DNA of 64,000 nucleotides from positions 38,483,229 through 38,547,228 of the forward strand of contig CM049314.1 in the NCBI GenBank assembly GCA_026874595.1, in the 5' to 3' direction. Positions 1 to 64,000 of this stretch are shown piece by piece. Both the position numbers and the translations under genes were made by a program. Numbering within the stretch: the first letter of the stretch is position 1; every line of letters begins with the position of its first letter. The notes under the pieces were generated by a model. It was not told the DNA's origin. It saw only the letters and a list, made by a program, of their open reading frames with translations, and did not search any database. This stretch comes from Sipunculus nudus (Eukaryota > Annelida > Sipuncula > Golfingiida > Sipunculidae).

Positions 1-316
1 GTTGGATATATATTAAAATATCCCTGCGAAGGATTGGGTCAAAGATTTCTTTAAAACATATGACCATCATTTATAAAAGGTAAGTACATTTGGTTTGTAT
101 TGAATTAAAATTCATACAGAAGCATCTGTTTCTCAATGATTCTTGCATGGATTTTCTTGATTTTTTTGCTGTATATGTTGACCTTATATTTGGCCTTTGA
201 GGTGTTCCTTTTCAGACTAATGGGTATCAATTAAGCTATGGGATTAGTTTATGTTACCTCAACAACCATACATTTTGCTTCAGACCATCAAGTCACCGTA
301 TTTTAACCAGAAATAT

Positions 317-319
<3 letters not shown>

Positions 320-375
<56 letters not shown>

Positions 376-387
376 GTGTGTGTGTGT
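320..387. repeat. (TA)n(TG)n microsatellite
   Basis: About 50 bases of TA followed by a short TG run. Confidence 0.95.
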
Positions 388-803
388 AATCATAAAAAAA
401 AAGTTTCAACAACACTGACAAATAGGTTCTTCAAAATTTTGACTGTAAGTTGTGATTTTCAGCCAATGATGTCGCAGGTTATGCTTGCCAGCTGATCGTC
501 ATGACCCATGGGTCACTTGTTTTAACATGTACTACAGCTTAGACAATGTGATTTATTCCCGGACCTCACAGTGGCTGGCAGGCAGAAGTGAGCTTTACCG
601 GTACACACTACATAATAAATAATACATAGCCAGCACACGAGAAACTTAGAATGACAGCTGGAGAATGAATGGGGGGGGGGGTATATTAACACATTCTTAA
701 CCAGAAGACTGTTAATCCATCACAGGTTAAAATTAAATGCCAAAATGCGTGAAATATACAAGGAAAGATGGATAAACATATATATAGATTAAAAAATACG
801 TTC

Positions 804-861
804 ATCTCTCTCTCTCTCTATATATATATATAAATATATAAAAATGTATATAAATATATAG

Positions 862-904
<43 letters not shown>
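804..904. repeat. (CT)n and (TA)n microsatellites
   Basis: A short CT run, then interrupted TA text ending in about 40 pure bases. Confidence 0.9.
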
Positions 905-909
<5 letters not shown>

Positions 910-1536
910 TCACCATAATCTTGTCACCATGATTTAAATTATTATTACTCACAATTTACCTAAGAATAATAATACGAATCCATTATTTTAGTCTTATCGT
1001 TTTATATAATACTACCAAGTCAATATATTTCAGTTCCCTGAAGAACCGGTCACTTCGAATAGGACAAAGCCTTTGTTTACTTTCATTTTGCTATCGACCA
1101 TACAGGACAACTCAATTGCATGTCTATTCTTATACATGGCATATACCACGTGAAAATGTTATAATACATACATTATGTGTTTAAAATACATGTCAATGTA
1201 CTTATCTCATTGTGTGTGCGCCAACTCCCCGAACCCAAAAATCACTTATCAGTATCTATACAGCTATACAGCGTTCTTTCATGTGTCAGAAAACAATAAA
1301 ATGTATTAAATAGAAACAGAGCAAACAGAAAGATTAGCCGAAGGCCTGCAATAAAGAGCAAGGTGTTCAGCCAGCGTTATAATGTTTTTCGGGTACTGTT
1401 TTTTATCAATCAGAACTGAGTGGAGTGATCCGTTGGAATCAACGAATAAAGCAGGTGTAACCGTTATAAAGCTACTTTATGTGCTATCCTTGACCGTCTG
1501 GCCTCCTTTTGGGTTTCATGCACACTTGGACCGTGT

Positions 1537-1539
<3 letters not shown>

Positions 1540-1600
<61 letters not shown>

Positions 1601-1610
1601 TATGTATATA
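1540..1610. repeat. (TA)n microsatellite
   Basis: Over 50 pure TA bases, then ACATATATATGTATATA. Confidence 0.95.
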
Positions 1611-2577
1611 AGCAACACGTTTTCCTTTACTGTACTTTCATTTTAATTCATCAGTATAGCTAGTTTCTTTATCATCTTTGCTTAGTTGGTTTTATACGTG
1701 GTAGGTCTGTTTGCAACATAACTCAAAATGTCGTTGACATTGAAAAATAAATTTTGTCATATGTTTTAAGTTCAGTGGAAGTAACTTATGATAGCATTAG
1801 TCATTAATCTTTGCAATTAAAGAAAAAAAACAGGCATAGTGGCAACTCCATTTCACACAACTTAATGTTGTTTGTAGAAGTGCAGAGCTGTTTAAATACA
1901 AGGATAACTCTACAGGGATTAGTGATTCATCTTATCAAAAGTAAGATACTCTCAAGCGTGGAACCCTTTGATGTTTGACGTTCACAGTTATGCCTGGGAA
2001 ATATCAGGAGATCTGGCCCGTTTGCTGTTGTCACACATGTATATTATGAGGAACTTAATGTGTGGATCGTGAAAGTCTTAATTGACATACGTTATTGTAA
2101 ATCACTCTAAATCACACTAAACGAAATGATGTGATATCACCCGGGCACATTTAAAGCGGACTTTCAAAGAGAGGCATGAATAAAGTCGTTTTTAATTTGA
2201 AAAAAAAGTCTGCAAAGGCGTATCAGTGAAGGAAAACAAGGAAATTAGTGAAAGAAACGCGAATAAAATGTAGATGGTGCCATCTAAGAGAGATTCTCGG
2301 ACATTGAGCAAGACCTTAAATACATGGTTTAATTTCATGGAACGTTCCATACAAGGTTTTTCATGAGAATATTAATAAAGGTGATTATGATTATTAGAGT
2401 AGTTTGCAACTGTTTTAATAATCATTGTTATTATACGTTTAAATCTTGATGTATATTATCATCATGCCTTTTTATTGTTATCGTCGTTTGGGTATAAGTA
2501 TAACATTATTTCTGTTGATTTCAATGTTGCCGCTGTATTTTAACCTCCATATATTATCAGTTGTTATTATAAATACA

Positions 2578-2579
2578 TT

Positions 2580-2623
<44 letters not shown>
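2578..2623. repeat. (TA)n microsatellite
   Basis: TA run with one extra A. Confidence 0.95.
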
Positions 2624-2625
<2 letters not shown>

Positions 2626-3033
2626 CACTCGCTAACCATATTTAAGTAATGATGGGCCTACATTATAATAAATTTGACTACCATTCACTGGTGGTTGGTG
2701 TTTGCACCATAAACTGTTTGCATGGTTAAATAGAAGGGAAAAACAGGAATTTAAGAACGTTAACTAATTGATAACTACAGTCTACATTATTGTACAACTG
2801 TCACATGACCATTAATTTGCAACAGAGGCATGAATTATATAGAATAGTGCTATCCTTATTACCTTTAATTACTTTTCCTAAAGGTCATAGCTTGATATGC
2901 ACTTAAACGTTAAACATGAATCTTGGCACAATACCATTACTAACCATGATAATCATTGATGCCTGACCCGCGGTTGGGAAAAAGACCTGGGCAATGAAAT
3001 GAAATCGATACCCATGATAACATTTCCACAAGG

Positions 3034-3380
3034 ACCGGCTTCCGCTGTCTACGGGTATAGCACAGAAATCAAAACCGGGAGGGTGTGAGTTCAAATATCA
3101 GCCGAAGAGCGGTCGACCCCACCCAGGATGAGCGCTTTGCAGGCTTATTGGGAAGGCTATTCCAGAGCCGTATAACACTCACAAACGAGTGTGTCTTTGG
3201 GAGGTTTCTCTACTGTATGACCCAGCAATGGGAATGAATACACACCCAGGACCTGCAGGTGCTAACACAACGTGCCCTAGATGACATCAGGATACAAAAT
3301 ACAATACGAGAAAGCAAGTGTCAACGCCCTGTACCTAATACAAAGCCAAAATGGAACTCTGCAGATGTAAATAATACTTA
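3034..3380 (+). mobile_element. tRNA-derived SINE, copy 1
   Basis: A degenerate A box (TACGGGTATAGCAC) and a B-box-like GTGAGTTCAAATATC are followed by a body with GGATGAGCGCTTTGCAGGC, TGACCCAGCAATGGG and CCAGGACCTGCAGGTGC, and by a tail with CTGCAGATGTA. Four other copies in this window share the body or tail. Confidence 0.65.
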
Positions 3381-4136
3381 GCTTAAGAATTAGATAAATC
3401 AGCGATTAAAAATAGAGACGATTTCCTCCACAAAAAAAAACTAAAATCGAAATGCTCAAGGTCACGTGCAACTTGGCAAGTACCTGAATATTTACCGTTA
3501 ATCTTGGTTGATCAGTTATGCAAATAAGAGCAACCATGTGCGCAGGACTGAGTTACATCTCTATAAGTTGAAAAGATTAAATCCTTTTCTGAATTTGCAT
3601 TCTCTGCAGTAATTTTAGGTATGCTAATTTAATTCACTGTATACATTAAGATTGCATTGGTTTTCTAATTTGAGTACTTAATTCAGTATGTTAGGAGTTT
3701 GTTTTTGTATCCCCGCTGGCCGGATTTTCATTAATTCCAAATGTGTAATGGAATGTGTTATGTAATCGTGCCGCTAGTGCCCACGTTAATATTTACTTCC
3801 AAATTATCATACCAACTTGTGTTACATATCAATCAGCCCTTGCCACCTATTAACACGGCCTGCCACAGTCTGTCAGGGTCAGCAACGCCATGTTTTTTTT
3901 TTCTCAAATTCAGGTGATAATAGGACATGAACGTGTAGGGTGCCTGCGAAAAAGTTCTGTTTCTGTCAACCATGCCGCCTTTATACGCAAGACAGGATCA
4001 TTTGTCTTAAAAGGCGATTCATGTCTAATACATTTTATGCAAAGAATAAAAATACCATATTCTTTCTGCACTAATCACATTTATCAAATTTTGTTTGTTT
4101 AATGTTCGTCGCGTCGTACTCAACTGTAAACATTAC

Positions 4137-4285
4137 AGGCTTCTGTGGCTCAGGGTAGAGCACAAGAGTTCGAATCTCGGCCGTGTTTCACTCACAAACA
4201 GTGCGCCTTTCGGGGGTTCCTCGGTGGTTTGACCCAGCAATCGGGACAATGATACACCCAGGGCCCGCAGGTGCAGTAGTCACTA
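4137..4285 (+). mobile_element. tRNA-derived SINE, copy 2 (3' truncated)
   Basis: This copy has the best preserved tRNA-like head: A box GTGGCTCAGGGTAGAGCA and B box GAGTTCGAATCTC. GTGCGCCTTTCGGGGG, TTTGACCCAGCAATCGG and CCAGGGCCCGCAGGTGC follow. It stops before the common 3' tail. Confidence 0.7.
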
Positions 4286-5068
4286 CACTTCAATACATCA
4301 ACAGTAAACCAATCTTTGAAAAGACTTGTTTAAATTCATATTAATGTAAATAGGTCATTAATATTACAACTACCTCATCATTTTGATATATATAATATGA
4401 ACATTATTTTCAGTCCTCTGGGAATGTCATAGAATTTTGAGTGTTCAGGGTTTCCCTAAATATGGTTCATTGTAATTTTCATATTTTCATCTTAAGACAA
4501 CCTTTTTAACAAGCTACAGCTGCAGCACGACAGTTGTATGTCAATGTGACATAGGGGACATGATTCTAAATCTTTAACTTAGAAACATCATCACCACTAT
4601 CATCACCGTCATTTGATTCATCTTTTGATTACCGCAAACATTATTCATACTTATTAAATACTGAAGAACAGACCTCGTACACAGCCACTGACAACCTTCT
4701 TGTTACGACAGTTTCGTCCCGTTAACGTCAACGGACTTCATTTGATTGTGGTATTGAGCGGTATTGAGTTACCACATTCTACTAATCTAGCCTTAATCAA
4801 CTATTTGGAGAGACCGACATTAAAATATTATCCCCCATCTCAATATCACCCTCAAGATCACCGGTACTATGTTTTGTGTCAGAAAACAACAATGATATAA
4901 CTTTCCTATACATATTTGCTGTATCCAGCAACGTTATTCAACTGACTTAAAATGCAGTGGTAGAATACTTGTATCTATCCTCTCTAAGGTTGTGTATCTG
5001 ACTAAGTGTGAATTAATTTGATATTTATGTTTATTTTGTGTCTCGATTATCAGGTTTTTTTTCTACAG

Positions 5069-5180
5069 GTTCATTTCGCAGGGATATGTCACTCTGACGT
5101 TCATGTGATCTACGGAGGAATTCAAACCGAGCAAGATCAGGCCCAGATGAGATCACTGCTCAAACCGCCGCTTGTCCCAG
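5069..5180 (+). CDS. ADH-like gene, coding exon 2
   Basis: The acceptor is ttctacag and the donor cccag/gtactc; the exon begins in phase 0 and ends in phase 1. It encodes VHFAGICHSDVHV, with the cysteine and the H-S-D-x-H segment of the catalytic zinc site, and ends with PPLVP, which joins to GHE in the next exon. Its last 30 or so bases and its donor are the first unit of a tandem repeat filling the start of the intron. Confidence 0.9.
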
Positions 5181-6577
5181 GTACTCACACACAGAGACAA
5201 ACGGACACATGTAGACATACATACATAAAGCTGAGATCACTGCTTAAACTACAACTTGTTCGAGGCACTCACACCTACAGACAAACGGACACACATAGAT
5301 ATACATACATACAGCTCAAATCACTGTTCATACCATCGCTTGTCCCAGGTACTCAAACCTACAGACAAACGAACACACATAGACTTACATAAATACAGCT
5401 CAAATTACTGTTCAAACCGCCGCTTGTGCTAGATACTCACACCTACAGACAAACGGTCACACGTAGACATACATTCATACAGCTGAGATTACTGCTCAAA
5501 CCACCGCTTACCAAAACTACACACACCAACAGACGAAAGGACACACATAGACATACAACTACCGCTTGTCCGAGGTACTCACACACACAGAGGCACACAG
5601 GCGTACACATAGTCAAAGAGACGTACACAGATATACATACAGCTGAAATTACTGCTCCAACGACAACTTGTATAGCAAGTGTATGAACGAGTCATGCAGT
5701 TTTACTTTCAATTTTTAGTATCTCTTGCCTGTGAAACAAAAATACAATTGGATCGTTGATCAAATTATCAGTTTCCTGATTATATACAAGTTACCGGGGA
5801 AAAAAGAAATGAATAAGTACTCTTTGATTTACTCTGCGATCCAAAACAGAAACCTACAAACGTTATAAGACTGAATTGAATTCAAGAGCAGGCAGGGACT
5901 CTTTTTTGTATCGGTTTGCTGTCATAATACTAAACGAAAAAATATCATCCGATAATTTTGATAAGATATAGGCTCTTGCCACTTGTGAAAAAAATAAATA
6001 TCGCTAATGACTGCGATGCCTAAGTGTAAGGAACACTCCTTGAATAAGAAAGTTGAGTTGATAAGGAACTCAGCATGCATGACGTAATAAGTATAAACTC
6101 GTTGGAGATTGTAGGATCGGTGAGAACCCGGTATACCTGCAGTCGTGTTTAATATAACGTGTTATATACTGATGATTAAATCAAATATAATTGCAACTTC
6201 TGTAACTATTATTCATTGGCTGAAAAAAAAACAGTTAATTTAATACATACAAACTACAGACCCACAAGTGTCTCACAGATCCTGCGGTGTACAGCGAATG
6301 TATATGTTGGTTATGCTGAATTTCAAAAATGAAACAAACTGTACCATGATAATTTCCTCTCTAACCATCTACAGAGGTAGATGAAATATGGTTATGTGTA
6401 ATGATATCGAATGAAGCCGCAGCACAGTGCTTTCAATTATAGTAATTAATGACCAGACGGGATTTTAATTTGTACACCCAAGCTGGTCAAACCTCACTTG
6501 AACGATCACACAAAACTGCCACCACTTACCAGTGCCCGTTGTTTGTCGTAATTTCGAGGTAACACAGTGTATATAAT

Positions 6578-6631
<54 letters not shown>

Positions 6632-9600
6632 TGGTTTGTGTCTATTTATTCCGGTATTGAAAAGTTGGTTCGCATACTACAAATATTTCTTTTAAGATCG
6701 GGTGCATGTTATTGTAGAATTGTTACTCTCCACTCATTTTATGTGAACACGTGAACCCATATCTATATTCCAATGTATTTTTGTGTGAGTTTGATTATTT
6801 GATTAAATACGCGCATAATAAGTTAATGATAATAAAAAATGCATAGAAGGATTTGTAAGTGGTTGATGTTTATATGAATACACATTGCAGGTCACGAGAT
6901 TTCCGGTGAGATATACAGTCTTGGGACAAAATCGAATGCTGGTAGGTGTAACTTTTTAATGTAAGTGTCTGGGTCGGGGGGGGGGGATAACCGAAGCCAT
7001 TTTCAAATACCAGCCAATCATAGTATTTGTGAGAAAAAATAGGATAATACTTAGCAGAAATTAAAACTCTCTAAGAGACGCAGAGAGTATGGGGTTGTTC
7101 AACATCCTTGAGAATGTTTCCAAACTGTTTTCGTCCGAATAGACAGAATCGACAATAATTTGATCTTTTTTTTATTTTCATAATCAGTATTCTTTTATCA
7201 AACAGCAGGACCATTGTTTATCTTGCTTATAAGGACCACAACGCTGCATGTTAATGTTCCAAGTACCTTCTTGCCGTTATCAATTTTATAAACTTATATA
7301 ATCATAGATTTATCTTACGAGATAACTGTTTGATATAACTGTCAATGACTTCATATGTGTCTTTTTTTACTCTTTTCGTGAGCTTAATCGATAACCTACT
7401 TAATCTTTTTACTTATTATCTGCCAAAATCTAGTCACTTTTAAGCATTTTATTTGTTGCCGTAGCTGAAAGAAATATCATTTCTACTGCCTAATTGATGA
7501 GTGTATAAATGTGTGCCTATTTATCTATCGACCTCCACTTTGAAAACACTCATGAATTCCGTCTGTCTTAGTATTTCATTACTCTTTCAACTGTCTTCAT
7601 TGAGGAAATGTCAGAATGGTAATCAAAATCGGGTAATCAAAATGTAAATACCAGCCAAACAATAAGAGTTAACCGTGCTGCAGAGTTGAACAAGTTGGTC
7701 CCTGGGGTGGGTGATGAATAACTGTCAGCTGAGCACAATTTGAGCGGAGACCAAGTTAACTATGGCCTCGTTCCGGAGGTGCACTGGTTCAAATTTGAGT
7801 GGAACTGGGGTTCCTTCTAATTTTGATGAAATACATTACCAGGAACGATTAATCCACGAAGGGTTAAACCCTACGAATAGTGTTTAAGGTCAAAACCATG
7901 AAATTTTAATCCCACGTTATTTTCTGAATCCTCAGTACATGGCTTTTAGCGGAGTTAAATAAAATAAGACCCTTTTATGGGTACTAGTATGTTAAATACT
8001 CACAACAAGTCGAGAATGATTTTTTAAATCGGATTTGAACAATAGGATGCCTACGATGAATTTGTTTCTTATTCCAGCACTTAAGAGATATAAGGTCGGA
8101 GACCGGGTGCTGGTGTACCCCTTGGTGGGTTGCGGACAGTGCGGGTTCTGTAAAGCCGGAGAGAACCGTTTTTGTTTGCCTTTGTTCCGTTTCAGTCATG
8201 GGATTGGCTGGGAAGGAGGGTGAGTTAATTGCTTTGTTAGACAATTAATGAACATATGTATTTGCTCAGTTATCATAGTTAAACAACAGGAAATAATTAA
8301 GTCAGTCATAAAGCATGTGTCAGCTTCAAAACTATTAACTACATGAATGCAATCGGCAAACAATGACTGGAACACACAAAAGGTCTTAATTACCACGTCC
8401 TTCAACGGTGTCTCACAGTTCACCCACGGCAAAGCGTGGCCGTGTCGAGAATGAACGTGATGAAATTGAAGACAGCCTCCTCGTGACATTCGTGACACGT
8501 TCTTGGCACGGTATTTCACTTCATGTACGGTACTACGTCATTGCGGCGGTAATAAAATCACATTCCCCTAGAAGAACGTGGGTATGCCCCGCTCATCCTA
8601 GTGCTCGCCACGTTCTTCTACGGCCGTGTCACGGCATTGTCACGGTAACCACGTCTAGTCAGGTTTTCCTACGGTATCCTACGGCAAAAGACAACGTGTT
8701 AGGGTGACAAGAGGATTTACCGAGGACCAGCCCCCAGTTTTTAACACGCCAAATTAGTTCTGTCCAGGTAGATCGAGGTGAACATTAATGTGTCAGGGAT
8801 CATGCTCTGTCCCGCTCGTTTTAAACATTTAAAAGATAACGTCGATCCCGTACGACTATGGCATCCCGCTAGGGTGTCTTACGATAAAGGTCACGTCCTA
8901 CCACGATTTTCAAATACGTGGTGAACCGTAGACAGAACGTGGTAAGTGAGACTTATGCTTAAAGCAAAGTGAGAGAAATATGTCTTTACATTCGTGTGGG
9001 GCCGAACATATTTATACCTAACGTAGACAAGCAGGCTCATATGCGAAACTCTTGTATTATTTTTTGCCCCAAAAAATCACTAAACTGATGGATCTCTGCC
9101 CTTTGAACAAATATACTTTAATGCGTCTTATTGTGCCTTTAGCTTTCAGCAGTACATGAAGGTAAATAGTCTGAATTACCTCATCCCTGTCCCCGCCGGA
9201 ATGCCAATGGACATAGCCGCAATGATCTCTTGCGGTGGTATCACTGCATACACCGCACTAATGAAGGCAAAGCCAGCTGTGGAAAAGTTCAGCAAATGCA
9301 TGGGTACGCTTTTTGGCTGAATACTTTATTTGTGGCAAAAATGTTTAGCAGATTAGTACCTTTATCTCTCGAGAAATTTCAGGGAAAAGCAATGTGTTTT
9401 AATCGTTTGATTTTATTTCCAAAATTATACATCCCAAGTGCCCTCTACTCTTCATTTAGATAGCTCTTATCTGTCTCCTGGCCTACCCAGTGAAATTTAA
9501 TAAACCTTGATATAGATTTTCCAAGAATTATTATAGAAAATTCAATTTTTCAAATTCCCCTATTCAAAATTACTCTGGCGGGTACGTTACAATATCGGAT

Positions 9601-11783
9601 ATTATAGAAATCTAACTATTTTTACTTTCCGCTTCACCAAAAATAGTTCACATCCTCCTCCTCCTTATCATCATTATCATCATCATAATTAACATCGTAA
9701 CCATCGTCATCTTCTTCATCATCTTTTCTTCCACCACCATCATTAGCCCTATTTTCCTGAACATCACCATCATAGTTCATCATTTATATTAACAGACATA
9801 TAATATGGTTACCATTCATTCTGGTTAATTAAGCATCTCTGGCGAAAAGCCTCAATTTTATAGCATTCAAAAGTTTTTTCCTATTAGCCCTAAAATTTCA
9901 TATAATTTAAAACCGGGTTCAGAGTTCTTTCTATTGCATATGTATTTATTAAAAACTCCCATTTTTGAAATTTTAAAATTTTAAAGGTGCACGACTTCAG
10001 TTAGAGTTAACAATCAGAGCAATCGCCGTGAAGTTGGATAATATCAAACTAAATGAAAATAACTCAAAACCAATTTTCCCCTTATTTCTTTTAGCTTAAA
10101 TCTTAATTCAAAACTTGATTCGTTAAAAGATTTAAATTTCATTTTAAACTGCGAAAAAACCTTGTCGAAGAAAAACAGTAAGGAGTTTAGAGATATTGTT
10201 ATGCAGGTTTGATATCAGCCATCCGAAAGTAATTAACTGTTAGTAGCTGCCAAAATTCGTATACTTTTAAGAGGTTTAAATTTTCTAAATTATCAAAATT
10301 CGAATGTGAAAATGAACTTGAATTTCATAATTATACCATCTAAAAGAGCACTACACTTGGTATAACATTACGTACACATTATTGGTTTAATATTAATTTT
10401 ATTAATAGGGTTGGTTTTGGTTGAAACGGGTTTTTACTTGGGATGCCTAGGGAATAGTGTTTTGCTGACTTAAACTGTGACTGTGTCTCCAGTTCAAAAG
10501 ACGATTTCTTTTTTTAATAATTGATCACCTCAAGAAAAGTACTAGTATAATAAGCAATCTTTACTTTTGATACTTGCTTATCTTTGTCAATAAACATGCT
10601 ATATATCATCATCTTGCATCATTGATATCTTTCGAGTATTTGAATCATTCAGATGATGTATTTTTGTCATTAGTTGCTAAAAAAGTATTTAAAAAAGTCA
10701 TAGGCCGTTATCTTTGTTATTTATCACTTATCTAGGATATTCGAATCAAATATATAGCTTTCATTTTGATTTGCATTCCTAGGCTTAAGCAAGGAAATGA
10801 TAAACCTTTTGATCATGTATCTGAAAAAAGACTATGTTCGGATAAACGACGCGCTACTGTATTGGTTTCTACTACGCAGAAGAGGTGGCGCTGCTGATTG
10901 TTGGAGCTGGCGGAGTCGGATTATGGGGCATCCAGATCGCAAAGGCCGTCATGCCTAAAAACACCAAGATATATGTAGCCGAGATTGCGGTTGGTTTATT
11001 CCCTGTTATTTTGTTAATTTAGCTGTAAGATAGCATTTCATGTATTCGCTATCCATTTGGACGTTTATTTTTTTAATATTGATATATTTTGTCATTATGT
11101 TGCCGGAGAAGCTGTAATTATCACGGGCTGATTGGTAAAACTACAAAAGGTTCATACATCTTGTAAAACAGACATATTAAAACCTGAATAGTCTACATGT
11201 AAAAATTCCGTTTACTGTCACATGAATAGCAGCAACTAAGAAAATGTCCTTTACCTATACAATAGTATAAAAATGTTTAGTATCAATTTAAAACTACAAA
11301 TTAACCAAATAACACTGAAAATATGACATTTTCTGGACTAAGTCATTTTTTGTAGATAATGGACTTCTTTTTCATACTGCATCACTGCCCATTAGGGCAC
11401 AATAAGCGAGTAGTAAATTGGGAATAAAGGTGAACCTTGGGAAATGTTGGACTAGGGCATTGAGCACAGTCGTTCTAGGTCTATTATTTCGTTCACAGGA
11501 ATCAAAGTTCCAGCCTGCTCTAGATTCTGGAGCCGATCAGTGTATCCTCTGGGACTTGAAGGGTAAGGTGTTCATCTTTTCCCGATTAAAGCACTGAGAG
11601 AGAGAGACTTGTGTACAAACTAAAAGAGAGACACACAGAGAGACAGACATACAGTGACAGAAAGACATACAGTAATATAAACGTGTGCATGAGACGGAGA
11701 GAGACAGAGAGAGACAGAGAGAAACAGAGAGAAGGAGAGAGGTTTTGCAAACAAAAATAAACTCAGTGAGGGTTTGTACACAA

Positions 11784-11828
<45 letters not shown>

Positions 11829-11949
11829 CTTATAGAAAATGTCAGAGGAGGTCTTGTATATAGGCTCGGAGAGAAATAGAGAGAAAAAGAGGCTCACGCA
11901 AAATGTCTGAAAATGTCTTGTACATAGGCTGATAAAAAGAGAGAATAAT

Positions 11950-11987
<38 letters not shown>

Positions 11988-13940
11988 CTTACACAGAAAA
12001 TCAGAGAGGATCTTGAATAGGGCTGAGAGAGAGACAGTCAGACAGTATGATAGACAGAGATGTACAGAGACAGAGCATCAGAAGAAAGAATGGAGTTATA
12101 AAGTAGAGGACAAACTTAACATATAAGACCGATTATTCATAATTGATTGAATCAAGTTTAAATATTTTTTTTGATTATTTACTCGAATTTCTGTCTGTAT
12201 ATCATTTCATTTTGGTCTTGTCTGACTAACTATGAGGTTTCTAATATTTTTATATTGAGAATCTATTATTCATTCAGGAATTTGTTTACAGCTACCACAG
12301 AGGAAAAGACAGCCTTGACTAAAGCTGCCATCCCGGGGGGCGTCTTCGTAATAGTTGACTTCGTGGGGAGCGATGCCACTGTGCCGACAACTTCCGGCTC
12401 TATCGGAAAGGCGAGTATATATATCGAGTCGCGAAAGAAAGAAGAAAGTTTATTCAGGAAAGAGGCCACAGGCCCAAAATTCCTGAGATACAATAATATT
12501 CATAAGTCTTCAATAATAAGTGAAATAAAAAGATCACAACTGTAAACACTTCAGTTAAAGTGCAAATTAACACTGAGTCTTAAAGTACAACGACAATTTA
12601 AAAGAATAAAGAAATGAATAAAACAGATGCTTCAATTAAACATAGAAGTCTGTTGCAGGTTGCATACCTACAGCCACTTTGCATGAATCATAAATAACCA
12701 TTCATTTATAATCACATTCATTTCTATTAGTTTATGTGGACTTAAACATAATCCATAGTAAATTACAGCACAACAATATCCTTATGTCATTTAGAATATG
12801 AGTTTAATAACGACAGTATATATTAATCGTAAGTGAAAATACTGGAAAGAAATAAAATATAGTAAAAATAAGATAAATGAAAAACTTAATTAAATAAAAT
12901 GGAAAACATCTAATCATAATTGATTATGCACAAAACGTAAGTCTTTATTCGATAAGGAAAGCAAAAAAATATTGTATCTGTAAATGTTGTTTATTTTTAT
13001 GAAAGAATGAAAAACATATGCTGCTTATCTAGTCGTGTATACAAAACGCAGTAGAGTGATCAGCTTTATTCTTGACCGATGACAAATCTTACTCGGGTGC
13101 TTACTGCATGCAGAATTACATGCTATTGCCTCAATACCGCGGAAAACAGCCGGCAATATTAAGATTATTCTGCAAGTGATCGGTCCTCACGTAAGAATAC
13201 CTGTGTGCACACAAACAAAAGAGTAACTCGCTATGTTAACAGGGCAATTGCTGTATCGCCTACAAGTTGGCTATAATCTAGTAACCCGTGCGAGATAAGG
13301 TCGTGTTCATGCGGCCAGGAATTCTTCAAACAAGCACTGGGATTTACAAATATGCTGAGTAAAAGCGAATATTCCCCGCATATGGTAGTAGTTGTTAGAA
13401 AGTATAAAAATATATATGATGTTCCTTAAACCGCAGAACTTCATACAAGATTTTAAGGCACACTGACGATTGAAAATCTCTCAAGGAAAATCCCGAACGT
13501 CAAAGGGCCGAAATAGAGCTGGTTAATGTTAGGAAATTATTCTCCTTAAATCTTGGTGGTATATTTTAAATTTTGATTAAATCCCAGAACCAGCATAGTC
13601 CTAAAAGCAGTGACTTTGAAACAGGAATGCCGTGGGGTCATAACCTTTGTGCTTTCAGAGTATCATTTTGTAACTTCGTAGATAGGCTTGGTTTCAACCA
13701 AATTATGTTTCTGAACTGTCTCTGACTACAATCCTGCCAACAGACCATGCGCCTAATAAAAATATATGCTGTAATATTTTGTTAGCCACGATTTCTAATT
13801 TATTGCCTAATGCCCCTGACATACATTAAAAAAGAATCAGTGGCGTACCCATGATTTGAAGATAGAAGGGCGCAGCTGCAGATACGGGGCCGAGGACCTT
13901 TACCTGTATTCTGCTATTCGGTAGCATATATATATATATG

Positions 13941-13985
<45 letters not shown>

Positions 13986-14125
13986 CCTACATTTCAGGAC
14001 CAAGAAAAGGCACCAGAGTTTATTTGACTTGGCTAAAGAGATATGGAAAACGTGATACTTAAAACGTAAATGCCTATAGGTATCCCTATGTGTACGTCTA
14101 TATACTTGGACCAATTTTGTTTTTA

Positions 14126-14179
<54 letters not shown>

Positions 14180-17100
14180 TTCCAGCTGTGCTAAATCCTG
14201 CCATAAAACATTCTGATGAAGCTGAGAATAAAGTACAGTGTACTGTAGATCAAGTAACAAATTAACCTGGAATAAACACGACATAGTCGCACTAAATTAT
14301 AATAAATCTCTTATTATAATAAATGCCAAAAGGATTGCTTATCAGTATCTCCAAATATCAATATATGGTTCAAAATCACCTTTTCCCGATAAGACTTATT
14401 TACTTGGGGTGATAATAGATGCTAATGTTTCTTGGAGACCAAATGTTAACTCAAAAAAAAAATTAGGTTAGATTTTACCGAATGACAAGCTTTCCTTTTC
14501 TGAATTCAATGACCAAGGTTAATGCCACAATCATTTAACCACATATTGACTCTGCCCTAAGCACCTGGGGCATCTAAACATCTGTACTTAAGTGCCTACT
14601 ACCAGTATGGTACAAAAGAAACTAATCAGAGCTACCCGAAAAAAAAAATTATATAAATGTAAAATCCACGATGATAGTAAGTGAACTTAAATGGATAAAC
14701 GTACATCAGCGCTATACATATTGCATTGAAGTGTAAATGTATAAATGTGTTTGCTTAAGGGTTCCTGGTTTCCAAGGGAAAGCATTTATTTTGTTCATGA
14801 GGCTCACAATCATGGGACTCGAGCTGCTGTGAGTTACAATTTAGTCGTCGCTAAACCTGACAATAAATAGTTAAATAATTCTTCACTTTTTGCTGAGCTA
14901 AAGTCTTGAATAGGTTATCCAGTAACATATATATCAGCCACATTATGTGCTTCTTTAAAAAAAACGAATTAATCTAGAAATAGAAGGGAACTCTTCAGTT
15001 ACATGACATGGTGTACAGTTCCATATCTTTGCATTGGTGTGTGTAGCACTCTTTTCACTTAGCATTCATTGATCATATAAGAATAACCTTAACTCCATTC
15101 TGCTTTGTTTAATCAGAATATTGCTATGGCCAAGGATACCAATATAACGTAATATTGCTTCGTACCTAGCATTATAGATATATACTGACTGTGATATTTT
15201 AGTACTCTGTTGATATTAGTATAAATATGATATAAATGTGATAAAATATGCTATAAATGTGCTTGCATTTTTCGAGATCAAATAATTACAAAGTTCATAT
15301 CTTATACTCCCTTCCATGGAATTATGAATGTGTTGTATGGATAACTTATTAAATACATCTAGTTACTTTGTAAATGGTGCAGGTTACCAAAGTGTAGACG
15401 AGTTTTATTTTAGCTCATTGGTTTAATACCCTGCATAAATAATAAATAAATAAAATAAGATAAAAAAAATGTGTGCGTATCCTTAAATAAAGGAAAATGA
15501 AATAAATGTGAGTTTACATTCATAGCACTTGCAAATAGTTCCCCCCCCCATACATACGCCCCTGGAAACATTGTACAGGAAAACATGATAAAATGTTTAT
15601 TTATATCACTATGTTGCTTCATTTCTGCTTCATCTGTGAACTAAGTGATACGTTCCATTTACTTCTCTCCAATAGGTGCTACAATAATTAACAATAAAAT
15701 GTAACATATCCGATATACTTTCATCCTAATAAACTTACACTTCTAAAATGTGTTCGTACAAGCTATGTGATACTTTGTGCTTTATGAGGAGTTTACTTGT
15801 AGGGCGGCACAATCGTGTCGGTTGGCCTCTTTAAGGGGACGTATACATTCAACTCGGCCAACTTCGCCCTAAACATGTTAAACCTGCAAGGATCGTTGAC
15901 TGGTGCGATATCTGACGTAGCCGGCGTGGTCAAGCTGGTGGCTGCTGGAAAGGTATGTGTGATCTCCACCAGAGGCCTCTTCGGTCTCATTTCCGGAGCG
16001 GGATCTGTCGAGCACGCGTTGCAGTAATTACGTCCAATAAGGACGAAATGTTTCCATAAATGTCTGTATGTTTGATTATTAATTGATTTAATATCAAAAG
16101 ATTACGCAAAAAAAAAATCTCTGGTCTAGGAATAGAGTTTGTTTGCAAAGAGTTTGAATCTCATCCGAAGCGATGATTATATTACGTGATATTTTTCCCG
16201 ATCGGTCCCTCCCAAAATGACGAATTTGTATGCTTAATGTGAATGCCGTGTACCACGGCTATCTTTTACTTACCTATGACTGGCCTTTGGGGGATTTCTC
16301 GGTGGCATGACCCAGCATTGGGTAAGATATAACAGTCAGGGCCGCTACAGTATAAGTCCCCTTGGTTAACACCAGGATATATTAAATGAATGAAAGCATG
16401 TGCTAATGGTCTGTCATGTAGTCAGAAACGAGAATAGAATTCTGCAGATGTGCATACTTAGTTAGATTAATAGTAAAATTATGAAATTATACCTCCAACA
16501 AAAATATTAAAATACAAAGATAAAAGGAGATGACAAAAAAATAAAAAAAATAAATAAATAAATAAAATTGGATGATTAATACAAAACCTTTTTGACGGAT
16601 GGAAAACGGGTTACCCAATATTGTAGATTAAGTGGGATAGATTTATGAGTATTATTTTACGTTGGCGGAGGCTGCATTTAGAGCAATAATAAAAAAAAAT
16701 GGGTTTCCCTTCCAATTTAGCTGTTTCGGGGTTATATACCCAAACTATTCCCAAATTGTCTACTCATTTCCAATTTTTTCCCAGTAAAAGATACTTTATA
16801 AAATGCTTGAATCGTCCTATTTTTACCATGGGAATTTAAAAAAATTACTTTAAGAATATCAAACTAGGTGGAGCGATCACTGGAAACCTCACCCCGAGGC
16901 CCGCAAATGAACGATAATACAGAACAGCTTTAGTGTGTACAACCCTGGGAATAAGGTCAAGGTCGAAAATTAATATATGGCCCATATCTCTGACCTAGGA
17001 CAATAATGTCATCCCTTCGCCAGTGATCGATTCAAATAAAAACAAACCTCTTCAAGTTAGGGAGTGTTGGACGGCAGGCCTGCTGTCCTAAACTCTTAAA

Positions 17101-17926
17101 TTTAAAAGTCTAAACTTGTTACACTTCATGGAAACCCATTCATTTTACATTTCACATGCGCGTTCACAAAATAGTACTAAGGCCGTAAAGGCCTTGCAAA
17201 AAATACCAATATTTATGTTATTTACTTTGAACCACTTTTATCTGTTTTTGCATTGCGTTACCCACTTCACGACATTTTTTACCTGCTAGTGTATTAAGAA
17301 CCGAGGGTGCAGTTTGGGGTTTAAAGTTCAAGAGCAAAAAATAATAACCAACAGAGTCGTACTCGTGTGAGTCCGATTCTACGAAGTGTGTTAAAATGTG
17401 CCAAAATCTCAGCTTTATAAAAGCAGCAATTTCGGAGTTTTAGAAAATGACAGTGGAAAAGAAAAATGTAAAACTCGGGGATAAAAATCGGAGAGACCTT
17501 TAGAAGTAGGTCCATCAAAAAAATAATTTTACCCAAAAATGAATTTGGACATAAATTCATCAGCTCCTATAAAGGCTAGCTTGTCCGTCCTAAGTGGGGA
17601 GGTTTAAGTATGATTATTAAAAAGCAAGGTGATGTGTGGGTCTGAAGATATAATTTATTATGTTTTGTGCGTTTGTTTGTATAATTGCATGGTTAACGTA
17701 TAATGTAACCTAACCAGGATAAAAAAAACAAGGTATAAGTGAATCAGTAATGTTTAAGTGAATAAGTAATATACTTTTGAAATCTCCAGTAACAAATCAG
17801 CTTATATCTGTCTTTAAGATAACTGGACCACCGATAGCCCACGTGACCTTGGAGGATACAAACAAGATCATCGAAGAACTGAAGAGAGGGACATGGCGGG
17901 GACGCGCGTTGGTGCGTTACGTGTGA
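5069..17926 (+). CDS. Zn-dependent alcohol dehydrogenase-like gene, coding exons 2-10 (5' partial)
   Basis: Nine exons join in phase: 5069-5180, 6891-6941, 8078-8219, 9143-9303, 10880-10989, 11499-11562, 12292-12410, 15803-15952 and 17819-17926 (TGA). They encode 338 residues. The exon at 63085-63189, start of a related gene, has 35 codons and ends in phase 0, so the full protein would be about 373 residues, normal for medium-chain dehydrogenases. Visible marks are the GICHSDVHV segment and GHE (catalytic zinc site), four cysteines spaced CGQCGFCKAGENRFC (structural zinc), MISCGGITAY (third catalytic ligand) and GAGGVG (dinucleotide-binding turn). Family knowledge says such enzymes oxidise alcohols or reduce aldehydes or ketones with NAD(P); the substrate cannot be read here. 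The frame is open throughout, so the gene looks functional. Oddities: one GC-AG intron and a minisatellite repeating the exon-2 donor. The first coding exon is not in the 5 kb upstream. Confidence 0.9.
5149..5690 (+). repeat. 84-bp minisatellite that includes an exon-intron junction
   Basis: Units start in the last codons of dehydrogenase exon 2 (from GAGATCACTGCTCAAACCGC) and run through the donor and an ACAC-rich tail. Junction points fall at 5180, 5264, 5348 and 5432, exactly 84 bp apart. Two or three more degenerate units reach about 5690. The junction reads cccag/gtactc in unit 1, cgag/gcactc in unit 2, cccag/gtactc in unit 3 and ctag/atactc in unit 4; a late unit near 5570 again has cgag/gtactc. 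Confidence 0.9.
6570..6629. repeat. (TA)n(GT)n compound microsatellite
   Basis: TA run joined to about 28 bases of GT; in ADH intron 2. Confidence 0.95.
6891..6941 (+). CDS. ADH-like gene, coding exon 3
   Basis: The exon lies between cacattgcag and gtaggt, phase 1 to phase 1. It encodes GHEISGEIYSLGTKSNA, the conserved GHE motif carrying a catalytic-zinc histidine and glutamate. Confidence 0.88.
8078..8219 (+). CDS. ADH-like gene, coding exon 4 (structural zinc lobe)
   Basis: The acceptor is cttattccag and the donor gtgagt, phase 1 to phase 2. The exon encodes KVGDRVLVYPLVGCGQC followed by GFCKAGENRFC; the four cysteines match the structural zinc lobe of the family. Confidence 0.9.
8390..8945. 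mobile_element. MITE-like foldback element in ADH intron 4
   Basis: The ends are TTACCACGT (8390-8398) and its exact complement ACGTGGTAA (8937-8945), with weaker pairing inward to the ACGG motif. Inside is a perfect 13-bp inverted pair, TAGAAGAACGTGG at 8569-8581 and CCACGTTCTTCTA at 8608-8620, using the same CCACGT core. The element is richer in CG than the flanks and has no long coding frame. A non-autonomous DNA transposon fits; the superfamily is not known and target duplications are unclear. Confidence 0.5.
9143..9303 (+). CDS. ADH-like gene, coding exon 5
   Basis: The acceptor is gcctttag and the donor gtacgc, phase 2 to phase 1. The exon encodes the turn from the catalytic to the cofactor-binding domain. 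IPVPAGMPMDIAAMISCGG includes the cysteine expected as the last catalytic zinc ligand, and ITAYTAL follows it. Confidence 0.88.
10880..10989 (+). CDS. ADH-like gene, coding exon 6 (nucleotide-binding fold)
   Basis: The acceptor is ctacgcag and the donor gttggt, phase 1 to phase 0. The exon encodes LLIVGAGGVGLWGIQIAKAV and then IYVAEIA. GAGGVG is the glycine-rich turn of the Rossmann fold. The acidic residue after the second strand is Glu, which by family rule hints at NAD rather than NADP; that is inference. Confidence 0.9.
11499..11562 (+). CDS. ADH-like gene, coding exon 7
   Basis: The exon lies between gttcacag and gtaagg, phase 0 to phase 1. It encodes ESKFQPALDSGADQCILWD, matching the alanine-x-x-x-GAD segment that follows the cofactor-binding turn in this family. 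Confidence 0.85.
11594..12080. repeat. GA-rich minisatellite in ADH intron 7
   Basis: Pure (GA)n runs at about 11788-11827 and 11956-11987 alternate with a module of about 55 bp containing AAAATGTC and GTCTTGTAyATAGGCT. The module occurs four or five times in diverging form (for example near 11610, 11745, 11835, 11895 and 11990). The array separates exons 7 and 8. Confidence 0.7.
12292..12410 (+). CDS. ADH-like gene, coding exon 8, GC splice donor
   Basis: The acceptor is tttgtttacag. The exon encodes ATTEEKTALTKAAIPGGVF and then VIVDFVGSDATV, ending SIGK. Phase and family alignment need the exon to end at AAG before gcgagt: a GC donor, joined to GGTIVSVGL in the next exon. No GT donor nearby keeps the frame. 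Confidence 0.82.
13925..13983. repeat. (TA)n microsatellite
   Basis: TA run interrupted by TATGTATG; in ADH intron 8. Confidence 0.95.
14126..14176. repeat. (TA)n microsatellite
   Basis: About 45 pure TA bases, just upstream of the LINE fragment. Confidence 0.95.
14235..14945 (+). pseudogene. Fragment of a CR1/L2-type LINE reverse transcriptase 3' end
   Basis: Read over several frames, the plus strand gives LLGVIIDANVSWRPNV, then a weak LP..N..L.P segment, WINVHQRYTY, and near 14810 HNHGTRAA with a following YNLVVAKPD. These match the thumb and C-terminal tail of CR1/L2/jockey-like retrotransposon ORF2. Many stops and frame changes show it is dead. It lies in ADH intron 8, in the same direction as the gene. 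Confidence 0.6.
15803..15952 (+). CDS. ADH-like gene, coding exon 9
   Basis: The acceptor is gtttacttgtag and the donor gtatgt; the exon is 50 codons in phase 0. It encodes GGTIVSVGLFKG and LNLQGSLTGAISDVAGVVKL, the standard late part of the cofactor-binding domain and the start of the C-terminal catalytic part. Confidence 0.9.
16119..16462 (+). mobile_element. tRNA-derived SINE, copy 3, in ADH intron 9
   Basis: The head has GGTCTAGGAATAGAGT and AGTTTGAATCTC, the body GGCCTTTGGGGGATTTCTC and TGACCCAGCATTGGG, and the tail CTGTCATGTAGTCAGAAAC and GAATTCTGCAGATGTGCAT. Confidence 0.65.
17819..17926 (+). CDS. ADH-like gene, terminal coding exon 10
   Basis: The acceptor is tgtctttaag. The exon encodes ITGPPIAHVTLEDTNKIIEE, then a basic stretch and RALVRYV before TGA. 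A C-terminus of GRALVR type is usual for the family. Confidence 0.9.
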   Translation: MTGPPIAHVTLEDTNKIIEELKRGTWRGRALVRYV

Positions 17927-18125
17927 GCCGAATTATGAAATGCGGCTGAACGCGTAAAGTGGACGCGCCGTGACGGGAAAAACGCTTCTGTTTGGATGAA
18001 AAAAAAACTATTGTGAGATGACAAACAGAAGTCGCTTTGACTGTAATTATTCCTGCTTCTATACTTTATATAACCTTGTATTGTGAAATATTTTCTAAAT
18101 GTATATATCAACTCTAAGAGTCCAT

Positions 18126-18232
18126 GTGTAATGTACCAAGGGCCAGTCTACCTAATAACGATTCTCACTATCTGTATTTCATCATGATTATATATAATAT
18201 GTAAGGTGTAGGTGTTTAAGTTAATTGGTCAC
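18126..18232 (+). repeat. Local direct repeat downstream of the ADH stop, copy A
   Basis: Shares TAATGTA, AAGGGCCAG, ATCATGATTATA, ATATGTAAGGTG and AAGTTAATTGG, in order, with 18530-18625. Both lie 3' of the dehydrogenase stop codon, so the 3' untranslated region or the DNA after it was duplicated. Confidence 0.6.
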
Positions 18233-18529
18233 ACAAATGCGAAATAATTACGACTAATGTGATACTTGTCATATATTTGAATCATAAAATATGAATGTGT
18301 ACATTTCATACGTCAGATACGCTAGTGATGACTTCAAATGTCTTCACATAATTTATTTAAAATTCTAACAACTTTGTTACAGTATCATTTTAAATGCATG
18401 TGTTTCACGTTTTAATAAATGTGCACAGACAGATATGTTGGTAGGGTTAAACTGGTATTCATGACAATTTTGTTTTAGAAAAATTTAATTTGTTCAGAAA
18501 TTAAAATTTTTATGGGGAAGTGGAGCTGT

Positions 18530-18625
18530 TTAATGTAATAAGGGCCAGTTTATTTAACTGCAATTCTCGCTCTCTCATCATGATTATAATATGTAAGGTG
18601 CAGCTGATTAAGTTAATTGGGACTT
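18530..18625 (+). repeat. Local direct repeat downstream of the ADH stop, copy B
   Basis: Second copy of the segment at 18126-18232, about 400 bp away in the same direction, with small indels. Confidence 0.6.
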
Positions 18626-18685
18626 TATGTATTCAAGTGTCAGAGTTGAGTTGCCGGGTATTAACAAAATGTCTGTAATTGCTTA

Positions 18686-19363
18686 ACGTTGATTACATGG
18701 CAACTCTATTCAATCTAATTGCTCTTTCATTCAATTCCTGTGCAGACCTTTCTGTAATTGTATCTAATGTGACACATTAGGAAAAACTCTAATTGCTAAC
18801 TCCGTGTTTTATGAATATTGCTTGGATAAATGCTATGTGTTGAGAGTCAGGGGTGCCCCCTCTGCTATTTAGTTACAATAAAGAATAGTATACATCAATG
18901 AGAGACTTGTAAGTTTGTCGCCAATGCATCCTGGTTATGATATCTATACTGGCGAGTATACCTCTTACCTGGAATCAACTGCAGTAAGTTAAAATATGCC
19001 GTACAAGCATACCTGACACAAATACGAAAATAAGTTGTCATATATATTGTAAGTGATACAGCGCTGGTCCGGTGAAAACCTCTTGTGATCCATCCCGGAA
19101 AATATAGCAGATAACCTGCTGACCTCCCAAATAGCTTGAAGTATATAACCAAGAAAGTTTCAATGTCACACTGAAAAGAAGCAATGACTGAAGGTTCCGG
19201 TATCATAACAAAAGAAACAAACCCCATAAGGTTTTGACAAATATCATTAGCAAGGGAGCTCTTTCAAGCCTGCAGGACAGAATAAATTCCGGTATATGGT
19301 ATTAACCGACTGTATATGTATTTTGTATATACATCTAATATAAATACTTAACGTTAAATTAAT
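18686..19363 (+). repeat. Dispersed repeat, reference copy
   Basis: The first 440 bp match 55624-56106 in direct orientation, with shared blocks such as TTTGTCGCCAATGCATCCTG and CAAGCATACCTGACACAAA. The last 150 bp (from about 19212) match 51741-51893 in inverted orientation. A CAATAAAG signal and a TGGCGA just inside the block recall the end of an LTR and a primer site, but no ends can be fixed. Non-coding as read. Confidence 0.7.
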
Positions 19364-19483
19364 AAAGCAATCAAATGTCGTCACAAAATGCTGTTTTTAT
19401 GAATATTCCAAAATTTAAATGGTTTGATGGTATTGGAAGGGTATGACGAATTTTGAGAGTCCACAGCGCGAACCTGGCTAAAC

Positions 19484-21433
19484 TGCCTCAAGGCATTGAA
19501 TTAGCAGAGGTAAACCTGCTAGTCACCTTACGAAATTCGCTTGCTGCACAGTTTTCCAATAACTACAGGACATTTCGTCACATACTACTCGTTTGATTTC
19601 AAGAAAGAGGGGTTTTGAAGTATATTAAAAAGTTCTTACATAGGAAACAAGAAGGCTCATTTTGACAAAACAACAGAATCGCGTGACATCGAGGACCTAA
19701 GCAAATTCCCCGCCGTACTTGCTCTACAAGATGAAGCAATAGCAAACGATAAAAGTATTGACTAAAGTTACATAACTCATGTGAAATTTAATCAAGGGTT
19801 TCTTCAACAACCATCTCATTGTCAAAGAGATATATATTGAAGGGTATGAATCTTTGCAGCATGACGATTTCAATTCTTTCCTTTGTTGTTTTGGGGAAAT
19901 AACAGTTAAGGTTTGCAAATTAGAAGGTGGTATTATTCTCGGTTATGAGTTTGCCAAACTGAATGCTCTAAATCAAATCTCCTGACCAAGATATGCTGAA
20001 ATACTTCTTGATACAGACATTTTAGTGCCTACTTTAACCAACGTGCTGCTGTGCTTACATGGTGTCAGAGAAAAACCGGTGCAGATTTACAAACAGGCTT
20101 AATATTAACCTAGCCAATGGACTTGCGTTCGATATCAGGAGATTTCTTTCCGTGGAAGCACCAGATATTGGAGAAATTACACTCAATACTCCATCAATCC
20201 AAAACCTTGCCATCTTACAAAATTTAAATGCTCCGGCATTGGACAAAATATGCCTGCGAAAGACAGGTTCTGAATAGGCTTCATTCTCATTGGATATTTC
20301 CAAAGTAACTTGGAATCGCACATACGCCTCTCTTGATGTAGTGCACTTCCAAGAATTCCGTACACTAAGCCTAGCTGATAGCAGGACAGTGTACTATTTC
20401 ACTGGGAACATAGAAATACTTAAAATATTTGGTAATTCCTCACGGTTGTCTGAATGGGACATACTGTTTTAATGTTATGTTAGTGTGACAAATGCATAAT
20501 AATGTCAGGCCTGGATTTTTTCACAAAAGAAGACGTTAATATTAGCCCGCTTATCACAAACCTTGAAATCTAAAAAGTGACTGCATCGACCTTGACTGCA
20601 AAAGTATTCGTAACTTGATTTAATGTTTACAAGTAGGAAGTTCGCATTTAAAAGAAATAATACTATCTAAATCAGAATCCATGTCTCTACAAGACTTTCT
20701 TTCTTACCTTGGACCATCTCATGGGTCAACGAAGATCAAAGCATTCATGGAATTGCTGGAACATTCACCTTATTTAGAGGTGTTAAACTTATCTTGTAAC
20801 GGAACCGTGGTGGATAGCATCCCATTGCTTGAAAATATGCTACCACGGTTAACCTATCTGATGAATCTGTTACTGCCCGGCCTCCTGACGGTGAGGCCCT
20901 GGGCCTACAAGTGGTAAAATATCTTGTTTCCCTTCCTCACCTCCATGTGCTTTGAATGGGGGAACACTCGCTATATGTTTCGGACTTGCCAGTCATGGTG
21001 AATATCTTTGTATCTGGTGTTTGTTCCAAACTTAAAATTTTGACTCCGTCAGGCACATTCACATCCGCTCTGGAATATAAGGAATATATGTCATTGTTAA
21101 AAAATCTACCCGCAACGCTGAAACGATTGGATTTGAGCAAAATAGTTTACGTTGAGACGTTCAAAACATTTACGGGAAATCAAAAGTCCTGTATGTAATC
21201 TCTAATGATTTGCACTAAACATATGTAACACTGCAAATGCTGAAATATTTATAGGAATATTGGAAACAATTTCTTAATTTGGAAAAGTTAGACATCGGCT
21301 ATTATGAACTGTTACATAGCTTTCTACCGGACAGGATAAGGCAGCTTAAAACATTAGACATTAGACCAAATGGAAATTCAGCTGAAGCCATTAGAGTTAC
21401 CATAAAAGATTTATTTACGTTTTGCAAAACCTG
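19484..21433 (+). pseudogene. Broken leucine-rich-repeat protein gene
   Basis: Pieces in changing frames, separated by stops, read as one LRR protein: QGIELAEVNLLVTLRNSLAA near 19490, IEGYESLQHDDFNSFLCCFG near 19840, SIQNLAILQNLNAPALDKIC near 20200, FQEFRTLSLAD and NIEILKIFG near 20370, HSPYLEVLNLSCN near 20790, LPATLKRLDLSKI near 21130 and RQLKTLDIRPNG near 21350. No introns are needed. At least six stops or frame shifts rule out a working product. Regular L..L.L.. spacing supports LRRs; C-terminal repeats of an NLR-like immune receptor are a guess, since no NACHT or death-fold domain is visible. A long single coding stretch decaying in place fits a dead duplicate or a retrocopy. Confidence 0.55.
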
Positions 21434-21610
21434 AAACTCTTAGTGTATTTTTTTCTGCATTATAAAATAATCCTTATCAAATCAATGGGGTGGTAATAGA
21501 AAGACAGATAAAATTATAAAACTGTGTGATAGCGAACAAGGTCAGTATAAAATATATAGGCAAGACGTTGTTAATCCGTATATCAAACAGGAATATGCAA
21601 GAGTGTATTC

Positions 21611-21768
21611 ATAACTGATGGTATTTAAAATAACTAAGGCCCCTAGTTTCCCTAGTTTTCCGACTCGTTATCAGTTATCCTCCTGCATAGAATTAATATT
21701 ATTTGGCTCAGCCCTTGTATAATACGTATTTTAAATGAACAATGTAATTCCCGGTCTATTCTCAGTTG
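21611..21768 (+). repeat. Dispersed repeat family R2, copy A
   Basis: Shares ATAACTGATGGTATTTA, ACTAAGG, a TTAATA..T.GGCTCAGCCCT block and an ATTCC...TCTCA end with 36771-36955. Confidence 0.5.
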
Positions 21769-21769
21769 A

Positions 21770-24700
21770 TCACCTTGCAACCTATCTGTTATGCATACAT
21801 ACATTAGATCCCAGTAATAGCTTTATTTGATCAAGCTTTATTTTTAGTGTTTTCTTTACTAATTGAAGAACGTCTATGACCCTTTTAATTTTACGTATGT
21901 CAAATTTACCTATGAATATGTATATTCTTATCCTCGATATGAAAATGGCGGGGAACGACCTCTTGTGAGGCATTTCCCCAGTTTTTATATGGAAAGAGGG
22001 ATTAATGAAAATGAAGCGCCCCAAAAGAATACAAGAATTATATGAACTATTTTGTTTGTAGATGTCGTCTTCAATAAATTTGAATTTCCCTTTATTTGAT
22101 TCTTTTTCTTTTTTTAGGCAAATAGGAAATTTGGTTGTAAGTGGAGATTTCAGGCAGGGGAAATGTGATTCAGTGTGTATAATATGTCTATCAAAAACGT
22201 TTATAATATGATATTTATATATTCAGACTTAACATTTGATCCTCTACTACACAATGACCTGAACAATGATCCGTTCTGTATCCATGCACAGTCCAACAAC
22301 CCTCCCTAGAGAGGCGGTTGCTTTAAGTTTGAATAGTCTCCACAAGTTCAGTCCACAACCACGGTATCAATAATAATTTAAAACGTCCCCCTAACGAAGC
22401 TATATTCAAATGTATGGTACCCATTAGAATACACTAAACCTTTCTAATATCAATGTGATCAGTGCGAAGGAACATTTTAATATATATTTATTCGTGTGTC
22501 TAAATGGCCTAATAAAAGCAGCATATCAAATGTTAAATCATTGTTATCAACAAATCTGTATTTTTTTTATAATTCTACCAGCGTCTTGATCAGGATAAAA
22601 CGCTGTGGTCTTAATGTCAAATACCGTTGGCGTGATGTGCCCGATCCTTTTTATCCGTCAAATTCTATCAAGAGGACACGTTCTTTCTTTATTTAATTCC
22701 ACACATATACAGTCGAACTTCTGATGGTTGATATCTTCTTAAAATGAATCCGTGGATATTTTGTGCACTTTTAGGCAGTCATTTTATTTTTCTTCTATTC
22801 GTATTGTTTAGCTATATTCTAAAAAAAAAAGACAAAGCTGTTGTTTCATAAAGAAATTTAATTAGTAAAACTCTCTTTGCCTTATTTATTATGTCTTTTA
22901 AAGGTACATAAACATATAAAAAATATGTGTATTATCTCTCGCTGTTTAATCCATTTATATGCAAAAGTTTTCCAGCAAAGCTATCCCGACACATGGACTT
23001 GATATATCCAGTTCACCTGATCATACTTATGGTTCTTTGTGTGGGTGAATAGAGTCCACCTATATATGTTCACAATAACAAGACTGCGTGACCAGAGGTG
23101 CTACCTTGGACATGCGCGACAAGTTAACATAAAGGGGAAGACAAATGAAAGAGGAAACAGCCAGGAAACATCGGGTGGAAGCTTTAAAAGCTGGATTTGT
23201 AAAGGTGCTCCGTATTGCTACTAGGTGGCGTGCGCGTTTTTTTTTATTGCTCTGATCGCGCCCAGCTTAAACTTATTTGCCACTTCTGCTCAAGAGTAAG
23301 CAAACGGTTTTTGAACAAAACAAGTGGTATTTACCATAATTTTGAAGGGACAAAGTGCTATATTGCGTGCATATTTAACATGCCTGGAATGTGAATATGT
23401 CCCTTTAAACAACAATAATGATAATCGTCACAATAATAATAATAATATATGAATATTTTTTTAATATTGATAAGAATAATTAAGTCCAAATGGAATAAGC
23501 ATGATTATAGGCTACTTAACTTAAGGCTTAGCTTGGGATGCATGTTTACTGATTAGACTGTTTTACTACGTCGGGACCCTTGCCTATGCTCAAATAGGCC
23601 TCTAGCCCAGATTTGATGCGGTTGCTTAATTGTACCAAAAGTGGGAACCCTGCTTATTTAACAAATTTATACTCTGATACGAAGTTGCACGTAGATGTTC
23701 CCCTGACTCAGTAGAGTGTTATTCAGCGGTTATTATCAAATTGTCTAAAAAAAAAATCCATTCTGCTTCAATATTCCTTTTAATGGTACACTTGTAACCC
23801 GAATACTCACAAACAATATATTTAACATTTTCTCAATAACTTGACCTGAGTAAGATATTCTGATAACCGCCTTTTATGAGCAAGCTCTGGTATCTCTAAG
23901 GGTGCAGTGGGCAACATCGTAATGAGTAAGATGGAAAAGTCAAGATTTGCAAATATGGAATGTAGAATTTTATGAGTCACGCCACTGGGGATGTGAACTT
24001 TCAGATTCTCTTAAGTCAGTCAAAATAACAGACAGACCAGACATTAACACTCCTAAATGAAGTCATAAGATAACAAAAAATATAATAACAAATAAATGGG
24101 TTACTTACAGATCTCGGGGGGGGGGGGGGTCCGTTTACACATATAAAGCAGTAATCACGATAGTTCAGAGAGTCCAATAATCCTCATAACACTAACCCTC
24201 CCAACACAGACACAGTTCCGAATGTTCCAGGTCACTTGGCTTCTCGTTCTCACGAGACGTCTAGACGTTCTATTGGTGTCTGACGTAATCCATGCGTATA
24301 CGGAGCACAGTCCAAACACAAGAATACCTGTCCTTCGGCAAACAACATCACTGTCTCTGAAGTTCTTAACGGGCCGAGTAGGAATGTGGCCTCCCTCAGA
24401 CGTAGACTGTCAATAACCACTGACGCGATCGATCATCTGGACACACGGAATATAGCAGACCAGCCGGTTAGACTGCTGAAGCACGCTCAGGTGACGCTAC
24501 ACTCATGAAGTGCTCCGGTTCTTCTGAAGTCGTTGGGATTCACGCCTTATACTAGACTCCTGACGTCAAAACTCCCGCAAGACTTCTCCGCCAATCAGCA
24601 TCTCCAATCAATCCCGATGCCCGTTGTCACCACACATTAAGTTAACGTAAACACGCCCAAAGGAAGGTTTCGAGGGAAAAACCCCTAAGACAATTCTCAG

Positions 24701-25910
24701 ACAAGACGTCGTCTATCAGACGCAGTTCCTATTGAGACCGTCATACAAGATCGGTTCTCGCGAGTCTATGCTAAGTGGAAATGAACATCAAAGGATGCAG
24801 GTGGCGTATATTATAATTGCTTAACTGCTATGAATTTACATTAAATGAACCACGTGTTCTTCATAACTGGGTTTCTCACGCTAATTGCTAAACAAGATAC
24901 TACATAAAATTAATAAAAACTTGCAAAACAACTATCTGCCCATTCTTCCTATACCTTAATACATAAAGTCAAAGTCCTCTGGTAACAGTTATATTATCGG
25001 CCGTGTTTGTATGTATCTGAGCCTGAGTTGAATTCGATATGATTTTGAGGAACGATGGGATATAATCGATAGAAGAATCATTTGAAATTCGAGACGTATT
25101 GGTGTAATTACCTTGAGGATCTGGATCTAGATCCATCCAAATTCGTCCTTTTTTGCTTGATGTATCGCGTGTTTTTCTCCGTAATATATCTTCAAAATGT
25201 TGAGGACATTTTGGGATTGCCGCTAACAGGTAATATACCTTTAACGTTCACGGTTTTATAGAAATTGGGTGCTGTGACAATGACGTCATAAGAACGTCTT
25301 TCGGTTCTGTTAAGATGCAATATTGTTGGCAGTAGGGCCTCGGAGGGCCTGGTAAACGTGTGATTGTGTCATCACCATTTTATTTTCTTTGTATAAAAAT
25401 AAAAATGGAGGAGCCCATTCATTCTCTCATATGTGTGTGTGGGTGTGGGTGTAGGTGCTACCCGTGTGTGTGTGTGTGTGTGCTAAATCTTCCAGGTTGA
25501 TTACCTGACTGCTCTCTAGTGGTCCTCGCCAGCCTTAATTTTTTTCTTTATTTCTTCATTTTAGAGGGGGGGGGGGCGATCTATGAACAACAACCCCGGT
25601 ACCGTCATTTGCCTCATATTTACCCTTATCTCAATATGTAGGTCAGCCAAAGTGTACACAAAGCGGCAGTTATTATACATCTATATTCAGACAATATACA
25701 TCTTTATTAGTTTCCACGACATAAAATCCCAAACGTGCTTAATTATTTTCATATATGTAAATAGTCGATACCAACTTATTTATTCAATGAATTCCAGTGA
25801 ATGAATAAGGAATGTGGGGATATGTGTTGAAAAGATTTTCGAGCGGACCTGTATGTGGATACGGGAAAGGCGGAGGTATGATTTCACTGAGGGTTTTTGA
25901 TGTACCAGTG
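21770..25910. other. AT-rich gene desert
   Basis: No coding stretch or RNA gene recognised except the GC-richer island at 24.2-24.8 kb. A 14-G run lies near 24117 and a GT-rich patch near 25433-25482. Confidence 0.5.
24180..24790. other. GC-richer island with promoter-like sites
   Basis: The base composition is more balanced than in the flanks. A full CRE-type TGACGTCA lies at 24561-24568 and CCAAT at 24591-24595, with a second CCAAT near 24604. No coding exon next to it is recognised. It could be an orphan promoter, a solo LTR or a transposon piece; no ends are visible. Confidence 0.3.
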
Positions 25911-25913
25911 ACA

Positions 25914-26267
25914 TTTCATATTAAACCTAGTGGTTCATCAGTGTCTTATAACTAAATGTTAACAGAAAGTATAACGGAGGTTTTATGCTTCTTACCATAG
26001 ATATTTCTAATACAGCATTTTTAAAACCAATTGTAGAAATCATAGGCTGGTGCTAGAAATCCCAGAAAAACAGAAATATAAGGATGAAGGTTTATTGCAA
26101 AGCCAAGGTTTAAGATTTGTATTGTTAAATCTCCTGAACCATGACGCGCCGTTAAAAAGTGTTTCTTTACATTTCTTTTATCAAATTATATAGCGCGGAA
26201 AAACAGCATGAATTGGTTCTGCAAGCACGGTGCGGAGCAGTTATCATTCTGAAAGAAACGAAACATA
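25914..26267 (+). repeat. Dispersed repeat family R3, copy A
   Basis: Shares ACCTAGTGG at the start, TTTATTGC, ATGACGCGCCGTTA and CATTCTGAAAGAAACG at the end with 33139-33520. The middle is diverged and AT-rich, with no coding frame. Confidence 0.6.
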
Positions 26268-26343
26268 CTGTTGAAATAACGTTTTAAAATATAATTTCTG
26301 CGTGTTAAATACACCGTTTATTAAATACGTCAGTCGGTTTAAC

Positions 26344-26510
26344 TCATAAACGAGTGCGCTTGCGTGGTTCACCAGCGTTTCACACCCTAGACTCGCAGAT
26401 GCGGTACATAGAGCCTGGTTGACCCCTGGGTGATCATGTGTAGGCCTATGCGCCCTATAACGACGTCCGGAAACGGAATTGAATTCTGCAGATGTACACG
26501 GTACCTATTA
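26344..26510 (+). mobile_element. SINE copy 4, 3' part only
   Basis: Shares ACGAGTGCGC, a degraded middle and the tail GGAATTGAATTCTGCAGATG with the other copies. The tRNA-like head is missing. Confidence 0.5.
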
Positions 26511-27065
26511 TTAAGACAGCATTTAACAATGTTTTAACAAAAGTGATCAACATTTCAAGAATAAGACATCCTGTCAGTTTAAACCTCTTGGCTTTCATCA
26601 TTCCTCTATAGAGCCTTAACCAGTGTTCTTAAAGTAACACTTATTTTTTTCTGTTAATCAAATTTAATTATTCTGAATTTATATCACTGCCACATTCTGC
26701 TTGTCATTTGTAAACAATTAGATCAGTTATATTCTAAATTTTATGCAGCAGCTCTGTGGACACAGAGCCGTTTTTACGGAGATGATACTGTTTTTGTTAA
26801 ATTAATCTCGATTAAGTAATTCTCGCAAATGTAATTTTATCCAAAGGGATATTATTCAAGTAAATGTTCTACTAATCCCAGCAATCTATCATCATATCAG
26901 ATATGTTACGGGCATTGTGTTATCCCAAGTCCATGAAAAAAAGGTTGAACTCTGTTTCAAACTCGCCACAGGGAAAAAACAAACCTCAATGAATAAAGAT
27001 GCCTCATCTACAAAGAAGAAAATATATACCTTCAGAGGAGGACGATATATATAATTTGCATTATA

Positions 27066-27185
27066 TAGGGGTGTGCGATATTATCGATATATATATATAT
27101 ACATATATATCGGTATACCGCAATACTCTTATTTGCATATTGCAAATTGCGATACAGTGGACAAATATCGATATTTTTCGTTAAA
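27066..27185. repeat. AT-rich palindromic segment, MITE-like
   Basis: GGGGTGTGCGATATTATCGA, GGTATACCGCAATAC, TGCGATACAGT and AATATCGATATTTTTCG surround a TA run and can pair in part with one another. Repeats with this CGATAT text are common in animals; the family is not assigned. Confidence 0.35.
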
Positions 27186-28770
27186 CATGTCTATAAAAGA
27201 TATTTTCTATAGTAACAATTATGTGTTTGTAACAAATTTTGACATCTAAATTGGCTCGGATTAATCACAAGCTAAGTGAAAGACCTAGTCTTTAGACGTT
27301 CCGTAGAAAATGTTGAAGTAAAACAGATATACCATATGTAAAATGTGAAGTCTATCAAAAGGAATTTAGCATGTCTGCTCTATGACGTGAAGCTATACGA
27401 GAAGTAATTCCATACAACAAAAAGAAGTGCTAGACACGGCCATGAAAATAAACTATTTATTAATTTTCTTTCCCCATATCTTATAATAACTGCAGGAGAA
27501 TCATGCGTAAAGTCAACGGATTATTGTTTAAGAACGGCATCCTTCCGATGTCGTACAAGGATGTGATTGTGCACCCCATCTGTCACTCTGTGTGCTAAAC
27601 CGTAGTGCGGAATTATCTTATTCCTTTGTTATTTTCACATATAAGGCCCTAGGAAAACCGATTTAAATGTTTCTTCGAGTATGTCAACAATAAGATATTA
27701 CTTTACTAAGTACTTTAGTAAGTGATATTGCAATGTTTAAACAAACATATCCGCATGAACTGTAACTTTTCATTATATTCAAAATTATAAAGATTTAGTA
27801 ATAATAACAATATAAGTAATATATTTATATATGTGTATATATATATATTACAGAAAACACTAATTTCCTATAATCTTGACACAATGACAATAAAGCTATA
27901 CGTTACCACATATCACAATGTATATTGCAATAAGAAATTTGACGGCGATAACAAGCCAGAATATTTTAGCCTCGCTTTCATCTCTACTCGTCATTTACGC
28001 TTGTGGCCCTAACAATTGAATGCAAAAATATGTATTTTTAACAATTGTATATATTTTTTTAAGATTACACGTTTATCAGAGATAACAATTAGAAAAGATC
28101 CTTTATATGATATCCTAGCATAATGAATTTCTTAAAATTCCACCCCCACCCACCCACCCCATAATTTTGATATATTAGCAAAACATAAAAAGTTCGGTTT
28201 AAGTGGAACCTTCGCGAAACAATGAAATTGCACAAATCATAAACATTAATCCCAGCGGTTATGTTGTAAAAATTATACCATCGGGGATATATGCACTACT
28301 TGAGCTGGCTCTTGCTTACGCTCTGCTGCTGGTGGGAAGTAAAACGTGAAAGTGGTCTCGCTCTGTTTGGTTTTGTAATCTGCCTATGACCACTTGTCAA
28401 CTAAAGCCACGGCCATAGCCAACCCTATAATAAGCAACCACAGGTTCCGCTTTGCAAAAAAGCATATGATCATGTATAACTGATGTTTTTTTAAAATAAA
28501 TGAGGTCAATATATGCGTGATATGCGGATCACGAAAATGTGAGGTTCTAAAACATAATGTTTGATAAAAAAAATTTCTTATCACCCCGAAATAGCGCTTA
28601 TCTCGAATAAAAGGGTTACTTGATCCCGATTAAATTTGCTCTTATTATGATTTCCTTTTTATCCTTGGAAAAATGGACACCTTGTTATTCAGTTTTCTCA
28701 TGATTTGTCTCTGTACATCGATTATGCAGGTCAACAGAGTGCACAACAAATGCATTGCAAATCTAAAAGC

Positions 28771-28830
<60 letters not shown>

Positions 28831-28870
28831 AGAGTCAATGTCAACTTATATATATATATATATATATATG
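28771..28870. repeat. Two (TA)n arrays
   Basis: About 58 and 25 bases of TA separated by CTAGAGTCAATGTCAACT; they border copy A of the triplicated unit. Confidence 0.95.
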
Positions 28871-29588
28871 CCTAAAGTCAATTTTAAAATTTATATTTAT
28901 TTCATCTGTTTACATGAATATAAATTAGACCCTTTCTGGAGAAAATCATAATATCCCAAACGAATTTGTTTACCATAGACCAGTCTGTCCTACAGAATGT
29001 TTATTGCAGAAAAATATTGGTCACTCAACCTTTTTTTCCTAACAATTCGGGCTCAAATCTTGTGATTTCAAGCATATGTTTTGTGGGCTAACAAAAACAT
29101 GTGCTTTTCAAAAATCAGTCCTAAGAAACACGGTCCAATTTCTTCTAAAAAAACTTTTTTAAACATGACCATAGTATTTCTTTAAACTTTTTGCCAATAC
29201 CTAACTATCCATCCCAAACCAGTTTTTCACTGTCGACCTATTTAATACTTACGATTTATGTAAAAAACACTGCACGGAAGGATTCTACATCATGTATAAG
29301 ACGTGTTAGGCTTATAACACAGTTAATTTTCTAGCCAAAATATGTTTACTTAGACGTGTTATCGAAGCTTACATATATTCGTATGACTTACAATTAAACA
29401 TATTATGTTCTTGTGTACATTTAAAAAGGTTTAGAAACCCACTAAACAAGTGAGCTCTAGAACGAACAAAGGCACCTCTGAATTTCCCCCAGTGTCTATG
29501 GCTCTCGTTCTGGACGAAGAAATGTTATAGATACGCTGCGTTAAAATCCTTTTTAATGAAAAATATGATGTTGAGTAACAGTATGTCC
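28868..29588 (+). repeat. Triplicated unit, copy A
   Basis: About 720 bp that recur almost unchanged at 29814-30531 and, with an internal deletion, at 29605-29756. Shared blocks include CATGAATATAAATTAGACCC, AAAATCATAATATCCCAAAC and TCCCCCAGTGTCTATGGCTC-like text. No coding frame. Confidence 0.85.
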
Positions 29589-29604
29589 TATACTGTTTGA
29601 AATC

Positions 29605-29753
29605 ATATTTATTTCATATATTAACATGAATATAAATTAAACCCTTTCTGGAGAAAATCATAATATCCCAAACGAAGGTATTTACCGGCTCAAATCTTGT
29701 GATTTAATGCAATTTAGTTGGGGGGGGGGGGGCTAAAACACGTGTTTTTACAA

Positions 29754-29756
<3 letters not shown>
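29605..29756 (+). repeat. Triplicated unit, copy B (internally deleted)
   Basis: Begins like copies A and C, then jumps from CCCAAACGAAGGTATTTACC to CGGCTCAAATCTTGTGATTT. It carries a 12-G run and ends at a (TA)n array. Confidence 0.8.

Positions 29757-29811
<55 letters not shown>
29757..29811. repeat. (TA)n microsatellite
   Basis: About 53 bases of TA between copies B and C of the triplicated unit. Confidence 0.95.
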
Positions 29812-29813
<2 letters not shown>

Positions 29814-29815
<2 letters not shown>

Positions 29816-30531
29816 GCCTAGAGTCAATATTAAAATATATACTTATTTCATCTGTTTACATGAATATAAATTAGACCCTTTCTGGAGAAAATCATAATAT
29901 CCCAAACGAAGTTGTTTACCATAGACCATTCTGTCCTACAGAATGTTTATTGCAGAAAAATATTGGTCACTCAACCTTTTTTTCCTAACAATTCGGGCTC
30001 AAATATTGTGATTTCATGCATTTGTTTTGTGGGCTAACAAAAACATGAGCTTTTCAAAAATCAGTCCTAAGGAACACGGTCCAATTTCTTCTAACAAATT
30101 TTTTTAAACATGACCATAGTATTTCTTTAAACATTTTGCCAATACCTAACTATCCATCTCAAACCAGTTTTTCACTGTCGACCTATTTTATACTTACGAT
30201 TTATGTAAAAAAACTGCACGGAAGGATTCTACATCATATAAGGGCGTGTTAGGCTTATAACACAGTAAATTTTCTAGCCAAAATATGTTTACTTAGACGT
30301 GTAATCGAAGCTTACATATATTCGTATGACATACAATTAAACATATTATGTTCTTGTGTACATTTAAAAAGGTTTAGAAACCCACTAAACAAGTGAGCTC
30401 TAGAACGAACAAAGGCACCTCTGAATTTCCCCCAGTGTCTATGGCTCTCGTTCAGGACGAAGAAATGTTATAGATACGCTGCGTTAAAATCCTTTTTAAT
30501 GAAAACTATATTGTTGAGTAACAGTATGTCC
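29814..30531 (+). repeat. Triplicated unit, copy C
   Basis: Nearly identical to 28868-29588, with few substitutions and small indels. Both full copies start just after a (TA)n array. Confidence 0.85.
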
Positions 30532-31496
30532 AATATATGAAAGGTTTCCTTCCTTGAAGTTACCCCAATTCTTACAACCATTGCCGTAACATTTCAGCAA
30601 AATCTATTCAGAACGTTTTTACCGGTGCTTTTAACAGGAAGACAAACTCACTTGACCAAGGTAAGATGAAATACATCGTCTCCTGGCGGAGGAATAATAA
30701 AAACCAATCCCCTGAATGCATTCACGTTACTGGGTTTACAGGATGACAACCCGGGGATTAGTTTTATAATTTACCACCTGGGGGAGGTATATGCCTCAGA
30801 TTCGCTACATTGTCACACTAAAACTTTACTTCAAAAGCCAGTGTGCAACGTGCAGTATATAGTCTGACAGGTGCTATTGTACCAGTATTGTACTGGGTAT
30901 ACTATTGTATAGTATACCCAGATGATTGTATCTCTAAACTGATGTATATTAATATGCTGTATCATGTAACGATCTTAGGGTCGGAACGTTTGTTTAGGGA
31001 ACACAGGTGGTTTATTTGATGTCGGATTCAGTTCAGTCGTAATTCTTGGAGAAATGTTTCTTGTCAGACTCATCAGAGTAAGACTAGACATTTTTTGTAA
31101 TATCATTTTTCAATATAGATTTCAAAGACAACGCACCTGCAACCATGTTTTTATCTTTCTCTTGTCTCTGGAGGCGTGTCCTCTTTGATATTTATACATT
31201 GAACGACGGGTCTCCATTATAATGCAAGGCAAAAGGCCAAAGCCGGTCAAAATGCGTGACGTGGACATGGCTATATTAATTTAGAGCATCAGGGGAAAAG
31301 AACAAACTTCCAGATCATCATGATAGGAAGTGGCAACTAGCTGTTTGAAGGTCCAGCAGACGGGTCGAGATTGTCAGTTACCGATCAGCGGAGGGACGAT
31401 TCACGGTGTATCAAAAGTAATAATCTTCAGACGGCCAGCGTAATTCGCTAACGGACCTGTAAAAACCGATTATCATCACCCGTTGTTTAAACCCAG

Positions 31497-31695
31497 TAAC
31501 AGGCCAGAGGACAGTACATACGCTAATCATGAGGTGGTATCGACCATAGTCTGGATTTATCCAGAGTTAATTGCAGTTTTCAAAGATTATCAGAATGATA
31601 AGACAGTGAAGGACACGAGCTTATCAGTCTGTGTTTTAGCTAGGGGATTGCCCAAGAGAAAGAGACGACAGGGTCGAAAACACATTGACGACATG
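31497..31695 (+). CDS. Candidate isolated coding exon, unrecognised
   Basis: An open stretch between aaacccag and gtaatg, phase 2 at its start and phase 0 at its end. The product includes SNRPEDSTYANHEVVST, IVWIYPELIAVFKDYQ and a basic LPKRKRRQGRK that could be a nuclear signal. Composition is more protein-like than that of other short frames nearby, but no partner exon was found and no family is recognised. It could also be chance or a transposon remnant. Confidence 0.25.
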
Positions 31696-32292
31696 GTAAT
31701 GAATTCAAAATATGACATTGTAAGAGTTATTTTTTATATTTTTTATATTTTATTCAGTAGTCAAACAAATCATGCGCCTTCTCGATGTAATGTTTCTATA
31801 CTCAATGATATGTAGATCCGGTCCTTATCCCCAGGTAAATGTATAAAAGTAGAAAAAATCTTGAGGACGCTTACCTCAACGGTGGCTGGAATTGTATCTA
31901 GCTCCCTGACGAATTTTAACAGTGTATCTAATGCATAAAGATATGTCTTTTATAACCAAATGCTATCAATAGCGCTAATAGCACCTGCTTGTCGCTAATA
32001 ATAATTAGACACAAATGTCTATCAAAATGATCCGCTCTATATCCATGCACAAACCAACCAGCCTCCAACAGTTATCGGAATAATGTCAATGATTATCAGC
32101 AAACGGGCATGTCTTGTAGTGACATCTATTCATGGAAGCTTAACTTATCGACGTCTGCGCTTTAGAGAAAAGAGGATTAAAAGAAAGATTAAGATACATT
32201 GCGCCCAAAGTAAAAAGATATACTGATAAGGAAGTCTTATCGTAGTTTAATAAAAGTATCTGCCGCCAATGGACCATTGTTGAACTGAAGGA

Positions 32293-32345
<53 letters not shown>
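32293..32345. repeat. (TA)n microsatellite
   Basis: About 52 pure bases. Confidence 0.95.
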
Positions 32346-32348
<3 letters not shown>

Positions 32349-32905
32349 TTGAGATTAAGTTCTGTTGTAGCTCCATGATGCAAAATTTGTTTGTCAAACC
32401 ATGTTCCTAAGTTTCCCTTTCTTATAAAAGACCCTTTTTCTCATTGCAATTTTTGTAACATGCCTCTTTTATGTACATGTATCTTCCTTAACTTAGGTAA
32501 AAAATTGAAATCTCAAATAAATAACCTGTAATCAATACACTAATTTTCACTTGGTCCAGAATAATACTTTAATGTGTAGTATATTAGCAATTCTTTATCC
32601 TTTGTCCATAAACCTTTCATTTTTATGTATCTTGCTGTCATACTCATCACACGCTTTTCATTCGATATCAGCAATCTCTTCATCATTAGATGATTGGTCC
32701 TTGTTTCTTTCACTGACACTTACTTTATGTCTACAGATACCCCGGGTCAATCAATACAAAAGAAAAGAGTGCTATCGGGCTCACTTTCTCTCTCGATAAA
32801 ACGGACATTCTCATTATATATCCTGTATAAACATAGTTCTCAATGATGTTTTATATCAAATAACATTCCTCTATTGCGCCCATTCTTATTTTTCTGCACC
32901 GTGTC

Positions 32906-32937
<32 letters not shown>

Positions 32938-32981
32938 CATACATAACGTACTTTCATTTGGACACCCCCCCCCCCCCACCC
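32906..32981. repeat. (TA)n array and C run
   Basis: A 26-base TA run, then a separate C run of about 15 bases near 32965. Confidence 0.9.
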
Positions 32982-33138
32982 ATGGAGATATCACGCATTA
33001 AAAGAAATCACTTCTCCAGTAAAAATTATTATTTAACAAGTTAATCTTCGGAAACTGTATTTCCTTTTCTGTCCCTGGACAGTTACCTTTGCCAAAAGTT
33101 ACACGTATTTTCTTCATATAATTGCAGTATGGTTAACG

Positions 33139-33520
33139 TTTAATATCAGACCTAGTGGGGTTTTCAGTCACAGTTAAGTGTAACTTAGACTGCGTCCTGC
33201 TAATGGTATTTCTAGCAGATGAGATTTTATAATTTCTGCGTTTTTTATTTCTAAAACCTGCTGAAATATAAATGACGGGAAATCTTACAGGAAATTGACA
33301 AAAAAAAGTAGAATGATAAAAAGCTTTATTGCGAAGTCTTGAGTTCACATTTATAATTGTAAACGGTTAAAGCAGTAGTTAATAACAATTTTAAGGTAGA
33401 ATGACGCGCCGTTATTTTTTTTCTCCTGAACATGTAAGCGCATTAATTAAAAAGTGAGCATGTCCTTGTCACAGCAAATCGGATGGGGGGTGGTCGTCAT
33501 TCTGAAAGAAACGTTACATG
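33139..33520 (+). repeat. Dispersed repeat family R3, copy B
   Basis: Second copy of the element at 25914-26267, same direction and similar length, with the same start and end blocks. Confidence 0.6.
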
Positions 33521-35984
33521 TAAGTAAATTATTTAACTCATTAAGCAATCACCTACTCTTTAATCACTACCAATGGTTATTAATTTATAACATTTCACAG
33601 CATGCTACAAGCAACTTTCAATGAGTATAACATATTTGCTATTATGAAATTAAAGAAGCGTAAATTTGGGCTAAATATTCTCAATAATCCTCAGTCGCAC
33701 AATAATCAATATGCAGAACACTTAACATAAATTATCATGGTAAAACCCCTGATATTTCTAAAGTTAACGTACATCTGCACCCCTATCACTTTCCTTCATC
33801 CATTTCTCCGTCTTCACTCCTTTCAGCGCTACGTCCTCCGTTTTCGCCTAACCACGGTTACGCTCTTTGTGTCCACCTCTGTAATGGTAATTAGGCTTCC
33901 TTCCGGCTTCCACCTGGTCTTCAAGCACTGAAACCAAATGTTCATTTTTTAAATTAATTTTTTTAATTCAACTGCTTTCATTTTCAGGTTTGCTTAAGGT
34001 CCGAAAAAAAATCTCAAAATTGTTTCCACTTGCCACCAGCTATAGAGCCCGGTTTAAGGATATCATATCATCGGAGAAAGCCATGCACAATCGTTAAAAG
34101 GTTGTAAGAAACGTCAGTTGTAACCGATGGTGAATACGGATAATTGCAAGACAATTACCTCACTCAGATTTGTTTTTTCCTCCAAAAAAAAGCATCTACT
34201 AGTTTTGAAGAGCCAGAAAAAATATATACTTATCTAAAATTGGTTGGAGTTTATCGAGAGACAATCTTCAGGTGGACTGACAGTTGCAACCAAACGTTTC
34301 TAAACAACCAACGCCCGGCCAAATTACTAATTTGCTAATAGCCAATTAGACATATAAGAGCGAGAGCGAGTACACAAAAACTAATGTCATGATATTCACG
34401 GATAGATTTGGGTTTTAGAAGCCTGAATTGTAATGATTTATTTTTTGTCTGCCAAAGGAGCATAGGCACAGGGCGTTTGGGCCATCAATTGGCTCTATTA
34501 ATAAATACGTTTTTTTCGGGTCCTTTTTTTTGTACACGTTTATGATGAAAATCAAGCACAATTTTCCTTGAGTTTCCAACATATAAGATCCTTTAAAAAA
34601 CACATGGAGTTGGAACCTTTTGGATTGCAAAGGCTTTGTTTTCCTATATTACTTTATGAAAGTTCTTCTTACAACCAATAGAACTTTACCACTGTTGGTT
34701 TATGTGTTTTTAAAGCAATGACAAACTTATTTTATGTTTATCTTATCACGCATTAGATAGTACATAAACGTTTGACCCAGAACAAACACTAACAAATTTT
34801 GGTGTTGTTAATGCTTCATCACTGAGTCCTAGACATTTTAAGGGTCTGCAAGCATGCAGTGAAAGAACCTTAACGGCTGAGACTAACTAAATTGTCAGTT
34901 AACGGGCAAGGAATCTTACCAATAATTTAGTTTAATAGCAAATACGTTTATCAATCATTTAATGATTGTAAGCAGGTCCGACTCTTTCCTTCATCTTAAA
35001 TTTTACGATGGTTATAGCAGACATGGACACCAGGATTAATATCTAATTTGTCCTGCTTCTGGAGTGACCTGCCAGTATCCACCTTTTTCGTATATATATC
35101 AACATGAGTATCTGGAGTGTATCCCAAAGTATCCAGGAGGTGCAGTCCAAGTTCGGATCGTCTTAGTATATCTTTACTCTTTCGTAAAAGCTGTAAGGGT
35201 TAACCTTTTAATAACCACACGATATAGGTTATAGGCCTATAGTTAAAGCGCTGTGTAACGAGCGTAAATAACTTATATAAGTAATTTTCTATCCAATATA
35301 TTTTTTTCCCGATATTTTAAGGAAAAATACGAATTTTGGCTGAATTTGATCAGACATATATGCAGGTCAGGGAATCATCGCGTATGCCATAGATCTAAGT
35401 GTCTAATATGGGCGCATATGACTACCAACACCAATTGCTATACATAATGTATTAATTCATTACAGGTGTGTATTTAATAGATCGTCTTCAGATTTTATAC
35501 CCAAAACCAAAACCGAACGTATTCACGAAAAGAACAGTTACTTATAGAAACGCTAAATGTTATCTGGAGATATGGTACCTTAATTGGTACTTTAATTAGC
35601 CAATTAGTTAAGCACGAAAAAAATATTCTAAAATTCCAAGTCATATCTTTCCTAAATTGTTCGCTGGTTTCTAAGTGTCCTGCGGGTTTCTTTCAGTCCT
35701 AGAGATTAGCGACACCATTATCTGAGCCATAGCGAGTGCCTCGTACTCGTTATTATTACTAGATGTACAAACTATGTATATGTCATTTATTATCAAAAAT
35801 TATTCCCCAAATGACTTAAAGTCTGTGTTCTTATATCACATGATGATAGCGTGAATCTCTAGTTTAAGAAATTGCTTCATTTTCTTAAGTTAAAGGAATG
35901 CGTTAAAAATGTCAAATGTAAAATATTCACATCTCAATATAAACAAACTGTTGCCAACAAAAAGCTTTACACACAAGTACATAC

Positions 35985-35985
<1 letters not shown>
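33521..35985. other. No feature recognised
   Basis: Plain AT-rich sequence; short frames here have no protein-like text and no repeat partner was found. Confidence 0.5.

Positions 35986-35989
<4 letters not shown>

Positions 35990-36065
<76 letters not shown>
35990..36065. repeat. (AC)n(AT)n compound microsatellite
   Basis: About 30 bases of AC followed by about 45 of AT. Confidence 0.95.
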
Positions 36066-36068
<3 letters not shown>

Positions 36069-36228
36069 TAGACAATATTATTTTGCTGGTAAATGTTTCC
36101 TAAATACATTCAGGACAAACACGTAAGTAAACAATATGCACTGGTAGAGAGTGCGGTCGCCTTTTAGTTACATCAAAGCTTCCAGAAGCAGCAAAAAAAA
36201 ATTGGAGCCAAGCTTAATACATTGTCTC

Positions 36229-36236
36229 TCTCTTTG

Positions 36237-36280
<44 letters not shown>
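36229..36280. repeat. (CT)n microsatellite
   Basis: CT run with a few interruptions; open frames across it are an artefact. Confidence 0.95.
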
Positions 36281-36770
36281 GTTTCTGCAGCTGCAACAAT
36301 ATGAGCTTGTCGTCTAGATTAGCCATCATTTTTATTAGTAACCACAACAATAATAATGTGTTCATAACTGATTTAGCTATAATAACTAAGATCATAAATT
36401 GTGTGAGCCATTATTTTCCGAGATATTGGAGTGATATGTTCAAAATATCGACGTGTGAATTTATTCTATGAGTTTATATTTAAACTGCGCTATACAGTAA
36501 CTAACCCGCAAGAAACTAAAGGATTTCAAGTAATATATACACATGTAGTCGACACATTAAATGCCAGCATTACTGGTGTAAAAATTGGAAATGACGTCTC
36601 AATAATTTCTCTCTCTCTTCTGTTGCTGTGAAACGCGTGAATGGTCTCCTTCACTTTTGTGTATAAGTAATGTACCTTGACCCAATGTCATCAAGGTCAC
36701 AACTTAGTTGGCTTTGTCAACCTCAGCGACCACAGGTCCCGTTTTAGAAATAGTTAGAGGATAGTGTGGT

Positions 36771-36955
36771 CATAACTGATGGTATTTATAATTACTAAGG
36801 TCATAACTTGCGTGGAAAACCAGAATCGATTAGTCTTCTGATGCTAAATAAGGCTCCGTGAAGCCCTCTTGCGTAAGATTAATAACGCTTGGTTCAGCCC
36901 TCTTAAATGATGTATTTTGTTTGAACAAACTGAATTCCTAAGTCCGTTCTCAAAG
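36771..36955 (+). repeat. Dispersed repeat family R2, copy B
   Basis: Contains CATAACTGATGGTATTTATA, AAGGTCATAACTTGCGTG, GTAAGATTAATAACGCTTGG and TTCAGCCCT. A short related piece lies at 36363-36420 and another copy at 45868-45990. Probably a decayed short interspersed or DNA-type element; no coding. Confidence 0.5.
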
Positions 36956-37685
36956 GTCTCTCCTTAACACCGTTTTATCATCTTGAAAGCTAGCTGTTCT
37001 TTATAAAACATAACAGCTCCTATATAATGAAAAATAATTAAAAATGTAACTTTATAAAAGTAAGCTATATGTTCAGTGTCATCAAATGCTTTTACTTAAT
37101 AAACATGATTATCCCAACATGGATCTGATGTAAAGGGAAAATAGGACTCCATTAATGCCATTTACATTTGTATACGTTAAAACTCGTCTTTCTTATAAGA
37201 AAGCAGCGGGTAATTTTTTTTATTATAATATTAAAATCTCAAAGATGTGACATATGTATCGTTTTAACATTATTATTCGCCCGGCCCTAAAACCAAAGGT
37301 TACCAAATAAAGTATTAATTTTGAAAAGCTAAAACTAATAAATACCGATATTGAAAATTGTTCCATTCCACTTTCTGTGCTAATCTGCATATAAACACAT
37401 TTTGGCACCCGCCAAACTGAAAAAAAAACATGAAAAAAAAGTTCACAAATTTTAATACAGAAAGATAGAAGGCCCATAAGATTTTCTCTTTTGAATTAAC
37501 AAGAAACAACGACACACCAATAAAAGACATCATGGAAATCGAACACACAAGTTGTCACATTTTGAATGCCTATCATATAATTAATATGCGCACATAGACA
37601 TCCACCTCAACGTTGTGCCGTTAAACGTATGTATCTATAATGACTGCTACACTACGACCTTAAAAATATAAGACCATTCTTATTT

Positions 37686-37690
37686 ATTGT
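37686..37690 (+). repeat. Target site duplication, left
   Basis: ATTGT directly before the 5' LTR; repeated directly after the 3' LTR. Five bases is the usual length for this element class. Confidence 0.85.
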
Positions 37691-37919
37691 TGTGCATGGA
37701 CGTCACCCGGACATCGGAGGATGGCGCCACGAAGTGGTGTGGTCGCCCCCGTTTCCACGCGTATGGATCCACCCCGCTATCAGTGACTACTGACGCGCTT
37801 TGAGAAACATAAACACTATTTTGGAACCATTCAGTACTGGTTTTGCAGTTCTGACGGCGCTATCGTTTCTCTCAAGCAAAACCACAAACTTCTGCGGTTT
37901 CCACCCATTGTTGAAAGCC

Positions 37920-37926
37920 TATAAAA
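37920..37926 (+). promoter_or_regulatory. TATA box in the 5' LTR
   Basis: TATAAAA in a GC-balanced context (AAGCCTATAAAACGAACTCG), kept in both LTRs; likely core promoter of the element. Confidence 0.55.
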
Positions 37927-38000
37927 CGAACTCGCCTGCAGTACGAGGCGGGACTATCGATTTTGCTACGCCACGTTGCTGTTTTCCCCGGGGACCGTGA

Positions 38001-38029
38001 CCGTGGGCTCTTGGTCCCCAAGCCCACGG
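38001..38029 (+). other. LTR hairpin
   Basis: CCGTGGG and CTTGG pair with CCAAG and CCCACGG around a TCC loop, with a CT bulge on one side. Present in both LTRs. A role in RNA packaging or polyadenylation is possible, not shown. Confidence 0.55.
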
Positions 38030-38425
38030 AATGCCATGAACCACGCCATGAACTTTATTATTTAGGAAGAGGAGAGACTTTATGTTTTTTTGGTGCCACA
38101 TGGATTAATACAGGACTTCAGTTTTGTGTGTGCCCGAACTATGTGTTGATGATGGACTTCAGTTTCTCGTATACCGGATTGAGTTAAGTATTTCGTTGCA
38201 GTTCGTTATTTAGAGACTCAATTTTTCTTCAGAGTCTTGGTTATAAATTACGTTATGTATTGACTATTATATTATTTGTGTACGATTGTAAATATTGTAA
38301 TATAGGAATATAGCACTGTTTTTGCTCCCATATTTTGGTTACGTATTCATTTGAAGAGAACGTGTCTGAGCATATGTGTTACGGTTCGGCCTGAGTTGTT
38401 TGGTGTGAAAAGGGACCGTAACATA

Positions 38426-40504
38426 ATGGCGACCGCGACGAGATTTCACCAAACTCTCAAAAACATGATTAGAGCTTATTGTCTTGACACTAGGAACCAG
38501 TGGGATGAGGGTTTACCCTTTTTGATATTTGCAGCCCGAGAAGCAGTGCAAGAAAGCTTAGGGTTTAGCCCTTTTGAATTAGTGTATGGGCACTGTGTAA
38601 GAGGCCCCCTGGCGGTGTTAAAAGACACTTGGATGGAAAACAGTTGTCAAAGTAGCTTGTTAAAATATGTTCAGGAATTCAAGGAGAAATTAAGTAGGGC
38701 AAATGAAATCGCCCAAGAACATTTAAAGAAAGCCCAAAACAAAATGAAAGTATGGAATGACAAAAAGACGACAAAAAGAGAATTTAAACCTGGTGATAAA
38801 GTTCTGGTATTATTCCCAATTCCAGTACATCCCCTGCAAGCAAAATACTCTGGACCATACAAAATTGTTGAGAAGAAATCAGATTTGAATTATGTAATTG
38901 ATACTCCTGATCGTAGAAAGTCGCAACAACTTTGTCATATAAATATGTTGAAAGAATATCATGACAGATCAGCGGAAACATGTCAATCTAGTCCTCCCCA
39001 AACAAATTTGGTACTCATTAAAGAAACTGAAAAGAATGCCGAGGATGTTCTCATGAAGAAAACTGAACATCCTGTAAAACTGAACAACTCTGATATTTTA
39101 AATAATTTAGATCAGAAATTGTCACATTTGGATTTCGATCAGTTATCAGAGTTGAAGGAAATCCTGCTAAATTATGACTCTTTATTTCCTGATGTCCCCA
39201 GTAGAACTAATGTACTACAGCATGATGTAGACGTAGGAGATGCTTCCCCTATTAAACAGGCACCATATAGAGCTGGTCCCCAAAAGTTACAAGCCATAAA
39301 GAATGAAATCAAGTATATGATAGAGAATGATATTATTGAAAACAGCAGTAGTGCCTGGAGTTCCCCATGTTTGTTGATAAAGAAGCCTGATATGACCTAC
39401 AGATTTTGTACAGACTATCGAAAAGTTAACACTGTAACAATAACAGATACTTACCCTTTGCCCAGAGTGGAAGATTGCATTGATAGGATTGGATCTGCTA
39501 CGTATATTAGCAAGTTAGATCTGTTAAAAGGTTATTGGCAGGTACCTCTTACCGAACGGGCTAAGCAAATATCTGCGTTTGTAACGCCAAACGGTTTGTT
39601 CCAGTACAAAGTTATGCCCTTCGGAATGAAAAATGCGCCAGCCTGCTTCATGAGACTTATGAATTGTGTATTATCTGGCTTTGATAACTGTACTTGCTAT
39701 ATTGATGATGTTGTTGTATACAATCACATATGGGAAGATCATAAACAAAGTTTGGTAGAACTCTTTGAGAGACTGAAAAAAGCAGGATTGACAGTTAATC
39801 TTGCCAAGAGTGATTTTTGTCGTGCAAATGTAACATATTTAGGGCACGAAGTAGGTCAAGGTTGTGTAAAACCAATTGCCAGTAAAGTATCTGCTATCGT
39901 AGAATTTCCAGTTCCTACTAATTGCAAGGAACTAATGCGATTCTTAGGAATGATTGGGTATTACAGGAAATTTTGTCAGAACTTTGCAGAAGTTGTAAAT
40001 CCGTTAACGGACCTATTGAGAAAGGACAGAAAATTCCATTGGAATAAAAACTGTCAAAATGCTTTTGAAAGAGCCAAAGCTATATTACAAAGTGCACCTG
40101 TGTTACAGGCTCCAAATTTTGATAAACCGTTTTCTCTCATGACGGATGCCAGCGACTGCGGTGTAGGCGCTGTGCTCATCCAAGACGATGACTTTAACAT
40201 AACTCATCCGGTTTGCTACTATTCAAAGAAATTTTTACCTCATCAAAAGAATTATTCTACTATTGAAAAGGAAACTCTGTCACTATTGATGGCGTTACAG
40301 TACTTTGAAGTATATTTGGGCTCTACGCCTTATGATATAACTGTTTATACAGATCATAATCCCATAACATTTCTTCAGAAGATGAAGAATAATAATCAGA
40401 GATTAATGAGATGGAGTCTAGCCCTGTCAGAGTTTAACCTAGTTATCAAACACATCAAGGGCTCCGATAACATAATCGCTGATACGTTATCAAGACGTCA
40501 TTAA
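38426..40504 (+). CDS. pol: Truncated pol: integrase C-terminal part, RT, RNase H
   Basis: The first ATG, at 38426, gives 692 residues; the same frame is open upstream into the LTR. Residues 6-70 match the end of the integrase core (RFHQTLKNMIRAYC, then GFSPFELVYG), starting just after the place of the third catalytic acidic residue, so integrase activity is lost. A GPY/F-type module lies near 143-180 (SGPYKIVEKK, then HINMLKEYH). Reverse transcriptase covers about 275-455 with SKLDLLKGYW, MPFGMKNAP and the catalytic YIDD at 425-428. RNase H covers about 570-690 with the four acidic residues at D574, E616, D643 and D686. RT and RNase H look intact. There is no gag or protease; the ORF may be translated or be a passenger of a mobilised defective copy. 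Confidence 0.9.
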   Translation: MATATRFHQTLKNMIRAYCLDTRNQWDEGLPFLIFAAREAVQESLGFSPFELVYGHCVRGPLAVLKDTWMENSCQSSLLKYVQEFKEKLSRANEIAQEHLKKAQNKMKVWNDKKTTKREFKPGDKVLVLFPIPVHPLQAKYSGPYKIVEKKSDLNYVIDTPDRRKSQQLCHINMLKEYHDRSAETCQSSPPQTNLVLIKETEKNAEDVLMKKTEHPVKLNNSDILNNLDQKLSHLDFDQLSELKEILLNYDSLFPDVPSRTNVLQHDVDVGDASPIKQAPYRAGPQKLQAIKNEIKYMIENDIIENSSSAWSSPCLLIKKPDMTYRFCTDYRKVNTVTITDTYPLPRVEDCIDRIGSATYISKLDLLKGYWQVPLTERAKQISAFVTPNGLFQYKVMPFGMKNAPACFMRLMNCVLSGFDNCTCYIDDVVVYNHIWEDHKQSLVELFERLKKAGLTVNLAKSDFCRANVTYLGHEVGQGCVKPIASKVSAIVEFPVPTNCKELMRFLGMIGYYRKFCQNFAEVVNPLTDLLRKDRKFHWNKNCQNAFERAKAILQSAPVLQAPNFDKPFSLMTDASDCGVGAVLIQDDDFNITHPVCYYSKKFLPHQKNYSTIEKETLSLLMALQYFEVYLGSTPYDITVYTDHNPITFLQKMKNNNQRLMRWSLALSEFNLVIKHIKGSDNIIADTLSRRH
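38427..38444 (+). promoter_or_regulatory. Candidate primer-binding site
   Basis: TGGCGACCGCGAC begins 3 bases after the end of the 5' LTR; TGG pairs with the CCA end of a tRNA. The tRNA species is not assigned. The site overlaps the first ATG of the ORF. Confidence 0.5.
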
Positions 40505-40727
40505 TTTTGACCTGATGATTGACTCTTGTTGTAGCCTCGAATATGTTCTGTCCTTTGGAAGAGTTGTATTACATATATTACATGTATTAAGATATTGATG
40601 ATTATACTATTTGTGATGATGATAATTAATTAGCTTTGCGAAGCATAAACTAATGCTTAAGATGTCAAACTACTCATACACTCGTCATACAGTGCTAATG
40701 CTTTGCTCTCCTTACCTTCTTTCTTTT

Positions 40728-40738
40728 AAGGGTGGGGG
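40728..40738 (+). promoter_or_regulatory. Polypurine tract
   Basis: AAGGGTGGGGG ends right at the 3' LTR and is the expected primer for plus-strand DNA. One T interrupts it. Confidence 0.7.
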
Positions 40739-41470
40739 TGTTGCATGGACGTCACCCGGACATCGGAGGATGGCGCCACGAAGTGGTGTGGTCGCCCCCG
40801 TTTCCACGCGTATGGATCCACCCCGCTATTAGTGACTACTGACGCGCTTTGAGAAACATAAACACTATTCTGGGACCATTCAGTACTGGTTTTGCAGTTC
40901 TGACGGCGCTATCGTTTCTCTCAAGCAAAACCACAAACTTCTGCGGTTTCCACCCATTGTTGAAAGCCTATAAAACGAACTCGCCTGCAGTACGAGGCGG
41001 GACTATCGATTTTGCTACGCCACGTTGCTGTTTTCCCGGGGGACCGTGACCGTGGGCTCTTGGTCCCCAAGCCCACGGAATGCCATGAACCACGCCATGA
41101 ACTTTATTATTTAGGAAGAGGAGAGACATTATGTTTTTTGGTGCCACATGGATTAATACAGGACTTCAGTTTTGTGTGTGCCCGAACTATGTGTTGATGA
41201 TGGACTTCAGTTTCTCGTATACCGGATTCAGTTAAGTATTTCGTTGCAGTTCGTTTTTAGAGACTCAATTTTTCTTCAGAGACTTGGTTATAAATTACGT
41301 TATGTATTGACTATTATATTATTTGTGTACGATTGTAAATATTGTAATATAGGAATATAGCACTGTTTTTGCTCCCATATTTTGGTTACGTATTCATTTG
41401 AAGAGAACGTGTCTGAGCATATGTGTTACGGTTCGGCCTGAGTTGTTTGGTGTGAAAAGGGACCGTAACA
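40739..41470 (+). repeat. 3' LTR
   Basis: 732 bp, starting TGTTGCATGG right after a purine tract and ending CCGTAACA, followed by ATTGT. The TATA box copy is at 40969-40975. Confidence 0.92.
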
Positions 41471-41475
41471 ATTGT
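41471..41475 (+). repeat. Target site duplication, right
   Basis: ATTGT directly after the 3' LTR, equal to 37686-37690. Confidence 0.85.
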
Positions 41476-41984
41476 AACATGAAGAAATATTATTATTTAC
41501 CCAGACTGAAGACCAGTAGGGCCAGTAAGAATGCGCCTCCAGTGAGAGCTCTCATTCTGCCTGTTATGTTGTTATGTAGTGAGGATTCTTACTGATAAGG
41601 TAGAAGTGCAGCAGGGACCAGTGCACTGGGCTTTTAGTAACATCCATAAGACAAACCTGTCTTTCAGTCATATGACGTAACAACGTTCTGGAGTTACACA
41701 ACATCATGTTAATCGTTTACATTTCCGTATCTAGCTCCACATCTTTCAGTGAAGTCTGTTCATATAAAATTATGTTTATTGGGCGCAAACACAAGGATGC
41801 AGTTCCGGCTGTCTGATTCGTCCTGTCTGTACCATGTGATATGCTTGTGCATTGTTTCTTCTTTTTCCCTTTAACTTTAAGACCGGATATTTTTTAGAAT
41901 GATGATATTAAATTCATGTGTTAAATGGCTGAATTTGTATCTTTAACTAGAGCTGTTTTTCTTCTGCGTAAGGTACACATAGAA

Positions 41985-43925
41985 GAATATAATGATTATT
42001 TAAAGTAATCCTTTGAATTCGATTATTCTGTCGTATTTTGTCTGGTAAATATTTCAACACAAATAATAAATAAGTATGGGGAGAGAGGGTCATCTTGACG
42101 CACTCCACTCTCTAATAAGAAATAACCTGAGGAGTAGCCATTGTACATTATACATGAACTAATGTTAGTATAGAAATCTGACCCAAGATATTAAATTTTC
42201 TCCAAAATTAAATAGTTTCAAAACCTCTGCATATAATTCCATTCCAATGCATCAAACGCTTTTTCAAACTCTACAATGAGAGGTATCCCTTGTTGATCTA
42301 TAATTTTAGGGTAATCTATTTTATCTAAAACTCAATGCTTCCCATAAATTTCGGCCTTTAATAAAACCATGTTGATCAGTACTAATAATTAAAGGTAGCA
42401 TTTTCTTTATTATTTCTGAAACTACCTGGGATGTAATTTTAAAATCATTATTTAAAAGGGTTATTGGTCTCCTATTTTTGTTTAATAATCAATGTATACC
42501 TTTTTTTATGAATAAGTGTTATCACAGACTGCTATTGAGAGGGACACATTTCACCAAACTGAAGTGATTTATTAAACGAATTATTAACTAAAGGTCCTAT
42601 TTTGTTCCAAAAATAGTTATAGAATTCTATAGTTAACTCTTCATATACTGAAGACCTAATTTGAAATTATATTTTTACATTATTCTAACGTTATTGGTTT
42701 CTCACATAGCTGTCTACCTTCTGTTGAGAGTTTTTTTTCTGTATGGTTGAATTGTCTAAAAATATTGAGCTTCTAGAGAATTATGGTCTACATTCTTACT
42801 TTTATAAAGATTAGTTCAAACTATTTTAAAACGATCCTTAATACCTTTTTCACTTGTAACAATTGAGCCTGACTTTAATTTTAATTTCTGAATGTTTTTA
42901 TTGCCTCCTGACTTAAGCCCTGATAATGGTCCTTACATGTTTCATTTCAATATTATTTATTTTTTATATGAAAATATTCTTCTATTATTTTTTTCTAATT
43001 TTTTTTATCTATCCACTAATGTATATATTAATTCTTTCTAATATTTTTTATCTATCCACTAATGTATAATAATGTTGGTCTGTTTCTTTTTTAACTTTCT
43101 TTGTAAATATAATTATTTCCTATCTGATATAATGCTTACTCATTGCCCATGGATTTCTGCAATCGCACCATATGTCCAATTTTTCATTCATTAATTTTAT
43201 ATAATGTGCATCTTGTAACAGAGCATTATTTAATTTTCAATATCCCTTCCTGTGGTCTGACTCAATAATAGTTTCCATTCGAACAGGACTTTATAGTGAT
43301 CTGATATTGGCGCTGGAAGTATTCCGGCCTTAATTACAAAATCTTGCATCTCACTTCATATGACCAACATGTCTCAGACACACTTTATTGATCTTTGCTT
43401 TTGTCTCCATGTAAAAGATGTTATAGTTCCATTTCACAGTCACCATAAATCTACAAGTGTCTTCTTTTATATTCCATCTTTAAGATCATCAACTGATTCA
43501 AATGAGCAATTTGTCTACCACCACATTCATCAATATAAACTATAAACCAATATTGAAATCTCCTTTTAATATCAAATGCATGCCCTGAGTTTCCCATAAT
43601 GTATTAATGTGTCTCTCATTTTCATTAAGAAAACAACTTTCTTGCTTCCAAGGTTTGGTCCATAGAAATTGCACAGATAACTAATTTTGTCTTAAATTGA
43701 AGTTTCTAGGAAAAAATAATATGCCTTCATCGTCTTTAAACATTCTGATACTTTCATAATCCAAACGGATTTATAAAATACACCTATGCATCTACTATGC
43801 AGCTATGGTTATATATTTCCTCCCCAGTCATTCTTACATCGTCTTTCAACTATCTTTGTTATTGTACGTGTCTTATAAGTATATTATATCAGCCTTGGTT
43901 TTTGTCCCCATGTAAAGACACGCCT
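41985..43925 (-). pseudogene. Decayed L1/Tx1-like LINE: endonuclease and reverse transcriptase
   Basis: On the minus strand, from 43925 down, broken frames read CNFYGPN, TFTWRQKQ and ILPAPISDHYKVL (AP endonuclease marks, the last with the S-D-H motif), then LNNALLQDAHYIKLMNE of the linker near 43200. RT follows near 42470-42080: RPITLLNNDFKI, STDQHGFIKGRN, FEKAFDALEW and SGVRQDDPLSPYLFI (the usual GDPLSP is altered). Frames change often and stops are many. The RT catalytic YxDD and C-terminal part are not found before the LTR element begins, so the 3' part is missing or too decayed. The order of blocks and RT type fit the L1/Tx1 branch. Confidence 0.65.
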
Positions 43926-44989
43926 TCTTTTCTTACAGTTTTCAGGCCCTTACATTTATTGTAGCTACTTTAATTATTGGAGACTTCTCGAATTTCTAAT
44001 TAGTCATATATTGTTGTAGTTGTACAAAACAATATATAATCTTCACTATGCGGAAACGTATCTAAAAAACTATAAGATACCTAACATAGTTTTTTGTTAT
44101 ACTGGCAATTATCAACCATCTGTTCAGTTGCCTGAAACGCTGTGCCAGTCTGTGTTGGTCAACCAGCTAAATGATATACAGTTAAACACTATTAGGCCTA
44201 CATATTAATCTTTGCGTTATGCCATCTCCAAAATTCAAATGAAACAAACTTACAAGTTATTAAATAAACAGAAGTACACGTTTACAATACCTTCATCAGT
44301 TGAGTGGAATCATGGTCAACAACATGATAACAGGTCGCCCTTGTCACGCATGCACCAATACATGCGAAAGTAATAATAGTGCTTATGACCCTAATGAAAA
44401 ATCATTGTAAAGCTAGAATGATCATACTGTGCTCAATACAATAACACAAAACAGACATATAGGAATAGATAAACGCACCACGTGAGTATACCTATCTACG
44501 TCTCTTAAACTTGCATTCATGGCATTCAAGTTAACGAGCAAAAATAGGAACAGTGCACTCACACGAAAACAGAAAAATATATCACCGGTTGGAATGTGCA
44601 AAGGAAATGGAAGCACGTTTTACTGGCCCCACTGTTCTATTATATTTCAGCCGATTAGAAACGCGTAACCTTTGAAGTTTACTGGGTACTTGTTTGGTCA
44701 CGCATATCCGCATAGAAACCAACACAAAGGTGCATCCAAGAAATTCCGAAAGGCCCGTTTGTATCAAAATATCATATATATATCAAAAACATTCACACCA
44801 TGTTTATTGTAATTGTATAGTATTAATTGAAGCAAACTAAATATTCAGTACAGACTTGAAAGAGATACCAACACAGCATGGCCAATGATTTGCATACTGA
44901 AATTTTTTAAGTTCATGGCCTAATAATAATTACAACTTTGTTGAATGGCTCCTTTATAATAAAGGTCGTTCAATTCACTGAATATGTTT

Positions 44990-45600
44990 AGCGATGAATT
45001 GCGACGTGTTTTCCGTCTATTATATGTTTCCTCCAGTTGAATGTTGCTTTCAGTCCGTCATTGTAAGCATTTGCGGTAAGGTCCGTCATTTGAGCTCATA
45101 GTCCGTCTTTCCAATTCATTCAATTTTTTCCACATCTCTGCTTTTTTTTTTTAATTCTCTTTTTTGCGTTTTCTTGAATTTTCTTGATACCTTTCACTTG
45201 TTATACTGATTTTCGGGTATCTTCTGACATTTAACGTCTCTTTGTTCTCGTCTACCTGGTTTTCTGAGAACTGAAGGCTTTGAGTTAACTGTGTTATTTT
45301 CTCCTTGTTTTTTTTATCAATTAAGTTTTGTGTCAATGTCCTCACGAAGTGATATTCTGTGTGTGTCTATGGTAACAATCATAGTATCCAAAAAATGTTT
45401 AGTTTTACTATCAATATATGTGTCTTGAAAAGAACCAAGCCCCCTTCGGTCCGTCTTTCCTCGGCTTCCCCTGTGATTGTATCGATGGAGCAGGTATTTA
45501 TGAACAAGATTTTTCTCCTCTCCCAGCTACCAGATATTTTTAGTAAACTGTCCACTTGCTTGCCTTTCTGTAACCGTTTATTCCTAGTTCTCATTTACTA
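44990..45600 (-). pseudogene. Possible ORF1 remnant of the same LINE
   Basis: Minus-strand frames read VDSLLKISGSWERRK, then ITQLTQSLQFSENQVDENKE and KKAEMWKKLNELERR, a charged, coiled-coil-like text as in L1-type ORF1 proteins. It lies upstream of the endonuclease in the same direction, but about 1 kb separates them and the link is inferred. It could instead be the remnant of an unrelated gene. Confidence 0.3.
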
Positions 45601-45867
45601 TTTAATATAATTTGAGTTAAATAAGACCTTTCAATGTGCACGGTCCGAGGCCCGAAAACACGTCCGAAATGCCAACCTCAACTGGATAAAATAAAATCAG
45701 TCATATATCAAATCTAACATATACTGCACATTAAAAGAAAAGAGGCAAAGACATTAGAAAAGCCCCGTTGGAACTTTAAAATGTCAGTTTAAAAAGAACT
45801 TTGGCATTTACCCATGTTCAGCAATGAGTTATTTACAGAGATGTTTTGAAAAAGACACTGCCATACC

Positions 45868-45990
45868 TAATAATGTCATAATTCGTGTGAAACCAAGCAA
45901 CGATTTGTTTCCCCTGGGAATAACATCATGTAATAAGTGTCCTTTGTGTGAGATTAATACTGCCCTGTTCAGGCCGTAAAACGAGACGTT
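45868..45990 (+). repeat. Dispersed repeat family R2, copy C
   Basis: Contains GTCATAATTCGTGTGAAACC, GTGTGAGATTAATACTGCCC and TGTTCAGGCC, in the same order as the copy at 36771. Confidence 0.45.
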
Positions 45991-46569
45991 CTTGTTTATT
46001 CAAGCACCGCAAAACCGCCAAACCACCTTATAACTAAGTTCATTTGCCATTTATAATACATGTACTAATCAATTCTACTTGAAAGAAAATATATCAAATT
46101 CCACGTTGTTTCTGTACACTCTCAAATAATATTGTTTTTTCATAGCATTATATACAAACCAGTGCCACCTAGAGCGAGTAATATAAAAAATGTCTTTCAA
46201 ATCTGTCTGGGTTTACACTTCAGGCAATGTTAACTTGTCTAATTACACTTTCTTATATATCATTTTTCAACCGAGGGCATTTAAGCCATTTTGGGAAAAC
46301 ACCAGAATTTATTCACCGTCGCTGTCTATTATTATTTTAATGTCAATTGGAGTCATACTACATTATGCATAGACAAGCGATCAATTTTAAATTATACACG
46401 CCAGTGAAAGATGTGAATACAATAGTTCGACATTGAGCTGTAAAATCTCTCATTTTACCTATTTCTTTTCCAAGTTATTCCTAATAATTTTTTCGTTTGT
46501 TTTATAACTTTTTTATTCCTTAGTCATTAAATTATAATGTTATCCACAGTTTATTAATATATAATTCAT

Positions 46570-47300
46570 AGGTTGAGAATATCAATGAATTTGAACACCG
46601 GAGATCCCCTCCCCCGGCAAATCGCACTCGTCAGTGAGCGGGGCACGACCTATTCCCTAATGTCTGCAGACCGCTCACCCGACCGTACGCTCCAAAAGCA
46701 GCGGCTACGCTACGCTCAACTATTGGCTACACTAACCGCTGCATTAAACCGCGGTTGCTGGTCAGGTTTGGCCACCAGAAGATGCTGTCTCTGTGGAATT
46801 CCCCCTACGTTATATTTAACCAAACACATTGCAGGTATCACCAGCACAAACGGATGTTCTCCGAGGTAACGGTCACTTTACGCTGCTATGGAAAGAGCTT
46901 GGCAGCATGGGCTTTTTTCACCCCGCTGGAATACACACGATGCAATCGTCAGCTTTCAACACAGTCTGTATACTGACTTGCCTGAGGTCAGTTATCCCCA
47001 CTGCAGTATGTATAATTCCTGTATTGCGTGCCGCACGAGCTTGCCCCGCGAAGCTATGTTTGTTTACAGGCGCGCTAAGCCAATCAGATTTCTTCTACCA
47101 GTTCTGCAGATTTTTTTTATAAACGCAGAGCCAATCATATTTTACTTTATCCTGCGCAAACTGACTGGGTGTTGCCAAACCTGAAGAATCCTGCTATTTC
47201 TCACAGCGTGTGAGTGGAAAGTCACTGGGCCGGGAGGTCACGCGCTGTGTTCAGAGCGTAACCCGACCGTGAAACCACACGGCTCCTAGGATGATTCTCG
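46570..47300. other. CG-richer segment with CCAAT boxes
   Basis: Several overlapping frames are open here because the base composition is balanced, but none looks like a known protein. CCAAT occurs at 47080-47084 and 47131-47135, with TATAAA at 47118-47123. It may be the promoter of the membrane-protein gene that ends at 51951, or a transposon piece. Confidence 0.3.
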
Positions 47301-47434
47301 GAACATATTAATTATTTTTTCACGGAAATTACATTTTAACGATGATATTTTGCAAGTTATAAACGTAGATGCGCGTGTTCACCATGCCAGGGTTACAGAA
47401 CGAGCTTTTAGGTCAAGACATATAAGGAACATGG

Positions 47435-47436
<2 letters not shown>

Positions 47437-47472
<36 letters not shown>
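47437..47472. repeat. (TA)n microsatellite
   Basis: About 35 pure bases. Confidence 0.95.
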
Positions 47473-47475
<3 letters not shown>

Positions 47476-48686
47476 TATAAACCTGTCTCAAGTTTAACAC
47501 ATACGTACATACAACAAAGATACATATAATATTATTATTATTATTAGAATACTAGACTCGAGCAGGTTCGATATCTATGCTGTAACTAACATTAGGGTCG
47601 ATAATCCAAACTTTAATGTATTATGACACAATGGATCCACTGCAATCTGTCAAGAAGACAGTCTTGTATTGGGTACATAAAACATTGGCAAGTTGCCAAC
47701 ACTCGGATCGTCGCGACTTTTTAAACTATCGGGTAGATGTATTATATTTTGACTGTAATCGCCGCGTGTTCACGTGAATATCTCACTTTGGGCAACACTG
47801 ACTGGCTGAGCCAGAATTTGTTACATTTTCTTTAAAGGACCATATTTGAACAGCGATCGAGGCCGATGGGCTGTAATTTAACACTGAATAAGCTTTCATT
47901 ACCAAACATCCTCGTCAATATGTTTCATATAATACTGTACATAATCATAGGACCATTTTGAAAGAATATTTATGTTGATATATACAGACAGAAATTATAG
48001 TATGTTCTTTGTGCCCCTACCTATATTATCATATATAAGTACTTTGAAATTTGCCCATGATATTATACGACGGAGAGCGTATGTTAAGCCCAATAATTTG
48101 ATCAACAGAACGCCAGTATATACGATTTTATGTGCTAAGCTTATATTTTTCTATATAGGGTACAAATGTGAAGAACGGCTTCATTAGGAAAGCTTATCAG
48201 GTCACTTTATTTTCAAAGCGAATTCTGAGTAGACAACACCTCTAATAATACGTGGCCAAAATAATTTTCATGTGATGAACTGCGTTTTACAGCAAAAACC
48301 ACTGTGATTAATATGTTATGATGATTACTTAAATATTACTGTCAGTCTGTCACACCTGCAGGTATTCAACACACAGTATTTAACCTATATATTATCATAG
48401 GGGATTCAAAGTTTTGTTGTATAGCTGACATATTGCTGATCATGGCTTGACTAATAACCCGTTTCTTTGGTTGCTGCCGCCACGATACATGTCACTGCTT
48501 GTTTTTACTATTAAAATATTACTGATCTTACTGTCAGTAAACTTACTATTTGCACCATCTTGTGGATCCGTGACTTACTTTGGAACCCTAATTACATATA
48601 AAGCAGGGGTAGCTATGTTATACTTCTATTATCTAATACCTTTTTATCTAGTTCCTGTGCTTATTAAACAATGTTAAAGTATTATT

Positions 48687-48960
48687 ATGATCAAACCCTT
48701 GCGCACAATGAAATTTAAAGACTTGGGTATTACATATAACATTTGATATTTTCATGCATTTTTTAATCATTCAAATGATCCAATATATAAAAAAAAACTA
48801 AATTAGGGCTTTTCTGCATATCAGACCCTTCTACCAAACCCTTGCGCACAATGAAATATAACGTCTGTGTAAAGATATAAACATCTGTTAAATTCAGGCA
48901 TATTTTATCCTTCAATATGTAAAAAGCTAAATTAGCGCATGTCTGCATATATGGCTCTTC
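48687..48960 (+). repeat. Tandem duplication, unit ~144 bp
   Basis: AAACCCTTGCGCACAATGAA starts both units (about 48692 and 48836), and CTAAATTAG.GC.T.TCTGCATAT ends both. The middle is diverged. Confidence 0.7.
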
Positions 48961-49929
48961 TCGGCTCCTTAAGACATAACATGAAGAAATTATTCCACCC
49001 TCTATCATTAAAGAAGAGAAACAACTCAGCATACGATTTGGCACTCGATTGAGTCATCCTGGTCAGAACAAGACCGCACAAAATACAATATTCTTCAACA
49101 GGTCCGCATTCTCCAAAACCAAAAACCACCAGCAGCTCCGGTTAACAGAATAGGCTGTCATACAGTAACATATCTGCAAGGAAAAAAGAGGGGTTATATT
49201 TTCATTTGTGTTTGTCCATCTGTACGTTCGTCAGTTTTTTTTTTTTTTTTTTTTTATTTTGTCTGACATGATTATAAAAGGGGCATTTTCATTTAGATTT
49301 TTTTTGGGAGTCCTAGGGACGTGTGCGTGAAACAAACACAGTCTGATGAAGGGCCTCATCCAGGAGTGGATGTAATATAGTTTTGTCTGTCTGTATGTAC
49401 CTGTATAGAATGACTGGACAGGACATGATGGTGACATCTGGTGAAGGGCGTTAGCACTTTAAGTAGAAACCATGTACAAATATGTTCTGTTTTGAGTGAC
49501 CCATACATCTTCATGCTATCCATTCGATGGCTACGCTTTCACAGACCTTGCTTCAGTGACCCTCTCTGGCGTCTATTTCATGAATATTGAAAAACTTCAT
49601 TGAACCAATCAAATGTTTCACCTACACGTGTTCTACGAGGACCTCTTGTGCGATGTTTCCACCAAACGTTTAGCATTGCATCGAGAATCCGACCAATCAA
49701 ATAAAAGACATTGAGCCTGTCCAGTTCCCTGTATGTGTTCTTGTTCAGGCAACGTGTGGACAGTAAATTGTATGCATTTTGTTCATTTGATCTGATTGGC
49801 AGTTTGGATTCGAGTCCTAACACATGTTTTAGTAAATATATATACCAAAGTCTGTGAACGCGTAACCATAGATTTGATAGTATGAAGATGGATCCATATG
49901 TCTCGTTATGAGTGTGTGTTGGCCGATAT

Positions 49930-49931
<2 letters not shown>

Positions 49932-49981
<50 letters not shown>
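49932..49981. repeat. (CT)n microsatellite next to a splice acceptor
   Basis: Fifty bases of CT ending 35 bases before the acceptor of the exon at 50016; it may act as an extended pyrimidine tract. Confidence 0.95.
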
Positions 49982-49985
<4 letters not shown>

Positions 49986-50015
49986 CCCTACTCAGTCTTA
50001 GCATGTTTAACTCAG

Positions 50016-51951
50016 GTGATAGACCGGTATGCAGAGATTTACCCGGACGAGACTGCTCGAGACGTGTACTTGAGGGTCCAGACCATACTCACAGTTGGCT
50101 TGGTAGGTGTGTTCCAACAGATAAAGTTTCCGGACACCCTCTCCTCAGGTGAGCCCATCTTTAAATTAACATGAGAATCTGTCCATATTAGTTAAATATA
50201 TACAGTGCATATTTTTAATTCGCAAAATAACAGTGAAACAGATTATTCTTTACAAATTAAATTTTGTAAATTTTTTAAACGATGTCAAGCGTGCCCATGT
50301 CCCTCTTTACTTAATGTGTATTTCATTCTTTAGGGCTCGTGGTATCTTATGCTTATAATAAAAAAAAATTGTGGGTCGATACGATGATAAAACATTCACG
50401 GGGAGTCATTGTTAATACTTAAAATTCCCATTGCTTATTCTTAAGTAAAAGTATGTACAAACAACTGACAGACAGATATATCGTTAACACATGGTCAATT
50501 TCTTTTCATTTAAGTACTGAAATAACAATTGAATTATTAATTAAACCTACCTTTTGCTCTCAGTAACAACAAAAGAGCGCATTGAGCAGACGACACTACA
50601 TTTGACGCGGGAAGAAGCGACACCTAGTAACAGATTAACACACAACTGGAGCACTCATGATTCGCCGAACACGGGACATATTTCACCTCCCAAAGACACA
50701 ACAGAGGACGCCATTGATAACACCGAATTAATACTGAAATTATGGCCTCTTACAACAGCTATGGTAAGGACTCCCTTCTGATTATGCATTTTTATGATTT
50801 TTATGGCAATAAATATATACTGAAAATTTAATAATTATATCTGCCACTTTATTCTGTTTACCAGCAGTATTGCAGTTACAGAATGTAATAGATATTATCA
50901 TAATACTACTTTTAATTTTATTTTAAGCACTTGGATAATATGCGATACTAATATATTGGGATGATATATGATAAATGTGATTTTGATATAAATTTTGTAT
51001 AAAACGCCAGGTAACGCAAAATGTAACCGATTTGACATCTCATGCCCTTTTAACACCGACCCGTGCTTAAATCATTACGCCTTATTACATTTATGAACAT
51101 GGGGCACACCAAAACTACATGATAATTCATTAAACAACCAGAATAATTTTTAATTTTACCATATTTACAGATGTTAATGTCATTTTTTTCAGGTGAAACG
51201 GTGGCAATAGGTCCCGTTAATCATTACTCTTCAGACAATCGTTCCTTACCGGTGGCGATAGGCGTCGCTGTAGGCGCTGGGATCCTTTATTTTACCACAA
51301 TCGCTGTTTTCTTGTGGTGGGAGATTAAAGGTCCTCAGATGTGCATGAGAGGTGAGGCATTAGTTTATGTTCTATCTGAACAGAAATATATTTATATATA
51401 TATGCGTGTGTGTGTAACGTATATGCACTGTGCTAAGTACTTAGTCAAAGGCAAATGAAAAATAAAACTGTATATTAAAACTGTTTCAGCGATAATTGGA
51501 ATCCATTGGCTTTCTTTTACGGTATTTACTATCAAAGTGCTTTGTCGAGGTGACATTTTGTAAAATGTTCCTTAAAAATTCTTTAAAAATTGATGAACTT
51601 TTGATGATGGCGGTCTCTCCTGTATATTTCTACAAGGATTCAAGGAAGTATGTACTAGCTTACTCTTTCAACGTTAAACTAGTTACATAAATTTTGGAAT
51701 ATTCATACAAGCAACATTTTTTACGACATTTGACAGCTATATTAATTTAACGTTAATTATTTATATTAGATGTATATACAAAATACATATACAGTCAGTT
51801 AATACCATATACCGGTAGTCATTCTGTCCTGCCGGCTTAAAACAGCTCCCTTGCTAATGACAGCTGTCAGAACGTCATAGGTTTTGTTTCCCCTGTGTTC
51901 TTTGCAGCATACGAGCGGCGACTTGGCAAGCATGGAGCTGTTCTCCTGTAG
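50016..51951 (+). CDS. Unrecognised single-pass membrane protein, last four exons (5' partial)
   Basis: Exons 50016-50148, 50564-50763, 51171-51351 and 51908-51951 (TAG) join in phase: 0 to 1, 1 to 0, 0 to 1, then 1 to stop. Acceptors are tttaactcag, ttgctctcag, atatttacag and ttctttgcag; donors are gtgagc, gtaagg and gtgagg. The product holds VIDRYAEIYPDETARDVYLR and VGLVGVFQQIKFPDTLSS, then a Thr- and Ser-rich stalk (TTLHLTREEATPSNRLT), then a membrane segment around VAIGVAVGAGILYFTTIAVF followed by WWEIKG, and a short basic tail ending AYERRLGKHGAVLL. That suggests a type I membrane protein with an outside stalk. Upstream exons and a signal peptide were not found; they may lie beyond the LTR and LINE insertions. 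The family is unknown. Confidence 0.6.
51741..51893 (-). repeat. Dispersed repeat, inverted copy of 19212-19363
   Basis: The reverse complement of 19212-19363 matches closely, including ATTTATATTAGATGTATATA and CAAAATACATATACAGTC. It lies just before the acceptor of the last exon of the membrane-protein gene. A 12-base block, ATGATACCGGAA, just after that gene's stop also occurs next in the other copy. Confidence 0.75.
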
Positions 51952-51992
51952 AATGATACCGGAAACATCAATCAGTATATCCTAGTTTTCAA

Positions 51993-52090
51993 AATATTCA
52001 TGTGTATTTTTACATTTTAAGTTTACCCTTTATCGTGTGTAGTATACGTATTACACAACGTTGAATAAGATAATATCAGCAGCTTATAGC
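51993..52090 (+). repeat. Dispersed ~100-bp repeat after the membrane-protein stop, copy A
   Basis: Shares ATATTCATGTGTATTTT, ACATTTTAAGTTTACCCTTT and TGAATAAGATAATATCAG with 56683-56778. It starts about 40 bp after the TAG at 51951, so it is probably in the 3' untranslated region. Confidence 0.65.
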
Positions 52091-52289
52091 TGAACGGTGT
52101 GACTATGGTTATATTATTCTACCAATATTAGTCTTACTGTTGACAGTGACAAGATGTACACTATTGCTTCAGTTCAACAGCTATTTTTATATGTAATGTA
52201 GGGACGGATCATGCTTTTGAACATCACATACATTCTAGTAGAAGTTACTAATTTCATACATTTCCCTACCAAATTCAGCAGTATTTCAG

Positions 52290-53465
52290 CATATCTGGAG
52301 CAGAATTGCAACAGATAGCCAGAGCAGTGTTTCCAGCAGACCTGCAGCATTTATTAAGTATGTTAACAGTATATGCTGTATATGTCCTCAAGACCTATGG
52401 ATTGTATTCTGAAAGTCTGCTCCGTAACTGACCATGTATAATCCTGTATTGCGCAGTAGATTTGGAGCAATGATGCAGCACAAAATGAGCGGTTCCAATA
52501 TTATAATTTAGTACTCCAATGGAGTAGGCCTATTTGCATGTTAGAAGCAGGTGTTCAGCAGTTCTTCTGCAGAACCTGAGCAGTATGCTCTCCTGGAGCA
52601 GACCTGAGTGCTCCCCTTGAGCAGTGCTGGGTGCTGTTCCAAAGCAGTGCTCTCCTGGAGCTGACCAGTATACTCTTCTGCAGGGTGCGTTCAGGAGAAG
52701 ACCTGTGTGCCCACCTGGACCAGACCTATGTGCTCTCCTGGAGCAGACCTGTGTGCTCCCTTGGAGCAGTGCTGAGTGCTCTTCAAGACCAGTGATCTCC
52801 TGGAGCAGACCTGTGTGCTCTTCTGCAGCGGTGCTCTTTTGGAGCAGACCTGTGTGCTCTCCTGGAGCAGAATCTGTGCTCTCCTGTAGCAGTGCTCTTC
52901 TCCAGCAGTGCTGTATGCTCTCTTAAAGGCCATCTTTGTGCTCCTTGGAGCAGACAGGTGTGCAGTCCTGGAGCAGTCCCCAATTTTCTTTTAAGTTTTT
53001 ATATAGTGACCATGCATCAGCATTCTCTTTCACACCAATGTCAGAAAGATTGAAATAGTCTATAATCCTGCATTACGCAGCAGATATTGAGCAGTCATGC
53101 AGCACAAAACGAGCGGTTTCAATTATTTAAATCAGTGCTCCAACGGAGCAGGCCTATTTGCTTGATAAATGCATGTTTTCACAGTTCATGAGCAGACCCA
53201 TAGCAGTATGATCCACTGGAGCAGACCTGAACTGTCTGCTCTTCCAAAGCAGTGGTCTCTTGGAGCAGACCAGTATGCTCTTCTGCAGCAGGGCTCTCCT
53301 TGAGCAGACCTGTGTGCTCTCCTGGAGCAAACCTATGTGCTATCCTGCAGCAGTGCTCTCCTGCGGCAGTGCTCTCTTCGATCAGACCGGTGTGCTCTCC
53401 TAGAGCTGACCTGTGTGTTCCCCTGGAGCAGTGTTGTGTGCTCTTCAAGAGCAGTGGTTATCTAT
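52290..53465 (+). repeat. Minisatellite of GGAGCAGACCTGTGTGCTCTCCT-type units
   Basis: From about 52550 to 52975 and again from 53190 to 53460, units of about 24 bp (and shorter variants) repeat the core GGAGCAG.CC.GTGTGCTC. A higher-order copy is visible: TATAATCCTGTATTGCGCAG near 52438 and TATAATCCTGCATTACGCAG near 53060 both lead into the array through GCAGCACAAAA.GAGCGGTT and GGAG.AGGCCTATTTGC. Frames on both strands stay open because unit length is near a multiple of three; they are not taken as genes. Confidence 0.85.
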
Positions 53466-53528
53466 GAAAGATGTAATAAACTCCCCCCTCCCCATATCAG
53501 TCTCATCAGTGTTTTATCACATTTAAAA

Positions 53529-53529
<1 letters not shown>

Positions 53530-53576
<47 letters not shown>
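53530..53576. repeat. (TA)n microsatellite
   Basis: About 46 pure bases. Confidence 0.95.
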
Positions 53577-53578
<2 letters not shown>

Positions 53579-53814
53579 CTATTGGAACCCCCCATTAATA
53601 TTTTGCTTCGCCGCCAATTTTGTATGACATAATCACTGTTTAAATAATTTAATTTTAAAGCTAAATTTGAAAATGGAAGAATTGGTATTGTACGCAGGAT
53701 ATCATCCCTCTGGATATAAGGGTGGACACAAATTAGAAAAAAAAATGCCTCTAAATATCCTTTATTTGTGCCTTAAACTTAACTCATCAAGACGACGTCA
53801 GCGTAGATCACTAG

Positions 53815-53982
53815 CTATAGTATACCGGATGGCATTTCCGGTTCCGGTGGAGTACCTATGCACTGCACGGTGAGATGCCTGATATTTCCAAGTTGTCTTA
53901 TATCAAAGTCACACAGATAAACTTGGTTTCCTTGAGATCCTGTGGGACCTGCATTAAAGAGGCGGATATCAGACTCCCGGTC
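53815..53982 (-). pseudogene. Polycystin-1-like PLAT domain fragment
   Basis: The minus strand from 53982 to TAG at 53815 reads ESDIRLFNAGPTGSQGNQVY, then DFDIRQLGNIRHLTVQC. In polycystin-1 family PLAT domains the same place has ESDIR.L..G and later LGN(I/L).HLR(V/I)WHD. Here WHD is replaced and the frame ends soon after, so the copy seems dead. Just upstream (54060-54135, minus) another frame reads YRRVFVVPAIKSG, like the first PLAT strand, but then hits a stop. Confidence 0.45.
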
Positions 53983-54880
53983 TTACTCAACATGATAACC
54001 ATAAATAATATATATCAGCTGTACAACGATGTAGCTGACTCCAGTTGAGAAGAATGATTTCAAACACAGCGCCGCCCTGACTTGATTGCCGGAACCACAA
54101 ACACCCGCCTGTAGAACCCGCGCTAGTGTAGTTGTCCTTCCCGCTATATTTCTCAGGAGTACACACGCAATAGCAACGTGATTGCTTCAGCCATTAGACA
54201 AACCTCAATAACGTATTTGGCAAAACCAGTCGCCCAAGTGTATCAAAGCCAGAACTTTGCAAAGTGTGACCTTTCAACCTTCGCATCTCTGAAACTACCA
54301 TCTTAGGTTACACGTTTTTCCTGTTTATCAACATTGCTGTTTACAAACATGTTGTTGATAAAGAAGTTCATATATCCTTCCCGAAGGACTTATAAAGAGC
54401 TTTTCACAACCAAATTAACCCTTAGATCATCTTATATACACCGAGGAAGCAAAACATCACATAAATTATTTCCAAAAGGCAGGTGAATGGGCACCTTTAA
54501 TTCAAAGAAGAAACTTCTTCGGATCGTTGAAGAAGCAATTTACTAGAAGTAGAATAAGCAAGTATTCTTAGTGTTCCAATATTCAGATGGAGGTCATATG
54601 ACTCGTTTGTTATTATTTCCCCATTAATCGAATGCTTGATCATCAAACTGCATTTTATTCAGTCATATCAAATCCGCCTATATTTGCCACATTTATACAA
54701 ATATCCTTGACAAGAGTTGTGTTGGATATTAATATTTCGTACAAGAAACCTGTGTAATTCAAATGTAATCTGAATAGGACAAAGTAATGGTAAAATACAA
54801 TACATTTTCAAAATATATTGAAATTTCTAACTGATGAGGAAAGTTATATTAACATAATACGAAACTTCTGAGTATTTTAC

Positions 54881-55025
54881 CTCTCTTGGATTGATAAGTC
54901 TGGACCCAGATCAGGAGAACGCCAAAGGCGAATAGGACAACCAGCGCCATATAACGGATGAAAATATTACTTAGATGAGCGGTACTGCTCCGCCCAAAGA
55001 GAAGACCGATGGTGCAGGAACTTAT
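54881..55025 (-). pseudogene. Polycystin-1-like first membrane segment exon
   Basis: The minus strand is open with SCTIGLLFGRSS, then NIFIRYMALVVLFAFGVLLI and WVQTYQSKR, ending at donor gtaaaa (phase 1). A membrane helix followed by W....D/SK is how the first transmembrane segment before the PLAT domain looks in polycystin-1-like proteins. It lies in the correct order and strand relative to the PLAT fragment at 53.8-54.1 kb. Phase does not join cleanly to that fragment, so an exon is missing or the gene is broken. Confidence 0.4.
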
Positions 55026-55218
55026 AATAGTACGGTGTGATTTTATGAATACATGACCATTTGGATTAAGTGATAAATTCTCTCTGACTTACAAGTAGCA
55101 CAAAAGTTTTATTTAAATTGTTCCTACTACCATAGCTTACATTCAATAGTGAAATGAATGTATTTATTCATTTACGCAGTAATGAGTTTGATGTCCTATT
55201 AAATGTGTATTTTGAAAA

Positions 55219-55220
<2 letters not shown>

Positions 55221-55275
<55 letters not shown>
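55221..55275. repeat. (TA)n microsatellite
   Basis: About 54 pure bases. Confidence 0.95.
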
Positions 55276-55277
<2 letters not shown>

Positions 55278-55623
55278 GAATACTAGAGATAAATTCTCGT
55301 GTTTTTTTTTAATAATGACAGTGCATTTTAATGTGACCAGATTGTAGTGGTTACCACAGACTCCACTAGAGGTCGCCCTTGTACGGTTTAGTTGTGTATG
55401 GGGGGGGACTATCGTAGTCATTGCTCACGACATGAATATAAATGCCATGATATCTTCATAGAGAGCAAAAGTTGTAGTTATTCGTTGCCTGTCTGTTATT
55501 CTTTTAGAAATTAAATGCCGTAAAGTACTCAAATGATGACCGTTATATGAAATGACCAAAACTGACGATGTATTATTTAAATTTGTTAAAACTTTGCCGA
55601 GTACAAAATTACTTTCATTGCTA

Positions 55624-56106
55624 AGCCTTGATCACATGGCTACTCTATTCAGTCTAATTGCTCTTTCATTCAGAACCTGTGCAGACCTTCTTTAATTGTA
55701 TTGATGGGTGACACATCAGGAAAATCTCTGTTTGGTAACTCCGTGTTTTATGAATCTTGTTGGTATATTTACAATGTGTTGAGGATCAGTTAGTAACCGG
55801 GGGCAGCCCTTAAGCATTGGCTATCCCCCTTTGCTCTATAGTTACAATAAAGAACAGTAAACATCAAATCAGAGACTTGGCAAGTTTGTCGCCAATGCAT
55901 CCTGGTTATGATCACTACACTGGTGAGCATGCCTCTTGCCTGGAATTGACAGCAGTAATTTCAAATATGCCTTACAAGCATACCTGACACAAATACGCAA
56001 AATAAGTTGTCATATAGAATGTAAGTGCCACAGCATTTAAGCGCTGGTCCAGGAAAAACCAGTTGTGATCCATCCCAGCAAATACATGTATAGAAGATAA
56101 CCTGCT
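55624..56106 (+). repeat. Dispersed repeat, direct copy of the 18.7-kb element
   Basis: Shares GCTCTTTCATTCA, AACTCCGTGTTTTATGAAT, TTACAATAAAGAA, TTTGTCGCCAATGCATCCTG and ATACCTGACACAAATACG with 18686-19125, in order. Similarity fades after CCTGCTG. Confidence 0.75.
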
Positions 56107-56319
56107 GTTACACGTTTTATGGTAAATCTTAGTTTTATTGAGAAAGTTCCTCATATAGACTGAGATAGTGACAAAATGATGTGATCCATTAACAGGGTGT
56201 TTTCTGGTTTATATTGCTGGTACGCTGAGGTATGTTTGTCAAGTGGGAAAGACATATACATATATATATATAGTAATCTCTTTTACAAAATAATCTTGAG
56301 GTCATTAGCTGCATGGTTG

Positions 56320-56324
<5 letters not shown>

Positions 56325-56384
<60 letters not shown>
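56325..56384. repeat. (TA)n microsatellite
   Basis: About 60 pure bases. Confidence 0.95.
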
Positions 56385-56386
<2 letters not shown>

Positions 56387-56682
56387 ACTCATTGCTCATA
56401 GATGGCTTGAATGTGAGTCTGGTTTATAGGTCGAGGAAATGGTTAATTAGGGATAGAATAAGATGCACCGCTAAGCTTGCATATGTATATATGTATTAAT
56501 TGCTAGATGTACTGTGAATATTAATAATTAGGGACAAGTCTGAAGGTGAGGTGGTACCCGGCTTCGACTTGATCAATCTCAGTTTATGATATCAGTCATT
56601 GTATTATCAGTAAACAGTTGTATATTTTGCAGAATCACTTGTTACAACTAGTCCTTGATACACGTGTTACATACTGTACGCG

Positions 56683-56778
56683 AATATTCATGTGTATTTT
56701 AACATTTTAAGTTTACCCTTTATTATGTGTTTTAACGTGTTACCCAATTTTGAATAAGATAATATCAGAAGCTTATAC
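56683..56778 (+). repeat. Dispersed ~100-bp repeat, copy B
   Basis: Direct copy of 51993-52090. No terminal exon like that of the membrane-protein gene is seen in front of it, so it is either a mobile repeat or the trace of a deleted duplicate. Confidence 0.65.
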
Positions 56779-57481
56779 CAGGGGTGGGTTTTATTTTACA
56801 ATAAAAATATCCGATACTCTAACCCAATGAGTTTATGTACTTGCATAAAACATTTCCAAATTTCTTTCGAGTGAAACTCCCTGTGCACCACCTCTGAAGT
56901 TTGGATAACATATGAAAATACCTTTTTATCAGTATTTTTTTCATAGATTCTTCAACTTCTCTAAAAATTGAGCTTTAAAACATTTTGAAGTCGTACAAAA
57001 TATACTGACGTGATCATCTTTACTAGTATTGATATATTATAACCAAAGTTCATTGATATCATTAGTGTATGACCTTAGCTTTGCCTAAAAATATGAATAA
57101 ATCATAAAAATAAGGAAATGAGGCATATATAGGCCATAAAGTCAAATGTGACATTGATAATATCAAGGCATATTCGGGTATACTGCTGTGTATAAGCTGG
57201 ACTATAACTGTAGAGTCTGAAAAAGATGTTCAACACACGGCTGTTTAATGTTTTTGGACTTGTGTCAAGTCGGAAATGCTGTCAGACATTTGCCTAACAT
57301 ATTACGATTTCTGCCTTAGTGCAAAAATTTATTATTGAGGACATTGTTCTGTTTGTCCAAACTTTTGTTGTATAACCTTGTCTTGTGATGAATGTGTTTA
57401 CAACTGTATAGCAAAATATATATTAAACAAAAAATACACAAAATATATTCCGCTTGTAAATGTTTCCTTAAAGTTCTACAG

Positions 57482-60400
57482 ATAATGACTCACATGTTCA
57501 GGGCGCCCTTTTGGAACATTTCTGTATGGATTGATGCCCGTACGTTTACAGTTGGAAACACCTTTTCAGTTTTAACTATTACATGAATGGGCAGTATCTC
57601 CCTCACAAATTTCCTTTCCAATCGTATTTGTGAAAAGGTGTGTATATGTATGAAGATATAATGATAATCTGTATCTTTTAGATGAAGACAGGCAGAGAAA
57701 TATGGTGACATGGAACACTAGGTCAAAGTACAAGATGATCCTTGAGGGAGATCATGTCTCCAAACAGGTCCTGGTAAATCCTGTAGGAAACCTTAAATTA
57801 AGTAATAATGACATATATTCAATGAGCTATATGTGATTGTAAACACCCTGACAGCAAGACTCATCTGAGTCTTAATCCCTGCCGCACTAAATTTGATTAG
57901 AGGGTCATCAATTGAAAATAATAAATATCATGTACATATACATTCCTGTTATTAATAATTCATTTTAACAAAATTTTTACCCAAATTTAACAATGATCTT
58001 ATCATTTTTAAGTCCGTGAGGAATTCCATTTTTCCATAATTAATCCATAAATTGCTTTGAAATTTGTTGTGCTTATCCATCTTAGATAAAAGTATATATT
58101 GTACATGAGCAACATCTAATTATTTTTTTCTGTAGTGAGTACTTTTCGATTTCAGTAGAGATTCCGATTTCAATTCAAATTTCATTTTCCATTACATTCA
58201 ACTGACATTTGTAATCCTGCAGTTGTTTGTCTTACTTTAAAAACAAAATTCATCCGGCATTCCCATTTTCGGATGATCATTCAAAGTGTTAACAAAATTA
58301 GGAAAAATAATACTTATTAAAGGGACAAACAGATGTGCCATTTCCCTGTTCATGGTCTGTTTCAAATCAATATTCATACGATTTCTCCATGATTATTGCA
58401 TGGAATATCTTATTATTTGTTGCACATCTTAATCATGGATATCTTAAGAGATGGTGCCAGATTGATTGTATTCACATGTACAGGTAGTATCTATGAAAGT
58501 TTAATGGTCAATTTCTGAGTGAGATTTCAAACTTTAGCAATAATATACAGCATTTATTGATAAAGATGTTTCAGTTAAACGTACATTGTGTGTTTTTATT
58601 TTGTGAGATTTAATCTTTGGCAAAATAAAACCCATAAATGGCTATAACTCTTTGAAAAATAATTATCTTATACACTTTTAATATTTTTATAGAGTCTGTT
58701 CAGTTCCTTAAAATTGTTCATATCATTTATACCGTAGTTATTAGATTGAACTTTTGAATGTGAAACCGACTGTATATCATCCTTTCATTCATTTCATCAT
58801 AAATGTATCAAGCTTTTGTGAATTTTGGACAACGATGATAACATATCCATATCCCAAGAGCAAATTGTTAATAGGCCAAATTCAGTGAAGCATAACTTGT
58901 AAGAGGTATGTACATGAACGTTAGTTTGAATCTAAGATTCTAAAAGAAAAATGTTCAGCAATTTTCAAAAGATCCCCATATATTTGAAGAGTTAGCAGAG
59001 AAAGTTTTGGTTATCACGCCTCCCTGCGTCTTTATTATGAAATGGTTTTTTTTTTATCTTTATAGAAAGGTATTCTGGATTTTTTTTAACCAAAATATGT
59101 TTAATTTATGCTTTTAATTTGATGGTAATTTTCAAGTATTGAATTTATATTTTGATATTAATTGCATATCATTACTTGCATATATTGATTTTCAATTACA
59201 TTTTGGCCAAATATATCCAAATTATACATTTTTTCTTTAATAAAAGGCAAATAAAGAGAAATACCTAATAAAACAAAAAAAATGTTAGTTATAGAAAGGC
59301 ATATCTTCCCAAAAAAATTAAATATGGTGATTTACATGTCCTTGAATAAAGAAAAACTAGATGTTTGTAATCACTTTTAGCAATCACTGGAATCCCCCTT
59401 GTTGCTCCTAGCTGACCGATTATTTAGAATCAGCTATGGAGTGTATGACTATGGCATTCAGGTCAATGTCCAAAGTAAATATCAGATGCAACTCACAATA
59501 ATATTATGCACGAAGGTCAGTTTTTTTGGTTTTTTTATCAGCTATATATGAGATATAGCACAAACATGGTAGAATATAGAAAACCAGAAAAAAATAACCC
59601 CCAAAAGAAGGAGAAAAAAATTAATAAATGGTTTTGTACTCTGGCGAACCTGACGGAGTCCAAACACAAACAATTGAACAAAAATATCAGTATAGTAATC
59701 AACTCATCAACCCTTGTAAGCTTTAAATCCTTATAGGTGTTGAATTAATGATGTTTTTACGTTTTTCATGACATCGCAACTTTCAGAGGCCATGTACAGG
59801 GGGTTACACTTCTTTAAAATTCAATAAATATTTTTTCCTAAATATTTCCACCAGGTACATATTTTGAGGGGGTTAACTCAGGAAGTTAGTATAAATACCC
59901 ACCCCTACCATAAAGCTATAATTCTGAAAATATATCAGTTAAATCGGTACTAATATTTGTTACGCAAGTCTAATTCTTAAGGAATAAAGCATAGCTGTCC
60001 ATCACATCAAAGCTAATTTTTATTTTTCCATCCTGAGTAGGACAAACTGGAACAGATTATTTTGACTCACACAAGTCAACATTAGTGGCAATACTTGAAA
60101 CTAACACTAACACACTAGCCAATGAATCAATATGGTAAGTATTTTGCATAACGTTATGCATACAAACACTTGAAATCGTAAACAATTGTGATCAGCAATA
60201 TTAAAAGTAACGTAAAGACAAATGTTATAATACTCCAGCACTATTCATACTCATGTTGTTCTCTTTTCTCCAATGGATAAACAATTATAATGTGAAAAAG
60301 TGAAATACGACATTTTTTAGCACGAAGAAATAAATACTATAAATCTATAGCTTGCATGCAAATACAAGTTCCATGATCAATAACCCTACACAACTTGGAG

Positions 60401-60991
60401 CTGTTAGTTGCTTTGGTTCCTGCTATATTCACCACAACCATTGTTTAATGGGTTTAACCATTTATGGCCCTGGACCGCCCCCTTACCTATTTTTCGGACA
60501 AGGGGAATTCAACCACTACCGCCTTTCACTGGAAAGGACATTCTGTTTGCAATGTCTTGCAATTCAAATACATAGATGCATAACCCAAAACAATCGGAAA
60601 CCTCAACAGAAGATTATAAGACCCTTTGTAATAGCGACATAACTCTTGAATAAACCCGCATTAATAATCAAAGCCGTATAGTACGCCACCGAATTTTGGA
60701 TTTTTGTATTTGGATTTTATTTGGAAGTCATAAAATTGGTCTTCTTTGGCAACACTGGTTGTTTTATAATATCACCTCAAACACTGAGCCCTTGATGACA
60801 CAACATCAAAGTTATGTGATTCATCAGCTTGATTTCCACCCTTTCTTTGGCCTCCATATGAATAATCGACTGCAACTGCTGGAGTGAAAGGTGCACAATC
60901 ATCAGTCATTGTCAAGCAAGTTAGGTACTCCTATATTTTTAATTCATACTTCCGTTTTTACAGGAATGCCCAATTAACCAAGTTCATGTAA
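57482..60991 (+). CDS. Unrecognised gene, chain of five small exons (5' partial)
   Basis: Exons 57482-57539, 57682-57773, 59381-59474, 60041-60134 and 60964-60991 (TAA) join in phase: 0 to 1, 1 to 0, 0 to 1, 1 to 2, then 2 to stop. Acceptors are gttctacag, tatcttttag, tcacttttag, ctgagtag and gtttttacag; donors gtacgt, gtaaat, gtaaat and gtaagt. The product reads APFWNISVWIDA, NMVTWNTRSKYKMILEGDHV, LLLLADRLFRISYGVYDYG and DSHKSTLVAILETNTNTLAN. The YGVYDYGIQVNV part with alternating hydrophobics recalls beta-sandwich repeats such as REJ/PKD regions of polycystins, but this is weak. No membrane segment is seen. The first exon is the least certain, and upstream exons may be missing. Confidence 0.4.
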
Positions 60992-61064
60992 CTAAAAATT
61001 TTTATTGGGCAAAACATAAAAGACGTGATCAGAATATGAGCTACTGAATGAAATAACACAGCTA

Positions 61065-61405
61065 CCGGCTTTATTTTGCTCAGTGGCAGAGTACAGTAGT
61101 CAAACCCAGGAGATCGTGAGTTTGAAACTCAGTCAAGGCGGCGATATTGTTCACGGTCGGCCCCCAACAAGAATGAGCGCTCTGCAGGCTTTATGGGAAT
61201 GCCATGCCTAACGGCCATGTTCTAATTAAACACGAGTGCGCCTTTCGAGTGATATAACCAAGCAATGGGTCTGATTATACACTCAGGGCCTGCAGGTCCT
61301 GTAGTCATCCGCCCTGGTCAAAACAATTTAAAAATTGAGAGGAAGCGCGTGATACAGCCCTGTCACGTAGTCCGAAACCGCAATTGAATTCTACAGATGT
61401 ACATA
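61065..61405 (+). mobile_element. tRNA-derived SINE, copy 5
   Basis: The A box TGCTCAGTGGCAGAGTAC and B box GTGAGTTTGAAACTC are clear. The body has AATGAGCGCTCTGCAGGC, CGAGTGCGCCTTTCGAG and CAGGGCCTGCAGGTCC, and the tail GAATTCTACAGATGTACAT. It lies between the small-exon gene and the second ADH-like gene. Confidence 0.7.
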
Positions 61406-61705
61406 TTTATTAAGTATAATAAACAAAAATAAAGATTATGAATGACTTTGACATCCATTACTTGCATGACCACGCGTAAACGTAAAAGGAGTGTGATGGG
61501 AGAAGTCGAATTGATAAATATAGCCTGAATTACAAGTGCTTGAATAAACCCGCCTTCGTAACTTGAGCTCAAAATTATTTTAAATTCCAGGGTTTAAAAT
61601 TTTCATTTTGAGTACAACAGAAAAAGTCGGGAATCCTATAACATGCAGAGACGTAATGTACTTAATGCTCCTATATTGATGCCTGTTTTTCACTACACGT
61701 TTAGT

Positions 61706-62204
61706 TATATAAAAGTCGCGGAAAGTTCTCAAACAGGACAAGTTTTATGAAAATAAATCTAAGTACAGAAATACATGTGGTCTCGAAAAACGCGGTAGCC
61801 AATTGTACGTGATAAACGGGAATGTTTATGAATATTTAATATCCTCATAAACATTCGGCATTCTGAGGACAGACGAGTAAGAGCAATGGGTGAAACAAGA
61901 TATGCCTGTGTTCAGTTTTTTGTTGCTGAACATCGTTGTTTCTGAGGCGGTTGAAGGCTGATGCTGTGTAGAAAAAATATATATATCGATGCTCATAAGC
62001 CCTCAGTCTCGACATCCATTCACTGTAAGCGATACCTGGCACATGTATATTGTGCTAATACACTTACACCTTACTACTGATAAAAAAAGCAAAAAGGGAA
62101 CGCACGCCTGCCTTGTGGCCTCGCGTCGTCACCATATCAAACGCCGGCATATCCAGTGTTGCCTTGCATGTAGTAAAGAAGGGGTTGCCGCACCGGGATC
62201 AAAA
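61706..62204 (+). promoter_or_regulatory. Candidate TATA box and 5' leader exon of the second ADH-like gene
   Basis: A TATA-like TATATAAAA lies at 61706-61714, and a strong donor, AAAA/gtaagt, at 62204. The first coding exon at 63085 has an acceptor just before its ATG, so a leader exon is needed; this is the best-placed one seen. A CCAAT at about 61799 lies downstream of that TATA, so the real start could be lower. This is inference; no transcript is seen. Confidence 0.3.
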
Positions 62205-62395
62205 GTAAGTTGCAAAACAGTTAAACTTAGTGACATAGAGATAATATTAAAAATATACAAGTGGTAAACTACTATACGTTATGCTGTTCAGGTATCTCAT
62301 GGTAAAAAGTACTGTAATACTAAGCTGAGATATGTTCGAAATATTTCGGTACCTTTTGCAGGTTTATATGTATAAGTGATGTAGCAGGGTACACA

Positions 62396-62812
62396 TCATC
62401 CGAGTCCGAGTGCAAATTCGAACCAACCTTCTTCGAGCATGTGTTAGTTGGAACCCGAGTCTTAGTCCGAGTCTAATACTAATATCCGAGAACTAAATTC
62501 AAACTGGAAATTTCAGAATATCGTGTGCATTTTTAAGTTAGTCCACAATTAGTTTTACTTTATTGGTTAAACTCCTGATGCTAAGCAAAGCGTGGTATAA
62601 ATATAGTATTATTATTTTGTAATATTATGTTAGTAGTTCGCACACAAGTACAAAAGTTTTATCAAAAGTGACAGTGTTGTATTCTATTGGACTCGAGATT
62701 GACTTGGCCTGATTTCTCGAGTCCTTACCTCCGAGTCCGAGTACAAGTCCAGGACCTTCGTGTCCAAGCCCCACTCTGAGTCCCTAAAAAGTGGACTCGA
62801 GTCCGAATTCGA
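62396..62812. repeat. Cluster of GAGTCCGAGT-type decamers
   Basis: CGAGTCCGAGT, GAGTCTTAGTCCGAGTC, CTCGAGTCC, CTCCGAGTCCGAGTAC, CTCTGAGTCCC and GGACTCGAGTCCGAATTCGAG are packed near both ends of about 420 bp, around a plain AT-rich core. Arrangement near the ends suggests a MITE with subterminal repeats. It lies between the leader exon and first coding exon of the second ADH-like gene. Confidence 0.45.
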
Positions 62813-62859
62813 GTTTTTTTTTTTTAACCGATGTGCGTCATATTGGCTAGAAAAACAGC

Positions 62860-62861
<2 letters not shown>

Positions 62862-62906
<45 letters not shown>
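62862..62906. repeat. (GA)n microsatellite
   Basis: About 44 pure bases in the leader intron of the second ADH-like gene. Confidence 0.95.
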
Positions 62907-62908
<2 letters not shown>

Positions 62909-63084
62909 AGAGAAAGTGCATGCGTAAATCTACAAACCATGAACACCGCGAAATGTTTGGACAAACTATACCGTCTTATAACGTAAACTTTAGGTGACAT
63001 TGTTTTGCATGATGGTTTTCGAGTGTATGTTATATATTTTATAAATAGGTAAAAACATTTTTTTTCTTTCTCCTCAGCATCAAC

Positions 63085-63189
63085 ATGGCGACGAAGAACA
63101 AAAGGATGGAGATGCTGGAGTTCAATAAACCATTAGAGTTGAAAGTGGCTCCAGTCCCTGAAGCGCCACCTGAAGGAGCAATCATCAAG
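63085..63189 (+). CDS. First coding exon of a second ADH-like gene (3' partial)
   Basis: The acceptor tttctttctcctcag at 63077 is followed by CATCAAC and ATGGCGACG. The exon is open for 35 codons (MATKNKRMEMLEFNKPLELK and so on, ending GAIIK) and stops at the donor gtaatg in phase 0. The start MxxxEFNKPLELK..PVPEAPPEGxxIK is the usual N-terminal strand pair of zinc alcohol dehydrogenases and would join to a V-x-x-AGICHSD exon like that at 5069. The acceptor in front of the ATG means an upstream non-coding exon exists. The other exons lie beyond the window. Very likely a tandem paralogue of the gene at 5-18 kb. Confidence 0.85.
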
Positions 63190-63819
63190 GTAATGGCAAT
63201 TCAGTTATTTTTATTTTTCCCGCAGTTATTTACTAGTCCTTGATCACGGCTGGTAAGCCTAATTTGAGTCTTGATACAAGCCACACGGGGAAATGTACCG
63301 CAAGGCTCACCCATCCGTCTCAAGTTTCATTACGTACTGACATCAGACGGTCAAGGAAATAGATTTCTAATTGAATTAGTTAGTCAGGGATTAAAAGAAA
63401 AGGGCGCGACTATAAATATATTTTTTTCTTTAGCGCCATGATCAGAAAACAGAGATTTCAAGTTTTATCATTATCCCACAAACATTACTAACTCTAATAG
63501 TTTGAAATTTAATGAATGTACCGAGACTTGCTGAATCTTTTTTTCTATTCTCTTTCTGCAAACAAGTAATTTAAGTGGCTCATGCATGAAATTTCGAATA
63601 ATTTTTCTGCGCAGGGATGGAATTTGATTTCTGTGATCCTTTAACTTAAATAAATCTCAATGCATGGTTGAAGTTCATAATGAAAAACGGAAAACAAGTC
63701 TTTCATCGGTGGGAAGTTCATCAGAATCTTAATTCATCATTACTTACTCGATTATATATTTAATATATTTATATATATGCATATATATAAATTTCGTAGC
63801 CAAGAAGTTAAGGTGCTCA

Positions 63820-63825
63820 AATATA

Positions 63826-63861
<36 letters not shown>
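63820..63861. repeat. (TA)n microsatellite
   Basis: Interrupted, then about 30 pure TA bases near the window end. Confidence 0.9.
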
Positions 63862-63863
<2 letters not shown>

Positions 63864-64000
63864 CATAAGACCCAAATCACAGACCTACAAAACAAATTTA
63901 ATTAAAATTGCTTAAAATGTTTATAAAGCATTTAATGAGAAATATTATACTATGCATAAATTTGTGCCACAGATCATGTCTCTATTTTTTTTTTTAATTT

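Follow-up and report, generated by a model that had tools for sequence, protein, structure and literature searches.

Two neighbouring alcohol dehydrogenase (ADH) genes of Sipunculus nudus carry an 84-bp minisatellite across the splice donor of their second intron. One of them, named C here, belongs to the window, i.e. the analysed stretch of 64,000 nucleotides of contig CM049314.1 (assembly GCA_026874595.1, positions 38,483,229 to 38,547,228). Its paralog D is the next ADH copy downstream. The explanation that we find probable is that of an old minisatellite over the donor, which is decaying in C, where splicing would take place mainly at position 5180, and which has regrown in D, with in-frame isoforms as a possible outcome.

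The window gene is, to judge from its sequence, an intact-looking zinc ADH. The domains of the zinc-dependent (MDR) enzymes are present (Pfam ADH_N, E 3.7e-25; ADH_zinc_N, E 4e-18). With a provisional 181-residue query, the best PDB match was the NAD-dependent ADH of Sulfolobus, 2eer (E 1.6e-21), and the end of exon 2 aligned with the stretch preceding GHEI in Sulfolobus NAD-dependent ADHs. Exon 1 of C is located about 15 kb before the window. The exons were joined on the basis of homology and splice signals rather than of RNA. Exons 1-9 are open over 338 residues and a plausible last exon adds 35 residues, leaving a coding sequence that appears complete. Intron 8 starts with a GC donor, aag/GCGAGT (12410-12416), in both C and D; unlike the GC donor of array unit 2, this one retains most of the remaining consensus. 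The positions of the exons and array units are given in Table 1.

Table 1. Exons and array units of the window ADH gene (C) and of its paralog D. A slash marks the exon-intron junction.
Feature	Position	Strand	Remarks
ADH exon 2	5069..5180	+	VHFAGICHSDVHVIYGGIQTEQDQAQMRSLLKPPLVP-G; ends in phase 1, in the G of GHE; unit 1 takes its exon part from the last 37 nt
Array unit 1	5144..5227	+	exon 5144-5180, intron 5181-5227; donor cag/GTACTC, probable ancestral position
Array unit 2	5228..5311	+	donor gag/GCACTC at 5264/5265; 4/9 matches to CAGGTAAGT
Array unit 3	5312..5395	+	donor cag/GTACTC at 5348/5349, followed by in-frame TAA 5390-5392
Array unit 4	5396..5479	+	tag/ATACTC at donor position, without GT
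Array unit 5, truncated	5480..5557	+	aaa/CTACAC at donor position, without GT
Degenerate unit fragments, 3' edge of array	5557..5671	+	one with cgag/GTACTC at 5574/5575, past the stop
ADH exon 3	6891..6941	+	GHEISGEIYSLGTKSNA; after acceptor attgcag; join would give ...LVP-GHE
ADH exon 4	8078..8219	+	
ADH exon 5	9143..9303	+	
ADH exon 6	10880..10989	+	
ADH exon 7	11499..11562	+	
ADH exon 8	12292..12410	+	followed by the GC donor aag/GCGAGT
ADH exon 9	15803..15952	+	
ADH last exon	17819..17926	+	ITGPPIAHVTLEDTNKIIEELKRGTWRGRALVRYV, then stop; the acceptor is inferred and the coordinates come from a hand count
Paralog D exon 1	63085..63189	+	next ADH copy downstream
Paralog D exon 2 and nine-unit array	L005:6856-7700		beyond the window
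Paralog D array	L005:6931-7700 = C9:38552930-38553699		nine units; first unit donor at C9:38552966

The original prediction held that the last codons of exon 2 and their donor form the first unit of a minisatellite, and the array proved real. TRF returned a period of 84 with 4.9 copies, 80% matches, 0% indels and a score of 499 at 5144-5557, and shorter degenerate pieces extend the array to about 5671. The first unit, from 5144, combines the 37-nt end of exon 2 with 47 nt of intron. Reading of the sequence confirmed the junctions at 5180, 5264, 5348 and 5432, spaced by exactly 84 bp (28 codons). The donor of unit 3 equals that of unit 1 (cag/GTACTC, identical over 9 nt) and unit 2 has a GC version (gag/GCACTC). 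In units 1 to 5 the donor positions read GT (5181), GC, GT (5349), AT and CT, hence GT in 2/5. Past exon 2 the ADH frame stays open, from 5069 to 5389, before the stop TAA at 5390-5392, and the arithmetic is right that use of the unit-3 donor would lengthen the protein in frame by 56 residues. Two points of the prediction have to be amended. The 56 extra residues are rich in TH/QT, but they contain no E, and the ETQ motif belongs to another frame. Their placement directly before GHE is formally correct, but in effect they would enlarge the loop upstream, each unit re-supplying an LLKPPLVP-like end.

In structure, these repeats resemble a minisatellite at a 5' splice site: the units run head-to-tail, their length of 84 bp lies within 10-100 bp, and there are 4.9 copies in C and 9.2 in D. 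Each unit comprises an exon end, a donor and an intron start, the exon end being defined by homology (12/12 exons) and not by RNA. One repeat period in three would be divisible by three by chance; the existence of the array as such greatly exceeds what chance could produce. A chance repeat was ruled out by the TRF result together with a genome-wide count, in which a 20-mer of the exon end with at most 2 mismatches occurred 11 times in the 1.43-Gb genome, twice in the C array and nine times in D, with 0 for the control. This pattern passes over more diverged copies and in C misses units 2, 3 and 5. A DNA search in which very common words were skipped gave two candidate places, C and D, and no third array place in the genome. 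A dispersed repeat or transposon was likewise ruled out, since searches of limited sensitivity located the unit at only two places in the genome. Elsewhere in the window, the strongest matches fall in the simple-sequence tracts around 6.6 and 36 kb and fit the intron-like half of the unit; the other matches are short and weak. Over 42 nt, CA-rich array sequence at 5270-5311 shows 79% complementarity to the (TA)n/(TG)n tract at 6586-6627, further downstream in this intron. A hairpin between the two could mask array donors.

Tandem arrays can be misassembled, and the repeat could in principle have been wrongly assembled or expanded. We hold this to be hardly credible: the units differ from one another at many positions, the array is situated inside one 79.8-Mb contig, and a diverged copy is found at the same boundary in paralog D.

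The exon boundary itself seems to be old. Of the 22 matches yielded by a search of the S. nudus genome, 13 were exon-2 homologs other than C and D; the remainder consisted of C and D, the two exon-3 pieces of these genes, and five weak matches, all on C17. We read 12 of the 13 homologs, ten of them by place (L028-L037) and genes A and B in the flanks; C11:17606918 and the weak C17 matches were left aside. By eye, the position of the exon end, in phase 1, is shared by 12/12 homologs, and a G precedes the GT in 11 of them. The exception, L029, has CAA/GT and may be decayed. In the 12 homologs (500 bases per locus for the ten, 1400 for A and B), TRF reported no 84-bp array; four had short or dinucleotide repeats and nothing else, while both the C and the D array were detected as controls. 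The same exon end in all 12 homologs, with no array after it, points to 5180 as probably the ancestral donor. On these data the array is special to the two genes C and D. The exon-2 matches with E below 1e-4 number ten, and eight of these lie within 0.42 Mb on C9. There is a large ADH cluster at C9:38136561-38552971, with C11, C14 and C16 represented as well.

In D, the array is placed at the same exon-2 boundary and comprises 9.2 copies with 93% matches (TRF). The donor position is GT in 8/9 units and TT in unit 2. Eight units are 84 bp long and one is 85 bp, the additional base following directly on the donor of unit 7; the exon-like ends of D units 1-7 are therefore in the ADH frame. From exon 2, this frame is stop-free for 342 codons, even past the 1-nt insertion, and exons 1-9 are open in D as well. 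For work on RNA, the D array would be more rewarding than gene C.

Over exons 1-9, C and D differ with a dS of 0.295 and a dN of 0.062. Both arrays terminate in a similar unit fragment and the intron that follows can be aligned (853/1118 columns), which argues that the array is older than the duplication that gave rise to C and D. Compared with one another, units 1-4 of C agree at 79-83%, a divergence fairly close to the age of the duplication, and the units of D at 87-99%. Set against a dS of 0.295, these values suggest that D turned over after the split and C hardly at all. The C array would then be old and static, and the D array would have expanded or turned over later than the split. With about 5 units in C and 9 in D, the length of the array has changed between the tandem paralogs; this copy-number difference is one between paralogs of a single assembly. 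We propose that a tandem duplication across the exon-2/intron-2 boundary created the 84-bp minisatellite in the common ancestor of C and D. In C, turnover of the array would have stopped and the array would have decayed as intron, with splicing mainly at 5180. The donor of unit 3, at 5348, would serve at most as a minor alternative, lengthening the protein in frame by 56 residues. In D, the array would have regrown to nine units with 8/9 donors kept, making a ladder of in-frame isoforms possible.

Any GT donor of D units 1 and 3-7 leaves the residues LVP before the junction, followed by GHE from exon 3; in C, this applies to units 1 and 3. As each unit re-supplies the exon end, the choice of donor would shift the length of the loop by multiples of 28 residues and leave the residues next to GHE unchanged, provided that the units are of 84 bp. 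Which donor is used is difficult to predict from its strength, a discriminator that we discarded: units 1 and 3 share all 9 nt, with 6/9 matches each to CAGGTAAGT, and the nine donors of the gene itself score 5-7. Because the unit-3 donor is identical over these 9 nt to the ancestral donor, the sequence gives no ground to exclude unit 3. When donors compete, SRSF1 is reported to favour the intron-proximal one and hnRNP A1 the intron-distal one (PMC5585400). With such opposite preferences, position alone does not predict the use of unit 1.

The unit-3 donor could be used in a real share of C transcripts, giving a functional ADH with a loop longer by 56 residues before GHE. The identical donor 9-mer and the frame open to 5389 agree with such use, as do the junction, which would still read SLFIPSLVP-GHE, and the alignment of this region with the stretch before GHEI of the Sulfolobus ADHs. 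We nevertheless judge it quite unlikely. The exon-like copies in C units 2-4 have freely accumulated nonsynonymous changes, and no Pfam family (0) was matched by exon 2 with its extension (window positions 5069-5389). Given the MDR fold, moreover, 56 residues inserted next to a zinc-ligand motif would probably impair the enzyme. Pfam searches with the repeat peptides gave nothing above the cut-off; a match to methane monooxygenase, at 17.6 bits versus a cut-off of 25, was taken as chance. The open frame was also rejected as coding evidence. It is weak evidence because unit 1 is stop-free in the ADH frame and the later units are its descendants, and in D the frame is open even beyond a 1-nt insertion.

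The changes among the units of C are those expected of an intron. Among units 1-4, 15/37 sites vary in the exon-like part and 14/47 in the intron-like part, and 11 of the 17 exon-like changes are nonsynonymous, without excess at third positions. Purifying selection on the units as codons was not detected in units 1-4. The internal units of C appear to drift freely and to decay like intron, with no sign of coding selection.

The D units have a different pattern. Their exon-like parts show four changes, all synonymous, versus 17 in the intron-like parts, 13 of which would be nonsynonymous if read in the ADH frame. Per site, this corresponds to 4/11 for synonymous, 0/26 for nonsynonymous and 17/47 for intron-like changes. 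Fisher tests of nonsynonymous versus intron-like sites gave 2e-4 for units 1-9 and 9e-4 for units 2-9, values that come from tests chosen post hoc and from small counts. Site permutation of exon-like versus intron-like diversity gave 0.004 and 0.016. The ratio of exon-like to intron-like changes also differs between D and C (Fisher 0.012 with C units 1-4, 0.027 with C units 2-5). Lower support was obtained with changes private to one internal unit (Fisher 0.05) and with changes per site after removal of unit 1 (Fisher 0.06 for units 2-9, 0.10 for units 2-7). Since the synonymous rate in D equals the intron-like rate, homogenisation or a low mutation rate alone would be insufficient to produce this pattern.

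A sceptical alternative for D is that new units are born from a constrained unit 1. We simulated neutral turnover with unit 1 constrained, by random unequal exchange or with units copied from unit 1. Zero nonsynonymous changes were obtained in 6/2076 accepted runs under random exchange and in 11/4177 runs with units born from unit 1, i.e. about 0.003; a first, smaller simulation had given 0/316 and 2/635. The model with units born from unit 1 produced a mean of 13.3 private intron-like changes versus 6 in D, and therefore fits D poorly. Among its 88 runs with at most 8 private intron-like changes, zero nonsynonymous changes occurred in 0/88. The signs of constraint on the internal units of D would be unexpected if only unit 1 were ever used, which argues against exclusive use of this unit.

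This could mean that the donors of D units 1 and 3-7 are used, giving isoforms with 0, 56, 84, 112, 140 or 168 additional residues, and that selection keeps LRSLLKPPLVP before GHE. We regard this as a tentative possibility, somewhat on the unlikely side. The absence of nonsynonymous changes, at a synonymous rate matching the intron-like one, and the Fisher, permutation and simulation values speak for it, and C, where no such pattern exists, serves as a control for mutation bias. However, there are only four exon-like changes, the tests were picked after the pattern had been seen, and the tests on private changes and without unit 1 are the less convincing ones. Units 8 and 9, out of frame following the 1-nt insertion in unit 7, are equally clean of nonsynonymous change. 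The donor hexamers are more variable than the exon-like part, and unit 2 lacks GT. That the internal units of D are read as protein is a serious hint, not proof. A more elaborate proposal, which we consider unlikely, would make of D a modular length-variable exon kept by selection, assembled in 28-residue steps from cassettes of LRSLLKPPLVP plus donor, possibly with a dual-use AG/GT. Donor choice, or the gain or loss of entire units, would then alter the loop before GHE in frame while its adjoining residues stayed the same. C would be its decayed sister, with unit 3 as the last live in-frame alternative.

The unit end, ccag/gt, could itself act as acceptor and donor (AG/GT), so that the array would be removed in steps of 84 nt or recursively, invisibly in the mRNA. 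AG/GT is indeed kept in C units 1 and 3 and in 8/9 units of D, and pyrimidines occupy 9-12 of the 15 positions before the site, compared with 7-14/15 at the inferred acceptors of exons 2-9. New introns have been reported to arise through duplication of AGGT (PMC4974935), and juxtaposed AG/GT defines recursive splice sites (PMC8906543). Dual use nevertheless seems very doubtful to us. The sequence is compatible with it, but 84 nt is short for an intron. AG/GT was already the natural exon end, and its presence therefore needs no function. We also considered that each unit might be a micro-exon of its own, entered at the AG with which the unit begins, and rejected this as a 34-nt piece (hand count) would shift the frame.

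Repeats of this kind are already known. The closest precedent is a 31-bp VNTR of human CBS, c.1444_1467+7(16_21), which has 16 to 21 copies and is polymorphic in people (PMC2630376). There too, in a gene for a metabolic enzyme, a tandem unit lies across an exon-intron boundary. As the notation implies 24 exonic and 7 intronic nucleotides, each unit would repeat the donor region. Its 31 bp are not a multiple of three, whereas the ADH unit of 84 bp stays in frame, with about 5 and 9 copies. Human CBS 844ins68 (PMC2630376) resembles our case in being a duplicated intron-exon junction that is tolerated as splicing picks one copy, but it is not an array. Two fission yeast genes contain 24-bp AGGT repeats in which, as here, multiple in-frame tandem duplication supplied splicing signals (PMC4974935). 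In fission yeast a new intron arose from an exonic segment, while in the ADH array the donor of an existing intron is repeated. Recursive splice sites, or ratchet points, have juxtaposed AG/GT as in the ADH array (PMC8906543). Unlike them, the AG/GT of the array is an ordinary exon end that was copied. We found no such array described in an ADH gene in the literature consulted, including the available parts of PMC11899878 and PMC12783039. Two features of the present case are less common: the array occurs in two sister genes, fresh in one and decayed in the other, and its donor-spanning unit is divisible by three.

In a single S. nudus genome, two sister genes naturally carry splice donors that are repeated in frame. 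If the internal donors are used, the length of a minisatellite would directly set the length of a protein via splicing, with the gene pair as a built-in control. If they are unused, the case shows that a gene can take on many copies of a splice donor with no obvious damage. In either case, gene predictors may misplace the ends of exon 2 here.

Two further stretches of the window contain repeats or mobile-element sequence. A retroelement-like stretch at 37794-41360 includes an ORF of 732 residues (38306-40504) in which, by eye, an integrase-like part precedes a reverse-transcriptase-like part, and near-identical translations occur in it near 37.8 and 40.8 kb. This order of domains presumably recalls Gmr1-type elements. 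A diverged minisatellite at 52586-53454 is composed of two blocks with TRF periods of 16, 22-23, 39 and longer, and is rich in GGAGCAGACC/TGCTCTCCT.
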